Shown one piece after another: positions 1 through 64,000 of a stretch of 64,000 nucleotides of DNA. The stretch covers positions 2,976,001 to 3,040,000 of the forward strand of contig NZ_CP125370.1 of the NCBI RefSeq assembly GCF_030034735.1. Reading direction: 5' to 3'. Below the pieces are notes generated by a model, which saw nothing but the letters and a program-made list of their open reading frames with translations, was not told where the DNA came from and made no database searches. How positions within the stretch are numbered: the first letter of the stretch is position 1; every line of letters begins with the position of its first letter. A program made the translations under genes and the position numbers. Origin of the DNA: Paenibacillus sp. RC334 (GTDB lineage Bacteria; Bacillota; Bacilli; Paenibacillales; Paenibacillaceae).

Positions 1-1386
1 CAAAATCGCAGTTTCCTCTACCCCCTTAGCTGCTACCGAAATGTCCAGCTTACCGCCCTTGTCCCAGTTGGTCACATTTTTGGAGCCGTAAATCGTAGCT
101 CCTGTGCCGTATAACATATGGTCTGAATTAAATGGATCAATCTCCAGATCCCCGATCATCCAGCCCAGCTTGGGCGATACTTCCGGCGGAGCAGGGTTGG
201 CATTGAAAGTCAGCCAAGGTGCAGCTGTTATATCCAAATTGTATTTCAGCTTGCGAGTTGGATAACCATCGAATTCCCAAATGGGGCTCCAGGTTGCCCC
301 ACTGTCGGTGCTGCGATAAATCGTTGCATCCGGCCACCAGGAATTCAGCGTAGCCACCATCAGAGTACCCGGCTTCTGAGCGTCTACTGTCAGTCCAGCA
401 TATCCAAAATAATTATCCGTGCTGCTACTGGCAACAGGACTTATATTGGTCCATTGACCGCTGGCTGTATTCAATTTCCACACATCACCCTTTGTCCCGT
501 CATATGGACCTGCTCCATCGCTATAAGAGATATACAGGTTGCCGTCCGATGACAACACGCCATGATGCGGTAAATAGCCCTTAGGTTGCCCTGCTACAGC
601 AGACCAGGTTGTCCCGCCATCTGTACTGCGATAGACACTTTGATTCTTATCAGCTACCCCCACATAAATCGTCTGTGTAGCTTTGCTGGAAGAGCCCGTC
701 TTTTTGTCAAACGTAATCCAGGCTAAACCGACGATATCACTGGTGTACTCATTGGAAGGGTCCTGAACATACGTGCCCGGATTTGGGAAGCTGCTTACCT
801 TGCTCCAGGTTGCCCCGTAATCCGAGCTTTTCCATAGTCCATTACCACTCCGTGCCCCGAAGAACAAAATATTGTTCTTATTGGGATCAATCGTCAGCCT
901 CTCCCCCATCGATCGGCCTGGCATATTGCCTCCCACCTTAAAAGGAAGCTTCGTTGTCTGCCACGTATTGCCCCGGTCGGTCGACCGCATAATCTGCCCG
1001 TTTTGCTTGTCCCAGGAATTGGTATACGTACCTGTAGCTATATATACACGATTCGGATCAACAGGATCGGTCGCCAACGCATCTACGCCATTTTTGTTCC
1101 AATCTTCCCAACCCACAGAATCCGTCAACGGAATCCAGCTCTCGTCAGCGGGATTCCAGCGGTAAGCACCTCCGATATCCGTACGGGCATAGATCAGATT
1201 TTTTTCCTTCTCATTAAAAATGATACCAGGCACAAAACCGCCACCGCCACCCGTGACCACACTCTTCCAGGTGTACTCATCACTTGGAGCGGCAGCATGT
1301 GACTGCGTTATCAACCCTGTCCAGGAAGCACCCGCTACCACAAGCGCCAAACACGCGATCCTAAACCTGCTTTTTGCCTTAGTCAA
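1..1386 (-). CDS. Secreted GH74 xyloglucanase, C-terminal part beyond window
   Basis: Secreted beta-propeller glycoside hydrolase of family GH74, which cuts the glucan backbone of plant xyloglucan. The frame stays open for 462 codons to the window edge, so roughly the N-terminal propeller and part of the second are present. The first 31 or so residues form a signal peptide (basic start, hydrophobic core, SHA-A cleavage site). GH74-typical segments include GVDALATDP, repeated YRSTDGG/WKSSDYG blades (BNR/Asp-box type), DNYFGYAGLTVD and the GTGATIYG region near the edge. I place the start at a TTG nine bases after GGAGG; another in-frame TTG nine bases upstream abuts that site and is unlikely. 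A catabolite-repression site lies about 185 bases upstream. Any carbohydrate-binding modules would lie outside the window. Family call is firm; exact substrate is inferred from the family. Confidence 0.9.
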   Translation of the reverse strand, partial: MTKAKSRFRIACLALVVAGASWTGLITQSHAAAPSDEYTWKSVVTGGGGGFVPGIIFNEKEKNLIYARTDIGGAYRWNPADESWIPLTDSVGWEDWNKNGVDALATDPVDPNRVYIATGTYTNSWDKQNGQIMRSTDRGNTWQTTKLPFKVGGNMPGRSMGERLTIDPNKNNILFFGARSGNGLWKSSDYGATWSKVSSFPNPGTYVQDPSNEYTSDIVGLAWITFDKKTGSSSKATQTIYVGVADKNQSVYRSTDGGTTWSAVAGQPKGYLPHHGVLSSDGNLYISYSDGAGPYDGTKGDVWKLNTASGQWTNISPVASSSTDNYFGYAGLTVDAQKPGTLMVATLNSWWPDATIYRSTDSGATWSPIWEFDGYPTRKLKYNLDITAAPWLTFNANPAPPEVSPKLGWMIGDLEIDPFNSDHMLYGTGATIYGSKNVTNWDKGGKLDISVAAKGVEETAIL

Positions 1387-1804
1387 TGAATTCAACCTCC
1401 TTCTCTATATTCATTTGAATATGCGAGTCATTTCCAGATGAAAGAAATCAGTCGATTCCAGATTCGTTCCTAATCATTGTCTTTCCAACAACCAACATAG
1501 TCTGATAAAAGCTTCTCTCGGCCTCACCCCCAGTCGTTATCAATGAAATACAACAGGAATCACATTTTATAAAGCGCTTACATTTGTCTCGCTCAATAGA
1601 TTCGTCATCCTTTTCTCATTTCCTTGTGTAAAAAATCAAGATTATGTTAATATCATTACTTACTCCACAGCTTACAGTATGGGTTTGATCCTTTACTTGG
1701 ACATTGATACCTTTTACGTATTTCTATTATGAATTTTTCATGTATTGAAATAATTACTTCATTTCTCATTCTTTAATATCTGTCAAAATACTTTGATATA
1801 CGCC
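1387..1804. other. Intergenic region upstream of the GH74 gene
   Basis: About 420 bases without a credible gene. On the minus strand it holds the leader and probable promoter of the GH74 gene, with the cre-like site at 1569-1582. The part from about 1600 to 1800 is AT-rich and shows nothing I recognise. Confidence 0.6.
1568..1583 (-). promoter_or_regulatory. Candidate cre (CcpA operator) for GH74 gene
   Basis: Minus strand reads TGTAAGCGCTTTAT, a near-palindrome around AAGCGCTT that fits the catabolite-responsive-element consensus except for one base near its end. It overlaps a possible -10 (TATAAA) and lies about 185 bases upstream of the xyloglucanase start, a position suited to repression by CcpA in the presence of preferred sugars. 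Inferred from sequence match only. Confidence 0.5.
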
Positions 1805-1827
1805 AAAAAACCGCGCTATGCGCGGTT
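1805..1827 (-). terminator. Rho-independent terminator of the peptide-transport operon
   Basis: Perfect 8-bp stem AACCGCGC/GCGCGGTT with a three-base loop, followed on the minus strand by a run of T. It sits about 45 bases after the stop of the M20 amidohydrolase and closes the operon that starts near 8884. Confidence 0.85.
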
Positions 1828-1872
1828 CCGGTTTACGTGAATGCCATCGATAAACTTTAAATATATCCTTTA

Positions 1873-3045
1873 TTATTGCAAATATTCAAGCGCCAGTGCC
1901 AAAAATATGTGACCTGACACAAGCAATGCACGTTCATCAAAATCAAAATGAGGATGGTGGTGAGCATAATGTGTTCGTTCATCCTCATTACGCGCACCCA
2001 CATGAATGAAAGCTCCCGGCCGTTTCTCCAAATAATAAGCAAAATCCTCTGCTCCCATGACCGGCTTCAGATCCAGAAAAGCGTCTGCTCCATACAGCCT
2101 GCCGACAAGCTCGCGAACACGTTCGGTTTCGGCTTCAGCATTCACCAGTGAAGGATAGCCATTCAGATAGTCAATTTCATATCCTGCATGATAAGCCTCA
2201 GTCAACCCCTTGACGATACTGCGAATTTCATTCTCGACTTCCTTGCGCACTTCTTTATTAAACGTACGCACCGTTCCTTCGATTTTAGCCTTATCCGCAA
2301 TGACATTGAAGGCGGTTCCTGCCTGAAAAACACCAATGGTCAACACTGCTGATTCAATAGGGTCCACCCTGCGGCTGACCACCTGCTGTAATCCATTCAC
2401 AATTTGGCTACCGATGACAATAGAGTCTACCGTCTGATGCGGTCGCGCGCCATGCCCGCCTTTGCCATTGATCTGAATCGTAAATGCATCGACAGCCGCC
2501 ATGGCGGGCCCACTCTTTAATCCAATTTTACCAAGTGGAATTTCAGATGCGAGGTGAATACCGTATACCGCCTCCACCCCATCCAGACAGCCATCCTCAA
2601 TCATGAATTTGGCTCCGCCAGGCGGTTTTTCTTCCGCATGTTGAAAAATAAACACAAGCTTTCCCTTCAGCGTCTCACGGTTATGGCTCAACACGCGTGC
2701 CACTCCTAGTAGCGCAGCCGTATGACCATCATGTCCGCAAGCATGCATAACACCAGGAACGGTCGATTTATAAGGCACATCCTTTTCATCCTGAATGGGA
2801 AGCGCATCAAAATCAGCACGAAACGCAATCGTTCTGCCCGGCTGGACGCCTTCTAAAAACCCGAGCACACCGTTTCCACCCACATTCGTTCTTACCTCAA
2901 TACCAAAAGAGCGCAATTGATCGGCGATAAATGCAGACGTATTCGTTTCTTCAAAAGAAAGCTCGGGATGCTGATGCAGATGTCTTCTCCACGCAATCAG
3001 GTCTTGCTCACCATCTTTTAATTCCTGAACCCATTTCTCTAGCAT
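1873..3045 (-). CDS. M20 family metallo-amidohydrolase
   Basis: Zinc-dependent amidohydrolase of the M20D group (hippurate hydrolase / N-acyl-amino-acid amidohydrolase type), which removes acyl groups from acylated amino acids or cleaves small peptides. At 390 residues it has normal length. Metal-ligand motifs are visible: HACGHDGH around residue 100, HAEEKPPGGA around 135 and GAEDFAYY near the C-terminus; GGHGARPH marks the dimerisation domain. ATG start preceded by an AGAGGG ribosome-binding site. It is the last gene of a run of five minus-strand genes with an oligopeptide ABC transporter, so it probably processes what the transporter brings in; an acylated amino acid or peptide is a reasonable guess. 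The exact substrate cannot be read from sequence. No secretion signal, so cytoplasmic. Confidence 0.88.
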   Translation of the reverse strand: MLEKWVQELKDGEQDLIAWRRHLHQHPELSFEETNTSAFIADQLRSFGIEVRTNVGGNGVLGFLEGVQPGRTIAFRADFDALPIQDEKDVPYKSTVPGVMHACGHDGHTAALLGVARVLSHNRETLKGKLVFIFQHAEEKPPGGAKFMIEDGCLDGVEAVYGIHLASEIPLGKIGLKSGPAMAAVDAFTIQINGKGGHGARPHQTVDSIVIGSQIVNGLQQVVSRRVDPIESAVLTIGVFQAGTAFNVIADKAKIEGTVRTFNKEVRKEVENEIRSIVKGLTEAYHAGYEIDYLNGYPSLVNAEAETERVRELVGRLYGADAFLDLKPVMGAEDFAYYLEKRPGAFIHVGARNEDERTHYAHHHPHFDFDERALLVSGHIFLALALEYLQ

Positions 3046-3156
3046 AATACCCTCTTTTCCTATTGAATTTATATACTTCTATCCTTATCTTACCATGAAT
3101 TTACTGTAGAATCTCCTATGCTGTCGATATCAAGCCAAAGAAGATATGTCTTTGAT

Positions 3157-5289
3157 TTAGGCAGGGTAGTGACAAGCGGCATAATGTCCTGTGCCAATCG
3201 CTGTCAGTTCCGGCGCTTCCTCACGGCAACGCGAGGTCGCCAGCGGACAGCGGGTATGAAAACGACAGCCGGACGGTGGCTTCGCAGGCGAAGAAATCTC
3301 ACCTTGTATCGTAATCAGCTCCCGCCGGTTTTTCGGATTCAGATTGGGGATGGAAGCAACAAGCCCTCGGGTATAGGGATGCGCCGGATGTCGGAAAAGC
3401 TCCTCGCTTGGCGCAATTTCTACGAGCTTACCCAAGTACATAACCCCAATCCGATCCGATATATGCCGGACGATGTGCAATCCGTGCGCGATAAACAAAT
3501 AGGTCGTATCCAGCTTACGCTGTAAATCCTGAAGCAGATTAACAATTTGCGCCTGAACGGAAACATCCAAAGCCGACACTGCCTCATCCGCCAAAATAAA
3601 CTGCGGTTGCAGCGCAATTGCACGGGCAATCCCGATCCGCTGGCGCTGTCCTCCCGAAAATTCATGCGGAAATCGTGTGATCAGCGAAGGCGACAATCCG
3701 ACTGAACTTAGCAGTTCCTCAACCCGTTCCCGTTTGGCCTTGCCACTCAGCCCTTCATGAACCGCAAGCGGTTCACCGATAATATCCCCCACATTCCAAC
3801 GCGGATCAAGTGATCCGTAAGGGTCTTGAAAAATCATCTGCATATCACAGCGTGCAGCTCGTAATTCGGAATTCCCTAACTTTGTCAGCTCCCGATCCCG
3901 AAACCATACCTGCCCTGAGGTTGGGCGTTCCAACTGCATCAGAAGACGGCCTAAGGTAGATTTACCGCTGCCGGATTCACCGACCAGTCCAAAGGTTTCA
4001 CCCTGCCGGATTGAAAATGATACATCATCCACCGCCCGGATGGAAGCACCTGCCCGACCGGGAAAGCTTCTTTTCACCGGATAATACTTGCGAAGTCCAT
4101 CCACCCGAAACAAATCCTGCTTGTTCTGCCCGGTGTCCGTGACAGTTACATTGGATATTACAGATTCCTTTACCTGTACGCCATCACTGCTCACCTCGAC
4201 CGCATCAACAGCAGATACGTACGTCACTTCTTTCTTTACTTCTGCCGCTTCTTCAACAGCATCTGCCGAGATTCGCCCTTCCACCGATAGCTCTGAAATG
4301 CGCCAATCACCGGACGCAGCCAACTGCTCCGAATGCCAGCAAGCTACCTCGCGTCCATCCTTGGCAGCTAACGGAGGCGCTTCGTTTTTACATTGATCCG
4401 TCGCATGCGGGCAACGCGGGTGAAACAAGCAGCCGGACGGCAACGCACTCAGGCTGGGGATGGCCCCCGGGATCGAAAACAGCTTGCTGCTGCGATCTGT
4501 ATCCAGCGTTGCCACCGAACGAAGTAAACCTCTTGTGTACGGGTGCAGCGGCAGCTCGAACAGTTCTTCCGTTGCGGCCTGCTCCACGACTCGCCCGGCA
4601 TACATCACGACAATTCGATCCGCAACCTCCGCCGCAATACCCAAATCATGCGTAATCAACAGAATCGACATGTTGAATTCCGCCTTTAATTCCTGAAGCA
4701 ACTGCAAAATTTGGGATTGAATCGTTACATCCAGCGCCGTCGTCGGTTCATCCGCAATCAGCAGTTCAGGGCCACATGACAGCGCCATCGCAATCATCGC
4801 CCGTTGCAGCATCCCGCCAGACAGCTCTCCGGGATACTGCTTCATACGGATTTCTGGCTCGGGAATCCCTACTCTGTTTAGCAAATGAACCGCATGAGCC
4901 CATGCCTGCTTCCGTGTCTTCCGATCATGCTCCATAATGATTTCCATCAGCTGATATCCAATAGTGTACACCGGATCAAACGCAGCCATCGGCTCCTGAA
5001 ATACCATCGCCATCTTTTTACCGCGAAGTGAGCGTAATTCCTGCTGCGACAAAACAGTCAAATCTATGCCCTTCAACCGTATTTGTCCTTGGGCAATTCG
5101 TCCGTTTTCATAATCGATCAGCCGCATAATCGCCTTGGAGGTAATCGTTTTTCCGCTACCAGATTCACCAACGAGGCAGACCGTTTCCCCCGCCCCAATC
5201 GTCAGCGATACGTTGTCGAGTGCTTGCAGCAAACCTTTTTTAGTGTGAAAATCGACCGACAAATGTTCAATCTCCAGCAATGATGACAA
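3157..5289 (-). CDS. Fused double ATPase of oligopeptide ABC transporter
   Basis: One 710-residue chain carrying both ATP-binding subunits of a dipeptide/oligopeptide importer (DppD-like then DppF-like). First nucleotide-binding domain, residues 1 to about 325: Walker A GESGSGKT, signature LSGGMLQR, Walker B LLIADEP, then a Cys-containing C-terminal region typical of oligopeptide ATPases. An acidic, Val/Glu-rich linker of about 60 residues follows. Second domain from about 395: GESGSGKS, signature [19 protein letters not shown] and a second Cys-rich tail. Normally these are two genes; the fused arrangement resembles GsiA. The start is a TTG seven bases after AGGAGGG. It lies 45 bases after the DppC-like permease and about 110 bases before the amidohydrolase, in one operon. 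Couples ATP hydrolysis to import at the membrane. Confidence 0.92.
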
Positions 5290-5334
5290 ACGAACTCCCT
5301 CCTTCTATAGCACTAACGAATAGGCTGCCTGATG

Positions 5335-6231
5335 CTAGTTTGCGTTCTTTTTCGGGTCCAGCTCATCTCTCAGCTTGTCGCCCAAAATATTGACCGACAG
5401 CACGAACAACGTAATGGCTAGACCAGGAAAGGTGCATATCCACCAAGCCACTGTCAAATACCCGCGTCCCTGAGACAATACCGTTCCCCAGTCCGGAATT
5501 TCTTTTACCGTGCCAAGCCCCAGAAAGCTTAATCCCGATCCGGCCAAAATAGCGCTGCCGATTCCAAGCGTCGCCATCACAAGCAAAGGTGACAGGGAAT
5601 TAGGAAGCACATGTCGCCAAAAGATGCCGAAAGGTGTAACTCCGATGGAGCGTGAAGCCGTAACGTAAGAACGTCCTTTTATACTCATTATCTGTCCCCG
5701 CATGACCCTTGCGTAACCCGGAACAGCAGATATGGCTACCGCCAGTACGATATTAAACAAACTCGGTCCAAGAGCTGCCGCAATCGCTAAAGCCAACAGA
5801 ATGCCGGGAATGGTCATCAAAATATCAATCAATCGCATCAGCACTGTGTCCACGATGCCACCGATGTAGCCTGACAGTGCTCCGATGATTCCACCAGCCA
5901 GACCACCGACGAGCACCGACATAAAGCCGATAAACAGGGAATCCCTACTTCCATGAACAACCAAACTGAATATATCCCGTCCAAAATAATCCGTTCCGAA
6001 CCAGTGAGCAGCGCTTGGACTCTGTAAAATCTGGTCGCTTAACATTTCTGTTGGCTCATAGGAAGCAATCCATTGCGGAAACGCCGCACAGGCGATCACG
6101 AATACAATAATCAGTCCTGCCGCATATATGAACCCATCCGACACTCCCCCAAACCGCAATCTTCCAGTTTTCCAAGCTACCCGCTGCTTTCTTTCCTTCC
6201 AGACTGTTTTGGCCGCCATCGTTTCTCTCAA
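5335..6231 (-). CDS. Oligopeptide ABC transporter permease (DppC-like)
   Basis: Inner-membrane permease of the dipeptide/oligopeptide/nickel importer family, 298 residues, the usual DppC size. A basic cytoplasmic N-terminus (about 25 residues) leads into a first membrane span, the family segment HWFGTDYFGRDIFS, and five further spans; the ATPase-contact EAA-like loop is around VTASRSIGVTPFGIFWRHVLPNSL. The likely start is a TTG seven bases after AGGAGG; an ATG four codons later is an alternative. It follows the DppB-like permease by 30 bases and forms the heterodimeric channel with it. Substrate is probably a peptide or acylated amino acid, judged from the amidohydrolase at the end of the operon. 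Confidence 0.92.
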   Translation of the reverse strand: MRETMAAKTVWKERKQRVAWKTGRLRFGGVSDGFIYAAGLIIVFVIACAAFPQWIASYEPTEMLSDQILQSPSAAHWFGTDYFGRDIFSLVVHGSRDSLFIGFMSVLVGGLAGGIIGALSGYIGGIVDTVLMRLIDILMTIPGILLALAIAAALGPSLFNIVLAVAISAVPGYARVMRGQIMSIKGRSYVTASRSIGVTPFGIFWRHVLPNSLSPLLVMATLGIGSAILAGSGLSFLGLGTVKEIPDWGTVLSQGRGYLTVAWWICTFPGLAITLFVLSVNILGDKLRDELDPKKNAN

Positions 6232-6261
6232 CTGTCTTCCTCCTCCCTGATTCCTGCCGAC

Positions 6262-7188
6262 TTACGCCGAGCGTCTAACCCTTGGATCAATAAATGTATA
6301 AGATATATCCACCAATAGATTTACGATCACGTACATGATGGCAGAGAACAACACAACTCCCTGCACAACTGGTAAATCCTTAGCCATTATCGCATCCGCA
6401 ATTAAACGTCCAATACCTTGTCGCGAAAATACCGTCTCACTCACAACTGCTCCGGCCAGCATTTCTCCCATCAGCATCCCAATCATCGTTATCGCCGGAA
6501 TCAACGCATTACGCAGTGCATGGCGATACATAATGACCTTCTCCGATAAGCCTTTGGAACGGAGTGTAACGATGAACTGCTCATTAATGACCTCCAGCAT
6601 ACTGTTGCGTACCATTCTGACAATAAACCCTGCACCGACAATGCCCAAAGTGAGAGACGGAAGCACAAGTGTTTTCCAGCCGTTCGAGCCCATTGCAGGC
6701 AGCCACCCCAAATGAATGGAGAAAATAAGCAACAGCAAAATTCCCGACCAGAATGTGGGCATGGAAATGCCGAACAATCCGACGATTCGCGCGATGATAT
6801 CAATTGGCTTATTCCGATGAATGGCCGACAGTACTCCAAGCAGGACACCGATGATGACCGAAATGGCAGAACCGACAAGCGTCAACGCCAATGTAGGCGG
6901 GAAATTAACCCATATCTTAGGCAACACCGGATCAGCATTCAGCAGTGATTTTCCAAAATCGCCTTGCAGCAGCTTTCCAAAATAGTTTAAAAATTGCACA
7001 TGGAAAGGCTGATCCACTCCTAGCTGATGACGCAAATTGGCGATCATTTCTGGCGTGGCCGTCGAAGGGTCCAAAATCGAATCTACCGGGTCTCCCGGAA
7101 GCAGATACAAAATGCTGAACACCAGAATACAAGATCCCAGAATAACCAACAGAGAGGTAACAAATCGATCTACAACTGCTCTGACCAT
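6262..7188 (-). CDS. Oligopeptide ABC transporter permease (DppB-like)
   Basis: Membrane permease of the DppB/OppB type, partner of the DppC-like protein downstream. About 308 residues with six predicted membrane spans; the LPGDPVDSIL stretch near the N-terminus and the LRSKGLSEKVIMYRHALRNALIP coupling loop (about residues 205-230) are typical. An upstream ATG (at 7197) exists, but it sits only one base after AAAGGAG; the ATG at 7188, nine bases downstream, has the right distance, so I use it (first residues MVRAVVDRF). It lies about 50 bases after the substrate-binding lipoprotein gene, in the same operon. Confidence 0.9.
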   Translation of the reverse strand: MVRAVVDRFVTSLLVILGSCILVFSILYLLPGDPVDSILDPSTATPEMIANLRHQLGVDQPFHVQFLNYFGKLLQGDFGKSLLNADPVLPKIWVNFPPTLALTLVGSAISVIIGVLLGVLSAIHRNKPIDIIARIVGLFGISMPTFWSGILLLLIFSIHLGWLPAMGSNGWKTLVLPSLTLGIVGAGFIVRMVRNSMLEVINEQFIVTLRSKGLSEKVIMYRHALRNALIPAITMIGMLMGEMLAGAVVSETVFSRQGIGRLIADAIMAKDLPVVQGVVLFSAIMYVIVNLLVDISYTFIDPRVRRSA

Positions 7189-7240
7189 GACGTACATGCT
7201 CCTTTCTGTTTGGAATGTTCTCAGAGCTCATTTACAAAGC

Positions 7241-8884
7241 CTATTTTTGAATACGCACATCGTTAAACAGCGGATAACCCACTAAATCAAATTTAAGCCC
7301 TTGTACGGACTTGGCGGCTCCAACGGTATAAGGGAATACATAAATCGGAATGATAACGGCTTGATCACGGATCAATTGTTGTACCTTTTTGTAAATTCCC
7401 TCCCGCTTGGCATCATCCTTTTCAATCGCTCCCTGCTCCAGAAGCTTGTCGACCTCCGGATTGGAGAAGTTAGGCAGCGTAGGCCGCTGATTCGGAGCCG
7501 CTGTGTGGTAAAAAGCATATAACGCGTTCGGGTCCACATTGACCTGACTATTCCCGTAGAAATCATAGTTTCCGTTCGTATATACAACCGTTGCAACATC
7601 CTTGGTAATTTCTATCTTCACATCAACACCGATTTTCTTTAGCTGTTGCTGGATAATCGCTGCAATGTCGTTGCGCTTTTCACGATTCGGCGTACCATCT
7701 ACATAATGCAGCGTCAGACGTTTTCCATCCTTCACTCGAAAACCATCCGCACCTTTAACCCATCCCAGCTCATCCAGAAGCTGATTGGCCTTGTTAACAT
7801 CCGGCTGTAAGCCGTTTTCCAGTGATTTATCATATGCGAAAATGCCCGGAGTAAGCGATGACCATGCCTGCTCGTAGGTGCCCAGGTAAAGGGTTTTGAC
7901 AATCGTTCCCACATCAATACCGTATTGTAACGCCTGTCTGGCCTTCAATTCATTCCACGGCGCCTTCTTCTGGTTAATGAACAGCGTGTACGGTAAGCCT
8001 AGGGTATTGACCTGCAACAATTGAAAATTTGGGTCACTCTTAAGCGTTAAAATGTTTTGTGGAGGAACTGTTTCTGCGGCCAAAGCCTGCCCACTCTGCA
8101 CGCTACCGATCCGTGTCGCTTCCTCCGGCACGATTTTAAAGGTCACGCTATCTAAATACGGTGCTCCCTTGTTCTCAATGGTTTCCGGTGCCCATTTGTA
8201 ATCCGGGTTACGCTCAATTTTGATTTCCGCATTTTCGTCCCATTTTACAAACTTGAAGGGGCCTGTGCCCACCGGATGCTTGCCGAATTGATCTCCATAT
8301 TTCTTGACTCCTGCAGGAGAAACAATAGCTACTGCCGGGATCGTTAAATTGCTCAAAAATGCCTGTGATGGTCGTTTCAGATTCAGCTTAATCGTGTATT
8401 CGTCTATCACTTGTGAGGATTCATACGGGGCCAGCAAGTTAGCAGCATTACCAACTACCGCTTGCGGATCAATAATCCGGTCATAGCTGAATTTGACTGC
8501 TTCCGCATTAAACGGAGTTCCGTCATGGAACTTGACGTCCTTGCGCAGCTTGAACGTATAGCTTTTGCCATCCTCGGAAACGCTCCATTCGGTGGCCAGC
8601 CAAGGCTTAATCGTATTGTCCGGCAGCTTTACAACCAAATTGTCGAATATCCCCCGATACACCCGGGATGCTACGGCCAACCCACTCTTATGAGGGTCCA
8701 GTGAATCCGGCGATGTTGCCAGCGCATAGGTCAGGTCCCCACCTTCTGCGGCTTGCCCGCCTCCCGCTACATTTGCCCCGGTATTCGTAGAATTGGCTCC
8801 TCCATTACCTGAGCATGCCGATAATATCAGCACCAGCGACAGAGTTAGAGCTAACATTTTCGCATATCGACTTGTTCGTTTCAC
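7241..8884 (-). CDS. Oligopeptide-binding lipoprotein (DppA/OppA family, SBP_bac_5)
   Basis: Extracellular substrate-binding lipoprotein that captures the peptide-like ligand and delivers it to the two permeases. 547 residues, normal for family 5 binding proteins. The N-terminus is a lipoprotein signal with the lipobox LSAC and lipidated Cys24, followed by a Gly/Asn-rich flexible linker. The family signature spans residues about 90-130 (KLRKDVKFHDGTPFNAEAV), with HPVGTGPFKF around 200. GTG start about ten bases after GGAGAG. First gene of the operon binding protein, permease, permease, double ATPase, amidohydrolase. Ligand class cannot be told from sequence. Confidence 0.92.
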   Translation of the reverse strand: MKRTSRYAKMLALTLSLVLILSACSGNGGANSTNTGANVAGGGQAAEGGDLTYALATSPDSLDPHKSGLAVASRVYRGIFDNLVVKLPDNTIKPWLATEWSVSEDGKSYTFKLRKDVKFHDGTPFNAEAVKFSYDRIIDPQAVVGNAANLLAPYESSQVIDEYTIKLNLKRPSQAFLSNLTIPAVAIVSPAGVKKYGDQFGKHPVGTGPFKFVKWDENAEIKIERNPDYKWAPETIENKGAPYLDSVTFKIVPEEATRIGSVQSGQALAAETVPPQNILTLKSDPNFQLLQVNTLGLPYTLFINQKKAPWNELKARQALQYGIDVGTIVKTLYLGTYEQAWSSLTPGIFAYDKSLENGLQPDVNKANQLLDELGWVKGADGFRVKDGKRLTLHYVDGTPNREKRNDIAAIIQQQLKKIGVDVKIEITKDVATVVYTNGNYDFYGNSQVNVDPNALYAFYHTAAPNQRPTLPNFSNPEVDKLLEQGAIEKDDAKREGIYKKVQQLIRDQAVIIPIYVFPYTVGAAKSVQGLKFDLVGYPLFNDVRIQK

Positions 8885-9080
8885 TTGTAAAACACTCTCC
8901 GTTCTCGTGGGTAATTTTATGAATGCATTGCATATTTGAGGCCGATGTTACATTGTTGATAATTCCAATAAGTTATATATGAATTATACAAAATAACTGT
9001 ATACCCGTGTTTTTATAGTGTCAATGCAAGTTCTAATTGGAATGATCTATGGATGGATAGAAGACTTAAATTGACAACGC

Positions 9081-9113
9081 AAAAAAGAGCCGACAGGATG
9101 CTCTCCCCGACTC
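9081..9113 (-). terminator. Probable terminator after the GNAT gene
   Basis: On the minus strand GAGTCGG can pair with the stretch ending GTCGGCTC (seven pairs, two of them G-T), followed by TTTTTT. It lies just after the stop of the acetyltransferase gene and before the peptide-transport operon promoter. The plus side also ends in a T run, so weak bidirectional action is possible. Confidence 0.55.
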
Positions 9114-9144
9114 ATTTTTGTAGCTAATCACAGTTTTGAATTTT

Positions 9145-9654
9145 TCAGGTATTGAAAAACTGACTTATATTCCCTCGTACCGGATGAGTCTGCTCCCTGT
9201 AGTCCCCATCCGTATAACTGCCAATCACCTTCCGCCAAAAGGACTGCGCTGGCCTGTTCGTGCTCATCTGCGTTACCTTCCAACGCCCGGCAAAACATCC
9301 AAACAGCTCATGAGCCGCCCAAGTACCGACCCCATTATGCCGATAAGGACGAAGCACAAAGAACTCAGCCATGTAGTAGTCAGCCTCCCGATTGCTGGAC
9401 ATTCGGTCAACCAATGCGAAACCTACTGGAACGTCCTGTCTCCAGATTAGAAAAGGCAGCTTCTGTTCACCGCTTGTCCAGTATTGATACAAGTCCGGGT
9501 AAGCCGGGAATGTGCCGTTTTCAGTAACATCAATTCGAAGATAGGCTGTAAAATCATATAAATAAAATTGCATGAGCTGCACAATAATGCCCTTCTGCGA
9601 CTCCGGTGCACTTTTTATGGACAGCTTCAATTCCGACTGGATATCATACCCCAT
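9145..9654 (-). CDS. GNAT family N-acetyltransferase
   Basis: Predicted acetyl-CoA-dependent N-acetyltransferase of 169 residues. The central beta-strand MAEFFVLRPYRHNGVG (about residues 90-106) matches motif A of the GNAT fold, in which the R-x-x-G-x-G loop binds the CoA pyrophosphate. The C-terminal strand with SFWRKVIGSY is also family-like. Start ATG with AGAGGTG five bases before it. It lies alone, divergent from xerS with about 125 bases between them. The substrate is not predictable; proteins of this size in the group acetylate small amines, antibiotics or peptide ends. Confidence 0.8.
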   Translation of the reverse strand: MGYDIQSELKLSIKSAPESQKGIIVQLMQFYLYDFTAYLRIDVTENGTFPAYPDLYQYWTSGEQKLPFLIWRQDVPVGFALVDRMSSNREADYYMAEFFVLRPYRHNGVGTWAAHELFGCFAGRWKVTQMSTNRPAQSFWRKVIGSYTDGDYREQTHPVRGNISQFFNT

Positions 9655-9780
9655 ATTTTCACCTCTCTTGGCGGATCAGTTCGTTGTTTACTTCGATTTG
9701 CATCCCATCTACATTCCATCCGGTGCTGTTCAAAATATGCTAAAATACATATATATTATGACCGGACGAGGTGGAGCCCA

Positions 9781-10881
9781 ATGAATATACAAAAGATCAT
9801 CGACCGGCGCAAACTGGATGAAAAAATGCCGGGATTACCATGGTACGTGCAGCAATTTATGGATTACAAGCTACCCGACCTGTCCCCTTCCACATTGCTG
9901 GAATATGTGCGGGATTATGAAGCTTTTTTTACATGGCTTCGCTCAGAGGGCTTGTCTGCCGGAGAGACGAACGCCCAAGTTACGCTGGAAGAATTGGAGA
10001 CGCTCCATATGGATAGTATTACAGGCTATCGTTTGTTTCTATCGACTAAGCGTGAAGGCTCCAATTCCCGCATTACGATTTCACGTAAGCTTTCGTCCCT
10101 GCGTTCCCTCTTTCATTATTTGAGCCAGATCGCTGAGGATGAAAACTTTTATCCTTTGCTCAAACGCAACATTATGGCCAAGGTCGAAATCAAGCGCATA
10201 CATAAACCCAAGGACACGGCGGCCAAGCTCAAAGGTAAAATACTGGAGGAGGAAGAGCTGCTTGAATTTATCGGCTATATTTATGAAGGCTATGGACAAG
10301 ATTTGGCCGGTAACAAGCAGGCACTGTACTCTTATGAGCTGAACAAGGAACGGGACGCCTGCATTGCCAGTCTCATTCTGAACTCGGGCCTGCGCGTATC
10401 TGAAATCGTCAATCTGAATCTGGACGATCTGGATGTAAACAATAAATTACTATATGTGTACCGTAAAGGCAACAACGACGAGACCTTTAAAACGCCAGTA
10501 TATTTCCGCGAGCAGTCCAAAGATGATCTGGCGCTCTATTTATCCCTGCGGCATACCCGTTATCGCGCGCCCAAAAAGGAAAAATCACTTTTCGTCGCAC
10601 GTCCCAACGGCAGTACAGAAGGCAAACGGATGACCAAAAGAGCGATTCAGGCGATGATTATCAAGTATGCCAAACGGTTCGGCAAGCCTTACCTGACCGT
10701 TCACAAGCTCCGTCATTCCTTTGCCACCGACTACTATCTGCAAAACGATATTTACAAAACGAAGGAACAACTCGGTCATGCTTCCACGGAAACGACAGAA
10801 GTCTATGCCCATCTGACCGACAAGACCATGTCCCAAGCGATTGAACGGCGGGTGGAGACTCAAACCGACTCAGCCGATTGA
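9781..10881 (+). CDS. xerS: Tyrosine recombinase XerS
   Basis: Site-specific tyrosine recombinase of the XerS branch, which resolves chromosome dimers at a dif-type site. 366 residues. The N-terminal core-binding domain begins with a XerS-like stretch (MPGLPWYVQQFMDYKL). All catalytic residues are present: Arg205 in SGLRVSE, His308 and Arg311 in HKLRH, His333 in LGHAS and nucleophile Tyr342. A longer open frame begins about 210 bases upstream, but the ATG at 9781 has GGTGGAG before it and matches the family N-terminus. It ends ten bases before the convergent mobB stop. A XerS-type single-enzyme system is best known from streptococci and lactococci; here it probably coexists with XerC/XerD elsewhere in the genome. 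I see no convincing dif site in the upstream region. Confidence 0.85.
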   Translation: MNIQKIIDRRKLDEKMPGLPWYVQQFMDYKLPDLSPSTLLEYVRDYEAFFTWLRSEGLSAGETNAQVTLEELETLHMDSITGYRLFLSTKREGSNSRITISRKLSSLRSLFHYLSQIAEDENFYPLLKRNIMAKVEIKRIHKPKDTAAKLKGKILEEEELLEFIGYIYEGYGQDLAGNKQALYSYELNKERDACIASLILNSGLRVSEIVNLNLDDLDVNNKLLYVYRKGNNDETFKTPVYFREQSKDDLALYLSLRHTRYRAPKKEKSLFVARPNGSTEGKRMTKRAIQAMIIKYAKRFGKPYLTVHKLRHSFATDYYLQNDIYKTKEQLGHASTETTEVYAHLTDKTMSQAIERRVETQTDSAD

Positions 10882-10891
10882 TGTCTCAGCC

Positions 10892-11434
10892 CTACTCATC
10901 CCGGACTTCTTCTCTTTGCTTCTGAATCTGTCCAAGTAACCAGCGGCCTACCGGGCCGTTGGCGTCGGCGGGAAATATCTGCATCGTTTTATCCGAAAAA
11001 TGGCTCTGTGCCCAGCCCGTTTGATCCTCCCAAACCGCTACTCCCTGTACATTGGTCAGCTCTGTGGTAAGCTTGGCATTTGATTGTTCCCGTACCATGA
11101 CCAGCTTCGGATAATGCTCCTGCTTGAAGCCTTCCAGCAACACGCAGTCGTATGCCTGAAAATGCCGGATCAGTCCGGCAACAGGCCGACTATGCTCCTC
11201 TAAAATGGCTGTTCTTCCACCTGAAACAATGGCTACGCCTTCGGCTCCCGCTAGTCGGTGCTTGTACGTATCTGTTCCCACATGATCCATCTCAAACTCA
11301 TGTCCATCATGCTTGATCACAGCTACGCGTAGCCCGGACTCCCGCAAATAACGAATCAACCCTCCGAGGAAGGTCGTTTTCCCCGAATTTTTGAATCCGA
11401 CGACCTGACATACATACGGATTCGTCGTATTCAC
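10892..11434 (-). CDS. mobB: Molybdopterin-guanine dinucleotide biosynthesis adaptor MobB
   Basis: GTP-binding adaptor that assists formation of the guanine-dinucleotide form of molybdenum cofactor. 180 residues. P-loop GFKNSGKTT near residues 13-21; the conserved IKHDGH segment and the HRLAGAEGVAIVSGG block are typical of MobB. GTG start overlaps the moeA stop by four bases (GTGA), so the two are translationally coupled. Only these two Moco genes are in the window; mobA, moaABC and a molybdoenzyme must lie elsewhere if the pathway is complete. Confidence 0.92.
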   Translation of the reverse strand: MNTTNPYVCQVVGFKNSGKTTFLGGLIRYLRESGLRVAVIKHDGHEFEMDHVGTDTYKHRLAGAEGVAIVSGGRTAILEEHSRPVAGLIRHFQAYDCVLLEGFKQEHYPKLVMVREQSNAKLTTELTNVQGVAVWEDQTGWAQSHFSDKTMQIFPADANGPVGRWLLGQIQKQREEVRDE

Positions 11435-12708
11435 GTCACCTGTCCGCCTTGAAGTACCAGCACACGCACCTCTTCCCCTGCACGCAAGCCTTCTGTTGTT
11501 GGAGGAACCACGATCAGACAGTCGGTGTCCTTAATCGTCACCATGACGCTGGATTCATCTACTCGCGCAGGAATTGCGTATACTTGCCCGCTGCGTATTT
11601 CCAGGGAGCTGCGTACAAAACGGGTAAAATTATTCACCTTCGTATAATCTGCTCCCAACCGCGCCGTCCAGGTTTGCAAATACGGCTGCTCTGAAGACAG
11701 CATCATTTGGATGGTGGGTCGCACAAACAACTCACAGCCTACAAAGCACGCACCGGGATTGCCAGAAAGCGCAAATAGTAGCTTGCCGTCAATCACCGCG
11801 GCTGTGGTCACACTGCCTGGACGCATTGTGACCTTGTTGAACAGCATATCCACATCCTCCTGTCGTACCAGATCGCCCATAATATCAAAATCCCCCACCG
11901 ATACTCCGCCACTCGTAACGACGATATCGTAGGCAGCTATCGCTTCACGTACAGAAGCACGGGCGAGAGCCAAATCATCATGAATGGCTTGCAGGATGAA
12001 CGGCTCCCCCCCTGCCTCCCTGATTTGTGAAGCCAGCATATATGTATTGCTGTTCCGAATTTTCCCCGGCTGCAACGGCTCATCCACGGCAAGCAATTCC
12101 GAACCTGTGGAAAAAACGGCCACCCGTGGCTTCCTGTAGACGGGTACCCGATGTACACCAAAGGTAGCCAGCACCGAGATGTGCCCTGCCCCCAGACAGG
12201 TTCCTTTACTAAGTAAAAGCTGACCTTCCTGAATCTCATGGCCGATTGTCGTCACATTTTTACCGATTCCCATGCGCTTCTTCAAGCCGACATATACCTG
12301 TCCATCTTCTTCACGTAGCTGTGTCGCTTCCAGCATAACAACCGTATCGGCCCCTTCAGGTAATTGTGCTCCTGTCATGATGCGGGCCGCCAATCCCGTC
12401 TCCACCCGCTTGTCCGATACGGTGCCGCATGGGATTTCATCAATCACGCGTAGCCAGATTTCCTGACCGGACGAACAGACTTCAGTGTCCGAACCAAGGA
12501 TGGCGTATCCATCCATGCCTGAACGACGGAAGCTGGGATACGGGTGTGGTGCGGTCAAATCCATCGCCAAATAACGTCCATGCGCCTGCTCCAGTCCTAC
12601 ATCCTCCCGCTCTCCCTGTTTAACATGAGCAGCTATTCTGCTTTGCGCTTCTTCCACTTGAACCGCTTTGCGCTGAAATTTGTTCGAATTGAATTGTGCC
12701 TGATTCAT
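11431..12708 (-). CDS. moeA: Molybdopterin molybdenumtransferase MoeA
   Basis: Inserts molybdate into adenylylated molybdopterin, the last step of molybdenum cofactor formation. 425 residues, the usual MoeA length. Visible landmarks: FRRSGMDGYA near residue 60, IMTGAQLPEGADTVV near 110, and the MoCF-binding-fold segment VTSGGVSVGDFD around 265 followed by FALSGNPGACFVG. ATG start with CGGAGTG upstream. Overlaps mobB by four bases. No regulatory motif such as a Moco riboswitch was seen in the short upstream stretch. Confidence 0.94.
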   Translation of the reverse strand: MNQAQFNSNKFQRKAVQVEEAQSRIAAHVKQGEREDVGLEQAHGRYLAMDLTAPHPYPSFRRSGMDGYAILGSDTEVCSSGQEIWLRVIDEIPCGTVSDKRVETGLAARIMTGAQLPEGADTVVMLEATQLREEDGQVYVGLKKRMGIGKNVTTIGHEIQEGQLLLSKGTCLGAGHISVLATFGVHRVPVYRKPRVAVFSTGSELLAVDEPLQPGKIRNSNTYMLASQIREAGGEPFILQAIHDDLALARASVREAIAAYDIVVTSGGVSVGDFDIMGDLVRQEDVDMLFNKVTMRPGSVTTAAVIDGKLLFALSGNPGACFVGCELFVRPTIQMMLSSEQPYLQTWTARLGADYTKVNNFTRFVRSSLEIRSGQVYAIPARVDESSVMVTIKDTDCLIVVPPTTEGLRAGEEVRVLVLQGGQVT

Positions 12709-12814
12709 ATCTTCACTCCGTTCTTCTGAAAATGCCCTCTTTCTGTTATAACGCTAAAACCGTTATCTGGCAAATCCGAGCCATGTTTATTGAGTAGCGA
12801 CAAGTCTCTATACG

Positions 12815-12853
12815 CAAAAAAAACAGCCCGGGATCACATTCCCGGACTGTTTT
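12815..12853 (-). terminator. Terminator of the pspA-DUF4247 cassette
   Basis: Minus strand forms AACAG-CCGGGA / TCCCGG-CTGTT with one mismatch and a six-base loop, then eight T. It ends the four-gene cassette that starts at 15414. The plus side has only four T. Confidence 0.85.
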
Positions 12854-12901
12854 GCAGATTCTACTTTAAAAGTTTGCTTGTCATTACACACCTTAACCCC
12901 A

Positions 12902-13660
12902 TCATCGTCGACTTCGTCGGCTGATTTTACCTGAGCCGCTGCGTGTTTTAGGCTTACTATAAGATTTGCGCGGCGAATCAAAAATGCTGGAACCGCCGCT
13001 GCTGCCCCGGTCACGTGAAATCGAGCCTCTACTCGGCGAACTGCTGCTGGAGCCTCTGTCGAACAGACTTCCGCTGGAACCGACACTGGAATCAGACCCC
13101 TTACCCCTGCGGGTAACGGAACCCTTCCGCTCCACTGTAATTGGCGGGATTGCTTTCTTCTCCTTCACCGTAGGTGCACGGTACTGGCCTTGAGAAGGCC
13201 GATATACATCTCTGCTTGAATACCCCCGGTAAGAGCCTGATCCGCGCAACGAATCAAACAGAGCATCCAGTACGGTTGCCGTTAAGTATCCTTTTAGAAA
13301 GCTGGAACTGTAATTTTGCTCGACATACTTTTTGCTGTCGATCTCAATTAATGTGTCTTCCTTCTTGGCTGGATCTTGCTGTAAATGGTACCATTCATCG
13401 CTGTACACCAGAAACATCCGCTCATTGCTCTGCGGCGACATTTGTTCCGGTTCACGCTGTTCTTTCAGTTCCTCCGCCACTTCCGAAACCGTTTTGCCTG
13501 CGGCCCGGTACACGTACGAGGTCGAGTTACCGCTGCCACTGACTGATTCCAGCGGGTACGTATCTTTCACATTTGGCGCACCGCAGCCGCTTAGCACGGA
13601 TACGAACAAGCTCAGCGCCACAATGACCTTTAATGCATACTGCCAGGTGCGTTTGCCCAT
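12902..13660 (-). CDS. DUF4247 lipoprotein with Ser/Arg-rich tail
   Basis: Predicted lipoprotein of 252 residues, function unknown. Residues 1-26 form a lipoprotein signal with lipobox LSGC (Cys26). Residues about 35-145 match what I know as DUF4247, seen in Paenibacillus and relatives (segment FLVYSDEWYHLQQDPAKKEDT is the best preserved part). From about 150 onward the chain is low-complexity, rich in Ser, Gly and Arg, and ends in SRRSRR; such a basic, flexible tail could bind teichoic acids or DNA outside the membrane, but that is inference. Last gene of the cassette PspA, DUF350, DUF4178, DUF4247; it lies 13 bases after the DUF4178 gene. ATG start with GGAGAGGG. Confidence 0.75.
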   Translation of the reverse strand: MGKRTWQYALKVIVALSLFVSVLSGCGAPNVKDTYPLESVSGSGNSTSYVYRAAGKTVSEVAEELKEQREPEQMSPQSNERMFLVYSDEWYHLQQDPAKKEDTLIEIDSKKYVEQNYSSSFLKGYLTATVLDALFDSLRGSGSYRGYSSRDVYRPSQGQYRAPTVKEKKAIPPITVERKGSVTRRGKGSDSSVGSSGSLFDRGSSSSSPSRGSISRDRGSSGGSSIFDSPRKSYSKPKTRSGSGKISRRSRR

Positions 13661-13673
13661 GTGTCACCCTCTC

Positions 13674-14180
13674 CTAGCTTGCCCGAATAACCTTGACGTC
13701 TCCGGTAATTACTTCTTCTCCTTCATAAAGCATAAAGCGGCCGTCCTGCCACTCTACACGCAGCAGATGATAATCATCCGACTGATACTGCCAAACATGC
13801 TGCTCTCCACCCTGTCGAAAAGGAGCACGGCCCATAACCGTAACATGCCCAAAATACTGCTCTTCCAAATGATATGTTGTATCATCCAGCTCCAGAATCG
13901 TTGGCACTTCCTCCGGGTTGTCCAGTCTGCCGTCGATGGCCTGGTACAGTCCGAATTGCAGCGTTTCCCGTTCCTCAATGTGAAGGTAGCTGACTTGATT
14001 ACCATCCTGAAGCGTCAAAACAACGGCATTCCGAGCGCGATTATGTACTCGGCCTACCACTTCATATGTGACAAGCGACACTTCACAGATATCGCCCGGA
14101 TTTAAATGAAGCATGCTTTTTTCCGCTTTCGGCAGCTCCGGCTTGGCAAACAGATTCGAAATTCGTTTCCATACACCCAT
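13674..14180 (-). CDS. DUF4178 domain protein
   Basis: Soluble protein of 168 residues with a DUF4178-like beta-rich fold; no signal peptide or membrane segment. Recognisable parts are LNPGDICEVSLVTYEVVGRV near the N-terminus and EWQDGRFMLYEGEEV near the C-terminus. The biochemical function of DUF4178 is unknown. Its genes repeatedly sit with PspA and DUF350 genes, which suggests a part in membrane maintenance. ATG start behind AGGGGGGAA. It lies 27 bases after the DUF350 gene and just before the DUF4247 lipoprotein gene. Confidence 0.75.
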   Translation of the reverse strand: MGVWKRISNLFAKPELPKAEKSMLHLNPGDICEVSLVTYEVVGRVHNRARNAVVLTLQDGNQVSYLHIEERETLQFGLYQAIDGRLDNPEEVPTILELDDTTYHLEEQYFGHVTVMGRAPFRQGGEQHVWQYQSDDYHLLRVEWQDGRFMLYEGEEVITGDVKVIRAS

Positions 14181-14207
14181 GATAATTCCCCCCTGCCCTT
14201 CTTTAGC

Positions 14208-14615
14208 CTAGAAACATGCCGCAATGATCAAAGCCCCGACCAGATGCAGCGTACCTGAAAACAGACCAAAGCCAATTTTGCCTTCCTGTGTACCTTTATC
14301 CAGATCAAGCTGTGCCCAGTACCGAAGCAACAGACGTACGACAACTTCCAAAACAAACAGAATGACAAAGGCGATCACAGAATACACAAGCGCCTCCAGC
14401 AAATTGTTAGCTGTAGCAATGGAGCTTGACAAAATATACCCCTGTGCAAACAGCTTCATAATTAACCGAACTGTTACGGCCATATTACCGGCTTTCACTT
14501 CTGCAAAATCCTTATACTTCGTAAATAAAGAATCAATGTACATCAATACGAACAACAAAACGGCACCCGCGCCAGTCCATACAAGCATCGCTTTCATCGT
14601 TTCTAAAAAATGCAT
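14208..14615 (-). CDS. DUF350 small membrane protein
   Basis: Integral membrane protein of 135 residues with about four predicted spans (residues roughly 10-30, 45-65, 70-90 and 112-133). The arrangement matches DUF350 proteins such as E. coli YjfL, which are encoded beside PspA homologues. Function unknown. Placed second in the cassette, about 130 bases after pspA with a hairpin between. Start ATG about ten bases after GGAGG. Confidence 0.75.
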   Translation of the reverse strand: MHFLETMKAMLVWTGAGAVLLFVLMYIDSLFTKYKDFAEVKAGNMAVTVRLIMKLFAQGYILSSSIATANNLLEALVYSVIAFVILFVLEVVVRLLLRYWAQLDLDKGTQEGKIGFGLFSGTLHLVGALIIAACF

Positions 14616-14676
14616 TTCATACCATCCTCCACATCTTCTTGACCTTCATATATGTTGATTTACGCCTCCGGGCAGG

Positions 14677-14709
14677 GAAAAGCGAAGGAGAAAACGGTTC
14701 CCCTTCGCT
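14677..14709 (-). terminator. Hairpin between pspA and the DUF350 gene
   Basis: AGCGAAGG at 14681-14688 pairs perfectly with CCTTCGCT at 14702-14709; on the minus strand it is followed by TTTT. Placed inside the cassette directly after pspA, it may act as a partial terminator so that PspA is made in excess over the downstream membrane proteins, or protect the pspA 3' end. Confidence 0.6.
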
Positions 14710-14745
14710 TCCTTAGCAGCCACGCAGGCGGCAGTGCTTATAACC

Positions 14746-15414
14746 TTATTTATTGTCGTATTGCTTCAACAGAGCGGCAAGCTCATCGTCCACGGCACTT
14801 TTCTTATCAAGCTCCTTGAACTCCTCATCCAGCGATTTTTCCTTAGAGGACATTTCGTTGCTTGCTTCAGCACGCGCCTCTGCTTGCAGCATTTTTTCTT
14901 CCATTCGTTTCAGCCCGGCAGTTGCCGTATCGGAGCTAAAACCGTTCATTGCTTTGTTAATTTCCGTTTGTGCTTTAGCTGCATTATAACGGGCAACCAG
15001 CGTTTCACGCTTGTTCTTCATTTCCGTCAGTTGTCTGCGCATTTCATCCAGCTTACCGCGCAGGTTATCGGCTGCCGCTTTGTTCTGCTCGTAGCCAGCC
15101 TTGAACTCGGTCATTTTTTGCTCAGCAGATTTCTTTTCTTCCAACGCGCGGCGAGCCAGATCCACATTTTGCGCTTTTGCTGCTGTATGGGCCTGCTCTT
15201 CACGTTTTTTTACCAAAGCAGCCTGCTCTTCGTATTGCTGTTTGAATCTCTTCTCAATGGCAATCTGAGCGGCTACCGCTTTCTCTGCATCCTCCAGATC
15301 CTCTTGCATATCACGAATGTATTGATCTGTCATTTTAACTGGATCTTCGGCTTTGTCAATAATGGAGTTGATATTGGACATGGTAAGATCTCTTAAACGT
15401 TTGAAAATAGACAT
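14746..15414 (-). CDS. pspA: PspA/IM30 family membrane-stress protein
   Basis: Peripheral membrane protein of the PspA/IM30/Vipp1 (ESCRT-III-like) family that coats and stabilises damaged membranes. 222 residues, almost wholly alpha-helical coiled coil, beginning with the characteristic MSIFKRLRDLTMSNINSIIDKAEDP amphipathic helix and DQYIRDM segment. GGAGG before the ATG. First gene of the cassette; the following membrane (DUF350), soluble (DUF4178) and lipoprotein (DUF4247) genes probably supply partners on each side of the membrane. B. subtilis homologues are LiaH and YdjF (PspA); the cassette here is not the lia operon, as no LiaFSR-like genes are near. Confidence 0.92.
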   Translation of the reverse strand: MSIFKRLRDLTMSNINSIIDKAEDPVKMTDQYIRDMQEDLEDAEKAVAAQIAIEKRFKQQYEEQAALVKKREEQAHTAAKAQNVDLARRALEEKKSAEQKMTEFKAGYEQNKAAADNLRGKLDEMRRQLTEMKNKRETLVARYNAAKAQTEINKAMNGFSSDTATAGLKRMEEKMLQAEARAEASNEMSSKEKSLDEEFKELDKKSAVDDELAALLKQYDNK

Positions 15415-15538
15415 GTGAAGTTCCTCCTAGTGTTGAATGCTTAAATTTTAAGCTCTGTACACATGTTTACGCAAGCTTTGCAAATAGAGTTTCAAAAATA
15501 TTATCCGACAAAGTGTATTCTAAAAAATAAAGTGCATT

Positions 15539-16561
15539 CTAAAAACCACGCAAGTAAGGCTCCGGGATATCCGCCTGTACTTTCAGCTCCCGCGACGCAT
15601 GCAGCGCCCAATACGGATCGCGCAGCATGGCGCGTCCTATCGCTACCAGATCAGCTTCTTTTTGCTGAATCACCCGCCGCGCATCCTCATAATCGTCCAG
15701 TAGACCGACAGCGATTACAGGCACATTAAGCTTTTCACGTATATCACGTGCCAAATCCACCTGATATCCCGCACGCGCAGATGGACCGCCATTGGAACCA
15801 ATCGGCCCCTCGCCACCAGAGGAGATGTGAAAAATATCCACACCTGCATCACGATATCGTTCCCCTATGCCCGCTATGTATTCCACATTATATCCGTTTT
15901 CAACATACTCTTTGGCGGATATCCGCATCAACACAGGCATATCAGACGGAAGCACCTCTTTAACAGCCTGAATCACTTCAACACCGAACAGCGATAAATC
16001 CTGTCCATACTCATCTTCTCTTGTGTTCGTTAAAGGGGAATGAAATTGATGAATTAGATAACCATGAGCGCCATGAATTTCTACTGTATCAAAACCGGCT
16101 TCCACCGCGCGGCGTGCGCCTTCCTTATAAGCCTGAACCAGCTCCCTGGCTTCGGCTGTCGTCAAAGCGTGCGGCTCCTTAAAACGTTCGCTAAAAGCAA
16201 TCGAGGACGGTGCGACAGGCAAATCAGCATCTTCAGCCTTGCGTCCGGCATGACCTAATTGAATTCCGATTTTGGCACCGTACTTGTGGACTTCCTCCAC
16301 TATTTTACGGTATGCAGGAATATGCTCGTCACTCCAAATACCCAGATCATAATCTGTAATGCGTCCATCCGGGTGGACCGCTGTCATTTCCACAATAATC
16401 AGCCCGGTGCCACCTACTGCCCGGCTAACGTAATGGACGTGATGCCAATCATTGGGATTTCCATCTTTGGCCTCCACGCTATATTGGCACATTGGTGGCA
16501 TTACAATCCGGTTTTTTAAAGAGAGTCCCTTTAATTGATAAGGAGTAAACAAGTCGGTCAC
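15539..16561 (-). CDS. namA: NADPH dehydrogenase, old yellow enzyme family (NamA/YqjM)
   Basis: FMN-dependent ene-reductase that reduces activated C=C bonds with NADPH. 340 residues from a GTG start ten bases after AAGGAAGG; the start gives VTDLFTPYQLKG, matching YqjM. An upstream ATG would add nine residues but lacks a site. Typical parts: KNRIVMPPMCQYS with the YqjM-type active-site Cys, IGIQLGHAGRKA around residue 105, EIHGAHGYLIHQFHSPLTN (paired His that bind substrate) around 170 and AIGRAMLRDPYW near the end. Single gene. The role in vivo is probably detoxification of electrophiles. Confidence 0.93.
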   Translation of the reverse strand: MTDLFTPYQLKGLSLKNRIVMPPMCQYSVEAKDGNPNDWHHVHYVSRAVGGTGLIIVEMTAVHPDGRITDYDLGIWSDEHIPAYRKIVEEVHKYGAKIGIQLGHAGRKAEDADLPVAPSSIAFSERFKEPHALTTAEARELVQAYKEGARRAVEAGFDTVEIHGAHGYLIHQFHSPLTNTREDEYGQDLSLFGVEVIQAVKEVLPSDMPVLMRISAKEYVENGYNVEYIAGIGERYRDAGVDIFHISSGGEGPIGSNGGPSARAGYQVDLARDIREKLNVPVIAVGLLDDYEDARRVIQQKEADLVAIGRAMLRDPYWALHASRELKVQADIPEPYLRGF

Positions 16562-16863
16562 ATTGATCCATCCTTCCTTTAATTCCATGTCTCTACAATA
16601 TGAATTGCAACCCCATTATACACCAGCTATCACTGGATACCGAATCCATTAAAAGGCTAAAAGTTGCGAAAATGCTGCTGTTTCGCTCAGGTTTAATAGA
16701 ATATGTGCGTTTAGCTTCGTGATCTTCACTTACATCCGTTACACAGGGCATTTCCACTCAACCACTCAATAGTCTAACCTGTTCAGCAGCATAATTTCAA
16801 CATGTCAGGTACATAATAAATGAAAGCAACAGAAGGTACCACTGCACGGAAAGGGGGATACAT
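16562..16863. other. Divergent intergenic region, namA / deacetylase
   Basis: About 300 bases between divergent genes. It must hold both promoters, but I see no clear -35/-10 pair, riboswitch or strong hairpin in it. Confidence 0.5.
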
Positions 16864-17670
16864 ATGCCGTACAGGGGAATATTTCCAATGATGGCACTGT
16901 TACTAGCATTTTCGAGTTTTCCCGTTCACGCGGACGCGCCTCCCGATATCGGAACGACTCATTCCAAGGAAGCGACTGTTGTTTCTTCAGCACATAAGAG
17001 CAGAGAACGAGCCACTCCCACATTAGCCATGCTTCGGAAAAAACATGCGGATATTTTTAAAATGTGCGGCCCGCATACGCAGCAAATTGCCCTGACTTTT
17101 GATGACGTGCCCGATTCCCGGTATACGCCGCAGGTTCTGGACATTTTGCACGCGAATGGGATCAAAGCCACCTTCTTTATTGTCGGTCACCGTGCGGAAA
17201 AACACCCGGGCATGATTCGCCGTATCGTACGTGAAGGCCATGCCTTGGGCAACCATTCCTATACCCATCCGGATTTTAGGAAGGCTTCACCGGAACGCTT
17301 TCGCAACCAGATTAAGAAAACAGAACATATTTTGGAGGCCACTGTCGGCTTTCGACCCAAGCTGATCCGCCCGCCCTATGGTGAAATTACGGAGCCTCAG
17401 ATCCAGTGGGCGCGTCGACACGGCTACATGATTGTCAATTGGAACGTAGACTCCCTCGATTGGAAGGGACTCAGTAAAACACAAATTCAGCGTAATGTGA
17501 TCCCGGCTACCGGACCAGGCTCCATCATTTTAATGCACGCAGGTGGAGGTCAAAGTTCCAATCTGAAAGGCACTGTTCAATCCCTGCCGGGTCTCATTCA
17601 GTCGCTGAAAGCCAAGGGCTACAAATTTGTCACGGTTCCCCGGCTACTTCACACCTCGGAGCGGAAATAA
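16864..17670 (+). CDS. Secreted polysaccharide deacetylase (NodB domain)
   Basis: Carbohydrate esterase family 4 enzyme, which removes N-acetyl groups from peptidoglycan, chitin or related polymers. 268 residues: signal peptide (first 25 or so, ending VHADA), a short linker, then the NodB domain. The metal triad is present: Asp80-Asp81 in TFDD, and His131 and His135 in NHSYTH; further motifs are RPPYGE (about 175) and the catalytic His in ILMHAGG (about 220). ATG start behind GGGG. Single gene with its own terminator. A peptidoglycan role fits the neighbouring cell-wall protein, but this is inference. Confidence 0.9.
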   Translation: MPYRGIFPMMALLLAFSSFPVHADAPPDIGTTHSKEATVVSSAHKSRERATPTLAMLRKKHADIFKMCGPHTQQIALTFDDVPDSRYTPQVLDILHANGIKATFFIVGHRAEKHPGMIRRIVREGHALGNHSYTHPDFRKASPERFRNQIKKTEHILEATVGFRPKLIRPPYGEITEPQIQWARRHGYMIVNWNVDSLDWKGLSKTQIQRNVIPATGPGSIILMHAGGGQSSNLKGTVQSLPGLIQSLKAKGYKFVTVPRLLHTSERK

Positions 17671-17676
17671 CAGTAA

Positions 17677-17726
17677 AAAGGGCTGTCTTACCAGCAGATG
17701 CATTCTGCTCGTCAAGACAGCCCTTT
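17677..17726 (+). terminator. Terminator of the deacetylase gene
   Basis: Perfect 13-bp stem AAAGGGCTGTCTT / AAGACAGCCCTTT with a 24-base loop right after the stop. Only a short T run follows on either side. Confidence 0.8.
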
Positions 17727-17846
17727 ATTAATCGACAAGACCCATATATGAATCTGAACCTGCGATTAAGCTATTTGATTATAGATCACAGATTATAGTT
17801 TACATAATATATATTATGTTCACTTAATTCATTTGCTTACATAAGT

Positions 17847-18515
17847 CTATTTATCAATGACATACAGCTTCACATTCTGAAAACCAAAGTCACTCACAAA
17901 AGATGGGCTGCCTGGAATGAAAATATCAATCCGTTTACCCGTGATGGCGCTGCCCTTATCGCGTGCTACCGCTACAAAAGATTGATCGGGCAGCCCCGGG
18001 TGGGAATAGCCTGTAACCAACACTTTCGTACCCAACGGAATTACGTTGGGGTCTACCGCAATCGTACCGAGCTTAAGCGGATTTCCGAAATAGTCCACCG
18101 CTCCCCATTTTCCATTTTCACTGGCTGCTGCGGAATACGCTGTGGCCTTCACGTCAACTACTTTGCTGTAGTTAAATGTTTTGCCCCATGCTTCAACCTG
18201 TTGACCGTCACCTGCTGGCGCTTTCTCGGAAAGAAGCTGAGGCTTCGAATCCGAAGCGGCCTTTAACTTGTTCTCGTCCGGCACCTTAATTTGCACTCCT
18301 GCATATATATTGCTGGCGGCAACATCCGGGTTCTCCTTTTGCAGATCTTCTACAGATACCCCGTAACGTTGAGCAAGTAAAAAGAAGGTATCACCTTCCT
18401 TGGCGGTATGAAGCGAAGCGGCGTCGGCTACCCCGGCTGTCTGCGCCAATCCTGCAATGGCTGCTGCCAGCACCGCAAATTTCATTGTTTTTCCAATACG
18501 TTTCAGATGTTTCAA
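17847..18515 (-). CDS. LysM and 3D domain cell-wall protein
   Basis: Secreted wall-associated protein of 222 residues, probably a peptidoglycan-active enzyme. Signal peptide about residues 1-32 (ending ADA-A); one LysM domain about 34-80 (HTAKEGDTFFLLAQRYGVS), which binds peptidoglycan; a linker; then a 3D domain (about 115-222) with its conserved Asp residues in AVDPNVIPLGT, ARDKGSAI and KRIDIFI. B. subtilis YocH is the nearest type, with the same 3D fold related to the lytic transglycosylase core. TTG start ten bases after AGGAGG. Directly controlled by the cyclic-di-AMP riboswitch upstream, as is common for wall hydrolases in Paenibacillus and Bacillus. Confidence 0.9.
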   Translation of the reverse strand: MKHLKRIGKTMKFAVLAAAIAGLAQTAGVADAASLHTAKEGDTFFLLAQRYGVSVEDLQKENPDVAASNIYAGVQIKVPDENKLKAASDSKPQLLSEKAPAGDGQQVEAWGKTFNYSKVVDVKATAYSAAASENGKWGAVDYFGNPLKLGTIAVDPNVIPLGTKVLVTGYSHPGLPDQSFVAVARDKGSAITGKRIDIFIPGSPSFVSDFGFQNVKLYVIDK

Positions 18516-18537
18516 AAGATATGTACCTCCTCTGTTA

Positions 18538-18735
18538 TGCCTGCGAAGTTAGCTGTCGGATTCGGACTCAGGAGAAGCCCTATGCTTTTGTGCAATTCAC
18601 CCCTAGGCAACCTTCCATCCATTCGTATGAAGACGGATCAGAAGTTACTGCCGTTGTTACGTCCCCCGCACTTCCCATGGTTTTGGGTCCCGCATTCAGC
18701 GTCTGTCGTAGCTGTCTGCTGCCCCGGTAAGTTTT
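18538..18735 (-). promoter_or_regulatory. ydaO-yuaA riboswitch (cyclic-di-AMP)
   Basis: The minus-strand leader of the LysM-3D gene carries the conserved ydaO core: GGGGTGAA, then CATAGGGCTTCTC, then CCGAATCCGACAGCTAACTT and CGCAGGC, ending about 15 bases before the ribosome-binding site. The upstream half with CGGGACCCAA fits the other side of the fold. Known members bind cyclic-di-AMP and switch off wall-hydrolase and osmolyte-uptake genes. The 5' boundary is approximate. Confidence 0.88.
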
Positions 18736-18871
18736 GGCTCACTGCATAATATCACAATTTTGTAACCTTATCTGCATGAAAATGTTGGGAACCCTGAACA
18801 TCATACTACATCTGTTACAATTTTGTCATCATGAAATCGAAATCAGTTACAAAAATCTGAACGAGGATGAC

Positions 18872-18917
18872 AAAAAAAGAAAAAGCCCTCCCGTCAAACT
18901 TCCACCGCGGAGGGCTT
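18872..18917 (-). terminator. Terminator of the amino-acid ABC transporter operon
   Basis: Nine-base-pair stem AAGCCCTCC/GGAGGGCTT with a 17-base loop, followed on the minus strand by a T-rich stretch (TTTTCTTTTTTTG). It lies about 30 bases after the ATPase gene stop. Confidence 0.85.
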
Positions 18918-18944
18918 ACTTCATAGCCTTTATAAGCTCATTTC

Positions 18945-19667
18945 TTACAAAACCTTGGCAAGAAAATCCCGGGTACGATCATGGCTTGGAGTGCCAAAAA
19001 CTTGCTCCGGTGTACCTTGCTCCACAATTTGACCGTTATCCATAAAGATAATGCGGTCTCCTACCTCGCGGGCAAAGCCCATTTCATGTGTCACGATGAC
19101 CATCGTCATGCCACCCTCAGCCAGCTTCTTCATCACGTCCAGCACCTCCCCGACCATTTCAGGGTCCAAAGCGGAAGTCGGCTCATCGAAGAGCATCACA
19201 TGCGGCTGCATCGCCAAGGCGCGTGCAATCGCAATCCGCTGCTTCTGTCCACCGGATAGCTGATTGGGATAGGTGTCCTTTTTGTCTTCAAGTCCAACGG
19301 TGCGCAGTAGCTCTAGCGCAATTTTCTCCGCTTCCTTCACGGACTGGCCTCTAACCTGAGTCGGCGCAAGCGTCAAATTTTGCAGCACCGTTTTGTGCGG
19401 GAACAGGTTGAAATGCTGGAACACCATCCCCATTTTCTCACGAGTCGCATTAATATTATGACCACGGGCTGTAATCGGCTCGCCCTCAAACAAAATCTCC
19501 CCGTCGGTCGGCTGCTCCAGCAGATTCATACAACGTAAAAATGTACTTTTCCCCGAACCACTCGGGCCAATGACGACAACAACCTCGCCTTTGGCAATAT
19601 CTATATCAATGCCTTTTAAAATTTCATTTTTGCCGAACGATTTACGCAGTTGTTTAACGGTGATCAC
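18945..19667 (-). CDS. Polar amino-acid ABC transporter ATPase (GlnQ type)
   Basis: ATP-binding subunit of a polar amino-acid importer, 240 residues. Walker A GPSGSGKS (about 33-40), signature LSGGQKQR (about 135), Walker [15 protein letters not shown] and the switch His in IVTHEM are all present. The Q-loop segment [17 protein letters not shown] is typical of the GlnQ/ArtP branch. Its start overlaps the end of the fused binding-protein/permease gene by 14 bases, so both form one operon and one transporter. The substrate is probably glutamine, cystine, arginine or a similar polar amino acid. Confidence 0.92.
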
Positions 19668-21117
19668 TGGCTCTCAACTTCCTTTCCCATAAACCCAACA
19701 GCTTCGACAAGCTGAATGTCATTACAAAATAAATAGCAGCCGCGATGACGAACGGACTTAATCCTTCGTAGGTGATGTTCTTAATGACTTGGGCCTGATA
19801 CATAATATCCACCATACCGATGGTAGAAATGATGGAGGACTCTTTAATAATCGTAATAAACTCATTGCCGATCGCAGGCAGTACAGACTTGAACGCTTGC
19901 GGTAAAATGACGTGACGCATAGCTTTGCCTCGTCCCATACCGAGTGAACGGGCTGCTTCCATCTGACCACGGTCCACTGCCTGGATACCTGCACGGAAAA
20001 TTTCAGCCAGATATGCCGAGCTATTCAGAGATAACGTAATAATACCGGACTGAAGTGGCGTAAAATTGACGCCCAGCGTCAAAGCAACTCCATAATGGAT
20101 GATCATAAGCTGTACCAGCATAGGTGTACCACGTAGTACCTCTACGTAGGCCGTACCCAACCATTCAATGATACGCACACCACTCATCCGCAGCAGAGAG
20201 ATGATCAGACCAATGATAAATCCGAACAGTACCCCGAGCGCAGACAGCAACAACGTGTAGCCGATACCCGTAACGTAAAAGCTGCGATATTTCCAAAATA
20301 TATCCACGATGTTATTGGATGAAACCTGTCGATCGGCAGAGAGTGCACTCGCTTCCGTGGAAAACTTTTCAATAGACCCGTCTGCTTTCAGGCGAGCCAA
20401 CGTTTTATTTACAGATGCCAGCAGTTCAGCATTTCCTTTTCGAATACCTACAGCTGTTTCTGCTCCCTCATCCTCAGGTACCGCCTTGGCGAGCGTTACA
20501 GTACCGTCCAACGTGTATCCTTTAGCAACTGTATCTTCAATTACGACAGCGTTAATACGCTGTGTCCGAAGCTGGAGCACCAGGTCGGAGATTTTATCCA
20601 GCGAAGTTACAGAGGCATTGGGCACTTTTTGAGCAATCTCTTCCTGAATACTGCCCTTTTGTGCGCCGATCTTCTCGCCTTTCAAAGCAGCCATCGTCGG
20701 ATATTTGTCCTTATCCTCCGGACGTACCATAATGACTTGCTTGGAGTGGTAGTATACATCCGAAAAATCAATGCTCTTTCTGCGTTCATCCGTTGGTGTC
20801 ATACCAGACAGTACCAGGTCTACACGACCACTTTGCAGGGCAGGCAGTAAGGAGTCAAAGCTCATGTCCTCAATAACCAGCTCCGCGCCAAGATCCTTGG
20901 CAATTTCATTTGCAATATCAACGTCAAAGCCTACAATGGTATCCTTACCGTTAATGTCTTTATGAAACTCATACGGCGGAAAATCGGCACTCATGCCGAG
21001 TACAAGTTTTGGCTGTGTCTTCGCTTCCGTCCCGTATGCAGTAAGCATCGGAAGACCAGCCAACAGCAAGATAACCGCCGTCAGAATCAGGGCGGTAAAA
21101 CGATATGCCTTTTTCAA
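19654..21117 (-). CDS. Fused amino-acid binding protein and ABC permease
   Basis: One chain of 487 residues joining a family 3 substrate-binding domain to a HisM/GlnP-type permease. Signal segment about 1-30; binding domain about 37-265 ([41 protein letters not shown]); permease domain about 285-487 with the EAA coupling loop [21 protein letters not shown]. In many bacteria these are two genes; the fusion tethers the binding domain to the translocator. TTG start behind AAGGAGAG. Preceded by a good sigma-A promoter with an overlapping palindrome. Works with the GlnQ-type ATPase encoded downstream. No lipobox, as expected for a tethered binding domain. Confidence 0.92.
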
Positions 21118-21162
21118 TCTTTTTTCTCTCCTTAAATTCTTTATAATAAATAAGATTGTGTC

Positions 21163-21191
21163 ATTATAAATGAATATGCATGATTATGCAA
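21163..21191 (-). promoter_or_regulatory. Promoter with overlapping palindrome for amino-acid transporter
   Basis: Minus strand: -35 TTGCAT (21186-21191), 17-base spacer, -10 TATAAT (21163-21168), about 45 bases before the TTG start. The palindrome TGCAT-4-ATGCA (21177-21190) covers the spacer and most of the -35, a position suited to a repressor. The regulator is unknown. Confidence 0.6.
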
Positions 21192-21263
21192 TGAATGTTA
21201 TAGTACAATTTCAGCATACCTGACGTAATACCTACATTACAGCTTTTACAAAGGAGTTTTTCC

Positions 21264-22442
21264 ATGAATAACAAAAATACGATCCAACGTACCATTGAGC
21301 AGCATGCCCAACGTTTTAAGGACATTTCTTTATATATTGGCGCAAACCCGGAGCTGGGGAATGAGGAATTTTTGGCGGCTGCCCGTCTAAAAGAGGAATT
21401 GGCTTTTCACGAATTTGAAGTTCAGGCCCCTGTACTGGGTATCGAAACGGCTTTCATTGCGACTTATAAAGCAGCCAAACCCGGTCCGGTCATTGCTTTT
21501 CTGGCAGAATATGACGCCCTGAAAGGTCTGGGACACGCATGCGGACACCATTTGATCTGTATGATGAGCACAGGAGCGGCTGTCGGTCTCAAATCGGTCA
21601 TTGACGAGATCGGTGGAGAAGTACGAGTATACGGCACACCTGCCGAGGAAACACGCGGAGCCAAGGTTCCCATGGCGGCTGCCGGGTTATTTGATGATTG
21701 CGATATAGCGCTCATGACGCATCCTTATTACCGTTATGAAAAATCGGGCAAATCGCTGGCGATTGATGCCGTACAATTCGAATTCTTTGGGCAATCCGCT
21801 CACGCCGCTGCCAGTCCCCACGAAGGTATTAACGCGCTGGACGCGGTGATTCAAACGTTCAACGGCATTAATGCGTTCCGCCAGCAGGTGAAGAGTACGG
21901 TACGTATTCACGGCATTATTAATCAAGGAGGCCAGGCAGCGAACATCATTCCTGATTATGCCTCTGCCCAATTTTATGTACGGGCTGCTACACGGCATGA
22001 ACTGAATTCATTGACTCGCCGCGTTATTCAAATTGCCGAAGGAGCGGCCTTACAAGCCGGGTGTCGTCTGAAAACCTCAAATTATGAGACGTCTTATGAT
22101 GAAATGGTGACCAATCGTGCGCTTTCCGATGCCTTTACCGCAAACCTGGTGCTGACAGGCATTCCGCAGGAGGACATCACGGAGGGCGAAGATCACGGCT
22201 CCATGGATATTGGAAATGTGTCGTTGCACTGTCCCGCCATTCATCCGTACATTCAAGTTATTGACGAGAAGCATACCTTGCATACACCTGAATTCCGCGA
22301 TTTGGCGATGCAGGACCGGGCGCTGGAAGGAATGTTGTTAGCCGCCAGAACTTTGGCCTGGACCGCATGTGATGTAATCACGAATCCTGAGTTGCTGACA
22401 CAGATTAAGGAAGAATTCGCTCTGCTGAAAAGCAAAATTTAA
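21264..22442 (+). CDS. M20 amidohydrolase (AbgB/ACY1L2-like)
   Basis: Second metallo-amidohydrolase of the window, 392 residues, of the branch that includes p-aminobenzoyl-glutamate hydrolase subunits and carboxypeptidase-like ACY1L2. Metal motifs HACGHH (about residue 92-97), YGTPAEET (about 118-125) and a C-terminal HGSMDIGNVS region; GQSAHAAASPHEGINALDA marks the lid/dimer domain. ATG about eight bases after AAAGGAG. Divergent from the amino-acid ABC transporter with about 145 bases between, the second time in this window that an M20 enzyme borders an importer of peptide- or amino-acid-like compounds. The real substrate is unknown; it may hydrolyse an imported acyl amino acid or dipeptide. 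Confidence 0.88.
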   Translation: MNNKNTIQRTIEQHAQRFKDISLYIGANPELGNEEFLAAARLKEELAFHEFEVQAPVLGIETAFIATYKAAKPGPVIAFLAEYDALKGLGHACGHHLICMMSTGAAVGLKSVIDEIGGEVRVYGTPAEETRGAKVPMAAAGLFDDCDIALMTHPYYRYEKSGKSLAIDAVQFEFFGQSAHAAASPHEGINALDAVIQTFNGINAFRQQVKSTVRIHGIINQGGQAANIIPDYASAQFYVRAATRHELNSLTRRVIQIAEGAALQAGCRLKTSNYETSYDEMVTNRALSDAFTANLVLTGIPQEDITEGEDHGSMDIGNVSLHCPAIHPYIQVIDEKHTLHTPEFRDLAMQDRALEGMLLAARTLAWTACDVITNPELLTQIKEEFALLKSKI

Positions 22443-22499
22443 ATTTTTAATTTCGCCAAATTTTTAATTTCGTCTTCTTTCCAGAAAGGAGCAGTCATT

Positions 22500-23572
22500 A
22501 TGAATCATATGAGCAGCTTTTGGGCGTTGTTTATTGTGGTCGACATCATTATTTTGTGGTTCTTTTTTCGAGCATTATACCGAAGGAACAGGGAAAATCG
22601 AAAGACACGCCGCCGTAATGCATTTTTCCTTAGCTCCCCGTCTCCCTCTTCCCTTGAACAGGGGCGGCATAAGGAGATTATAGAACTCATGCAGCTTCTG
22701 GAACGATCTATTCCAGCCTCCTACGCTCATAGTGTAAGGCGGCGTGTGATGGATTCTCATCCTCACCTGACGGAACAGGAATACGATTGGCGCTGGAATG
22801 AGCTCAAACGCTATTTTATGCTATGTGCAATTATGAACCGAGTGCCAATGTTCAGTCCAGATGTGGATGAACTGTGGCACGAAATGCTGATGTTTACGCG
22901 GGAATACCAGCAATTCTCGGAAGCCTTCTTTGGTCGCATGCTGCACCACGCCCCTCACGCTGGCTCACAGCCGATGCCAGATGAACGGGCATGGTTCGAC
23001 TGGCTGTATGTGGAATGCTTTGGCTGGAACCGCTATAGTGCGAGCTTATGGGGGACTTTTTCAATCATCCATTACCGAATAACGAGCTTTCACACTATTA
23101 CAAGCTGACAGCTTCCGGGCAGCCAGCAGGCGACCGTTGGAATATGCAGGAGGGCATCGGCATCTCTCAGCAGGCACAGCAAGCGGTTCAGAGGATTATG
23201 GACCATCTGCGTAATCGGGTGAATGAAGCAGTGGATGATCCAGATGGCAAGCGGCTGCCGAAGGTCAACTATTTGCAAATAGATTATCTGCTGCTGGCCG
23301 TCGTATGGTATTCCTGGTATCAACCCCATCAGTTTGCGTTGCACATGCATCCTGATGCTACAGGAAGTGCGGCATTAGCAAGCTCATCAGGCTGTAGTTC
23401 AGCAAGTGGTTGCTCGAACTGGGATACGAACCACTCGCATCCTCACTCTTCCCACGATAGCTCCTATGATGGAGGCTCATCTCACCACGATTCAGGTGAT
23501 TCCGGCGGCAGCCATTCCTCGTGCAGCAGTTCCTCATGCGGAAGCAGCTGTGGTGGAGGCGGAGGCGACTGA
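22500..23572 (+). pseudogene. Frameshifted GRDP-like protein with Cys/His/Ser-rich tail
   Basis: Two overlapping frames that read as one protein. The first (22500-23108) gives a membrane span (about residues 5-25), then a cytoplasmic part with SPDVDELWHEMLMFTREYQQF, like the D-x-L-W-H core of glycine-rich-domain proteins (DUF1399). The second frame, from about 23048, continues with FFNHPLPNNELSHYYKL and ends in a tail rich in Ser, Cys, His and Gly (many SSC and SHH pairs, then GGGGGD). The switch is one base back, at the five-G run 23050-23054; six G would restore one frame of about 357 residues. Either a true one-base deletion, a phase-variable tract or a sequencing error. Function unknown; the tail could bind metal. 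The domain name is a resemblance, not a proven match. Confidence 0.6.
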
Positions 23573-23579
23573 TCACAGC

Positions 23580-23628
23580 AAAAAGGGCATTCCTCAGCCA
23601 TTATTGGCTTCTGAGGGATGTCCTTTTT
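23580..23628 (+). terminator. Bidirectional terminator between GRDP-like gene and glgA
   Basis: AAAAAGGGCATTCCTCA pairs with TGAGGGATGTCCTTTTT with few mismatches; A run before and T run after mean it can stop transcription from both sides of this convergent junction. Confidence 0.85.
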
Positions 23629-23684
23629 CCATTGTACTATGTCAGTTCTACCTTGTTCAGACACTCCTGCTTGGTCGACTTAGT

Positions 23685-25127
23685 TCATTCGTTCCCTGTC
23701 AGTGAACGATAAATATCCAGATACGCTCCCGCCGACACATCCCAGCTGTACTCTCCTGCAAAAGCAGTGTGCGTAAGCTTGGACCAATGCTCAGGCTGGC
23801 GATAAAAATCAACCGCACGACGAATCGTATGCAGCATATCATGCGCATTGTAATTTTTGAAGCTAAAGCCGTTCCCTTCGCTTGTAGACTCGTTGTAAGC
23901 ATGTACGGTATCGTTCAGACCACCCGTTTCCCGCACAATCGGGATGCTTCCATAGCGAAGCGCTAGCAACTGGCTGATCCCGCAAGGCTCAAACCTCGAC
24001 GGCATAAGGTATATATCGCTTGCAGCATAAATTTTACGGGACAAAGGTTCACTAAAAGCGAGCTGCGCCGACATTTTCAAGGGATAACGTCCAGCCGCTT
24101 CCCGGAACCAGTGCTCAAAGGCTGGATCTCCCGTGCCCAGCACAACAAACTGAATATCATCATAATACATGATCTCATCAAGCACCCTGGTTACCAGGTT
24201 CAGTCCCTTCATATCCACAAGTCGGGTTACCATCGCAATTAAAGGCACATCCGGTCGTACCGGCAAACCCAGCTCCTTTTGCAGACCTATTTTGTTTTCC
24301 TTTTTCTTGACCAGACTGGTGCGGTACTTCGTATAAATACGATTGTCCGTAGCAGGATTGTAGCTTTTGGTATCAATTCCGTTCACAATACCCGACAAAC
24401 GCCCCTGCTCTCCCAGCTTACGCAGCAGCCCTTCCAGCCCATATCCGTAAAATTCCGTCTGAATCTCCTCTGCGTAGGTAGGACTTACAGTGGTGACATG
24501 ATCCGAGTAGGTCAGCCCACCCTTCATAAAGTTCAGTCTGCCATGATACTCCACACCCTCAGGGGTAAAATAGCTCCCGTCAAGATTCAATAGTTCCGTT
24601 AAGACCTCATATGGAAAATCCCCCTGATACAGCAGGTTATGTATCGTAAACACGGTGCGAATATCACTGTAAAAGGGCAAATGACGGTAATTGGCATTCA
24701 ATAGCAACGGCGCCATCGCGGTATGCCAGTCATGACAATGCAAAATATCAGGCTGAAAATTCAAATCAGGCAGTACTTCCAAAATCGCCCGGTTGAAAAA
24801 GGAAAAACGCTCGCCATCATCCATATAGCCGTAAATTCCGTCACGACCAAAGTAATATTCATTATCTATAAAATAAACCTTGATCCCGTCCAGCGTCAGT
24901 TCCTCTACTCCACAATACTGATCACGCCAGCCTACGGCGACATGCTTGACTGTTACCGGACGCAGAGACTCCTTATAAGTATCGGGAATCCCCGCATATT
25001 TAGGCAAGATGATTCGGACGTCGCACCCCGCCTGACGAAGTGCCTTCGGCAGTGCACCAATGACATCCGCCAACCCGCCTGTTTTAATAAATGGATGTGC
25101 TTCTGCTGCCGCAAATAAAATGTTCAT
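23685..25127 (-). CDS. glgA: Glycogen synthase GlgA
   Basis: ADP-glucose-dependent glycogen synthase (GT5) that elongates alpha-1,4-glucan. 480 residues, normal size. The N-terminal KTGGLADV (residues 16-23) is the ADP-glucose-binding motif; SRFEPCGISQL (about 375) and RETGGLNDTV (about 395) are GT5 signatures of the C-terminal Rossmann domain. ATG eight bases after GGAGG. It follows glgB by about 55 bases in the same operon; glgC is divergent. The pathway would be GlgC makes ADP-glucose, GlgA polymerises it, GlgB branches it. Confidence 0.96.
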   Translation of the reverse strand: MNILFAAAEAHPFIKTGGLADVIGALPKALRQAGCDVRIILPKYAGIPDTYKESLRPVTVKHVAVGWRDQYCGVEELTLDGIKVYFIDNEYYFGRDGIYGYMDDGERFSFFNRAILEVLPDLNFQPDILHCHDWHTAMAPLLLNANYRHLPFYSDIRTVFTIHNLLYQGDFPYEVLTELLNLDGSYFTPEGVEYHGRLNFMKGGLTYSDHVTTVSPTYAEEIQTEFYGYGLEGLLRKLGEQGRLSGIVNGIDTKSYNPATDNRIYTKYRTSLVKKKENKIGLQKELGLPVRPDVPLIAMVTRLVDMKGLNLVTRVLDEIMYYDDIQFVVLGTGDPAFEHWFREAAGRYPLKMSAQLAFSEPLSRKIYAASDIYLMPSRFEPCGISQLLALRYGSIPIVRETGGLNDTVHAYNESTSEGNGFSFKNYNAHDMLHTIRRAVDFYRQPEHWSKLTHTAFAGEYSWDVSAGAYLDIYRSLTGNE

Positions 25128-25180
25128 ATGTGCTTCCTCCTTATGACCTCAACCCTATTTTAAACCAGTTGTAACATGGA

Positions 25181-27103
25181 TTAATCTGCTTTTTTAGCTT
25201 TTCGGGGCGCTTTCTTCAGTATAACGACACTCAGCGGCGGAATGGTCAGCTCCAAGCTGTGGAGTTGTCCGTGGCAAGGGATCTTGGCTGTGCGCAACAC
25301 TTCGGTGTTCAACTGGCCACTACCGCCAAAGTCCGAATGATCGCTGTTCAGCAGTTCAATATAGCTCCCCGCCTTTTCCAGACCAATTCGGTAGTTATCT
25401 CTTGACACAGGCTGAAAGTTAATAAGCACGACCAGTGTATCTCCCGGCTTTTTCCCTTTACGCAAATACGTAATTACGCTCTGTCCACGGTCCTCCGCCT
25501 CAATCCACTGATAGCCATCCCACGAATGGTCCAGCTCCCATAATGCTTTTTCCTGTATATACAAATGATTCAGCGCTTTCGTAAAAGCGTGCAGCGAACG
25601 GTGACTGTCATAATCCAGCAGAAACCAGTCAAGCTGCTCCTGATCCTTCCATTCGATGAATTGGCCGAATTCCCCTCCCATAAATAACAGCTTTTTGCCC
25701 GGTGAGGTGATTTGGTAACCAAGAAGCGCTCGAAGTCCGGCAAATTTTTGCTCATAGCTACCCGGCATTTTATCAAGCAGCGACTTTTTACCATGAACGA
25801 CCTCATCGTGCGACAACGGCAGTGTAAAATTCTCGCTGTATGCATAGGCTATGGGGAACGTCAGCAAATTATGGCGCTCAGGCCTCTGATCAAAATCCGT
25901 TTCAATATAATCAAGCGTATCGTTCATCCAGCCCATATTCCATTTGTAATTAAAGCCGAGTCCTCCATCGCTTACCGGGGAGGTAACCATCGGCCAGGCA
26001 CTGGACTCCTCTGCCATCATCAGCGCATACGGATAATAGCGGAATACGGTCTCATTCAGTTGTTGAAGGAAGGCAATAGCCTCCTCATTTTCAATGCCTC
26101 CCTTGGAATTAAAACGATATTGACCGTCCTGCTTTTCAAAATCCAGCCGCAGCATACTCGTCACAGCATCTACACGCAGGCCGTCAATGTGGTACACATC
26201 CATCCAGAACAGCGCATTGGATATAAGGAAAGAACGCACCTCCGGCTTGCTGTAATCGAACGTCAGCGTCCCCCAACCGGGCTTTTCTGCAATCAGCGGA
26301 TCCTCGTATTCGAACAGAGGCGATCCATCAAACAGTCTCAAACCATGAGCATCCTTGGCAAAATGAGCCGGAACCCAATCCATAAGCACCCCAATGCTTG
26401 CCTGATGACAACGATCCACCAAATACATAAAATCATGCGGTTCCCCATAACGGCTTGTCAGTGCAAAATATCCGGTGAGCTGGTATCCCCAGGAAAGATC
26501 ATACGGATGCTCACTGAGTGGCATAAGCTCAATATGCGTGTAACCCATTTCCGTTACATAGGGCACAAGAAGCTCAGCCATTTCCCTGTATGTATAAAAC
26601 GTACCGTCTTCTTTTTGTTTCCAGGTGCCCAAATGTAGCTCATATATATGAAGAGGCTTTCCATAAGGCTCTCTCCGTTTACGCCGCCAAGCCGCGTCGT
26701 TCCAAACATAACCCTCCAGTGAAGCGACCACGGAAGCCGTTGCCGGCCTTAATTCTGCGCGTACCGCGTAAGGGTCTGCTTTTAGAAAACGTTCACCGTT
26801 TGCACCCGTAATATCATATTTGTAAAAAGTTCCTTGGGATATACCCGAAAAAAAACGACTCCAAAAGCCAGATTCGGGAACTCTATATAAGGAATCCTGT
26901 TCCCCATTCCAGTTGTTACGATCTGTAGCAAGCCCGACATGGAGAGCATGAGGAGCCCAGACCGTAAAACGGACGCCCTGTTCTCCGTTCTCCACAGTAA
27001 GGCGGGAACCCAAAGATCGGTAGCTGTGATAAAGCGTTCCTTCGTGAAACAAATAAATATCTTCCGGCGATACAGCCTGTTGCGGGAGAGTTTGGTCTGT
27101 CAT
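25181..27103 (-). CDS. glgB: 1,4-alpha-glucan branching enzyme GlgB
   Basis: Glycogen branching enzyme (GH13 with CBM48) that moves a chain segment to an alpha-1,6 position. About 640 residues. N-terminal CBM48 (about 30-130, FTVWAPHA), catalytic barrel with regions DWVPAHF, GLRVDAV (nucleophile Asp), MAEESSAWP (acid Glu) and PLSHDEVVHGK, then a C-terminal beta domain and a basic tail APRKAKKAD. Two starts are adjacent: GTG at 27106 and ATG at 27103; the ATG is seven bases after AGGTGG and preferred. First gene of glgBA, divergent from glgC. Confidence 0.96.
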   Translation of the reverse strand: MTDQTLPQQAVSPEDIYLFHEGTLYHSYRSLGSRLTVENGEQGVRFTVWAPHALHVGLATDRNNWNGEQDSLYRVPESGFWSRFFSGISQGTFYKYDITGANGERFLKADPYAVRAELRPATASVVASLEGYVWNDAAWRRKRREPYGKPLHIYELHLGTWKQKEDGTFYTYREMAELLVPYVTEMGYTHIELMPLSEHPYDLSWGYQLTGYFALTSRYGEPHDFMYLVDRCHQASIGVLMDWVPAHFAKDAHGLRLFDGSPLFEYEDPLIAEKPGWGTLTFDYSKPEVRSFLISNALFWMDVYHIDGLRVDAVTSMLRLDFEKQDGQYRFNSKGGIENEEAIAFLQQLNETVFRYYPYALMMAEESSAWPMVTSPVSDGGLGFNYKWNMGWMNDTLDYIETDFDQRPERHNLLTFPIAYAYSENFTLPLSHDEVVHGKKSLLDKMPGSYEQKFAGLRALLGYQITSPGKKLLFMGGEFGQFIEWKDQEQLDWFLLDYDSHRSLHAFTKALNHLYIQEKALWELDHSWDGYQWIEAEDRGQSVITYLRKGKKPGDTLVVLINFQPVSRDNYRIGLEKAGSYIELLNSDHSDFGGSGQLNTEVLRTAKIPCHGQLHSLELTIPPLSVVILKKAPRKAKKAD

Positions 27104-27341
27104 CACGTCACCACCTTTATATGTTTGTTTCGTACAAAATGTATGATTCGGAAATGCATTTACTTTCCGGTCAAAGCTGACTTGAGTTATTACCCCATTC
27201 TAGCCACAATGAACAGAAAAATGACTATGAAAAAAATAAACCTTAAATTTTGGGGGATCTTACACACCTGATGGTTTCAAGAGCACCCCATACCGTTTAT
27301 GTATGTACTACAACAGACAACTAAACCGGGAGGGAAAGGAA

Positions 27342-28568
27342 ATGTTTAATAAAGAATGCATTGCCATGCTGCTGGCAGGCGGAGAGGGACGCCGTCTTGC
27401 TCCCCTTACTTCAACGATTGCAAAACCCGCCGTACCCTTTGGCGGTCATTACCGAATTATCGATTTTCCTCTCAGCAACTGTGTTAATTCAGACATCGAT
27501 ACTGTAGGTGTGCTGACGCAATATGAGGCGGAATCCTTGCACGAGCATATTGGAGATGGGACTCCCTGGGGTCTTACCAAAACGAACGACAAGGGAGTTA
27601 CCTTACTTCCATCTTATAATACAGACAACGCTGAATATTTGGGAACGGCAGACGCCATTCATAAAAATATCGAATATATAGACAGTCAAAACCCGGAACA
27701 CGTGCTTATTTTATCCGGTGATCATATTTACTATATGAATTATCGTGAAATGCTGAACTATCATAAGGAAAAAGTTGCTGCGGCTACGATTTCCGTTATG
27801 GAAGTACCTTGGGATGAAGCCCACCGCTTTGGCGTCATGAGTGCCGATGAGGAGCTGCGTGTCACCGAATTTGCTGAAAAGCCGGAGAAACCTGAAAGTA
27901 ATCTGGCCTCTATGGGGATTTACCTGTTTAAGTGGGATTATTTAAGAAAGTATTTGGTGGAGGACGCCGAGGATGAGCAATCCAGCCATGATTTCGGTAA
28001 AGACATCATTCCTAAAATGCTGACGGATCAAGAATCCTTGTATGTTTACGAATTTCAAGGCTACTGGAAGGACGTAGGTACCGTTAAAAGCTTGTGGGAT
28101 TCACATATGGATCTGCTGCAGGAGGATTGCGCTATTGACCTGCAACGGACAGACTGGCCTATGTATACGCGTGAACGCCGTACAAGGTTGAGCGCACATA
28201 AGCTATCTAACCGCAAAACGGAGCCATTGGACAGCCTCCTGCATGATTCTTGCCAAGTAGAAGGTCAAATTGAACGTTCCGTCGTATTTAGCGGTGTCGA
28301 GGTAGGTAAAGGCTCGGCTATTAAGGAAAGTATCGTTATGCCTGACACCCGTATCGGTCGTAATGTGCATATTGAGCACGCAATTATCGGTGAAGGTGCT
28401 GTAATTCGTGACGGTGCAGTCATCAAGGGCAACCCGAGTGAAATTATGGTTATCGGGCCGAATGAAACGGTATTCGGTAAAATGGCGGTACGCCCACAAA
28501 CAGCCCGCATGTTGAAAGAAGCTTATGAGCGCAACACACGCCTGCGCGCTGAAGGTTTTACTTCATAA
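27342..28568 (+). CDS. glgC: Glucose-1-phosphate adenylyltransferase GlgC
   Basis: Makes ADP-glucose from glucose-1-phosphate and ATP, the committed step of glycogen synthesis. 408 residues from the ATG at 27342, seven bases after GGAGGG; an upstream in-frame ATG adds 13 unlike residues and is less likely. The nucleotidyltransferase motif [12 protein letters not shown] opens the protein, followed by [13 protein letters not shown]-like FAEKPE near 185; a C-terminal left-handed beta-helix (about 290-390). The glgD paralogue usually found next to glgC in Bacillus is absent here, as is a glycogen phosphorylase gene. Own terminator follows. Confidence 0.95.
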
Positions 28569-28584
28569 TGGAACGAAATATGTC

Positions 28585-28625
28585 AAACAGCCAGCCCTTC
28601 ACTATAATGAGGACTGGCTGTTTTT
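28585..28625 (+). terminator. Terminator of glgC
   Basis: Ten-base-pair stem AAACAGCCAG/CTGGCTGTTT with a 19-base loop followed by TTTTT. It separates glgC from the convergent histidine kinase gene and may serve both, as the minus side reads AAACAG preceded by a moderate A/T stretch. Confidence 0.88.
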
Positions 28626-28665
28626 CTAATTTACATCTATTTAAAACTAACTTTCGGTTACATAA

Positions 28666-30090
28666 CTAGCCTTCAGTGAGTTGCGGTGGCTCTACGGGTT
28701 GCTCGGCTTGCAAAGCAGGCAATGAAACTGTAATCGTGGTGCCTGCTCCCAATTCACTCTTGATGAGCATTTGCCCTTGATGGCGCTCCACAAACTGCTG
28801 CGAGATTGCCAGTCCCAAGCCCGTACCACCATTCTGATGGTCTACCTGGAAGAATCGTTCTCTTACTCTCGCAAGATTCTCCGCGCTAATCCCGATTCCT
28901 GTGTCTTGCACAGACACCTCGATGTTGTCCCCGATCTTTTGCAGTGACAGAAAAATAATAGAACTTTCATGCGAGAACTTGATGGCATTGTCCGCAATGT
29001 TTAAAAACACCTGTTTCAGACGGTTGCCGTCTCCATGAACCAGATATGCCGTTTCCTCCGAGTCCAGCTGAAGTTTAATTTGCTTCATTTCCGCTTTGGC
29101 CCATACGTTCAGCATAATCTCCTGCAAAAGCTCGCGCAGATCAACCGTTCCCATGACAAGCTTCATTGCGTCTTGTTCCAGCTTGGAGAAATCAAGAATC
29201 TCCTCGACCAAACCAATCAGCCTATCCGTCTCCTTGGAAATAATCTGCATCCCGATCTTCGTCTCCTCTGGATCATAGCCGCCGGAATTTAGCGTTTCAC
29301 TCCATCCCTTAATAGAAGTCAGCGGCGTACGCAGCTCATGGGAAATGGACGAGATAAAATCATCCTTGATTTGATTCGTTCTAGCAATTTCCTGGGCCAT
29401 GTAGTTTAGTGTCGAAGCCAGCTCACCCAACTCAAAGCGATAATCTCCTTTAATTCGTGCATCAAATCGCCCTTGCGCCATCTGAGCTGATACATCACGG
29501 ATATTATTAATCGGCCTAACGATGGAATTAGCGAGTCCTGTACTGACCACGAATACAATAACCAGTACAGCTACCATGATGCCCACGGAGAAGAGCGTAA
29601 TGGTAAATAGCTTGTCGTTGACCTTTTCCAGCGAGGTCGTATACCGAACAATATACACCTGATCTCCGACGATATTATCCAGTTTTTTGGATACCGCCAT
29701 AACTTGCTGACCCGTACCAGGTTGCTTCCCAATCCAGCTCCCCGTATCCCCCGCTAATGCTTGCGTCACATCACTGGTTTGTACACTTGTTTCTGCCGCA
29801 AAGTTCGTGGAATTATCTATTACATTCCCCTTCTCATCGAGCAATTGCAGTTCCGTATCCCCTAATGAAAACGTATTAAGCAGATACGACTGTAAAGACT
29901 GTCCCGGCTCCTTGAATTTGGGTGCAAACTCACTTACCGATTGGATGCGACTTTCCACGTGCTTATAAATCGTGTCGTAATAGTATGCACGGATTACAAT
30001 CATGAAAATGACTTCTACCAACAGAAGCGCCAAGAACACCACAAAAAAATAGTGAAGCACAATCTGTCTGCCAATCCCTTTTTTGATCAT
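28666..30090 (-). CDS. Sensor histidine kinase
   Basis: Membrane sensor kinase of the OmpR-partner type, 474 residues. First span about residues 10-32, an extracellular domain of about 130 residues, second span about 165-190, HAMP domain about 190-245 (ANSIVRPINNIRDVSAQMAQG), then the dimerisation/phosphoacceptor helix with the phosphorylated His in ISHELRTPL and ATP-binding boxes N (IADNAIKFS), G1 (VQDTGIGIS) and G2 (GTGLGLAIS). The ATG at 30090 overlaps the stop of the response-regulator gene by four bases (ATGA), so it is chosen over an upstream start. The ligand is unknown. Its operon holds an ABC ATPase and a repeat lipoprotein, which may be its sensing partners. Confidence 0.93.
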   Translation of the reverse strand: MIKKGIGRQIVLHYFFVVFLALLLVEVIFMIVIRAYYYDTIYKHVESRIQSVSEFAPKFKEPGQSLQSYLLNTFSLGDTELQLLDEKGNVIDNSTNFAAETSVQTSDVTQALAGDTGSWIGKQPGTGQQVMAVSKKLDNIVGDQVYIVRYTTSLEKVNDKLFTITLFSVGIMVAVLVIVFVVSTGLANSIVRPINNIRDVSAQMAQGRFDARIKGDYRFELGELASTLNYMAQEIARTNQIKDDFISSISHELRTPLTSIKGWSETLNSGGYDPEETKIGMQIISKETDRLIGLVEEILDFSKLEQDAMKLVMGTVDLRELLQEIMLNVWAKAEMKQIKLQLDSEETAYLVHGDGNRLKQVFLNIADNAIKFSHESSIIFLSLQKIGDNIEVSVQDTGIGISAENLARVRERFFQVDHQNGGTGLGLAISQQFVERHQGQMLIKSELGAGTTITVSLPALQAEQPVEPPQLTEG

Positions 30091-30785
30091 TGAGCCTGAC
30101 CTTTCCATTTATACCCATGCCCCCATACCGTTTGCAAAAAGGCAGGTTCGGAAGGATTGTTTTCAATTTTTTGCCGCAACCGCCGGATGTTCACATCCAC
30201 AATTTTGGGATCGCCCATATATTCCTTGCCCCACACATGGTCAAGCAAAACATCCCGGCTGAGCGGTGTATTTTCTTTTTCCAGAAAAAATTGAATCAGG
30301 GAAAACTCTGTTGGCGTCAGCTCAATCAACTGCCCGTTTTTCTTAAATTGCTTGGCAATCAGATCCAGCGTGAACGGACCAGACTGGAAGGATACTTTAG
30401 CCGCTGTCTCGCGGTGTACATTCACCCTACGCAGCAGCGACTGAATACGGGCAATGAGCTCCGTCGGGCTGAAGGGCTTGCTCACATGATCATCAGCCCC
30501 TACAGACAAGGCATACACCTTATCCTGCTCCTGTACCTTCGCCGTGAGAAAGATAATACCAATTCGCTCATTCGTTTCCCGAATTCTTCGACAGACCTCG
30601 AAACCGTCCATACCGGGCACCATTACGTCGAGCAACGCGATATCAATATCCCGCACCGTGTTCAAAATATTAAGAGCCTCATGCCCATCCGCTGCCTCCA
30701 GCACCTCGAAACCGTTTCGTTTCAAGTTTATGACGATAAAGCTGCGAATGGATTCCTCGTCTTCCATGATCAAAACTTTACTCAC
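30087..30785 (-). CDS. OmpR-family response regulator
   Basis: DNA-binding response regulator, 232 residues, partner of the kinase downstream. Receiver domain residues 1-120: acidic pair in MEDEES, phosphoacceptor Asp in LLDVMVPGMDGFEV (about 53), Thr in FLTAK and Lys in VSKPF. Winged-helix domain about 130-230 with LTPTEFSLIQFF and the recognition-helix region VDVNIRRLRQKIE. GTG start one base after the stop of the preceding lipoprotein gene. Four genes (ATPase, lipoprotein, regulator, kinase) are read as one unit. Confidence 0.95.
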   Translation of the reverse strand: MSKVLIMEDEESIRSFIVINLKRNGFEVLEAADGHEALNILNTVRDIDIALLDVMVPGMDGFEVCRRIRETNERIGIIFLTAKVQEQDKVYALSVGADDHVSKPFSPTELIARIQSLLRRVNVHRETAAKVSFQSGPFTLDLIAKQFKKNGQLIELTPTEFSLIQFFLEKENTPLSRDVLLDHVWGKEYMGDPKIVDVNIRRLRQKIENNPSEPAFLQTVWGHGYKWKGQAQ

Positions 30786-30786
30786 T

Positions 30787-32121
30787 CTATTCTACCTGCC
30801 TTTCCCCCAACTTGTTTTTAATGGTTTTACGTGGTTCCAGCTCACTGGATCGCTTGATACCAATCACCTGTGCATTGGTTCGCCATAGCTGGCTGTATCC
30901 TTCATTGTTTCGCTCCCATTGCGACAATGAGAAATATTTAATTTCTGCAATCGTTTTGTCTGTATTGTCCAAAATGAACCGCAAATAGCTGTCCTTCTTT
31001 GATGCTTTCGGATCAATAGTCACTTTGCCATGCAGTTCCTTTGGCAGCCTGAAATAGACCTGATCATTGGAATCACGATACTGCTGCTGCTTGAAAATCG
31101 TTCCCTTGGCCCCATCCCACTGATAGAACGAAACAAAATACGGAACCTCATCCAGTGGCCTGTTGGACCAGCCTTTCGGCTTCTCCAAATTGCCAAATTC
31201 CAGAATGCCATCACCATCTACATCACCGCTAGTAATGGTAGCATCCTTAAAGGTCACATCCATGAGATCAAGCTTTTTGAGCTTGCTGTGGTCCATCACA
31301 ATGACATTGGACACCGTAGTCGTCTGAGCAATCTTGGTATCTATAATGATCCCCTGCCTACCCTCGGCTACCTTACCAGCGACCACATTGTAGATACTAA
31401 GAGCCTGACTGTCCAAATCCAGCGATCCGATTTCCTTAAAGGTTCCCCCGCTGAATTGGAATGTTTTGACTGTGAAAAATTCATTGCGACGCAGCAGGAT
31501 AATCGTCAAGTCATTCAAATTGTCCCCGTTCAGGTCCATCTTGTTATGATTAAAATCGTCTACGACGAAGTCCGTATAACCTGTAGCATATATTTTCTCC
31601 AAAGTTCCTCCGGTATAGGAATACACGATAAGTCCCTTCTGATCGCCACCATCACTGCTATCCCCGCTGGAAAAGCCCGCTACAATATCGAGCGTGCCAT
31701 CATTCGTTACGTCGACCAGCTTGAACGATTCCAGCACAGTACCTTCCCCGTCAAACGTCAGCTTCTTTACCCACGTTCCGTTCTGATCCTCGAACAAGGC
31801 CCCGTGTATTTTTACACTTTCATCTGGCGTTTCGTAAAAAAGCACTGCTTCGTCCGTACCATCATTGTTCAGATCGCCTGTCCGAATGGGCGTGGGGTCA
31901 TCGGGGTCATTGGGTCGCAGAGGCTGTACCATTCCAAGCTGAGTAACCACTGCACCATTTAGCTGCTGTTTCTCATCAGACATCATCGGTGCCTGCATCA
32001 GCGAAATTGGATCGCTAATGACATTACAGCCGCTTAAAAATCCAACAAGAAGCAGTGATGCGCAGCAGCCGGTTAACATTCTCAACAACATCATTTTCAC
32101 TTCTCTTGCCGTCCCCTTCAC
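30787..32121 (-). CDS. Lipoprotein with FG-GAP/VCBS-like calcium repeats
   Basis: Predicted surface lipoprotein, function unknown. The lipobox LSGC gives lipidated Cys32 counted from the GTG at 32121 (a four-base GTGA overlap with the ATPase stop); an ATG nine codons later is another possible start. The body has at least four short acidic loops of the type D-x-[DN]-x-D-G (DLNNDGTDE, DVTNDGTLD, DLNGDNLND, DVDGDGILE), each followed by hydrophobic strands, as in FG-GAP/VCBS propeller repeats that bind calcium. About 444 residues. It lies between an ABC ATPase gene and a two-component system, so it may be an extracellular sensor for the kinase or a substrate of the exporter-like ATPase; both are inference. 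Confidence 0.75.
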   Translation of the reverse strand: MKGTAREVKMMLLRMLTGCCASLLLVGFLSGCNVISDPISLMQAPMMSDEKQQLNGAVVTQLGMVQPLRPNDPDDPTPIRTGDLNNDGTDEAVLFYETPDESVKIHGALFEDQNGTWVKKLTFDGEGTVLESFKLVDVTNDGTLDIVAGFSSGDSSDGGDQKGLIVYSYTGGTLEKIYATGYTDFVVDDFNHNKMDLNGDNLNDLTIILLRRNEFFTVKTFQFSGGTFKEIGSLDLDSQALSIYNVVAGKVAEGRQGIIIDTKIAQTTTVSNVIVMDHSKLKKLDLMDVTFKDATITSGDVDGDGILEFGNLEKPKGWSNRPLDEVPYFVSFYQWDGAKGTIFKQQQYRDSNDQVYFRLPKELHGKVTIDPKASKKDSYLRFILDNTDKTIAEIKYFSLSQWERNNEGYSQLWRTNAQVIGIKRSSELEPRKTIKNKLGERQVE

Positions 32122-32843
32122 AATTTGTTCTTTTCCACCTGTGTCAGTCGTCTGCCCTGAATATCAAATACGAGTTCGCCGCCGTTCAATCCCCATATAC
32201 GGGAAGCAAAGCGTTCAGCCATCTCCAGCGGCAATACGGTGATTACCGTCACCCGTTCGTCAGAGCAAAGCTTGCGGAAAGTATCCATCACATGAGCTGC
32301 TGAAGTGGGGTCAAGTCCATTTACAGGCTCATCAGCCAAAATGACCTTGGCCCCGTGAACGAGCGCACGCGCAGTCGCTACCCGTTGCCGCTCACCACCG
32401 CTAAGTTTGTCGCATTTGTCATGCGCCTTATCCAGCAGACCCAGATCCTCCAATACGTCCATTGCTCCCATATAATCGTCAGAACGCACCATCCCGGTCA
32501 CCATTCTCCATAATGGAGTCTGACCCGATCTGCCGATCAGCACATTTTTGAGAGCGGTCCGATTCATATTTAAATGCGGATTTTGCTCCAGATATGCCCA
32601 TTCCCGCTTTATTTTCATTTTGTTCGTCCATCCGGATTTCAGCACATCCTGGCCGTCCACTATCAGACTGCCTTCCTCCCATGGCTCCTGCAAAGCAAGA
32701 CAGCGCAGCAGCGTCGTTTTGCCGCTTCCGCTCGGTCCCACTACGGCAATCAGTTCGCCCGGGTGAATTTCAGCATCAATCCCCCGAAGTAACAAGGTCC
32801 GTTCAGGCCCTACTTGCTTGGTCAGCTTCTGTATTCTAATCAT
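32118..32843 (-). CDS. Orphan PhnC-like ABC transporter ATPase
   Basis: ABC ATPase of 241 residues with Walker A GPSGSGKT (about 36-43), signature LSGGERQR (about 150) and Walker B VILADEPVNGLDP. The sequence resembles the phosphonate-importer ATPase PhnC and the lipoprotein-release ATPase group. No permease or binding protein is encoded beside it. It overlaps the repeat-lipoprotein gene by four bases. Either its membrane partner is elsewhere, or it acts with the lipoprotein and the two-component system in sensing, as some Bacillota antibiotic-sensing ATPases do. Family call firm, substrate unknown. Confidence 0.85.
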   Translation of the reverse strand: MIRIQKLTKQVGPERTLLLRGIDAEIHPGELIAVVGPSGSGKTTLLRCLALQEPWEEGSLIVDGQDVLKSGWTNKMKIKREWAYLEQNPHLNMNRTALKNVLIGRSGQTPLWRMVTGMVRSDDYMGAMDVLEDLGLLDKAHDKCDKLSGGERQRVATARALVHGAKVILADEPVNGLDPTSAAHVMDTFRKLCSDERVTVITVLPLEMAERFASRIWGLNGGELVFDIQGRRLTQVEKNKL

Positions 32844-32925
32844 CTTTGTGATTCCCCTTTGCCCGCCATCAATACTGTCTATAGTTTATAGTAAATGTAA
32901 AACAAATACCATGCAAACCGTAGTT

Positions 32926-34086
32926 TTATGCTGTCGATATTGTTTTTCGGAAGAACAATCCCAACAACCCGAAAATGACGTAGCTGCCTCCAAGAACCAG
33001 AAACATGCTGCCTTGGGTTCCATAGTCCAGTAGCGCCCCGCTAATGTTAGGTCCGATCACACTTCCCAGATTAAAATGAAAGGATGCCAGCACATTGGCG
33101 GCGGCCAATAATGATTTGGGCAGCAGATCGGCCGCATAAGCCAGCCCCAAGGAGAAAAAGGAGCCTACCAAACCACCCGCCACCGCCAATAATACCAGTG
33201 TCAGCATAAAATGATTGCCGCTCCATGGCATCAACATAAAGATCAATCCACCCGTTATGCCTACGCTTATAAGCACCTTTTTACGGCCCCAACGATCACT
33301 CCATATACCTAGCGGCAACTGGAGAACTAATCCGCCCAAGCTGACAAAGGGGAGTAGCGCGGCAATCTCATCCGTATGAAAGCCAATGCGCAGGCCATAT
33401 ACCGGAAAGTTGCTGTTCAGGCTGGCTTCCATATAACCGTACAAAAATGCAGGCAACAGCGCGTACCATGCCCAGCTATAGCTGCGCCGGAATCTTTGTG
33501 CTGGGCGCGCCTCTCTTTCCAGCTTTTCCGGTCTGGAATCCGGAAGCTTCATGAGCACCAGCACCAGAACGAGCAAGCACAACAAAGCCAGCGCTGCAAA
33601 CGGAACCAGCATTCCATAATCAAGCAACCACAATCCAAGCGGACCCAGTGCAAACCCCAGCCCATAGGACATGCCGTAAAAAGAAATGTTACGCCCACGA
33701 TTCTCTGCCGGAGTCACTAGCAGTATCCACAGTTGGGCGGAATAATGCAGTGCACTGTCTCCGATTCCGACCAGCAGTCGCAATACGAACCACACTCGGA
33801 TATCTGGAACTAGCGGGAACAGTAGTAGCGTAAAGAGCACAAGCACAAGTCCTCCGGCCATCAGCTTTTTGAAGCCCAACCATCCCAATGTCCGTTCAGC
33901 CACCAGCGTCATAGCAAATGAACCAATATACAAAGCAGCGGCATTCATTCCATTCAGTGAAGAAGAAACACCCATCTGTTCCAGAGAGATGGACAAAATC
34001 GGCAACAGTAGCCCTTGACACAAACCGGCCACAACAATAACCATAATTAAAATAAAATAATGCAACCGCATTGACGACGACATCAT
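32926..34086 (-). CDS. MFS transporter
   Basis: Major-facilitator transporter of about 386 residues with 12 predicted membrane spans and a long cytoplasmic loop after span 6 (SRPEKLEREARPAQRFRR). The motif between spans 2 and 3 is degenerate (TLGWLGFKKLM), but GIWSDRWGRKK after span 8 is typical. Starts: ATG ATG at 34086-34081, four or seven bases after AGGAGG; a longer frame upstream is not supported by a site. The closest type is drug/sugar efflux of the YttB-like group, but the substrate is not predictable. It is followed after about 80 bases by the ABC-ATPase operon, and may share or precede its promoter. Confidence 0.85.
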   Translation of the reverse strand: MMSSSMRLHYFILIMVIVVAGLCQGLLLPILSISLEQMGVSSSLNGMNAAALYIGSFAMTLVAERTLGWLGFKKLMAGGLVLVLFTLLLFPLVPDIRVWFVLRLLVGIGDSALHYSAQLWILLVTPAENRGRNISFYGMSYGLGFALGPLGLWLLDYGMLVPFAALALLCLLVLVLVLMKLPDSRPEKLEREARPAQRFRRSYSWAWYALLPAFLYGYMEASLNSNFPVYGLRIGFHTDEIAALLPFVSLGGLVLQLPLGIWSDRWGRKKVLISVGITGGLIFMLMPWSGNHFMLTLVLLAVAGGLVGSFFSLGLAYAADLLPKSLLAAANVLASFHFNLGSVIGPNISGALLDYGTQGSMFLVLGGSYVIFGLLGLFFRKTISTA

Positions 34087-34524
34087 GGTTCCTCCTGATA
34101 TAACATATAAAAATAGCACTATCTTAAAATGAATGTTAAGGAATGATTTGCATTTGATTCCATAATCAATAGATATCCTTATTACCATATATAGCGGTCA
34201 TGCAAACACAGCCAGAATACATGCAAATTTCGGTATTTTTAGTGCATAAAAGAAAAGATGAAAAAAATCGCCATCTGAGATGACGATTTTACGGAAAGTC
34301 TGTCTGATATGTAACCGACTCCGCATCGTTAGGGAGTCTTGTATGTTCAATCCGAACCCAATCACGTCACAGCGCACTATTTTATATTATAGTGGACAAT
34401 GCCCAGCAGAACAAGCCATAATAAATAAGTGAGCAATTTCTAAATGCTCATGTTTTGCTTATGGACGGGCTTAATTACGTTCACCGCTCTGGGCTCGAAG
34501 ACAGAATAGGAGGCATTTGATTCC
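34087..34524. other. Intergenic region with two small hairpins
   Basis: About 440 bases between divergent genes. It holds a stem AAATCG-CATC/GATG-CGATTT around a TGA loop (34265-34289), with a run of seven A before it and four T after, so it can act as a terminator on either strand, though no gene ends here. A second stem GACTCC/GGAGTC lies at 34317-34338. A small RNA is possible but not shown. The plus-strand gene's ribosome-binding site is GGAGG at about 34508. Confidence 0.5.
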
Positions 34525-35442
34525 ATGAGTTATCAAATTAAAATAGACACTTCTCCAATTTACGAATTACTCGGCAGCTTTATGGCCTATGTAACCAAAA
34601 AATGGGTACATGACATGGACCTGGGCCATGAGTGGATCGATAAAGTGGATGCACGGCTACAAAACGAAGTTCGCACCGAGCTGGCTACAGCGCAGGATTG
34701 CCCTTTTAGCGATTATGACGCGCTTTATGTTTGGGCTTTGCTTCGACCGGAATCGGATGAAATATCCGATTATATCGCTTATCTGGACCACGGCCCGGAT
34801 GAAGATATGTTCGAGCTGATTGTTCCGCATGTTCCTTTTTTAACCTTTGAAGAATCTTTGCGCATTCGCAAGGTGTACGCCCCTCTCCTCAAATTATGGG
34901 ACCGGGACTACTTCCGGGCAATGGAAAGCGAACTGCGTGTGCTGGCAGAGGAAGACGCTGCAGAAAAACGTATGCTTCTGAACAAAATGGAACCGGAAGC
35001 ATTGGTTGAATACGCCACAGCCGGACTGATCGTGCCTCATATGGAAGATTTGGATACAGTTGTTCTGTTTCCAGTCGTCCATAACCGTCCGATCAATTCG
35101 TACTGTTTTTATACCCGTATGCTGCTGATCCAGTATCCGGTAGACGTTCCCGAAGAAAGCGAGGAAGAACCGCCTACACTCCTGCTTCGGCTGACTCGGG
35201 CGGTAAATGACCCGCAACGTCTGCGGATTCTGCGTTACGTGGCTCAAGGCCCTAAATCTCTCGAAGATATGCGTCATGATTTGAGCCGATTGGAAGACAC
35301 GCTCATGTCTGATATGATGATTTTGCGAGTAGCTGGCCTGCTCCGTATCCATATTGGACGTTATCACAAAGAAAAATTCAGCATTCGCCCCGACGGAGCG
35401 GCTGATTTACAGGTATTTTTGGAATCCTATATCGGACTGTAA
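34525..35442 (+). CDS. ArsR-like winged-helix transcriptional regulator
   Basis: Protein of 305 residues; the C-terminal 80 residues (about 220-300) form an ArsR/HTH domain, with RLTRAVNDPQRLRILRYVAQGPKSLEDM for the first helices and DTLMSDMMILRVAGLLRIHIGRYH for recognition helix and wing. The large N-terminal part is acidic and has no family I recognise with certainty; related Bacillus/Paenibacillus regulators carry a similar sensor-like half. No metal-binding Cys pair is visible, so metal sensing is unlikely. The start ATG is about 11 bases after GGAGG. Followed after 65 bases by a HAD phosphatase gene; the two may be co-transcribed. The ArsR fold call is good; the target is unknown. Confidence 0.75.
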   Translation: MSYQIKIDTSPIYELLGSFMAYVTKKWVHDMDLGHEWIDKVDARLQNEVRTELATAQDCPFSDYDALYVWALLRPESDEISDYIAYLDHGPDEDMFELIVPHVPFLTFEESLRIRKVYAPLLKLWDRDYFRAMESELRVLAEEDAAEKRMLLNKMEPEALVEYATAGLIVPHMEDLDTVVLFPVVHNRPINSYCFYTRMLLIQYPVDVPEESEEEPPTLLLRLTRAVNDPQRLRILRYVAQGPKSLEDMRHDLSRLEDTLMSDMMILRVAGLLRIHIGRYHKEKFSIRPDGAADLQVFLESYIGL

Positions 35443-35507
35443 TTTGAACTGTGCCCTCCGTTATAACCGAATATCGTTAAAGCATTGGCTTGGAAGGAGT
35501 ATGCAAC

Positions 35508-36272
35508 ATGTCGTATCCGAAGCAGCACATATTATTCGATCTTGATGACACTTTGGTCCACTGCAACAAGTATTTCGATCTTATTCTCAACCACTTTTTC
35601 GATTTGCTTCAGGAATGGTTTGCAGCCCGTAACCTGACGAAAAATACAATTCGTGAAAAACAAATCGAAATTGATGTGGCTGGTGTTCATCAGGTGGGAT
35701 TTGCCAGTGAGCATTTTCCACAGTCCTTGATTGATACGTACCACTTTTTCTCGGAGCAATTCGGACGCCGTACAGATCCTAGGGAAGAGCAGGAGCTTCG
35801 CTCGCTTGGCCGAAGTGTGTACGAGCAGGAAATTGAACCGTATCCCGGGATGGTCGAAACGTTAAACTCCCTCCAAAAAGCCGGGCATGCCCTGCACCTC
35901 TACACCGGCGGTGAGCAGGTCATTCAGGAAAAGAAGATTGAACAGATGAAGCTGGCTAACTATTTTGATGATCGCATCTACATTCGCCAGCATAAAAATG
36001 TCGAGGCACTGGAGGAAATTATTCAGATGAACCGCTTTGACCGAAGCATCACCTGGATGATTGGAAACTCCCTGCGCACCGATGTATCTCCCGCCCTTGC
36101 TGCAGGCATTCATGCCGTGTATCTCAAGCAGCCCAAGGAATGGGTTTACAACATGGTTGAGCTGCAAAAAAACGTTAACTCCGTGATGTATACGATACAG
36201 AAGCTAACAGAAGTACCCCGAGTGATACACGAAAGCATTCAATTGCATCAACAAAAAAGGACTCTCGGCTAG
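35508..36272 (+). CDS. HAD family hydrolase
   Basis: Haloacid-dehalogenase-fold phosphatase, 254 residues, cytoplasmic. Motif I FDLDDTLVH (about 10-18) gives nucleophile and acid Asp; motif II LYTGG (Thr), a Lys in the RQHKNVEAL region, and motif IV GNSLRTDVSPALAAG with its Asp pair. The cap of about 80 residues between motif I and II places it in subfamily IA-like enzymes. Real start is the ATG at 35508, eight bases after GGAAGGAG; an in-frame ATG six codons earlier lacks a site. Substrate unknown; likely a small phosphorylated metabolite. It follows the ArsR-like regulator. Confidence 0.88.
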   Translation: MSYPKQHILFDLDDTLVHCNKYFDLILNHFFDLLQEWFAARNLTKNTIREKQIEIDVAGVHQVGFASEHFPQSLIDTYHFFSEQFGRRTDPREEQELRSLGRSVYEQEIEPYPGMVETLNSLQKAGHALHLYTGGEQVIQEKKIEQMKLANYFDDRIYIRQHKNVEALEEIIQMNRFDRSITWMIGNSLRTDVSPALAAGIHAVYLKQPKEWVYNMVELQKNVNSVMYTIQKLTEVPRVIHESIQLHQQKRTLG

Positions 36273-36401
36273 ATTGCACCTGTTAATATCCCCTTCAAGT
36301 AGACACTCAAAAAAGTCCACATGGTATCATGAGGCTAGAGAGAACTTGGAGGGGATATTTTTTTACTTTTATAACTGCCAACGAGTTCAGTCAAATTCAA
36401 A

Positions 36402-36434
36402 CAGCGCGCGTCGATTAAGTATCGGCACGCGCTG
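36402..36434 (-). terminator. Strong hairpin between convergent genes
   Basis: Fourteen-pair stem with one mismatch (CAGCGCG, CG/TG, CGAT arm against ATCG ... CGCGCTG) and a five-base loop. It lies between the HAD gene and the end of the acyltransferase gene; T-rich stretches follow at some distance on both sides, so it is a plausible bidirectional terminator of the NRPS operon. Confidence 0.6.
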
Positions 36435-36449
36435 GCTGCTTAGTCTGTT

Positions 36450-37742
36450 TTATTTATCTACTTGACAGGGGGATAGTTCCACGGATAAAATCCGGTCAAA
36501 AAGACCAAAGACTTCTTCTGAATCGTAAAGATTCTCCAATACGCTGACCTCCATCATTAAACGTCCCGAAAGTGTAGCCGTTGTGAGCAATAACGACTGG
36601 TTTTTGATGGAAAAATAGATGGTGTCCACCCATTCTTCTATAATCGGATACGATATGATTCCCAGATTGGACAAGGTGATGGTAAAATTCCACAGGGGGG
36701 ATCTTTCAGGCATTGTTTTCATAACCAATTCAAGACACTGTTGTTTATATTTCCGATATGAATTGGAAAACGAAGCAAAAAAGAGCGACAACGCATAGGG
36801 AACCCCCCTTTTGAACCATTTGAACGCGGATTTCATCTGTTTTTCCAAATTTCCATCCCGAAAAAATTGCATTGGAAGGCTTGCGACGTAATTACCGTGC
36901 ATAGTTTCCGGCGAGTAGTTATGCAGAAAACTCAAATCCATAGGCATGGAGACAAACACGCGTTGCTTGCCGGGAGCATGCTGCAGTAGTCCATCAGTCA
37001 TTCGATAACAGATGTATTCGGTTAATGTCATTTTTAGGCTTCGGCATCGTCTTAAAATCTCACTAGTCTCCTCTTTGCTGAATCTATACGATTTTTTGAC
37101 ATAACCACCGCCTTGCTCCGGCCTTCTGCCGTAACTTAAATCAACGGTTTCGCCAGCGCCTGTCCCTTTTCCCCTAACCCTGGACATAAAACCTGCAACA
37201 AAAACCGGCATCCACATAAAAGCGGAAAATCTTCTTTTCATACGCAACAGCCTGTCTTTGGAGACGTCGCCCTTTGCCGCCTTATTTTCCGGCTCGGAAT
37301 CTGGTTCGCCTGAGTAATATTCCAGCCATCTCTTGATCCAGAAAACCAAGCTCAGCCCATTAGCCACCGCATGGTTCATCGCAAATATCATTGTATATTC
37401 ATTTATAGGGTAAATACGAAACGGAAGTCTGGCATTGGTCGGGCTGTACTGAGCCAGTACCTCTTCCTCCGTAAAATATTGGGAAAGCTTCACCTTTTCA
37501 GCCTCCAGAAAATGTTCCAGCTCTTCCTGAGAAAAACGCCCCCATACAAACGTGTCTTTTTCGAATTGTTCCACCCTTTTGGCTTGCAGCAAAGGATTGT
37601 CCATGATGAGCGAGCGGTAGCTGGAAAACAATTTTTCAGCGTCGATTCTTCTTTTAAAAGTAACCGTTGCGATCATGCTGTTGGATAAAATATAATCTTC
37701 AGTTCCAAAAAAGTAAGTGCTTGCCAATTTAATGGCATCCAT
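36450..37742 (-). CDS. Condensation-like acyltransferase encoded with the NRPS
   Basis: Protein of 430 residues with the fold pattern of condensation-domain/CoA-dependent acyltransferases (alcohol acetyltransferase, PapA and wax-synthase groups). The core motif HHxxxDG is represented by MNHAVANGLSL (about residue 124-134): His is kept, Asp is replaced by Asn. Flanking segments LPFRIYPINEY before it and WNFTITLSNLG near residue 350 (the second signature, D/N-F-x-x) also fit. It starts 28 bases after the NRPS stop with AAGGAG nine bases before the ATG, so one operon. A reasonable role is transfer of an acyl group to an alcohol or amine of the NRPS product. Whether it is catalytic with Asn in place of Asp needs testing. 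No membrane segment other than a hydrophobic stretch near residue 175. Confidence 0.65.
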   Translation of the reverse strand: MDAIKLASTYFFGTEDYILSNSMIATVTFKRRIDAEKLFSSYRSLIMDNPLLQAKRVEQFEKDTFVWGRFSQEELEHFLEAEKVKLSQYFTEEEVLAQYSPTNARLPFRIYPINEYTMIFAMNHAVANGLSLVFWIKRWLEYYSGEPDSEPENKAAKGDVSKDRLLRMKRRFSAFMWMPVFVAGFMSRVRGKGTGAGETVDLSYGRRPEQGGGYVKKSYRFSKEETSEILRRCRSLKMTLTEYICYRMTDGLLQHAPGKQRVFVSMPMDLSFLHNYSPETMHGNYVASLPMQFFRDGNLEKQMKSAFKWFKRGVPYALSLFFASFSNSYRKYKQQCLELVMKTMPERSPLWNFTITLSNLGIISYPIIEEWVDTIYFSIKNQSLLLTTATLSGRLMMEVSVLENLYDSEEVFGLFDRILSVELSPCQVDK

Positions 37743-37770
37743 TTTTCCCCGCTCCTTCCCTTCTATTCTT

Positions 37771-40700
37771 TTACATAAACTCTACTTTTTTGACATGATC
37801 CATCATCAGCTTCACTTTTTGACTGTCCAGCCTGGACCACTCAAACCCCAGCTCCTGCAAAATACCGTCAGTCTTCTTGTTCATCGTCATGAACAACGTT
37901 TTGCTTGCTCCCTCAAAGAAGACGTTGGAATGAACAAGAATCCTGGCAACCTCCTGCGCTGTCTCCGGTTCATCGTATTTTTCAAACATGTATTCGGTAA
38001 AATCCTCCACTGGCATCGGCTTTACATTTATATCCGCCTGCTTCAAAAGCTTGGCAAAAGATATCATGCTAACCTGATGGCTGTTAAACAGATGATAGGT
38101 TTCGTTGATTAGATTTTTCCGGTCGAATAGGAGTACAACTGCCTTGGCCACCTCATCCACAAAGGAGAAGTTCATGGTTTTATCTTGAATTGCGGGTAAT
38201 CGGCCAAGTTTGATCATCGACTTTACCAACGAATAAAATGCATTATCCGAAATATTTTCCTGGAAGATCCCCGAATTGGAATCAAACACGAGGTTCCCGA
38301 CCCTGAACACATTGGAATCAAGCCCTTCTTCCCTTGCTCTTACAATCTCTTTCTCGGCTTCGAGCTTTGTCATAACGTAATAGTTATCAGAGCTTTGCTC
38401 GACATTGCAATCATATTCAGTGAACATGATGCTGCTCTGGTCTTCTATCCAGCCGCTACCTACGCTGGTGGTGGAAACGAAATTGTAGGTCTTTTTCTTC
38501 CCTGTGCCAGCAAATTTGATCAGTCTTTCGTTCCCTTCCACATTGACCGCCTGAAATTCCGAGTAATGCCCAAAATGCTTCACATTTGCCGCCGAGTTAA
38601 TGATCGCATCAATGCTTCCGGCCAAATCCTCATAGCGCTCCCGGCTCAGTCCAAAGTAGTCCTGGGTTAAGTCTCCACAAAACACGCACACTCTGTCTTC
38701 CCAGGCCTTCTCCCCATCAAGCTCAAGGCCAAAATGGAACTTCAGCTTCGCCCACAGTCTTTCCAGCGCCTCATCGTCACTCGTTCCCCGAACAGGTACA
38801 TACACCTTATATTCCGTATTTTGCAGCAATTGGAACAAAATATGGATTCCCAGATACCCTGTTCCTCCTACCAGCAGAACATTACGGTAGTCAGCCCGTT
38901 CAGAAAGATCGATGTTTTCATAACCCTGATTTTTCTTCCGGTATTCTTTGAGACTCTCGCGCATTTTCCAGACAACACCAGGTACGCCGTTTTCTCCGGA
39001 AGCTGCCACTTCCCGTAAGGCGTACACGAATTGTTTTAATCTGTCTTTGGAATACTTAATGTTATCCGCCAAGGCCCGAATCGTCGGATATTGAAAGATG
39101 TCGTTAATGCCCACTTCAAAATCCAGCGCCAGCCTCGAAACCACCTGAATCGCCTTGATCGAATTGCCACCCAGTCTAAAGAAATGCTCATCAATTCCGA
39201 TCGACTCTATGCCGAGAATCTCCTGCCATACCTTCTGGATTTTCAAATCAACGTCATTTCTTGGGCTGCTGACTGTGTGGTCGCTTCCCTGCCATTCAGG
39301 CTCGGGCAATGCCTTCCTGTCAATTTTCCCGCTCGGAGTCATCGGCATGTCATCCAGCTGCATAAAGCTGGACGGCACCATATAATCAGGCAACTCCTGC
39401 ATAAGCTGTTCCCGCAGCTCTTCCACTCCCGGTTCGCCCTCTGCTGTAAAATACGCCGCCAGATATTTCTCGCCTTGCTTGTCTTCCCTCGCGATCACCG
39501 CTACCTCCCGGACAAGCGGATGCTTCATTAGCTGCGCTTCGATTTCACCCAGCTCAATGCGGAAGCCCCGAATTTTCACCTGATCGTCGATTCTTCCCAA
39601 AAATTCGATATTCCCGTCCGGCAGCCAACGCACCAGATCGCCTGTCCGGTACAGCTTCTCTCCAGCTTCGTAAGGATTCGCCACAAACTTCTCCGCCGTT
39701 AGCTCTGGCCGGTGCAGATATCCCCTGGCCAATCCGTCTCCCGCAATGCACATTTCCCCGGCTGCTCCCAGCGGTAGCAGCTTTTGATGTGTGTCCATAA
39801 TGTAAATTCGAGTATTGGCAATCGGTTTGCCAATCGGTACCGATGGATACCCCATATCCTCTTCCCGGTACCTCCACGCGGTTGCAATTACACTTGATTC
39901 GCTCGGACCATAGGCATTCATATACTTCACGCTGTCCTTCCACCGCGTAACCAGCCCTTTGGTAATCGCTGATCCGCCTGTCACCAGTTTTTTCAGCGTC
40001 GGCAGTCTGTCCGGCTCAATCCCTGCCAGATAAGTAGGCGGAAGCAGTGCAATCGTAATTTGGTTTTCATTCATGAAGCGTGCAAATTCGTTCAGATTAT
40101 TAATAATATCCCGCGAAACCAGATACAGCGTTCCGCCTCCCAGCAAAATCGTGAACACTTCCCAGACCGAGGCATCAAACGAGCTGCTGGCAAACTGCAG
40201 CATCCGGTCCGATCCGTCCACGCCCCATTGTTCCTGGAAGAAATGCTGGAGGTTGATGATTCCCCGGTGTTCTACCATGACCCCTTTGGGTTTCCCCGTA
40301 GATCCCGAGGTATAAATGATATAAGCCAAATCCTCCGGCTTGTTAACAGGCTCCAGATTGGCACGGTCTAGCTCTTTATGCTTCAGGCTTTCGTCATCCA
40401 AATCCATGACTGTCCCGTGATAGGTGAGCTTGTCCCGGAGATGCTTTTGCGTCAGTAAAATGGACGCGCCGCTGTCCTCCAGCATATAGTGAATCCGTTC
40501 CTCCGGATAATTCGGATCTATCGGCAGGTAGGCTCCGCCCGCTTTGAGTGTTCCCAGGATGCCGATGACCATTTCCATGGAACGCTCCGCCATGATGGCA
40601 ACGATATCATCCGGCTTCACTCCCCGCTCTCTCAAGACTGTAGCCAGCCGATTCGCCTGCTCGTTCAGCTCCCGGTAGGTCAGCGTTTGCTCTCCCCAGA

Positions 40701-43700
40701 CCAAAGCCGGATGATCTGCTCTTTGCTCCGCTCGTTCCTCAAACAGTCCCTGAATCGTGTGATCCTTTGGATATTCCGCCTCCGTGCGGTTAAAATCACG
40801 GAGCTGCACGCTGCTCTCTTCCTCCGGTACGATCTCGATATCTTCGATCCTCATCTTTGGACAACGGATGATTTCACGGATGATCATTTTAATCTGCCCG
40901 GCTACCCGCTCCATAAAGCTTCTGTCATAGGCCAAGCTATTGTAGCGGAATTTGATCTGCAGATCGTTCTCAGGCACAACAATGAAATTAAAATCAAAAT
41001 TTGTCTGTTCGGAAACCTTCGTGGACAGTACCCTCAAATCTGTTCCGTGGTCGCCCTGTCCTTTGACAGCTTCCTCTATCGGATAGTTTTCAAAGGCCAG
41101 CAGGTTTTGCACCAATCCGCCTCCATAGGCGGTCCTCGACTGAATTTCCGCCAGCGGATAATAGTGATGCCGCTCCGATGCCCATGCCTCCTGCTGAAGT
41201 TTGGCAACCAGGGCTGAAAAGCTTTCTTCCTTTTCTGCCCGGACTCTGACAGGAATCGTATTGATAAACAGTCCTACCATCTGTTCAACGCCTTGAATTT
41301 CTGCCGGTCTTCCCGAGACAACCGTTCCGAACACCACATCCTGGGTATTGTTGTACCGTTGCAGCAGGATTCCCCATACGGCCTGTATCACCGTACTTAA
41401 CGTGGCGCCACTTTCTCTTGCGATTCCCTCCAAACTCTCCTTCATTTCCCTATTTATCGTAAAATCGTATTCTTCCTGAATGTATCCCGGATGAGCTATA
41501 CCACTTTTGATTTTAGGCAACAGCGCTGGCTGTTCGTACTCTGTCAGATAATTCTCCCAGTAAGCCCCCGTCTCCCGGTCATCCCTTTGTTCCAGCCACT
41601 GGATATATTGACGATAAGGATACACTGTGCCTAATTGCGGTATGCTTCCTTTATGAAGAGCACTGTGAATTTCCAGCAGCTCTTTAAATACAATGCCAAG
41701 ACACCATCCATCTATAATGATATGATGAAAACTCAAAATGAAACGATAGCTGTCGGCATTAATTCTAATCAAGGCAAATCTGATCAGCGGCTCCCGGGTG
41801 AGGTCAAAGCTCTTTTCTCTATCCTTGTCCAAATAGGCTTGGAGATAGTTTTCTTTCTCTTCCTCTGTTAAGAAGGAGATATACTCGAAAAACATTTCAG
41901 CTGGTCTGTCCTCTAAAACGACCTGAACCGGTTTTTCCACCTTCTCATAAACAAAGGCAGTCCGCAAAATATCATGTCTTTGAATCACCTGCTGGAAAGC
42001 ACGTTCAAACAAGCTTCTATCGATTTCGCCCTTCAGACTGATCACTGCTTGTTCAAAATACGCGTGCGAGTTTTGCTCCCTGAGGAAGTGGTAGAGCATT
42101 CCCGACTGCATAGGGGTCAGTGTATAAATATCCGCGATATTGGGCTTAGAGTCCCCCATCGCGCGATATACCTCTTCTACCTCCGCCGTCGTAATGTTGC
42201 TGGAACTTACATCACTGGCTGTCAGTTCCGTATATTCCTGTGATGAGCAATGCTCGATAATTTGCTCCAGATTTCGCTTAAAGCCTTCCGCCACTGTGAT
42301 CAGCGTGGCCTTTTCATATTCGTGCTTGTGATAGGCGAAACTCATCCTTAGTTTTCCATCAGCCACCCTTCCGTTAATGTCCAAGCAGTAAGGTCTTTGC
42401 ATGTCGGGTGAAACCGTCTCATCGGTAAGAACATCGGAGATGGTAAATATGTCGGTATCGATATCCTGGTCAAACTGCCCCAGGTAGTTGAAGCTGATCT
42501 CAGGGTGCAAATTAAACCTTAAGATTTCCTCGTCCCGAGGGAACGTCTGGTATTTTAAAATGCCGTAGCCGATGCCTTTTTGCGGAATGCGCCGGAGGCT
42601 TTCTTTGACGGCTTTAAGCCGGGAAGACACGTCCTTGACACCTGCCATATCCAAAATCACAGGGTATTGGGCGGTAAACCAGCCTACGGTTCTGCTGATA
42701 TCCATATCCTGAATGATTTCTTCACGTCCGTGCCCTTCCAGGTTAACAAGCACCTTGTCTTCTCCTGTCCATTCCCGAATAGCCTCTCCCAATGCCGTCA
42801 AAAGAACATCGTTGATTTCAGTATTGTAAGCCTTATTCACTTCTCTAAGCAGTTTGGCGGTTTGGACTTCATCCAGCACGATTTCGATATGATCGCTATC
42901 CATATATGTTCTGCCATGAACGAGATGATCCTTGGGAATAGGCTTGATTTCATTCTGTTCCAGCGCGGACCAGTATGTGATTTCTTGGAGAAGCTCCCCG
43001 CTGCCGGCATACGTATAAAGTTGTTCAGACCATGCCAGGAAAGAGTCCGTTTTCCCTCTGAATGTGACTTCTTCCCCCTTCTCCGCCTGTCGGTATCCTG
43101 TAGAAATATCCTCAAAAAGAATCCGCCAAGAAATCCCGTCAACCACCAGGTGGTGAATACTTACGCACAGATAGTCACCGTCTTTCGTTTTGAACAAGCC
43201 TGCTTGCATCAGAGGTCCACATTCTAAATCCATGCGGGACTGAAGCAGGGCGGCTTCTTCCTTTACGGAGCTATCATATATATCATCATTTGTAAAATCC
43301 TTTACCTCCAGCGAATATAGTTCGCCTTCCGTGCCCCGGTTGAACAGAACCACCTGTCCCGCCTTCTCACGCACTACAATACGCAAAGCATCATGGTGTT
43401 CCACCAAACGATCGAACACCTTTCTTAACATCCTTTCGTCAAACCCCTGTTTCCTATGTAACAGAACGGACTGGTTGAAGTGATGTTTTGCTGCAAAAGA
43501 CTGCTCAAAAAACCAGCTTTGGATGGGCGTGAGCATGATTTCCCCTGTTACCATTCCTTGAAAAGCAGTATGTTCGACAGATTGTACATAGGCTCTCAAT
43601 TGTTCAATCACAGGATGGTCAAATAGATCCTTCAGTTGCAGCTTTAGCTTATAATCGTGAAGCTTGGACACGATCTGGATGGCTTTAATAGAATCTCCCC

Positions 43701-46692
43701 CCAGATTCAGAAAATGATCCTTAATGCCTACCCGTTCGACTTTCAGGACTTTTTCCCATATTTCAGCCAATATCTCCTCTATTTTGTCTCTCGGAGCTGC
43801 ATATTCCTCCGTTGCATTCACGGTCAGATCGGGCTCGGGCAATGCTTTTCGGTCATTCTTTCCACTCGGAGTCATCGGCATGTCATCCAGCTGCATAAAG
43901 CTGGACGGCACCATATAATCAGGCAGCTCCTGCATAAGCTGTTCCCGCAGCTCTTCCACTCCCGGTTCGCCCTCTGCTGTAAAATACGCCGCCAGATACT
44001 TCTCGCCTTGCTTGTCTTCCCTCGCGATCACCGCTATCTCCCGGACAAGCGGATGCTTCATTAGCTGCGCTTCGATTTCACCCAGCTCAATGCGGAAGCC
44101 CCGAATTTTCACCTGATCGTCGATTCTTCCCAAAAATTCGATATTCCCGTCCGGCAGCCAACGCACCAGATCGCCTGTCCGGTACAGCTTCTCTCCAGCT
44201 TCGTAAGGATTCGCCACAAACTTCTCCGCCGTCAGCTCCGGCCGGTGCAGATATCCCCTGGCCAATCCGTCTCCTGCAATGCACATTTCCCCGGCTGCTC
44301 CCAGCGGTAGCAGCTTTTGATGTGTGTCCATAATGTAAATTCGAGTATTGGCAATCGGTTTGCCAATCGGTACCGATGGATACCCCATATCCTCTTCCCG
44401 GTACGTCCACGCGGTTGCAATTACGCTCGATTCGCTCGGACCATAGGCGTTCATATATTCCACGCTGTCCTTCCACCGCATAACCAGCTCTTTGGTAATC
44501 GATGATCCGCCTGTCACCAGTTTTTTCAGCGTCGGCAGCCTGTCCGGCTCAATCCCTGCCAGATAGGTAGGCGGAAGCAGTGCAATCGTAATTTGGTTTT
44601 CATTCATGAAGCGTGCAAATTCGTTCAGATTATTAATAATATCCCGCGAAACCAGATACAACGTTCCGCCTCCCAGCAAAATCGTGAACATTTCCCAGAC
44701 CGAGGCATCAAACGAGCTGCTGGCAAACTGCAGCATCCGGTCCGATCCGTCCACGCCCCATTGTTCCTGGAAAAATTGCCGGAGGTTGATGATTCCCCGG
44801 TGTTCTACCATGACCCCTTTGGGTTTCCCCGTGGAACCCGAGGTATAGATGATATAAGCCAAATCCGTCGGCTTGTTAACAGGCTCCAGATTGGCACGGT
44901 CTAGTTCTATATGCCTTAGGCTTTCGCCATCCAAATCCATGATCGGTCCGTGATAGGTGAGCTTGTCCCGGAGATGCTTTTGCGTCAGTAAAATGGACGC
45001 TCCGCTGTCCTCCAGCATATAGTGAATCCGTTCCTCCGGATAATTCGGATCTATCGGCAGGTAGGCTCCGCCCGCTTTGAGTGTTCCCAGGATGCCGATG
45101 ACCATTTCCATGGAACGCTCCGCCATGATGGCGATGATATCATCTGGCTTCACTCCCCGCTCTCTCAAGACTGTAGCCAGCTGATTCGCCTGCTCGTTCA
45201 GCTCCCAGTAGGTCAGCGTTTGCTCTCCCCAGACTAAAGCCGGGTGATCTGCTCTTTGCTCCGCTCGTTTCTCAAACAACCCGTGGATCGTTTGATCCTT
45301 CGGATATTCCGCCTCCGTATGGTTAAAACCGCGAACTAGCGTACTCCTTTCTTCCTCTGGCACGATTTCGATTTGCGAAATAAGAGTTTCACTTTGCTCC
45401 ATGACTTGAGCAAATAAATATTCAAAGTGGGAGATAACGTTCTCAATGGGGATGAATCTTTCAAAAGCCTGTATCTGATAGTCAAAATTAACGGCTACAT
45501 CCGCTTCACCTTCTTGTCCCCATATCAGGAGATTGAGTGCATTTCTTTCATGATGATGCGGCATACTTACAATCCGGCTTGCTGCGCCGATCAATGCTTC
45601 TCTCGTTTCCTGTTCTTCGAAAGAAAGCGATATATCAAACAGTTTGCCTTTCTCATTGCTATTCTCGTAAACCGCCCGGTAAATTTCACCGAAAGACATT
45701 TTCTGATGTCGATAGCATTGCATAAGCTCACGTTTGATGCTCTTAATCAGTTCTTTGAAGCTTATATCTTTCTCGGGGCTGATCCGCAGCGGCAGCACGT
45801 TGGCGAAATGTCCCATAGTCTGCTTATATTTCGCTTTGCTCCGATTAAAAACCGGGACGCCGATCACCATTTCGGTCCGATTGCAAATCTTGCTGAAATA
45901 CAGGAACAGTATGCCTAAAAAATAGTGGAACGACGAGCATCCTTCCTCTTTGCAAAATTCAATCATTTGATTGTATAACGCCTTGTTTATAGTTAAGGTT
46001 CGCCGAGCACTCCAAACGGAATCACCGTCACCATCATCGATATCCATGCCTCTGCTAAACAGAGGCTCGGGAATGGTCAGATATTTGTTCTGCCAGAACG
46101 CCCTGTCTTTTAAAAAGGCCGGAGAATTCAGATAATTCTGATTATCGGAAATAAAATCAGCATAGGAATAGACCGTTCTGTTCATTTCGCCAATTCCTTG
46201 CACCAATTTATTGTAATTGTCAAACATTTGACTGATTAAGAGAGCAAATCCCCATCCGTCGATCACCAAATGATGAACTTTAAGTAAAATGAAGTATGTG
46301 TTCGGGGCACCTTTCAACAAAACAAATTGAAAATAGCAGTCCTCTGGTTGAAAAGGTTTTAAAAACTCATTTTTCATCCAGTTGATGCAAAAAGAGTTTG
46401 GGTTTTCCTTCACCGAGAAATCATGAAACGGAACTTCATAGTCAGCTTCCGGCAGAAATGTTAAATAAGGCTCTCCCTTTTTATCAATAAAACGGGCACT
46501 CAGAGAATCATTTTGTCTGATTAACAACTGCATGGACTGGCTAATGATAGCGGTATTCAGGTTTCCTTTAACCTCAACATACCCACCAATATTGTAAATG
46601 GGCTTCCCAGGGTACATGCACTGTTCGAACCATATATCTTTCTGATAGGAACTTAACGGATACTCCTTGACACTTATTACGCTCGTTTGCAT
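37771..46692 (-). CDS. Two-module NRPS, C-A-PCP-E-C-A-PCP-R, reductive release
   Basis: Non-ribosomal peptide synthetase of 2973 residues. Domains: C1 about 10-430 (HHLVIDG, His pair 140-141); A1 about 455-960 (FDASVWE, Asp662); PCP1 with Ser1001 in GGDSI; epimerisation about 1060-1500 (HHLVVDGIS, His 1180-1181, and EGHGRE); C2 about 1530-1970 (HHIIIDGW, 1656-1657); A2 about 1990-2470 (Asp2173); PCP2 with Ser2511 in GGNSI; thioester reductase about 2600-2973 (GGTGYLG, Tyr2772-x3-Lys2776). Pocket residues read DAWLVGAVIK by eye in both A domains, nearest to Leu-like or other hydrophobic codes. The C domain in first position suggests an N-acylated start; E gives a D-residue; the reductase releases aldehyde or alcohol. 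There is no thioesterase, PPTase or exporter gene nearby. Start ATG follows AGGAGGG. Expected product: capped D-,L-dipeptide aldehyde/alcohol; unnamed. Confidence 0.93.
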   Translation of the reverse strand: MQTSVISVKEYPLSSYQKDIWFEQCMYPGKPIYNIGGYVEVKGNLNTAIISQSMQLLIRQNDSLSARFIDKKGEPYLTFLPEADYEVPFHDFSVKENPNSFCINWMKNEFLKPFQPEDCYFQFVLLKGAPNTYFILLKVHHLVIDGWGFALLISQMFDNYNKLVQGIGEMNRTVYSYADFISDNQNYLNSPAFLKDRAFWQNKYLTIPEPLFSRGMDIDDGDGDSVWSARRTLTINKALYNQMIEFCKEEGCSSFHYFLGILFLYFSKICNRTEMVIGVPVFNRSKAKYKQTMGHFANVLPLRISPEKDISFKELIKSIKRELMQCYRHQKMSFGEIYRAVYENSNEKGKLFDISLSFEEQETREALIGAASRIVSMPHHHERNALNLLIWGQEGEADVAVNFDYQIQAFERFIPIENVISHFEYLFAQVMEQSETLISQIEIVPEEERSTLVRGFNHTEAEYPKDQTIHGLFEKRAEQRADHPALVWGEQTLTYWELNEQANQLATVLRERGVKPDDIIAIMAERSMEMVIGILGTLKAGGAYLPIDPNYPEERIHYMLEDSGASILLTQKHLRDKLTYHGPIMDLDGESLRHIELDRANLEPVNKPTDLAYIIYTSGSTGKPKGVMVEHRGIINLRQFFQEQWGVDGSDRMLQFASSSFDASVWEMFTILLGGGTLYLVSRDIINNLNEFARFMNENQITIALLPPTYLAGIEPDRLPTLKKLVTGGSSITKELVMRWKDSVEYMNAYGPSESSVIATAWTYREEDMGYPSVPIGKPIANTRIYIMDTHQKLLPLGAAGEMCIAGDGLARGYLHRPELTAEKFVANPYEAGEKLYRTGDLVRWLPDGNIEFLGRIDDQVKIRGFRIELGEIEAQLMKHPLVREIAVIAREDKQGEKYLAAYFTAEGEPGVEELREQLMQELPDYMVPSSFMQLDDMPMTPSGKNDRKALPEPDLTVNATEEYAAPRDKIEEILAEIWEKVLKVERVGIKDHFLNLGGDSIKAIQIVSKLHDYKLKLQLKDLFDHPVIEQLRAYVQSVEHTAFQGMVTGEIMLTPIQSWFFEQSFAAKHHFNQSVLLHRKQGFDERMLRKVFDRLVEHHDALRIVVREKAGQVVLFNRGTEGELYSLEVKDFTNDDIYDSSVKEEAALLQSRMDLECGPLMQAGLFKTKDGDYLCVSIHHLVVDGISWRILFEDISTGYRQAEKGEEVTFRGKTDSFLAWSEQLYTYAGSGELLQEITYWSALEQNEIKPIPKDHLVHGRTYMDSDHIEIVLDEVQTAKLLREVNKAYNTEINDVLLTALGEAIREWTGEDKVLVNLEGHGREEIIQDMDISRTVGWFTAQYPVILDMAGVKDVSSRLKAVKESLRRIPQKGIGYGILKYQTFPRDEEILRFNLHPEISFNYLGQFDQDIDTDIFTISDVLTDETVSPDMQRPYCLDINGRVADGKLRMSFAYHKHEYEKATLITVAEGFKRNLEQIIEHCSSQEYTELTASDVSSSNITTAEVEEVYRAMGDSKPNIADIYTLTPMQSGMLYHFLREQNSHAYFEQAVISLKGEIDRSLFERAFQQVIQRHDILRTAFVYEKVEKPVQVVLEDRPAEMFFEYISFLTEEEKENYLQAYLDKDREKSFDLTREPLIRFALIRINADSYRFILSFHHIIIDGWCLGIVFKELLEIHSALHKGSIPQLGTVYPYRQYIQWLEQRDDRETGAYWENYLTEYEQPALLPKIKSGIAHPGYIQEEYDFTINREMKESLEGIARESGATLSTVIQAVWGILLQRYNNTQDVVFGTVVSGRPAEIQGVEQMVGLFINTIPVRVRAEKEESFSALVAKLQQEAWASERHHYYPLAEIQSRTAYGGGLVQNLLAFENYPIEEAVKGQGDHGTDLRVLSTKVSEQTNFDFNFIVVPENDLQIKFRYNSLAYDRSFMERVAGQIKMIIREIIRCPKMRIEDIEIVPEEESSVQLRDFNRTEAEYPKDHTIQGLFEERAEQRADHPALVWGEQTLTYRELNEQANRLATVLRERGVKPDDIVAIMAERSMEMVIGILGTLKAGGAYLPIDPNYPEERIHYMLEDSGASILLTQKHLRDKLTYHGTVMDLDDESLKHKELDRANLEPVNKPEDLAYIIYTSGSTGKPKGVMVEHRGIINLQHFFQEQWGVDGSDRMLQFASSSFDASVWEVFTILLGGGTLYLVSRDIINNLNEFARFMNENQITIALLPPTYLAGIEPDRLPTLKKLVTGGSAITKGLVTRWKDSVKYMNAYGPSESSVIATAWRYREEDMGYPSVPIGKPIANTRIYIMDTHQKLLPLGAAGEMCIAGDGLARGYLHRPELTAEKFVANPYEAGEKLYRTGDLVRWLPDGNIEFLGRIDDQVKIRGFRIELGEIEAQLMKHPLVREVAVIAREDKQGEKYLAAYFTAEGEPGVEELREQLMQELPDYMVPSSFMQLDDMPMTPSGKIDRKALPEPEWQGSDHTVSSPRNDVDLKIQKVWQEILGIESIGIDEHFFRLGGNSIKAIQVVSRLALDFEVGINDIFQYPTIRALADNIKYSKDRLKQFVYALREVAASGENGVPGVVWKMRESLKEYRKKNQGYENIDLSERADYRNVLLVGGTGYLGIHILFQLLQNTEYKVYVPVRGTSDDEALERLWAKLKFHFGLELDGEKAWEDRVCVFCGDLTQDYFGLSRERYEDLAGSIDAIINSAANVKHFGHYSEFQAVNVEGNERLIKFAGTGKKKTYNFVSTTSVGSGWIEDQSSIMFTEYDCNVEQSSDNYYVMTKLEAEKEIVRAREEGLDSNVFRVGNLVFDSNSGIFQENISDNAFYSLVKSMIKLGRLPAIQDKTMNFSFVDEVAKAVVLLFDRKNLINETYHLFNSHQVSMISFAKLLKQADINVKPMPVEDFTEYMFEKYDEPETAQEVARILVHSNVFFEGASKTLFMTMNKKTDGILQELGFEWSRLDSQKVKLMMDHVKKVEFM
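39298..40795 (-). repeat. Internal direct repeat of the NRPS, copy in A2
   Basis: About 1.5 kb of the second adenylation domain is nearly identical, base for base, to 43831-45328 of the first, at an offset of 4533 bases (1511 codons). Synonymous positions match too over long stretches. Boundaries are approximate. Confidence 0.9.
43831..45328 (-). repeat. Internal direct repeat of the NRPS, copy in A1
   Basis: Partner of the repeat in A2. Differences cluster at the ends and at scattered single bases, as expected from recent duplication or gene conversion. A short-read assembly could collapse or mis-join these copies. Confidence 0.9.
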
Positions 46693-46766
46693 AAAATTCC
46701 CTCCTGTTGTTAATCATTTCATGCGTTCTACTCCGTATGCCCAGTCATTTCCCGCTACAAATAAAA

Positions 46767-46815
46767 GAAGCCTGTTCCCATATAAAAGCACAGGAACAGA
46801 CAGCAGACTTCACCC
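46767..46815 (-). promoter_or_regulatory. Terminator-like hairpin in NRPS leader (possible attenuator)
   Basis: Minus strand forms GAAG ... CTGTTCC / GGAACAG-G-CTTC with an inner loop, followed by TTTTATTT, about 75 bases upstream of the NRPS start. That is the shape of a rho-independent terminator inside a leader, so expression may be controlled by read-through. No T-box sequence is visible. Confidence 0.5.
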
Positions 46816-47126
46816 GGTTGTGCCAAAAAAAGTAAGTATGATCTGTCGCTGTATCCACACCTTTAGGTTCCTTAGCACCAAAATGCAGCAAGCTTTGTTA
46901 TCAGTTCGGTTGAATTTTCGAAACGTTTTATTTTTATAAATATTCACAATACGTTGTTAGATGCTGATTAAAACATTATATCGAGCCACTAAATTCCTCT
47001 CATCCCCCCTCCCAAGATTCAGAGATACCAACCTGCACAACTTTAGCGGCTTAGCTTTTCTAAATGATGGATATGTGATCCGCCTAGTATACACCCTAAT
47101 ATTGATACATATATCAAATTAATTGT

Positions 47127-47155
47127 ACAATATGAAAAATATCTCATTTTGTCAA
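47127..47155 (-). promoter_or_regulatory. Sigma-A promoter candidate of the NRPS operon
   Basis: Minus strand: -35 TTGACA (47150-47155), 17-base spacer, -10 TATTGT (47127-47132). It lies about 430 bases upstream of the NRPS start in an AT-rich stretch. A perfect -35 and ideal spacing make it the best promoter in this region. Confidence 0.6.
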
Positions 47156-47385
47156 TTAGTTCTAAGTATTTAATATCTGTGTTTTCACAAGCGACATTCT
47201 ATGAGGTTACGACAAAAATGACGTTCCAAAGCTTCTCTCGCATTCGACGTTTCGCCGAAATATAGCGACGTGAGTGTACACGGGGAGTGACTGACAGTTG
47301 GAGTGTAACTTCGGAAGAGTAAAACGTGCCTTTTCCAACATTTTTAGGAGAAAGCCAAAATCAAACCAGGAAAACAAAAGGGACC

Positions 47386-47426
47386 CCTCCACAACTGATT
47401 AAGAACAGGTAAGCTTACTGCGGAGG
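47386..47426 (-). terminator. Probable terminator after the aldo/keto reductase
   Basis: On the minus strand CCTCC-(g)-CA pairs with TG-(t)-GGAGG, followed after GGTCCC by TTTTGTTTT. It lies about 20 bases after the reductase stop, separating it from the NRPS leader. Confidence 0.5.
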
Positions 47427-47446
47427 ATATATCCAAGGGCTAACGA

Positions 47447-48457
47447 TTACTTCGATCTCAGCACCTGGTTGGAAACGTGGCTGACCATCTCAATCTCACC
47501 GGCTGTCAAGGTAAACTGCATCGCCTTCACATTTTCCTCGGCATGATGTACTTTTGAAGCCCCAGGTATCGCAAATACGTTCTCTCCATGAGCGTTAATC
47601 AGCCAATTCAGGGCAATCTGCGTTGGCGTCACATTATATTGTTGAGCCAGCTGTTCCAATGTTTCAATCAGCGGCTTCGATCTCCGCAGCCCCGAATCCC
47701 GGAATGCCGCTGTCCACTTGCGCGGGCCCTTGATCGACTTGACCAGAGAAGGATTTTTATGGAATTTTCCACTTAAGATCCCCTGCATTAACGGAGAGTA
47801 TGCGATGATTGCCACGCCGAGCTCTTTGGCCGTATCCAGAATTCCGTTCTGTTCGATTCTCCGGTCGAGTAGGCTGTATTTCACTTGATTCGAAACTAGG
47901 CGAAGGCCGTGCTCACGCAGCACACGATCAGATTCACGTATTTGTTGCGCGGAAAAGTTGCTTACGCCCACATATTTAATCTTTCCTTGCCCAACCAGTT
48001 TAGCCATCGCATTCATCACGGCGCCAACCGAAGCAAAGGAGTAAGGCGAATGCACCTGGTAGAGGTGAATTGTCCGTTGATCCAAATGGCGAATACGTTC
48101 ATCAATCGTTGCTGTGATACTGCCTGCGGTGCGAAAGGCCGGCCACCATTTCGTAGCGATATTCGCCTGTTCTGCGAGCGGTCCTCCGATCTCATTCAGC
48201 GTGCCCGCCAGTAGCTGTTCAGACTGTCCGCCACCGTATGCTTCAGCGGTATCAAACCAATTAATTCCACCTTCTAAACTGGTCTGTACGATTTGCCGTA
48301 TATCCTCCCGCCGCAGCACCGGCCAGAATTTCCCGACTATCCCTTTTCCATTGCTGAACTGCCAGCACCCAAGCCCAAGCGGTGACAGCTTTAAATCCGA
48401 GTTGCCCAGCTTGCGTAATTGCAGTGAGCCTGCTACATTTACCGTTTTCTCTTCCAC
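47447..48457 (-). CDS. Aldo/keto reductase
   Basis: NADP-dependent aldo/keto reductase with a TIM-barrel fold, cytoplasmic, about 336 residues. The tetrad is visible: Asp in NWFDTAEAYGGG, the Tyr in AYGGG, Lys in IATKWWP, and His in LYQVHSPY. The C-terminal NADPH-binding part FAIPGASKVHHAEEN is also typical. Start is uncertain: I use the GTG at 48457 (first residues VEEKTVNVAG), near GATGGAAGG; an upstream ATG at 48511 would add 18 residues but starts inside a palindrome. It lies upstream of the NRPS on the same strand, with its own terminator; it could reduce a peptide aldehyde, but nothing ties it to the cluster. Family call is firm. Confidence 0.9.
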   Translation of the reverse strand: MEEKTVNVAGSLQLRKLGNSDLKLSPLGLGCWQFSNGKGIVGKFWPVLRREDIRQIVQTSLEGGINWFDTAEAYGGGQSEQLLAGTLNEIGGPLAEQANIATKWWPAFRTAGSITATIDERIRHLDQRTIHLYQVHSPYSFASVGAVMNAMAKLVGQGKIKYVGVSNFSAQQIRESDRVLREHGLRLVSNQVKYSLLDRRIEQNGILDTAKELGVAIIAYSPLMQGILSGKFHKNPSLVKSIKGPRKWTAAFRDSGLRRSKPLIETLEQLAQQYNVTPTQIALNWLINAHGENVFAIPGASKVHHAEENVKAMQFTLTAGEIEMVSHVSNQVLRSK

Positions 48458-48817
48458 GATCCTTCCATCATCTCCTTTAAAAAAGTTTTCATGTGAAGCG
48501 ATCGCGTTCACGTTTTAAACACATAACACAACTTTACTTCCTGATTTGCACAGTCCGCTAAGGGAAGTTTTTTGAACGCTATGCATAGAGTTCGCTTTAT
48601 AAACTACCTAGAAAAAATACTTTTGCATAACCCTTATTTGTTTTATCGGTTGGAAGCTTACAAATGTTTAATAAAATGTTATACAAGCATCTGTTATGGG
48701 GAATTTTGGGGTACGGAACATAAAAAAAGATGACTCCTGATGAATTCAGAAATCATCTGATGACAGCTAAAAAGGCCTTCTTTTTCAATCTGTCGAAAAT
48801 CATACTCTGTACCTGTA
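48458..48817. other. Intergenic region between topB and aldo/keto reductase
   Basis: About 360 bases. Contains a 19-base imperfect palindrome at 48493-48511 (GTGAA arms around GCGATCGC) that could be an operator of the reductase, and the terminator of topB at 48722-48758. No gene is seen. Confidence 0.55.
48722..48758 (-). terminator. Probable terminator of topB
   Basis: Six-pair stem AGATGA/TCATCT with a 18-base loop, followed on the minus strand by seven T. It lies about 60 bases after the topB stop; a short AAAAAGG-CCT-TCTTTTT palindrome lies between. Confidence 0.6.
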
Positions 48818-51205
48818 TCAGTTTTCCTCACGAACGCTAAGCTGCCCTGTACCTGGTTCATTCAGAACAATTCTTGCTTTGACGGTCGATTCATCTTTAC
48901 GCTTAAAAGATAGCAGCTGTGTCTGCCCCTTCGTCAACAGAGACTTGAGCATCGTTTCCGTAATCTGCTTGCCAGCATATTCCTTCCAGACGACAAAGCC
49001 GCAGCCCTGCTTGTAGTTGCTGCATCCATATCCTTTGCGGCCTTCGATAATGCTCCCGCCACAATTCGACCGCGGGCAGCTGCCTAAAGCCTGCCTTTGG
49101 CCCGGCGAAGTGCCCGACGGCTCGGCGGACGAAGCTCGCGCTGCTCTCGCGCTTGAACTACTCCCAGCTGAACCCGATGCAGCCGCAGTACGCCCTCCTG
49201 CGCCCGATGGCACTTGCTCCAGTGACGATGCTCCGCCCGAGTTGTTGGTACGCCGTGACGGAGCGCGTGCAGCCCTTTGGGTGGTGATGCTTCCGCTTGC
49301 GCCTCCACTACGGGTGGCTCCCTTACTACCCGTACGCTTGCCCCTCGCTTCCTCGCCAAAAGCGTTTGCTGGAGCCGGTGGTTGCTGCCTCACCTTGTCA
49401 ATAATGGATAACGTAAACTTTTTAACGTTATCCATAAACTTTTCCTGGGCAGCTTCTCCCTTGGAAATTTGATGCAGACGGCGTTCCCATTGTCCTGTCA
49501 TCTCCGGCGAAGCTAGCAGGTCGACCCCCGCGTTGCGGATCAGGTCAATTGCCATTTTCCCCTTATCCGTAATGAGAATCTTTTTGCCTTTCATTTCAAT
49601 GTAGCCGACCTTCTTCAAACGTTCAATGGTGGCGGCACGTGTCGCAGGTGTACCTAATCCAGCATCCTTCATGACCTCACGTAATTCCTCGTTCTCCATC
49701 TGCTTGCCTGCGCTCTCCATTGCTTTTAGCAATGTGCCCTCTGTGTAGCTTTTAGGCGGCTGTGTCACCTTTTCTTTCATCTCGGCGCGAATACAATCCA
49801 CCGGACGGCCTGCATCAATCTCAAACTTTTTGTCCGTCCATTCGTCTGTTTCCTCTTCTTCCTCTTTCTTCGGTGCTTTGCTCTTTTTGCCTTTATCCTG
49901 ATCAGCCTTGCTCAAAACTACTTTCCAGCCCAAGGACAGAAGCTCCTTAATGCTTGTTTTGAACAAATGCTTGTCCACTTGGGTCATCACAGTATGCATT
50001 TTATATTCGGCAGGCGGGAAGAAATGTGACAAAAACCTGCGGATTATCAGGTCATATACATTTTGTTCCTCCTTGCTGAGCGTTCCCGGTCTTTTCAGCG
50101 TAGGCAATATAGCATGGTGATCCTCAACACGGGCTGGATTGCAGACAGCTTTATTCTGTTTATGGACCAAATTGGGGTTCGCTTGCTGTACCAGATCAGC
50201 ATAAGGACCTGTGCCCAGCATACGAAGCGCCTTGTGCATGCCGTCTATATTTTGCTCCGTTACATAGTTGGAATTGGTACGCGGATAGGAAATGACCTTA
50301 TGCCGCTCATAGAGCGCTTGTGCAACATCCAGCGTTTTTTTGGCTGAATAACTATACTTGGCATTCGCCTCACGTTGAAGCAGTGTCAAATCGTACAGCT
50401 TGAAAGGATATTCCTTCGTCTGCTTCACATCATATTTTGTGATTTCACCTGTTTTTCCGCGAACTGCCGCTGCTATCGCCTCAGCTTCTTCCGGCTTGGT
50501 CAGCCGATCTCCTTGCCACGCACCTTTATACTTGGTTTGATCTTGCTTAAACTCTGCCCACACGTCATAAAAGGTTTGAGACTGAAACGCCTCAATTTCC
50601 TTTTCCCGGTCATGAATCAATGCCAGTACAGGAGTCTGCACCCGTCCGACCGACAGTAACGCGTTATGCCGTGTTGTAAAGGCTCTGGAAGCATTCATAC
50701 CGATCAACCAGTCTGCTTCACTTCGTGCCCGCGCAGCCTGAGTTAGAAACTCAAACTCCGATGCATCTCGCAAGCGTTCAAAGCCTACTGCAATACTCTC
50801 CGCCGTTAAATCTGAGATCCATAGTCGCTTGACCGGCTGACGCAGCTTTAACTGCTGTTGAATCAAGGCAAAAATATATTGCCCCTCTCGCCCCGCATCA
50901 CAAGCATTCACGATTGCATTACAGCGTTTGGCCAGCTCACCAATTATTTTCAGCTGATCTTTTGTTTTCGGATTCGGTACAATTTTAAACTGCTCGGGGA
51001 TAATGGGAAGATCTTTAATATTCCAGCGTTTGTACTTGGCATCGTATGCATCCGGCTCAGCGAGACCCAGCAAATGACCGATCGCCCAAGTTACAATGTA
51101 TTTCTCCCCCTCCAGATAGGTACGGTTATTTTTGGCCCTCGGCTCCATAACAGCCGCAATAGTGCGTCCCATATCCGGTTTTTCAGCAATAATTAACGTC
51201 TTCAT
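48818..51205 (-). CDS. topB: DNA topoisomerase III, TopB
   Basis: Type IA topoisomerase that decatenates and relaxes DNA through a transient 5'-phosphotyrosine link. 795 residues. TOPRIM domain first, with IIAEKPDMGRT and the acidic DAGREGQ motif; catalytic Tyr307 lies in ISYPRTNS. The core ends near residue 600. A low-complexity linker rich in Ala, Ser, Gly and Arg (about 610-710) leads to one zinc-ribbon-like end, with Cys in CPRSNCGG and YGCSNYKQGCGF. ATG start after AGGAAGGA. Single gene with its own terminator. Bacillus TopB lacks such a long linker. Confidence 0.95.
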   Translation of the reverse strand: MKTLIIAEKPDMGRTIAAVMEPRAKNNRTYLEGEKYIVTWAIGHLLGLAEPDAYDAKYKRWNIKDLPIIPEQFKIVPNPKTKDQLKIIGELAKRCNAIVNACDAGREGQYIFALIQQQLKLRQPVKRLWISDLTAESIAVGFERLRDASEFEFLTQAARARSEADWLIGMNASRAFTTRHNALLSVGRVQTPVLALIHDREKEIEAFQSQTFYDVWAEFKQDQTKYKGAWQGDRLTKPEEAEAIAAAVRGKTGEITKYDVKQTKEYPFKLYDLTLLQREANAKYSYSAKKTLDVAQALYERHKVISYPRTNSNYVTEQNIDGMHKALRMLGTGPYADLVQQANPNLVHKQNKAVCNPARVEDHHAILPTLKRPGTLSKEEQNVYDLIIRRFLSHFFPPAEYKMHTVMTQVDKHLFKTSIKELLSLGWKVVLSKADQDKGKKSKAPKKEEEEETDEWTDKKFEIDAGRPVDCIRAEMKEKVTQPPKSYTEGTLLKAMESAGKQMENEELREVMKDAGLGTPATRAATIERLKKVGYIEMKGKKILITDKGKMAIDLIRNAGVDLLASPEMTGQWERRLHQISKGEAAQEKFMDNVKKFTLSIIDKVRQQPPAPANAFGEEARGKRTGSKGATRSGGASGSITTQRAARAPSRRTNNSGGASSLEQVPSGAGGRTAAASGSAGSSSSARAARASSAEPSGTSPGQRQALGSCPRSNCGGSIIEGRKGYGCSNYKQGCGFVVWKEYAGKQITETMLKSLLTKGQTQLLSFKRKDESTVKARIVLNEPGTGQLSVREEN

Positions 51206-51371
51206 TCATATTCCATTCCTTCCTGACGGCCTTCTGCTTCCCTTCCCTGACTCACACGTAATAAACGAAAGGTAAATGAAATACAGGCAGGGCCTCATGC
51301 AAAAGGAGCCTTCTCCCGGCGAAAGCTCCTTTGTCCATTCACTTGGTCTAGCGCTCCAACAATATACGTGT

Positions 51372-51400
51372 ATTATACCATAGATACCATCATTCTCTCA
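51372..51400 (-). promoter_or_regulatory. topB promoter candidate (extended -10)
   Basis: Minus strand TATGGTATAAT is an extended -10 (TG one base before TATAAT, 51372-51377). The -35 (CTGAGA, 18 bases upstream) is weak. A transcript from here would have a leader of about 160 bases with the hairpin at 51302-51332. Confidence 0.45.
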
Positions 51401-51820
51401 GGTGATGATTTACGAAACCTTGTAACGTTAATAGTTACTGTCATTATCTATAAGGTCTATGTAAGAGCTATAAAGGATGATGTTTTAAATGAATTTTCAT
51501 CTAAAATCACTCCCCACATAACCACGAGAGTTATGTTTATGTGATTATATATAACACATAAAACGTTTTTTTGATTATTTCCGCAAAATAATTTCATTGT
51601 TCAATAAAAAAGCTACACTTCATTCCTGTTATATGTTATGATCGCTGTATAAAACAGACTTAGAGATTTGGAAAATATTTTATAAGTCATATTATATAAC
51701 ATTAAATTCACATTCCTTTACATACAATGATAACAAATAATGTTTTAGAAAAATCTCGTAATTCAATGGTTATCCATTCGCATTTTACAAACCTGAGCAC
51801 GCTAGTCCTTTAAACGCAAC

Positions 51821-51846
51821 AAAGCCCCATCCGAGGATGGAGCTTT
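51821..51846 (-). terminator. Terminator of gltD
   Basis: Twelve-base arms AAAGC-CCATCC / GGATGG-GCTTT with one mismatch and a tight loop, just 18 bases after the gltD stop; TTTGTTG follows on the minus strand. Confidence 0.75.
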
Positions 51847-51863
51847 GACTGGATAACTTATAT

Positions 51864-53351
51864 TTACACCAAAACGGTAGCGCCCATCAGGTATTTATCG
51901 ACCTCACGTGCGGCTTCCCGACCTTCATTAATGGCCCACACAACAAGGCTTTGCCCGCGGCGCATATCACCAGCAGCAAAAACCTTATCTACATTCGTAA
52001 CATATTTCCCGTAACGTGCTTTAACATTGGAACGACGATCAGTTTCCAAACCAATTTGCTCAACAATCGTTTGCTCAGGACCGTCGAATCCAATAGCAAT
52101 GAGAGCAATCTGTGCCGGGAATACACGCTCCGTACCCGGAACCGGCTGATAGATTTTACGCCCCGTTTCATCGACAATACGCTGAATTTGAATCGTGTGT
52201 AGCTCTTTCAAATTACCGTTCTCATCACCTACAAACTTCGTTGTCATGATGGAGAACTCACGCGGATCTTCCCCGAATATCGCCTTCGCTTCCTGCTGTG
52301 CATAATCGAGAGAGTACACGTTTGGAAATTGTGGCCAAGGATTGGCAATTGGGTCACGTTCCAAAGGAGCTTTGGCATGTGTGCCAAATTGAGTGACGCT
52401 TCGACAGCCATGACGTAAAGAAGTAGCTACACAATCCGAACCTGTGTCACCACCACCGATCACAATAACATCCTTACCTTGAGAGGACAAATAGTTGCCA
52501 TCTTCCAGATTGGAATCCAGGTAGCTCTTGATGGTACCATTCAAATAATCCATCGCATAATGAACGCCATTCAAATCGCTACCTTCAATATTGAATTCTC
52601 TCGGCTTCGTAGAGCCACCGCACAGTACAACCGCATCATACTCAGCAATCAGCTGATCGGTAGGAATATCCTTTCCGATCTCTGTATTCGTAATGAACTG
52701 AATGCCCTCCGCCTCCAGTAAATCCACACGACGCTGAACAACCTTTTTGTCCAGCTTCATGGAAGGGATGCCATACATCAGCAGCCCGCCAACACGATCC
52801 GCACGCTCATACACGGTTACGCTGTGTCCTGCTTTGTTAAGCTGCGCAGCAGCAGCCAGTCCTGCGGGACCCGAGCCGACAATAGCTACCCGTCTGCCTG
52901 TACGCTTTTCAGGCGGATTAGGGACAACCCAGCCTTCCTCAAAGCCTTTTTCGATAATAGCTTCCTCAATTGTCTTAATCGTAACAGATTGCCCGATCAG
53001 GCCGACCGTACAGGAGCCTTCACAAGGAGCAGGACAGACACGCCCAGTAAATTCCGGGAAATTATTTGTTTTGTGTAGCCGATCCAGTGCTTCCTTCCAC
53101 AAACCGCGATATACGAGATTGTTCCATTCTGGAATAAGATTATGAACCGGGCAGCCCAAAGTCGCCCCCATAATGTCCATTCCCGTATGACAATAAGGAG
53201 TTCCGCAGTCCATACAACGTGCCCCTTGGGTACGCAGCTCTTCTTCGGACATATGCTTATGGAATTCTTCCCAATCCTTAATACGCTCTGCCGGATCCCG
53301 ATCTGTAGGAAGCTGTCGTGTGTATTCCATAAATCCAGTTGGTGTAGACAT
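51864..53351 (-). CDS. gltD: Glutamate synthase small subunit GltD
   Basis: FAD and Fe-S flavoprotein that feeds NADPH electrons to glutamate synthase. 495 residues from ATG at 53351, eight bases after GGGGGA. N-terminal Cys motifs [23 protein letters not shown] and [12 protein letters not shown] bind 4Fe-4S clusters; the FAD-binding [10 protein letters not shown] and the NADP-binding [11 protein letters not shown] follow, and [17 protein letters not shown] closes the FAD site. The large subunit gene gltB, usually adjacent, is absent: the gene upstream is folA, and downstream is topB. It either serves a GltB encoded elsewhere or acts with another partner. Confidence 0.93.
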
Positions 53352-53589
53352 GTTACGTTCCCCCATCTCTTCGCTTATGAACCCCGTTCATCCATTCAGA
53401 ATTTGAGCTAAATTCGAATTTGTCTGTTTGTATCATGAAAGGGTCTATTCTCGTTGAATTTGATTTATTGTATCACAATACAGCACAAAAGTAATGAAAA
53501 CTTATGCAACTTTCTGCATCAACAGCCAAAAGGATTTTTTATATGGTTCATTAATTTTTCAAATGAGCGAGGTCAAATATACCCCAATC

Positions 53590-54078
53590 TTACTTCGTCC
53601 TCTCGTAAACGACAAAACGGTAGTCGTACGGGTTTCTTTCATCCTTGACACCGGGAGTTTCACTGACTACATTCCAGCCGTTCCAATCCAGCTCAGGAAA
53701 AGTCGTATCTCCCTCGAAATTCTCATCAATCCTGGTAATGATTAGCCGATCAGCATGTGTCCAGAACAGTGAATAAATCTCTGCGCCGCCGATGATCATC
53801 AGTTCTCCCTGCGCCGCCAATTGGAGACCTGCTTCCAGAGAATGGATCACTTCTGCGCCCTCCGCCAGATAGCTCTGATCGCGGGTCAAAATAACGTTAC
53901 GCCGCATAGGCAGGCTTTTTCCACCAAAGGATTCCCATGTCTTGCGCCCCATGAGTACGGTTTTACCGATGGTCTGCTCCTTGAAAAATGTCATATCTCT
54001 CGGCAGGCGCCAAGGAAGACTGTTATCCCGGCCAATGACGCCGTTTTGTGCCATAGCCCATATCATCGAAATGCTCAT
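53590..54078 (-). CDS. folA: Dihydrofolate reductase
   Basis: Reduces dihydrofolate to tetrahydrofolate with NADPH; target of trimethoprim. 162 residues, typical for the chromosomal enzyme. Landmarks: MIWAMAQNGVIGRDNSLPWRLP with the Met20 loop, Asp in the PRDMTFFK helix, VLMGRKTWESF with the NADPH-binding GRKT, and MIIGGAEIY. ATG start nine bases after GGGGGAG. It follows thyA by 19 bases in the common thyA-folA arrangement, which recycles the dihydrofolate made by thymidylate synthase. Confidence 0.96.
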   Translation of the reverse strand: MSISMIWAMAQNGVIGRDNSLPWRLPRDMTFFKEQTIGKTVLMGRKTWESFGGKSLPMRRNVILTRDQSYLAEGAEVIHSLEAGLQLAAQGELMIIGGAEIYSLFWTHADRLIITRIDENFEGDTTFPELDWNGWNVVSETPGVKDERNPYDYRFVVYERTK

Positions 54079-54097
54079 AACTCACAGCTCCCCCAAA

Positions 54098-54892
54098 TCA
54101 GATAGCGACAGGCGCCTTGATACCCGGATGATATTCATAGTTCTCAAAAGCAAAGTCCTCGTACGTATAATCAAATATCGAATCCGGTTTACGAAGGATT
54201 TTGAGCTGAGGCAATGGATAAGGATCACGCTCTAGCTGCGTATGCACTTGTTGCATATGATTTGAATAAATATGCACATCGCCGCCTGACCAAATGAATT
54301 CGCCTGGCTCCAAACCACACTGCTGTGCAACCATATGCGTTAGCAATGCATAACTGGCGATATTGAAAGGAAGGCCAAGGAAGGTATCGACTGAGCGCAT
54401 GGTCAGCATGCAGGAAAGCTTCCCTCCGGCCACATAAAACTGAAATACGAAATGGCATGGCGGGAGCTTCATTGAATCGATTTCAGCCACATTCCAGGCA
54501 CTGACGATATGTCGTCGGGAATCCGGGTTGTTTTTAATCGCTTCAATGACATTTGTAATCTGGTCGATATGTTGTCCGTCTGTTGTTTCCCACGCACGCC
54601 ATTGTGAGCCATACACAGGGCCCAGATTCCCCTGCTCATCTGCCCATTCGTCCCAAATGGTAACCCCGTTCTCTTTGAGGTAAGAAATGTTAGTATCTCC
54701 CCGCAAGAACCACAGCAACTCATGGATAACGGATTTCAAATGTACTCTTTTAGTTGTCATCAAGGGAAAGCCCTTGGCCAGATCAAAGCGGAGCTGTCTT
54801 CCGAAAACAGAAAGTGTTCCCGTCCCTGTACGGTCCTCTTTTTTCACTCCATTCTCCAATATATCCTCCAGCAGTTCCAAGTAATTGCGCAC
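54098..54892 (-). CDS. thyA: Thymidylate synthase ThyA
   Basis: Methylates dUMP to dTMP with methylene-tetrahydrofolate, giving dihydrofolate. From the GTG at 54892 (behind GGAGAG, with first residues [15 protein letters not shown]) it has 264 residues, exactly the usual ThyA length. Catalytic Cys146 lies in PPCHF; the phosphate-binding Arg lies in [10 protein letters not shown] and [10 protein letters not shown] longer open frame upstream (40 residues) has no similarity to the family and is rejected. Paired with folA. Confidence 0.97.
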
Positions 54893-55132
54893 TTTATTTC
54901 TCTCCTTTAAGCATGAATAAACACCAGTATTCATAAAATCTGGACGTAACTGAACGTAAAACCGTTTCACGTTAACGAACAGCATCCAGTATTCCAAAGC
55001 CCGCAGCGTCAAATTCTAATCTAGAAAAGACCTGCTATTCTGCACCCATATCTATATTTAGTTTATCATGGACTACGCATTATTGACTATCCACTGTGTG
55101 AATTTTCATCGTCGTCCTGAAAATCCTAAAAT
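54893..55132. other. Intergenic region upstream of thyA
   Basis: About 240 bases to the pdh terminator (330 to the pdhD stop). AT-rich, and must hold the thyA promoter; I see no clear consensus pair. No riboswitch or tetrahydrofolate aptamer was recognised. Confidence 0.5.
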
Positions 55133-55178
55133 ATGAAAAAAAGAGGCAAAGAACGCAGATATAGCGCTCCTTGCCTCT
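55133..55178 (-). terminator. Terminator of the pdh operon
   Basis: Eight-base-pair stem AGAGGCAA/TTGCCTCT with a 21-base loop, followed on the minus strand by seven T. It lies about 45 bases after the pdhD stop. Confidence 0.85.
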
Positions 55179-55220
55179 CTTTCCATGTATGAAAATCAAA
55201 AACAAGATAATGAATTGGGA

Positions 55221-56642
55221 TTAGCGACGTGGTGCCAATGCATGGATCGGATGACCCAGCACGACTTCCGCTGCTTCCATAACGATTTCGCCCAATGTAG
55301 GGTGAGCATGAATAGTCAAGGAGATATCTTCGAGTGTAGCCCCCATTTCAATCGCCAGACCCAGCTCAGCAATAAGGTTGGAAGCTTCCAGACCTACGAT
55401 TTGCGTACCCAGTACCAGACCTGTGTCTGCGTCAGCTACGATTTTAACAAAGCCTTCAGTAGCGTTCAGGGAAACGGCACGACCGTTTGCTCCATAAGAG
55501 AACTTGCCAACTTTGACATTGTGGCCTTTTTCTTTGGCTTGTGTCTCAGTGTAGCCTACGCTGGAGCATTCTGGATCTGTGAAAACAACAGCCGGAATAC
55601 ATTTGTAGTCTACTACAGACGGTTCGCCTGCGATCGCTTCAGCAGCCACTTTACCTTCGTAAGAAGCTTTGTGAGCCAGAGCAAGACCAGCAACGATATC
55701 GCCGATTGCAAAGATATGAGGAATGCTAGTGCGTCCTTGGTGGTCAACTTTCACCATTCCACGCTCATCCAGTTCTACACCGATCAGATCCAGACCCAGT
55801 TCACCGTCTGTGTTTGGACGACGTCCAACGGTCACAAGCAGGTAATCAGCAGTTACTTCTTTGCTTTCGCCGTTAACGGAGAATTTCACCGTTACGTCTT
55901 TATCTGTTTGCTCTGCACTTTCCGCTTTAGCGCCAGTGAAGATTTCAATACCAGTTTTCTTCATGCTCTTCGCAACGATCGAAGTCATATCCTTGTCGAA
56001 GCCAGGAAGAACGGTATCCATACCTTCAATAATTGTTACTTTGGAACCGAATTTGGAGTACATTTGTCCAAGCTCTGCACCAATGTATCCACCGCCGATT
56101 ACGATCAGGCTTTTCGGAATTTCAGGCAGGTTCAACGCTTCTGTAGAAGACAGAATACGTCCGCCAAACGGGAATGGTTTCAATTCAATTGGACGGGAAC
56201 CTGTGGCGATAATCGCATTTTTAAAACGGTAGCGTGGTGATTCATGTTCGTTGAATACACGCGCTTCGTTTTCGTTGATGAACATGCACTCACCATTGAA
56301 AACTTCAACTTTGTTGCCTTTGAGCAGACCGCTTACGCCGCCAGTCATTTTCTTAACAACACTGTTTTTGAATTCTTGTGTTTTAGCAAAGTCAACTTTT
56401 ACGTTCTCAGCAGTAATACCGAAAGACTCGCCGTGTTGAGCAGCTTCATATTGATGAGCTGCAGAGATCAAAGCTTTGGAAGGAATACATCCACGGTTCA
56501 GACAGACACCGCCCAGCTCCGATTGGTCAACGATCAATACGTTTTGTCCCAATTGTGCAGCACGGATAGCAGCTACATAGCCGCCAGGACCCGCACCGAT
56601 AACCAATGTGTCAATATCCAGAGAAGCGTCTCCTACTACCAT
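55221..56642 (-). CDS. pdhD: Dihydrolipoyl dehydrogenase, E3 of pyruvate dehydrogenase
   Basis: Reoxidises dihydrolipoyl groups of the E2 chain with FAD and NAD+. 473 residues. FAD-binding [19 protein letters not shown], redox disulfide in [13 protein letters not shown] (about residue 45-57), NAD-binding [12 protein letters not shown] and the C-terminal catalytic His/Glu in [10 protein letters not shown]. The ATG lies two bases after the E2 stop, with GGAGGTG inside the E2 end, so it is coupled. Last gene of pdhABCD. Confidence 0.97.
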
Positions 56643-56645
56643 TGA

Positions 56646-58259
56646 TTACACCTCCATAACAAGCAACTCAGGGTTAGCGAGCAGCTGTTTGATATAGTTC
56701 ATGAAGTTTTGAGCAGTTGCACCGTCAATAATACGGTGGTCAAAGCTCAAGGAAAGAGCCATTACAGGAGCGGCAACAATTTCACCGTTTTTCACGACTG
56801 CTTTTTCACTGATACGGCCAGTTCCCAAGATCGCAACTTCAGGGAAGTTGATGATTGGAGTAAAGAACATACCGCCTGCGGAACCGATGTTAGAGATAGA
56901 AATTGTGCTTCCTCTCATCTCATTGGCAGCCAGTTTACCATCACGACCGCGTACAGCCAGATCACGAATGGAATCAGCGATCATCCAGATGCTTTTACGG
57001 TCAGCATCTTTAATTACAGGAACGATCAGACCATTGTCTGTATCTGTAGCGATACCGATGTTGTAGTATTTTTTGTAGACGATTTCGTTTGCTTCTTCGT
57101 CGATCGAGGCATTCAGAGCCGGGAATTGACGGGAAGCTGCAACCAATGCTTTTACGATGAATGGTAGGTATGTTACTTTCGTGCCTTTCTTCTCAGCTAT
57201 TGGTTTCATACGAGTACGGAAAGCAACCAGCTCGGTTACGTCCACTTCGTCCATAATCGTAACGTGTGGAGCTGTGTAAGCCGATTTAACCATAGCGTTG
57301 GAAATTGCTTTGCGGATACCTTTAAATGGTACGCGCTCTTCCTCAACACGCGGATCTGCTGCTGGTGCGGATGGCGCTGCAGCTTTCGCTTCTTTTTTAG
57401 CTGGCTCTTGTGCTTTTGCAGTTTCTTTCGCTGCTGGTGCAGCCGCTTGGCCTCCACCATTTTTGAAAGCTTCTACATCTTCTTTAGTGATTTTACCATT
57501 TTTGCCGGAGCCACTCACTTGAGCGATGTTTACACCTTGCTCACGTGCAAATTTGCGTACGCTAGGAGTAGCCAGCACGTCTTTGTTTGTTGCAGCAGGA
57601 GTTGCAGCTGGTTTTGTGTTAGCTCCGCCTTGTGCAGCATCCTGTTCTTGTTTAGCGGCAGCCGGTGTTTCTTCTTGTTCAGGAAGCTCACCCTCTGCAG
57701 CAATTATTGCCACAACTTGACCTACGTTAAAGATGTCTCCGTCTTTGGCAAATACTTCTTGAACTGTACCATTGACTGGACATGGAACTTCAACTACAGC
57801 CTTGTCGTTTTGTACTTCCATAATGATATCTTCATCTGTTACTTTATCGCCGGGCTTGATGTGTATCTTGATGATTTCGCCTTCGTGAAGACCTTCGCCC
57901 AGCTCTGGGAATTTATATTCAAATCTAGCTGTACCTGCAGCTCCGCCTTGTGCAGCAGCACTTGGCTCAGAGCTAGCAGCTGGTGCTTCCGGTGCTTCTT
58001 CTTGTTCAGGAAGTTCACCTTCCGCATCGATTACAGCTACGACTTGACCTATGTTAAAGATGTCTCCGTCTTTGGCAAATACTTCTTGAACCGTACCATT
58101 GACCGGACATGGAACTTCAACTACAGCCTTGTCGTTTTGTACTTCCATAATGATATCTTCATCTGTTACTTTATCGCCGGGCTTGATGTGCATCTTGATG
58201 ATTTCGCCTTCGTGAAGACCTTCACCCAGCTCCGGGAATTTATATTCAAATTTAGCCAC
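56646..58259 (-). CDS. pdhC: Dihydrolipoamide acetyltransferase, E2, two lipoyl domains
   Basis: Core of the pyruvate dehydrogenase complex, moves acetyl groups from lipoyl arms to CoA. 537 residues: lipoyl domain 1 (about 3-78) and lipoyl domain 2 (about 112-187), each with the lipoylated Lys in [12 protein letters not shown]; Ala/Pro-rich linkers; peripheral-subunit-binding domain about 230-265 ([13 protein letters not shown]); catalytic domain about 300-537 with [10 protein letters not shown]. subtilis and Geobacillus E2 have one lipoyl domain, so the extra copy is notable. GTG start eight bases after GGGAGG. Confidence 0.97.
57671..57925 (-). repeat. Lipoyl-domain repeat of pdhC, second copy
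   Basis: About 255 bases encoding the second lipoyl domain are nearly identical to 57998-58252, offset 327 bases (109 codons). A recent in-frame duplication or ongoing gene conversion. Boundaries are approximate. Confidence 0.9.
57998..58252 (-). repeat. Lipoyl-domain repeat of pdhC, first copy
   Basis: Partner of the repeat at 57671-57925; encodes the N-terminal lipoyl domain. Differences are mostly single synonymous bases. Confidence 0.9.
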
Positions 58260-58293
58260 GTTTAAAACCTCCCAAATTTACGGTGTGCTTTAA

Positions 58294-59274
58294 TTAAAAT
58301 TCCAGTACTTTATTAACCGCATCAATGATACGTGTTGGCGTTGGCAACCAAGTATCTTCAATTTGAGCAAAAGGATAAACGGTATCTGGACCTGCCACAC
58401 GCAGAACTGGTGCTTCCAGATGCAGAATTGCTTTTTCGTTAATTTGTGCAATCACTTCAGCAGCTACGCCAGAGCTCTTTTGCGCTTCTTGAACAACGAT
58501 GGCACGATTTGTTTTTTGAATGGAAGCCACGATTGTATCAATGTCAATTGGGCTAACGGTACGCAGGTCAATAATTTCGACTTTAATACCTTTTGTTTTT
58601 TCCAGTTCATCAGCAGCTTTGACAGAAGTGTGTACCATCAAACCATAAGTGATGATTGTAACATCGGAACCTTCACGAACTACGTTCGCTTTACCCAGCT
58701 CAACTGTGTAATCATCCTCAGGAACTTCAGCGCGGAATGCATGGTACAAGTTCAAATGCTCCATGAAAAATACTGGATCGTTATCGCGAATAGCCGCGAT
58801 CATCAGACCTTTTGCATCGTAAGGATTGGAAGGGACAACAACCTTGATACCCGGTGTTTGAGCCAGAAGTCCTTCCAGGGAATCTGTATGCAGCTCAGCA
58901 GCTTTAACCCCGCCGCCAAAAGGCGTACGGAATACGATTGGAGAATTGTAACGCCCACCGGAACGATAGCGCATACGGGATGCTTGAATCGCCATTTGGT
59001 CGAGTGCTTCAAAGATAAAGCCTACGAACTGGATTTCAGCTACAGGGCGGAATCCTTGGACACCCAGACCCACAGCAAGACCCCCGATTGCGGATTCCGC
59101 CAACGGAGTATCAAATACACGTTCTTCGCCAAACTCTTTTTGCAGACCTTCTGTTGCGCGGAATACACCGCCTACATGACCTACATCTTCACCGAAAAGC
59201 AGGACGTTAGGGTCGCGTTTCAACTCTACGCGCAGTGCGTCACGAATCGCTTCTTTCATGTTCATTTGTGCCAT
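58294..59274 (-). CDS. pdhB: Pyruvate dehydrogenase E1 beta subunit
   Basis: Beta chain of the thiamine-diphosphate-dependent E1 that decarboxylates pyruvate. 326 residues from ATG at 59274 (start [14 protein letters not shown], same as B. subtilis PdhB of 325 residues); upstream in-frame ATGs abut AAGGAGG and are not used. Family stretches: [30 protein letters not shown] and [15 protein letters not shown]. It follows pdhA by about 110 bases with a strong hairpin between. Confidence 0.96.
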
Positions 59275-59331
59275 TTGCTTCATTTCCTCCTTAAACATTG
59301 ACAGATCAGTTTCAGTTCAGGTCCAATTGAA

Positions 59332-59366
59332 AGAGAGACCGGATCGGGATCCCACCCGGTCTCTCT
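59332..59366 (-). terminator. Hairpin between pdhA and pdhB
   Basis: Perfect 11-bp stem AGAGAGACCGG/CCGGTCTCTCT around a 13-base loop, with only TTT behind it on the minus strand. Too weak a T run for a full stop; likely a partial terminator or a processing/stability element that sets E1-alpha apart from the rest of the operon. Confidence 0.65.
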
Positions 59367-59384
59367 TATTTATTTCAAGCTCAA

Positions 59385-60452
59385 TTATTTAAAATCAGCT
59401 TTTTGTTCTTCCAGATGCTTAGGCGTAGATTCGAACATGCTGTCGATCAGGCCAGAAATGGTCATTTTTTCTGTTTTCTCGGCTTTTTTGATCTCTTCGT
59501 TCACTTTCGCTTTAGCTTCTTCTTTTACGCGTGCTGTATCTTCTTCAGTCCAAAGACCTTTTTTCTCAAGATATTTCGCAAAACGGGCAATCGGATCTTT
59601 CGCATTCCATTCGCCTTCTTCTTCTTTCGAACGATACTTACTTGCATCGTCAGACAGGGAATGTGGACGGAAACGGTAAGTTACAGCTTCGATCAACGTC
59701 GCGCCTTCGCCGTTACGTCCGCGTTCAGCAGCTTCTTGAACAGCCTTGATAACTGCGAGTACGTCCATTCCGTCGATTTTCACGCCTTTGATACCGGCAG
59801 CAATCGCTTTGTGAGCGATCGAAAGAGCAGCCGTTTGCTTCGCAAATGGAGTTGTGATTGCGTAGCCATTGTTTTGCACAAAGAAAATAACTGGCAGCTT
59901 ATATACACCAGCATAGTTCAGGCCTTCGTAGAAGTCACCTTCGGAAGAACCGCCGTCACCTGTATATGTAATGGCGACTTGTTTTTGTTTTTTCAGTTTG
60001 TATCCCATTGCAATACCCATAGCGTGCAAAATTTGCGCGCCGATGATGATTTGCGGCATCAATACATTAACACCGTCCGGCACTTGGCCACCATGTTGAT
60101 GACCACGGGAATACAGGAATGCTTGATATAATGGCAGGCCATGCCAAACGATTTGCGGAATATCGCGGTAGCCTGGGGCAATAAAGTCTTCTTTTTGGAG
60201 TGCATATTCACTACCAATCATTGTTGCTTCTTGTCCGGATACCGGAGCGTAGAAGCCGAGACGTCCTTGACGACCCAAGTTAACGGCACGATCATCCCAA
60301 GTACGTGTAAATACCATGCGATACATAATTTCTTTCAACTGATCATCTGTAAGTTCAGGCAATTTATCTTTATTGATAATTTCACCATCCGGAGAAAGCA
60401 CGGACAGAGCCTCAACTTCCTCTGTGTACACTTCATAAGGAACCTTGCTCAT
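59385..60452 (-). CDS. pdhA: Pyruvate dehydrogenase E1 alpha subunit
   Basis: Alpha chain of E1, binds thiamine diphosphate and decarboxylates pyruvate. 355 residues from ATG at 60452, six bases after GAGGTG; a GTG three codons upstream is the alternative start. Thiamine-diphosphate motif GDGGSSEGDFYEGLNYAGVYKLPVIFFVQNN in the middle (shown here by its ends: GDGGSSEG and NN), substrate-loop HSLSDDASKYR with the phosphorylation-loop equivalent. First gene of pdhABCD; its promoter is at 60506-60535. Confidence 0.96.
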   Translation of the reverse strand: MSKVPYEVYTEEVEALSVLSPDGEIINKDKLPELTDDQLKEIMYRMVFTRTWDDRAVNLGRQGRLGFYAPVSGQEATMIGSEYALQKEDFIAPGYRDIPQIVWHGLPLYQAFLYSRGHQHGGQVPDGVNVLMPQIIIGAQILHAMGIAMGYKLKKQKQVAITYTGDGGSSEGDFYEGLNYAGVYKLPVIFFVQNNGYAITTPFAKQTAALSIAHKAIAAGIKGVKIDGMDVLAVIKAVQEAAERGRNGEGATLIEAVTYRFRPHSLSDDASKYRSKEEEGEWNAKDPIARFAKYLEKKGLWTEEDTARVKEEAKAKVNEEIKKAEKTEKMTISGLIDSMFESTPKHLEEQKADFK

Positions 60453-60505
60453 TTTCTTCACCTCAACAAAAAAATTTGAATATCAAGTTCCGCTGTTATA
60501 GGATT

Positions 60506-60535
60506 ATTATACACCTGTTATATCGCTTGCGTCAA
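60506..60535 (-). promoter_or_regulatory. pdhABCD promoter candidate
   Basis: Minus strand: -35 TTGACG (60530-60535), 18-base spacer, -10 TATAAT (60506-60511), about 50 bases before the pdhA start. A strong sigma-A promoter, as expected for a highly expressed operon. Confidence 0.75.
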
Positions 60536-60707
60536 AGATTTAGTTATTTTTTTTGAGTTCGCCACATTTTTGTGTGTGTAACAGGTAACACTTTTTACTA
60601 TAACAGCTTAGTACATGATTGAAATTTTAAACATCTATTGCAATCAGGGTAATCTTAACTTATTGTGATCCCGAATGCAAAATTATACCCCAGAAAGGTG
60701 ACAAATA

Positions 60708-61442
60708 ATGACGGATTCCCGGTATTTGAAACGAACCATCCTAAAAGACGAAATAAACAGCCGCTTTCTTGGCGAAACCAGAACACTCCGTATTTATTTA
60801 CCGCCCGGCTATAATGAAATTTTGAGCTATCCGGTTGTGTACTGTCAGGACGGAGAGGAATTTTTCAATTTTGGCCGTATAGCAACACAGGCAAACCGTC
60901 TCATTCTGGACGAAGGCGTTGAGCCTTTCATCATCGTCGGCGTTGAAGTCAACACGAAAATCAGAACTCAGGAGTATGCTCCCTTCGGCAATCGCTTTGA
61001 GGCGTATACCGCCTGTTTTGCAGAAGAGATTATTCCCTATGTGGAACAGAAGTATCCTATAAGAAGAGATGCATCGTCCCGGATTCTGGCTGGAGATTCA
61101 CTAGGGGGCAGTGTGTCTCTGCATTTAGCCTTGCTATATCCCCAACTGTTCAATCGTATTATCAGCCTGTCCGGTGCTTACTATGAAGCTTCACAAGAAA
61201 TTATCGCTCGTGAGCGTGATCTGTCCCATCTGCGGGTGTGGATGACGGTTGGTCTTCAAGAAGATGCGTTTGAGAGCGACACCGGCATTTACAATTTTGT
61301 AGAACTTAACCGCCAATGCGCAGATTTGCTACGCGAACGGAACGCCGAGGTTTCCTATCGAGAAAAGGATGGCAAGCATTTATGGGGCTTTTGGCAAAAT
61401 GAGCTGCCTGACGCGCTAATGTATTTTTTAGATCGCTCCTGA
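60708..61442 (+). CDS. Esterase of the alpha/beta-hydrolase fold (esterase D type)
   Basis: Serine hydrolase of 244 residues in the putative-esterase (Pfam esterase D) family, which includes ferri-siderophore esterases such as Bes and feruloyl esterases. Nucleophile Ser in AGDSLGGSVS (about residue 130); catalytic His in DGKHLWGFW (about 226). The N-terminal strand TRTLRIYLPPGYN and PVVYCQDGEEF are typical. No signal peptide, so cytoplasmic. ATG with AAAGGTG upstream. Single gene, no siderophore genes near. Substrate is unknown. Confidence 0.85.
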   Translation: MTDSRYLKRTILKDEINSRFLGETRTLRIYLPPGYNEILSYPVVYCQDGEEFFNFGRIATQANRLILDEGVEPFIIVGVEVNTKIRTQEYAPFGNRFEAYTACFAEEIIPYVEQKYPIRRDASSRILAGDSLGGSVSLHLALLYPQLFNRIISLSGAYYEASQEIIARERDLSHLRVWMTVGLQEDAFESDTGIYNFVELNRQCADLLRERNAEVSYREKDGKHLWGFWQNELPDALMYFLDRS

Positions 61443-61561
61443 GTGAAGCTTTTCCAAAGCTACAGAGATTACCGGGGATTGAGCATTTGTTGACCAGATT
61501 AGGTCGTTATGCTCTTTCCTCTTTTTTCTCCGCATGTTGGATACGCTTTCAAAATTGTAAC

Positions 61562-61583
61562 GAAAAACGGCATTTTTTGCCGT
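61562..61583 (-). terminator. Terminator of the tyrosine phosphatase gene
   Basis: Stem ACGGCA/TGCCGT with a five-base loop, followed on the minus strand by TTTTTCG. It lies about 15 bases after the gene's stop. Confidence 0.8.
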
Positions 61584-61598
61584 CTTCTGTCGTTCACA

Positions 61599-62063
61599 TT
61601 ATAGCTTTTCTTCTATGATTTTGTCCAGCAAGGCATTGCAACCCGCGTCCATCAATCGGTATGTTTCTTCAAAATTTCCGGTAAAATACGGGTCCGGCAC
61701 CTCTCTCAGCTTTTCTTGTGGCAGCAGGTCCATGAATTTTAAAATGTCAGCCTCCGCTCCGCCCGCGAGTTTGCGCATGTTTCGCTCATTGGAATCATCC
61801 ATACACACGATATAATCAAACGCTTCAAAATCATGGCCTTTCATCTGTCGCGCCTGTATACCTTGTTCACTAATTCCGTGCAGCTTGAGTTGCTTTAGCG
61901 TTCCCTCATGCGGGGGATTTCCGATATGCCAGTCTCCTGTTCCTGCCGAGTCTACCCGAATTTTCGCATCTAGTCCCCGTTCCTGCGCTTTATGTCTCAG
62001 TACCGCCTCCCCCATAGGGGAACGGCAAATATTACCCAAACACACAAACAAAACGTTAATCAT
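61599..62063 (-). CDS. Low-molecular-weight protein tyrosine phosphatase
   Basis: Protein tyrosine phosphatase, 154 residues. Active-site loop CLGNICRS carries nucleophile Cys8 and Arg14; the general acid Asp lies in DPYFTGNF near residue 120. This matches YfkJ/PtpA-type enzymes, which have been linked to stress and to wall or capsule control. ATG start six bases after AAGGAG. Divergent from thiN. Single gene with its own terminator. Confidence 0.93.
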   Translation of the reverse strand: MINVLFVCLGNICRSPMGEAVLRHKAQERGLDAKIRVDSAGTGDWHIGNPPHEGTLKQLKLHGISEQGIQARQMKGHDFEAFDYIVCMDDSNERNMRKLAGGAEADILKFMDLLPQEKLREVPDPYFTGNFEETYRLMDAGCNALLDKIIEEKL

Positions 62064-62212
62064 TTCGCTCTCCTTCCTAATTACACATTACAATTCCTTT
62101 TTCCTGTTCCATTGTAGCTATGCCCTCCAAAATTGTGCAAGCTATATTTAACGCGTTATACTTAAAAGCTGATGAGCTATGTAGACGTATGGCAGAAGAA
62201 AGGATGTTGGAT

Positions 62213-62854
62213 ATGACGAAGAAGCGCGCAATTGTATTTTCCGGCGGTCGTCTTGGCGAGGAAGAGCTACAACAAATACAACCCGGGGATTTCATTATTG
62301 GTGCAGATAAAGGCGCCCTTTTCCTGATCGAACACGGCATTACGCCACACGTATCTGTAGGAGACTTTGATTCAGTAACACCTGAGGAAAAGTCACGGGT
62401 TGAATCTGCAAGTAAACGTATGCTTTCGTGCGATCCGGTACTCAAGGACCTGACAGATACAGAGCTTGCTCTGGAAATTGCCATGGATGAGCAGGCAGAG
62501 CATGTGCTTATGCTTGGCGTTACGGGTACGCGGATGGATCATACTCTGGCTAATGTTCAAATATTGGTACGTGCGATGCAACATCATATAGGCTGTGCCA
62601 TTATGGACGCCCATAACTATATTGAACTCACTGGATCAACGCTGGAGATTGAGCCTATGGGCTATACATATACATCGCTAATTCCTATGACTGCCGAAGT
62701 AACCGGTATAGAACTGGATGGATTCATGTACCCACTGCATAATGCCACACTTAAAATGGGACAATCGCGCGGTGTCAGCAACCAGCTGATCGCTCCAAAA
62801 GGAACGATTTCCATCGAAAGTGGACTGCTGCTTGTGATCCAAAGCAAAGATTAA
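62213..62854 (+). CDS. thiN: Thiamine pyrophosphokinase ThiN
   Basis: Transfers pyrophosphate from ATP to thiamine, giving thiamine diphosphate. 213 residues from the ATG at 62213, eight bases after AAAGGA; an in-frame upstream frame of 31 residues has no family match and another ATG three codons upstream is possible. Motifs: GADKGA (about 37), GDFDSV (about 61), LKDLTDTELA and GTRMDHTLANV (about 106). The C-terminal beta-roll ends the protein. No TPP riboswitch ahead of it. Confidence 0.93.
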   Translation: MTKKRAIVFSGGRLGEEELQQIQPGDFIIGADKGALFLIEHGITPHVSVGDFDSVTPEEKSRVESASKRMLSCDPVLKDLTDTELALEIAMDEQAEHVLMLGVTGTRMDHTLANVQILVRAMQHHIGCAIMDAHNYIELTGSTLEIEPMGYTYTSLIPMTAEVTGIELDGFMYPLHNATLKMGQSRGVSNQLIAPKGTISIESGLLLVIQSKD

Positions 62855-63135
62855 TTATTACATTATTGTAACCTTTGAAAAAGAACTTTTTTCGTTTGAA
62901 ACCCTTGATAATCAAGAGTTTTTATCATGTATTCCGATTTTTGAGATTCGATATTTTTTACAAATTGTAATTTTTAATCGTTTTTTAATAATTGGCTTGT
63001 AAGCCTTGTCCCTCAAGCATTTGAGCGTGCTTTTCCAACTATTAGGCGACTTTAAAGCTGTTATACTCAACGCTGTAAGTTAGTTAGCAACTCAGCAAAA
63101 TATTGCACAAATCAATTTCTGGAGGTACTTACAAC

Positions 63136-63636
63136 ATGAACATGCATAAAATCATAAAAAAGGCAATTATCACAGGAATGGCAGCTACTATCGGCTTTGG
63201 AACGTTTGCATTAGAGGGAACAAATACGGCTCAAGCTGCCACCGCTACTACTTCTGTAGGTCAAAAAATAATTAACTACGGTGAAAACTATATGGGGACT
63301 CCTTACAAATTTGGAGCTTCCACAAGCACTACACGCAATTTTGATTGCTCTTCCTTCATGAAGCACATATTTCAGAAATACGGCGTTGACTTGCCTCGCA
63401 CCTCTGTTGCACAATCGAATGTTGGACATGCCGTATCCAAGTCCAATCTGAAAAAGGGTGACCTTGTGTTCTTTTCGAGCGGTAGTCGCGCCACAGGTCG
63501 CAACATTACACATGTAGCGGTCTATGCAGGCGGAGGTAAAATTTTACACACATACGGTAAACCGGGCGTTACACTCTCCGATTTGAATTCCGGCAACTGG
63601 AAAAGAACATACATCAAAGCACGCCGCGTGCTGTAG
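63136..63636 (+). CDS. Secreted NlpC/P60 peptidoglycan endopeptidase
   Basis: Cell-wall peptidase of 166 residues that cuts peptide stems of peptidoglycan. Signal peptide about 1-35 (ending AQAA); the rest is the NlpC/P60 domain. Catalytic Cys in FDCSSFM (about residue 73), His in THVAVYAG (about 125) and a third polar residue in ILHTYG. No LysM or SH3 domain, so a bare catalytic unit. The ATG at 63136, about ten bases after GGAGGT, is preferred to an in-frame ATG 33 bases upstream. Own terminator. It follows a 280-base AT-rich region that must hold its promoter. Confidence 0.92.
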   Translation: MNMHKIIKKAIITGMAATIGFGTFALEGTNTAQAATATTSVGQKIINYGENYMGTPYKFGASTSTTRNFDCSSFMKHIFQKYGVDLPRTSVAQSNVGHAVSKSNLKKGDLVFFSSGSRATGRNITHVAVYAGGGKILHTYGKPGVTLSDLNSGNWKRTYIKARRVL

Positions 63637-63658
63637 CATTCATTTGATTAACGTATTC

Positions 63659-63688
63659 AAGCCGGGACACAGGGTCTCGGCTTTTTTA
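63659..63688 (+). terminator. Terminator of the NlpC/P60 gene
   Basis: AAGCCG-GA / TC-CGGCTT with one mismatch and a seven-base loop, then six T. It separates the gene from the convergent regulator gene. Confidence 0.85.
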
Positions 63689-63705
63689 TATTTTCCAATA
63701 CTATA

Positions 63706-64000
63706 CTACTCTGCTTCCGGGGGTGTTCTGAGTGAATAGCCGATACCTCGTTGCGTGCGAATCATTTTGAATCTTTGCCCTTTGTCTACCTTGACTCTCA
63801 AATGCCTGATATACACGTCCACTACGTTCGTATCTACAATATAATCATGCTTCCAAACATCCTTCAAAATTTGCTGCCTGCTGCAAACCTGATTAAGATG
63901 TATAGCCAGGTGAAGCAAAAGATCAAATTCCTTCGGAGTTAATTCCAGCTTCTGCCCGCCTCTGTTTACCAGTCTGCTTCCACTATCAATATGTAAATCA
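63706..64000 (-). CDS. OmpR-type response regulator, C-terminal end only
   Basis: The last about 98 residues of a winged-helix response regulator; the receiver domain lies outside the window to the right. The DNA-binding part reads LTPKEFDLLLHL, then VWKHDYIVDTNVVDVYIRHL and IRTQRGIGYSLR, all typical of OmpR/PhoB family members. Convergent with the NlpC/P60 gene. A partner kinase would follow on the minus strand but the gene is the last one on its side (the next gene downstream is on the other strand), so the kinase, if any, is upstream or elsewhere. Confidence 0.9.
   Translation of the reverse strand, partial: DLHIDSGSRLVNRGGQKLELTPKEFDLLLHLAIHLNQVCSRQQILKDVWKHDYIVDTNVVDVYIRHLRVKVDKGQRFKMIRTQRGIGYSLRTPPEAE

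Follow-up and report, generated by a model that had tools for sequence, protein, structure and literature searches.

The window, that is, the whole stretch of 64,000 nt of DNA analysed here, carries on its minus strand a set of three genes that belong together, as judged from their linkage and their joint loss: an aldo/keto reductase (AKR, 354 aa, 47447..48511, PF00248 with 1.5e-62), a two-module non-ribosomal peptide synthetase (NRPS) of 2973 aa with the domain order C-A-T-E-C-A-T-R (37771..46692), recognised by its open reading frame, Pfam matches and motifs, and a putative stand-alone condensation-like protein of 430 aa (AT, 36450..37742), classified by profile comparison with C and E domains. 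We estimate at about 50% the probability that the three genes as a whole constitute a pathway leading to an esterified N-acyl-dipeptide alcohol. The window genome (G000) is that of a Paenibacillus placed near P. terrae and consists of a single contig of 5.98 Mb. An initial annotation of this DNA had described the NRPS and AT reading frames, separated by 28 bases (37743-37770), and both were found again with the same ends. As an account of the cluster it was right for these two genes and incomplete for the rest: it lacked the AKR gene, which is the next one upstream of the NRPS at a distance of 754 bp, and the NRPS leader, in which a terminator-like hairpin with 13 pairs and a T-rich tail is located (46770..46801, minus strand). 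Neither an acyl-CoA ligase nor a PPTase was found among the ten window genes scanned with Pfam.

Pfam divided the NRPS into three Condensation, two AMP-binding, two PP-binding and one NAD_binding_4 stretches, within which we set the domain boundaries ourselves. In the order of translation, and all on the minus strand, these domains are C1 (45337..46671), a condensation domain of starter type according to the tree and PDB matches and predicted to carry out N-acylation; A1 (43828..45309); the carrier domain T1 with LGGDS (43588..43809); the epimerisation domain E (42223..43560), assigned by tree and motifs; C2 (40807..42141), placed by the tree; A2 (39283..40755), read by pocket alignment; the carrier domain T2 with LGGNS (39049..39261); and the thioester reductase R (37789..39015), which matches PF07993 with 6.5e-48 and contains GGTGYLG and YxxxK. 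The motifs of C1, C2, T1, T2 and R are all present, and 6vtj (2.7e-40) was among the PDB matches of R. The presence of C/A/T modules and of a terminal R domain with its nucleotide-binding and YxxxK motifs marks the protein as an NRPS with predicted reductive release. The domain order and the reductase end given in the initial annotation were thus borne out by Pfam, motifs, PDB matches and tree.

The tree comprised 70 C and E domains from the window genome and related loci, leaving out pieces shorter than 330 residues, and its reference labels were our own, E domains being those with their best match to the window E and the others being named by their place in the synthetase. The middle Condensation stretch, which carries HHLVVDGISW and EGHGRE, grouped with 18 E domains of the window genome (support 100/100), and C2 stood beside 16 DCL domains (92/52) inside a group supported at 100/97 that includes one unlabelled domain, in agreement with the D-residue that had been proposed. 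The seven C1 rows fell with three starter domains (100/99) and apart from 11 LCL domains, as expected if the chain begins with an acyl group; this comparison holds only three starters, labelled by place, and because long branches lead to C1 and to the starters, about which the tree program issued a warning, the placement is good but not final. The nearest PDB sequence to C1 was TycC (2jgp, 6.8e-27), while CDA synthetase I (4jn3), which we take to be a starter domain, matched with 9.2e-22; these matches on their own would not settle the type of C1. The ORF and Pfam scan of the region upstream of C1 found no NRPS module, the AKR gene lying there instead, which agrees with the initial annotation. 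With C1 among the starters and no module upstream, the NRPS fits the lipo-initiation class, and N-acylation of its product is predicted.

Pocket positions of the A domains, which we assume to be correctly placed by GrsA numbering, gave the same letters, DAW-LVG-AVI, in A1 and A2 of the window genome and of three relatives (G007, G032 and G017), and they were also read in G197. Our literature search found no paper with this code. The NRPS-3 described in PMC7829367, which is taken here as the window locus, is listed in Table 3 of that paper with the prediction D-X(Phe/Trp)+X(Phe/Trp). A1 and A2 would therefore perhaps load the same hydrophobic, Phe/Trp-like residue.

Results also showed that A1 and A2 have been homogenised within genomes. 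The two domains are 95.5, 99.2, 96.3 and 95.7% identical to each other in G000, G007, G032 and G017, whereas the window A1 shares 94.3, 92.7 and 74.0% of its residues with its counterparts in G007, G032 and G017, respectively, an excess of within-genome over between-genome identity that is small for the window alone. Synonymous distances between A1 and A2 within these four genomes were 0.11, 0.03, 0.09 and 0.17, compared with 0.21, 0.41 and 1.62 between the window and G007, G032 and G017. The likeness begins near residues 455/1966, in the C-A linker, and ends sharply near 955/2466, at the A-T junction, and T1 and T2 are only ~36-38% alike. With more likeness within genomes than between them, the pattern is compatible with gene conversion or with whole A domains having been exchanged repeatedly.

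Neither Pfam nor NCBIfam gave a match to AT at E 0.01, and raising the threshold to E 10 gave chance-level matches only (one Pfam hit and PDB hits). Comparison with hhalign of an AT profile of nine rows with 12 C/E domains gave a score of 39.3, with a probability of 43 and P 2.5e-4, against at most 24.3 for 100 column shuffles, at most 21.2 for four unrelated families (AKR, regulator, MFS and topoisomerase) and 12.3 for the reversed profile. The alignment pairs NHAVANG of AT with HHxxxDG, and GNYVASLPM with GHFANVLPL of C1, and residues N123, H124, A125, N128 and G129 are invariant in all nine rows. The canonical HHxxxDG or HxxxD motif was not found in AT, in which the His is kept and the Asp is replaced by Asn in nine of nine sequences; since Asn stands where C domains have Asp, the reaction of AT may differ from theirs. 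The profile thus points to a condensation-like protein, as had been noted, with a score far above the shuffles though a probability of just 43%, and we propose that it is an O-acyltransferase.

A search of 394 genomes of the family with the nine-row AT profile matched 14, nine with full-length and three (G226, G196 and G199) with partial proteins; the two weak matches that complete the count coincide with HHxxxDG stretches of ORFs 3479 and 2077 aa long and are probably C domains. In an evenly drawn sample of 398 genomes of the class, AT matched only in the window's own genome, and one out of 72,556 plasmid records matched. Among named relatives, AT is present in P. maysiensis, P. ottowii and two strains classified as P. 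terrae, one of the carriers having only part of it.

We located ten NRPS loci, namely those of the window, G006, G007, G015, G017, G032, G061, G066, G197 and the pHD03 record of Paenibacillus sp. IHB B 3084; these are mostly close kin, and AKR, NRPS and AT occur together in all ten, with the AT gene 3′ of the NRPS in every case, the one-module form described below included. AKR, whose motifs FDTAEAYG, ATKW and YQVHSP presumably hold the catalytic residues, is found at an identity of at least 76% in eight of 149 relatives, exactly the eight with AT, while the best match in the remaining genomes of the genus reached E 1.1e-41 and 36% (G047). In G017, whose AKR is divergent, and in G197, AKR and AT still flank the NRPS, although the other flanking genes of the window (HAD, regulator, MFS and topoisomerase) do not occur in the 20 kb fetched. 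The loci of G061 and G015 are split over contigs, with AKR on the piece that holds C1 and AT on the piece that holds R. Proteins 57-72% identical to AKR are present in 15 genomes of other genera, and in the five such loci examined, over 20 kb each, nothing matching this NRPS or AT lay nearby, so this type of AKR has other uses as well. An R domain together with a linked stand-alone reductase gene, the arrangement known from linear gramicidin, is therefore common to the ten loci, and we propose AKR as a second reductase that would convert an aldehyde into an alcohol.

Between AKR and NRPS, eight out of ten loci (G066, G007, G006, IHB, G032, G197, G061 and G015) contain a c-di-GMP-I riboswitch aptamer (RF01051) with scores of 71.0-75.7 bits, the gathering threshold being 35. 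A riboswitch search in 75 genomes of the genus likewise placed an NRPS-linked copy in G006, G007, G015, G032, G061 and G066 and none at that position in G000 and G017. The G017 leader has no aptamer at the gathering threshold, and the window leader has no RF01051 aptamer either at gathering or with Rfam up to E 10. Some other sensor in the window leader was also considered and rejected, Rfam to E 10 having given only three chance-level matches. In the relatives, a terminator hairpin lies 3′ of the aptamer, roughly 90-110 nt ahead of the NRPS start. As the terminator scan of the window found 12 such sites overall against 12.6 in shuffles, and thus no excess, support for the window hairpin comes from its recurrence in the leaders of relatives; comparison with them suggests that the window kept the hairpin and lost the aptamer.

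In seven of seven leaders (G066 left out), the strand 3′ of the aptamer has two potential partners, P1, which it could close, and the terminator's 5′ arm, to which it can bind with energies of -7.8 to -14.0 kcal/mol for which no shuffled control was run. This alternative pairing suggests that c-di-GMP would turn the NRPS off. Speaking against such an OFF switch are the higher stability of the terminators by themselves (-16.5 to -21.2), a P1 pairing of low stability (-4.5 to -6.4) and free folding, which shows no single consistent switch.

Three genomes without the NRPS retain remnants of AKR and AT side by side: in G226, AKR continues to residue 235 and is followed by AT from residue 178, and the corresponding junctions are 79 and 181 in G196 and 116 and 401 in G199. 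Thus, the NRPS was deleted three times with differing breakpoints, and AKR and AT were damaged along with it. Where the NRPS is kept, its frame is open in G007 and G032 as in the window, and also in G017, where it contains a run of N; a true deletion of A1 in G017 was rejected, since the gap is this run of N in the assembly. The NRPS of G061 is split over two contigs that jointly hold the domains, and three contigs of G015 hold C1, E-C2, part of A2, T2 and R, the domains looked for there. In G006 and G066 (L024 and L022) and in IHB (L098), the frame changes or part of it is missing, which may reflect assembly or sequencing errors or real decay. Because the window and G017 lack the aptamer and the frames of G006, G066 and IHB are broken, loss or silencing of the pathway may be frequent. 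In comparisons of the window with G007, G032, G017 or G197, dN/dS of the NRPS domains ranged from 0.07 to 0.24 where dS was measurable, and T2 shows no amino-acid change between the window and G007.

The G197 genome, from another genus, carries a one-module C-A-T-R gene of 1468 aa with AKR in front and AT behind. Its T domain is T2-like (87%), and an A1-A2 crossover would produce precisely such a gene. An assembly collapse is not favoured as an explanation, the best match to E-C2 elsewhere in that genome being 51%, and loss of a contig from the assembly is a possible cause. The AKR and R trees leave the branch order of G197 and G017 unsettled; we favour module loss only because G197 stands closer than G017 to the window in every domain compared as well as in AT and AKR.

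All of the chemistry that we propose, from every substrate to the order of the reductions, the reaction of AT and the sign of the switch, we infer from sequence. C1 would attach a fatty acyl group taken from primary metabolism to residue 1, the two A domains would load one and the same hydrophobic amino acid, E would turn residue 1 into its D form and C2 would join D to L. R would then release the N-acyl-dipeptide as an aldehyde, AKR would reduce it to the alcohol and AT would esterify the alcohol; in most of the relatives found, a c-di-GMP-I riboswitch and a terminator, perhaps acting as an OFF switch, stand ahead of the NRPS. Most likely, the product would be an N-acyl-D-X-L-X alcohol (X perhaps Phe or Trp) esterified by AT, rather than a free aldehyde. 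The initial annotation had left a choice between an aldehyde and an esterified alcohol, and the inheritance of AKR with the NRPS tips this choice towards the latter and makes the former less probable. An N-acyl-D-X-L-X aldehyde, acting as a protease inhibitor, could still be the end product if AKR served for self-protection or turnover and AT had some other role: R matches the R domain of AusA, which we take to be an aldehyde former, with 4.9e-28, and two-module NRPSs that make aldehydes exist. Yet a dedicated AKR would consume the aldehyde, and AKR and AT are both kept with the NRPS in the ten loci and damaged with it in three more genomes, and we consider this outcome unlikely.

It is more doubtful still that R alone makes the alcohol by a four-electron reduction, with AKR supplying or modifying a precursor and AT esterifying as before. 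The strict linkage of AKR would then be left without a clear reason, even though R matches MxaA, presumably an alcohol former, with 1.3e-24. Several R domains do give alcohols directly (PMC2835699). We give an equally low probability to the idea that AT, instead of O-acylating a finished alcohol, is responsible for loading the acyl starter or links two chains through an ester or imine. Its condensation-like profile would suit such a role, and in asperphenamate the ester bond is formed by ApmB (PMC7843940), but C1 is already a domain of starter type and the AT gene follows the NRPS in all ten loci, including the one with the one-module form. For the esterified N-acyl-dipeptide alcohol, which we continue to prefer, a fuller version is tentative: a c-di-GMP-switched pathway to a small bacterial lipid of a new type, an N-acyl-D-aryl-L-aryl-dipeptide alcohol to which a divergent condensation-like enzyme, having Asn in its active-site motif, would add a further acyl group in ester linkage; in another genus, recombination between the two A domains would have cut the product to an N-acyl-amino-alcohol ester.

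Among known systems, AusA resembles the window NRPS in having two modules that end in R, and the NCBIfam AusA model matches residues 1519-2965 with a total score below its cut-off. AusA presumably has neither a starter C nor an E domain, and we assume that its free amine cyclises to a pyrazinone; cyclisation of this type is unlikely in the window product because an N-acyl cap would prevent it. The linear gramicidin synthetase is, as we understand it, much longer and begins with a formyl group, and we know of no acyltransferase in it, whereas the window system has two modules, a starter C domain and AT. The likeness to LgrD/LgrE lies in a terminal R domain combined with a separately encoded reductase, and LgrE is reported to carry out the reduction from aldehyde to alcohol (cited in PMC2835699). 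Against a role of two reductases, PMC2835699 itself counts the gramicidin R domain among sole alcohol makers and records no second LgrE-like domain. Natural N-acyl-dipeptide alcohol acetates include aurantiamide acetate and the cordyceamides, and, as with asperphenamate (ApmA/ApmB), aurantiamide acetate is an N-acyl aromatic amino alcohol made by reduction and then esterified (PMC7843940). Asperphenamate and aurantiamide acetate are fungal or plant products with a benzoyl group, their likeness to the predicted window product is one of chemistry, and the asperphenamate ester is made by a second NRPS where the window has a stand-alone AT.

The initial statement that no such pathway had been described was nearly right, since PMC7829367 (2021) includes the locus under the name NRPS-3 and gives no product for it: it is reported from plasmid pHD03 of Paenibacillus sp. 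IHB B 3084 and also from two cave strains, with no known cluster assigned, and five unassigned NRPSs together are 44-71% alike to paenibacterin, paenilipoheptin, pelgipeptin and tridecaptin synthetases. The passages of that paper covered here make no mention of reductase release, AKR, AT or riboswitch, and the word "reductase" is absent from the main text. The 37 of 61 kb of pHD03 that we examined hold AKR, this NRPS (95.8% over 2906 aa) and AT. A literature search, outside which most subscription journals and MIBiG lay, found neither the AKR-NRPS-AT unit nor its riboswitch, recurrent loss or homogenised A domains described. The locus provides a compact candidate pathway, open to testing, by which soil bacteria would make acylated dipeptide alcohols or esters, the riboswitch of its relatives ties an NRPS to c-di-GMP, and the natural edges of A-domain exchange and the natural one-module form are informative for cutting and rejoining NRPSs.

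Several further observations were made in and around these loci. In the pHD03 record (L098, NZ_CP013206.1), gltD, topoisomerase, AKR, NRPS, AT, HAD, regulator and MFS genes follow one another in the same order as in the window, and this "plasmid" record may be a piece of chromosome. Outside the NRPS locus, the window genome has c-di-GMP-I sites at G000:C1:354684-354888 and 1218551-1218631, comprising a tandem pair before a transglutaminase-like ORF and a single copy before a GH26/PA14 ORF, and the window contains a c-di-AMP riboswitch aptamer (RF00379, 59.6 bits) at 18523-18698 on the minus strand. An ORF of ~1250 aa with an R domain ~30-33% identical to that of the window recurs across the genus, for example at G000:C1:2066853-2067968 (minus strand). 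In other genera of the Paenibacillaceae (L060-L065, L067 and L069-L071), ORFs of ~2250-2335 aa have the order A-T-C-A-T-R with an R domain 38-43% identical to the window R, and the two that were checked both start with a condensation domain of which just the C-terminal portion is present.
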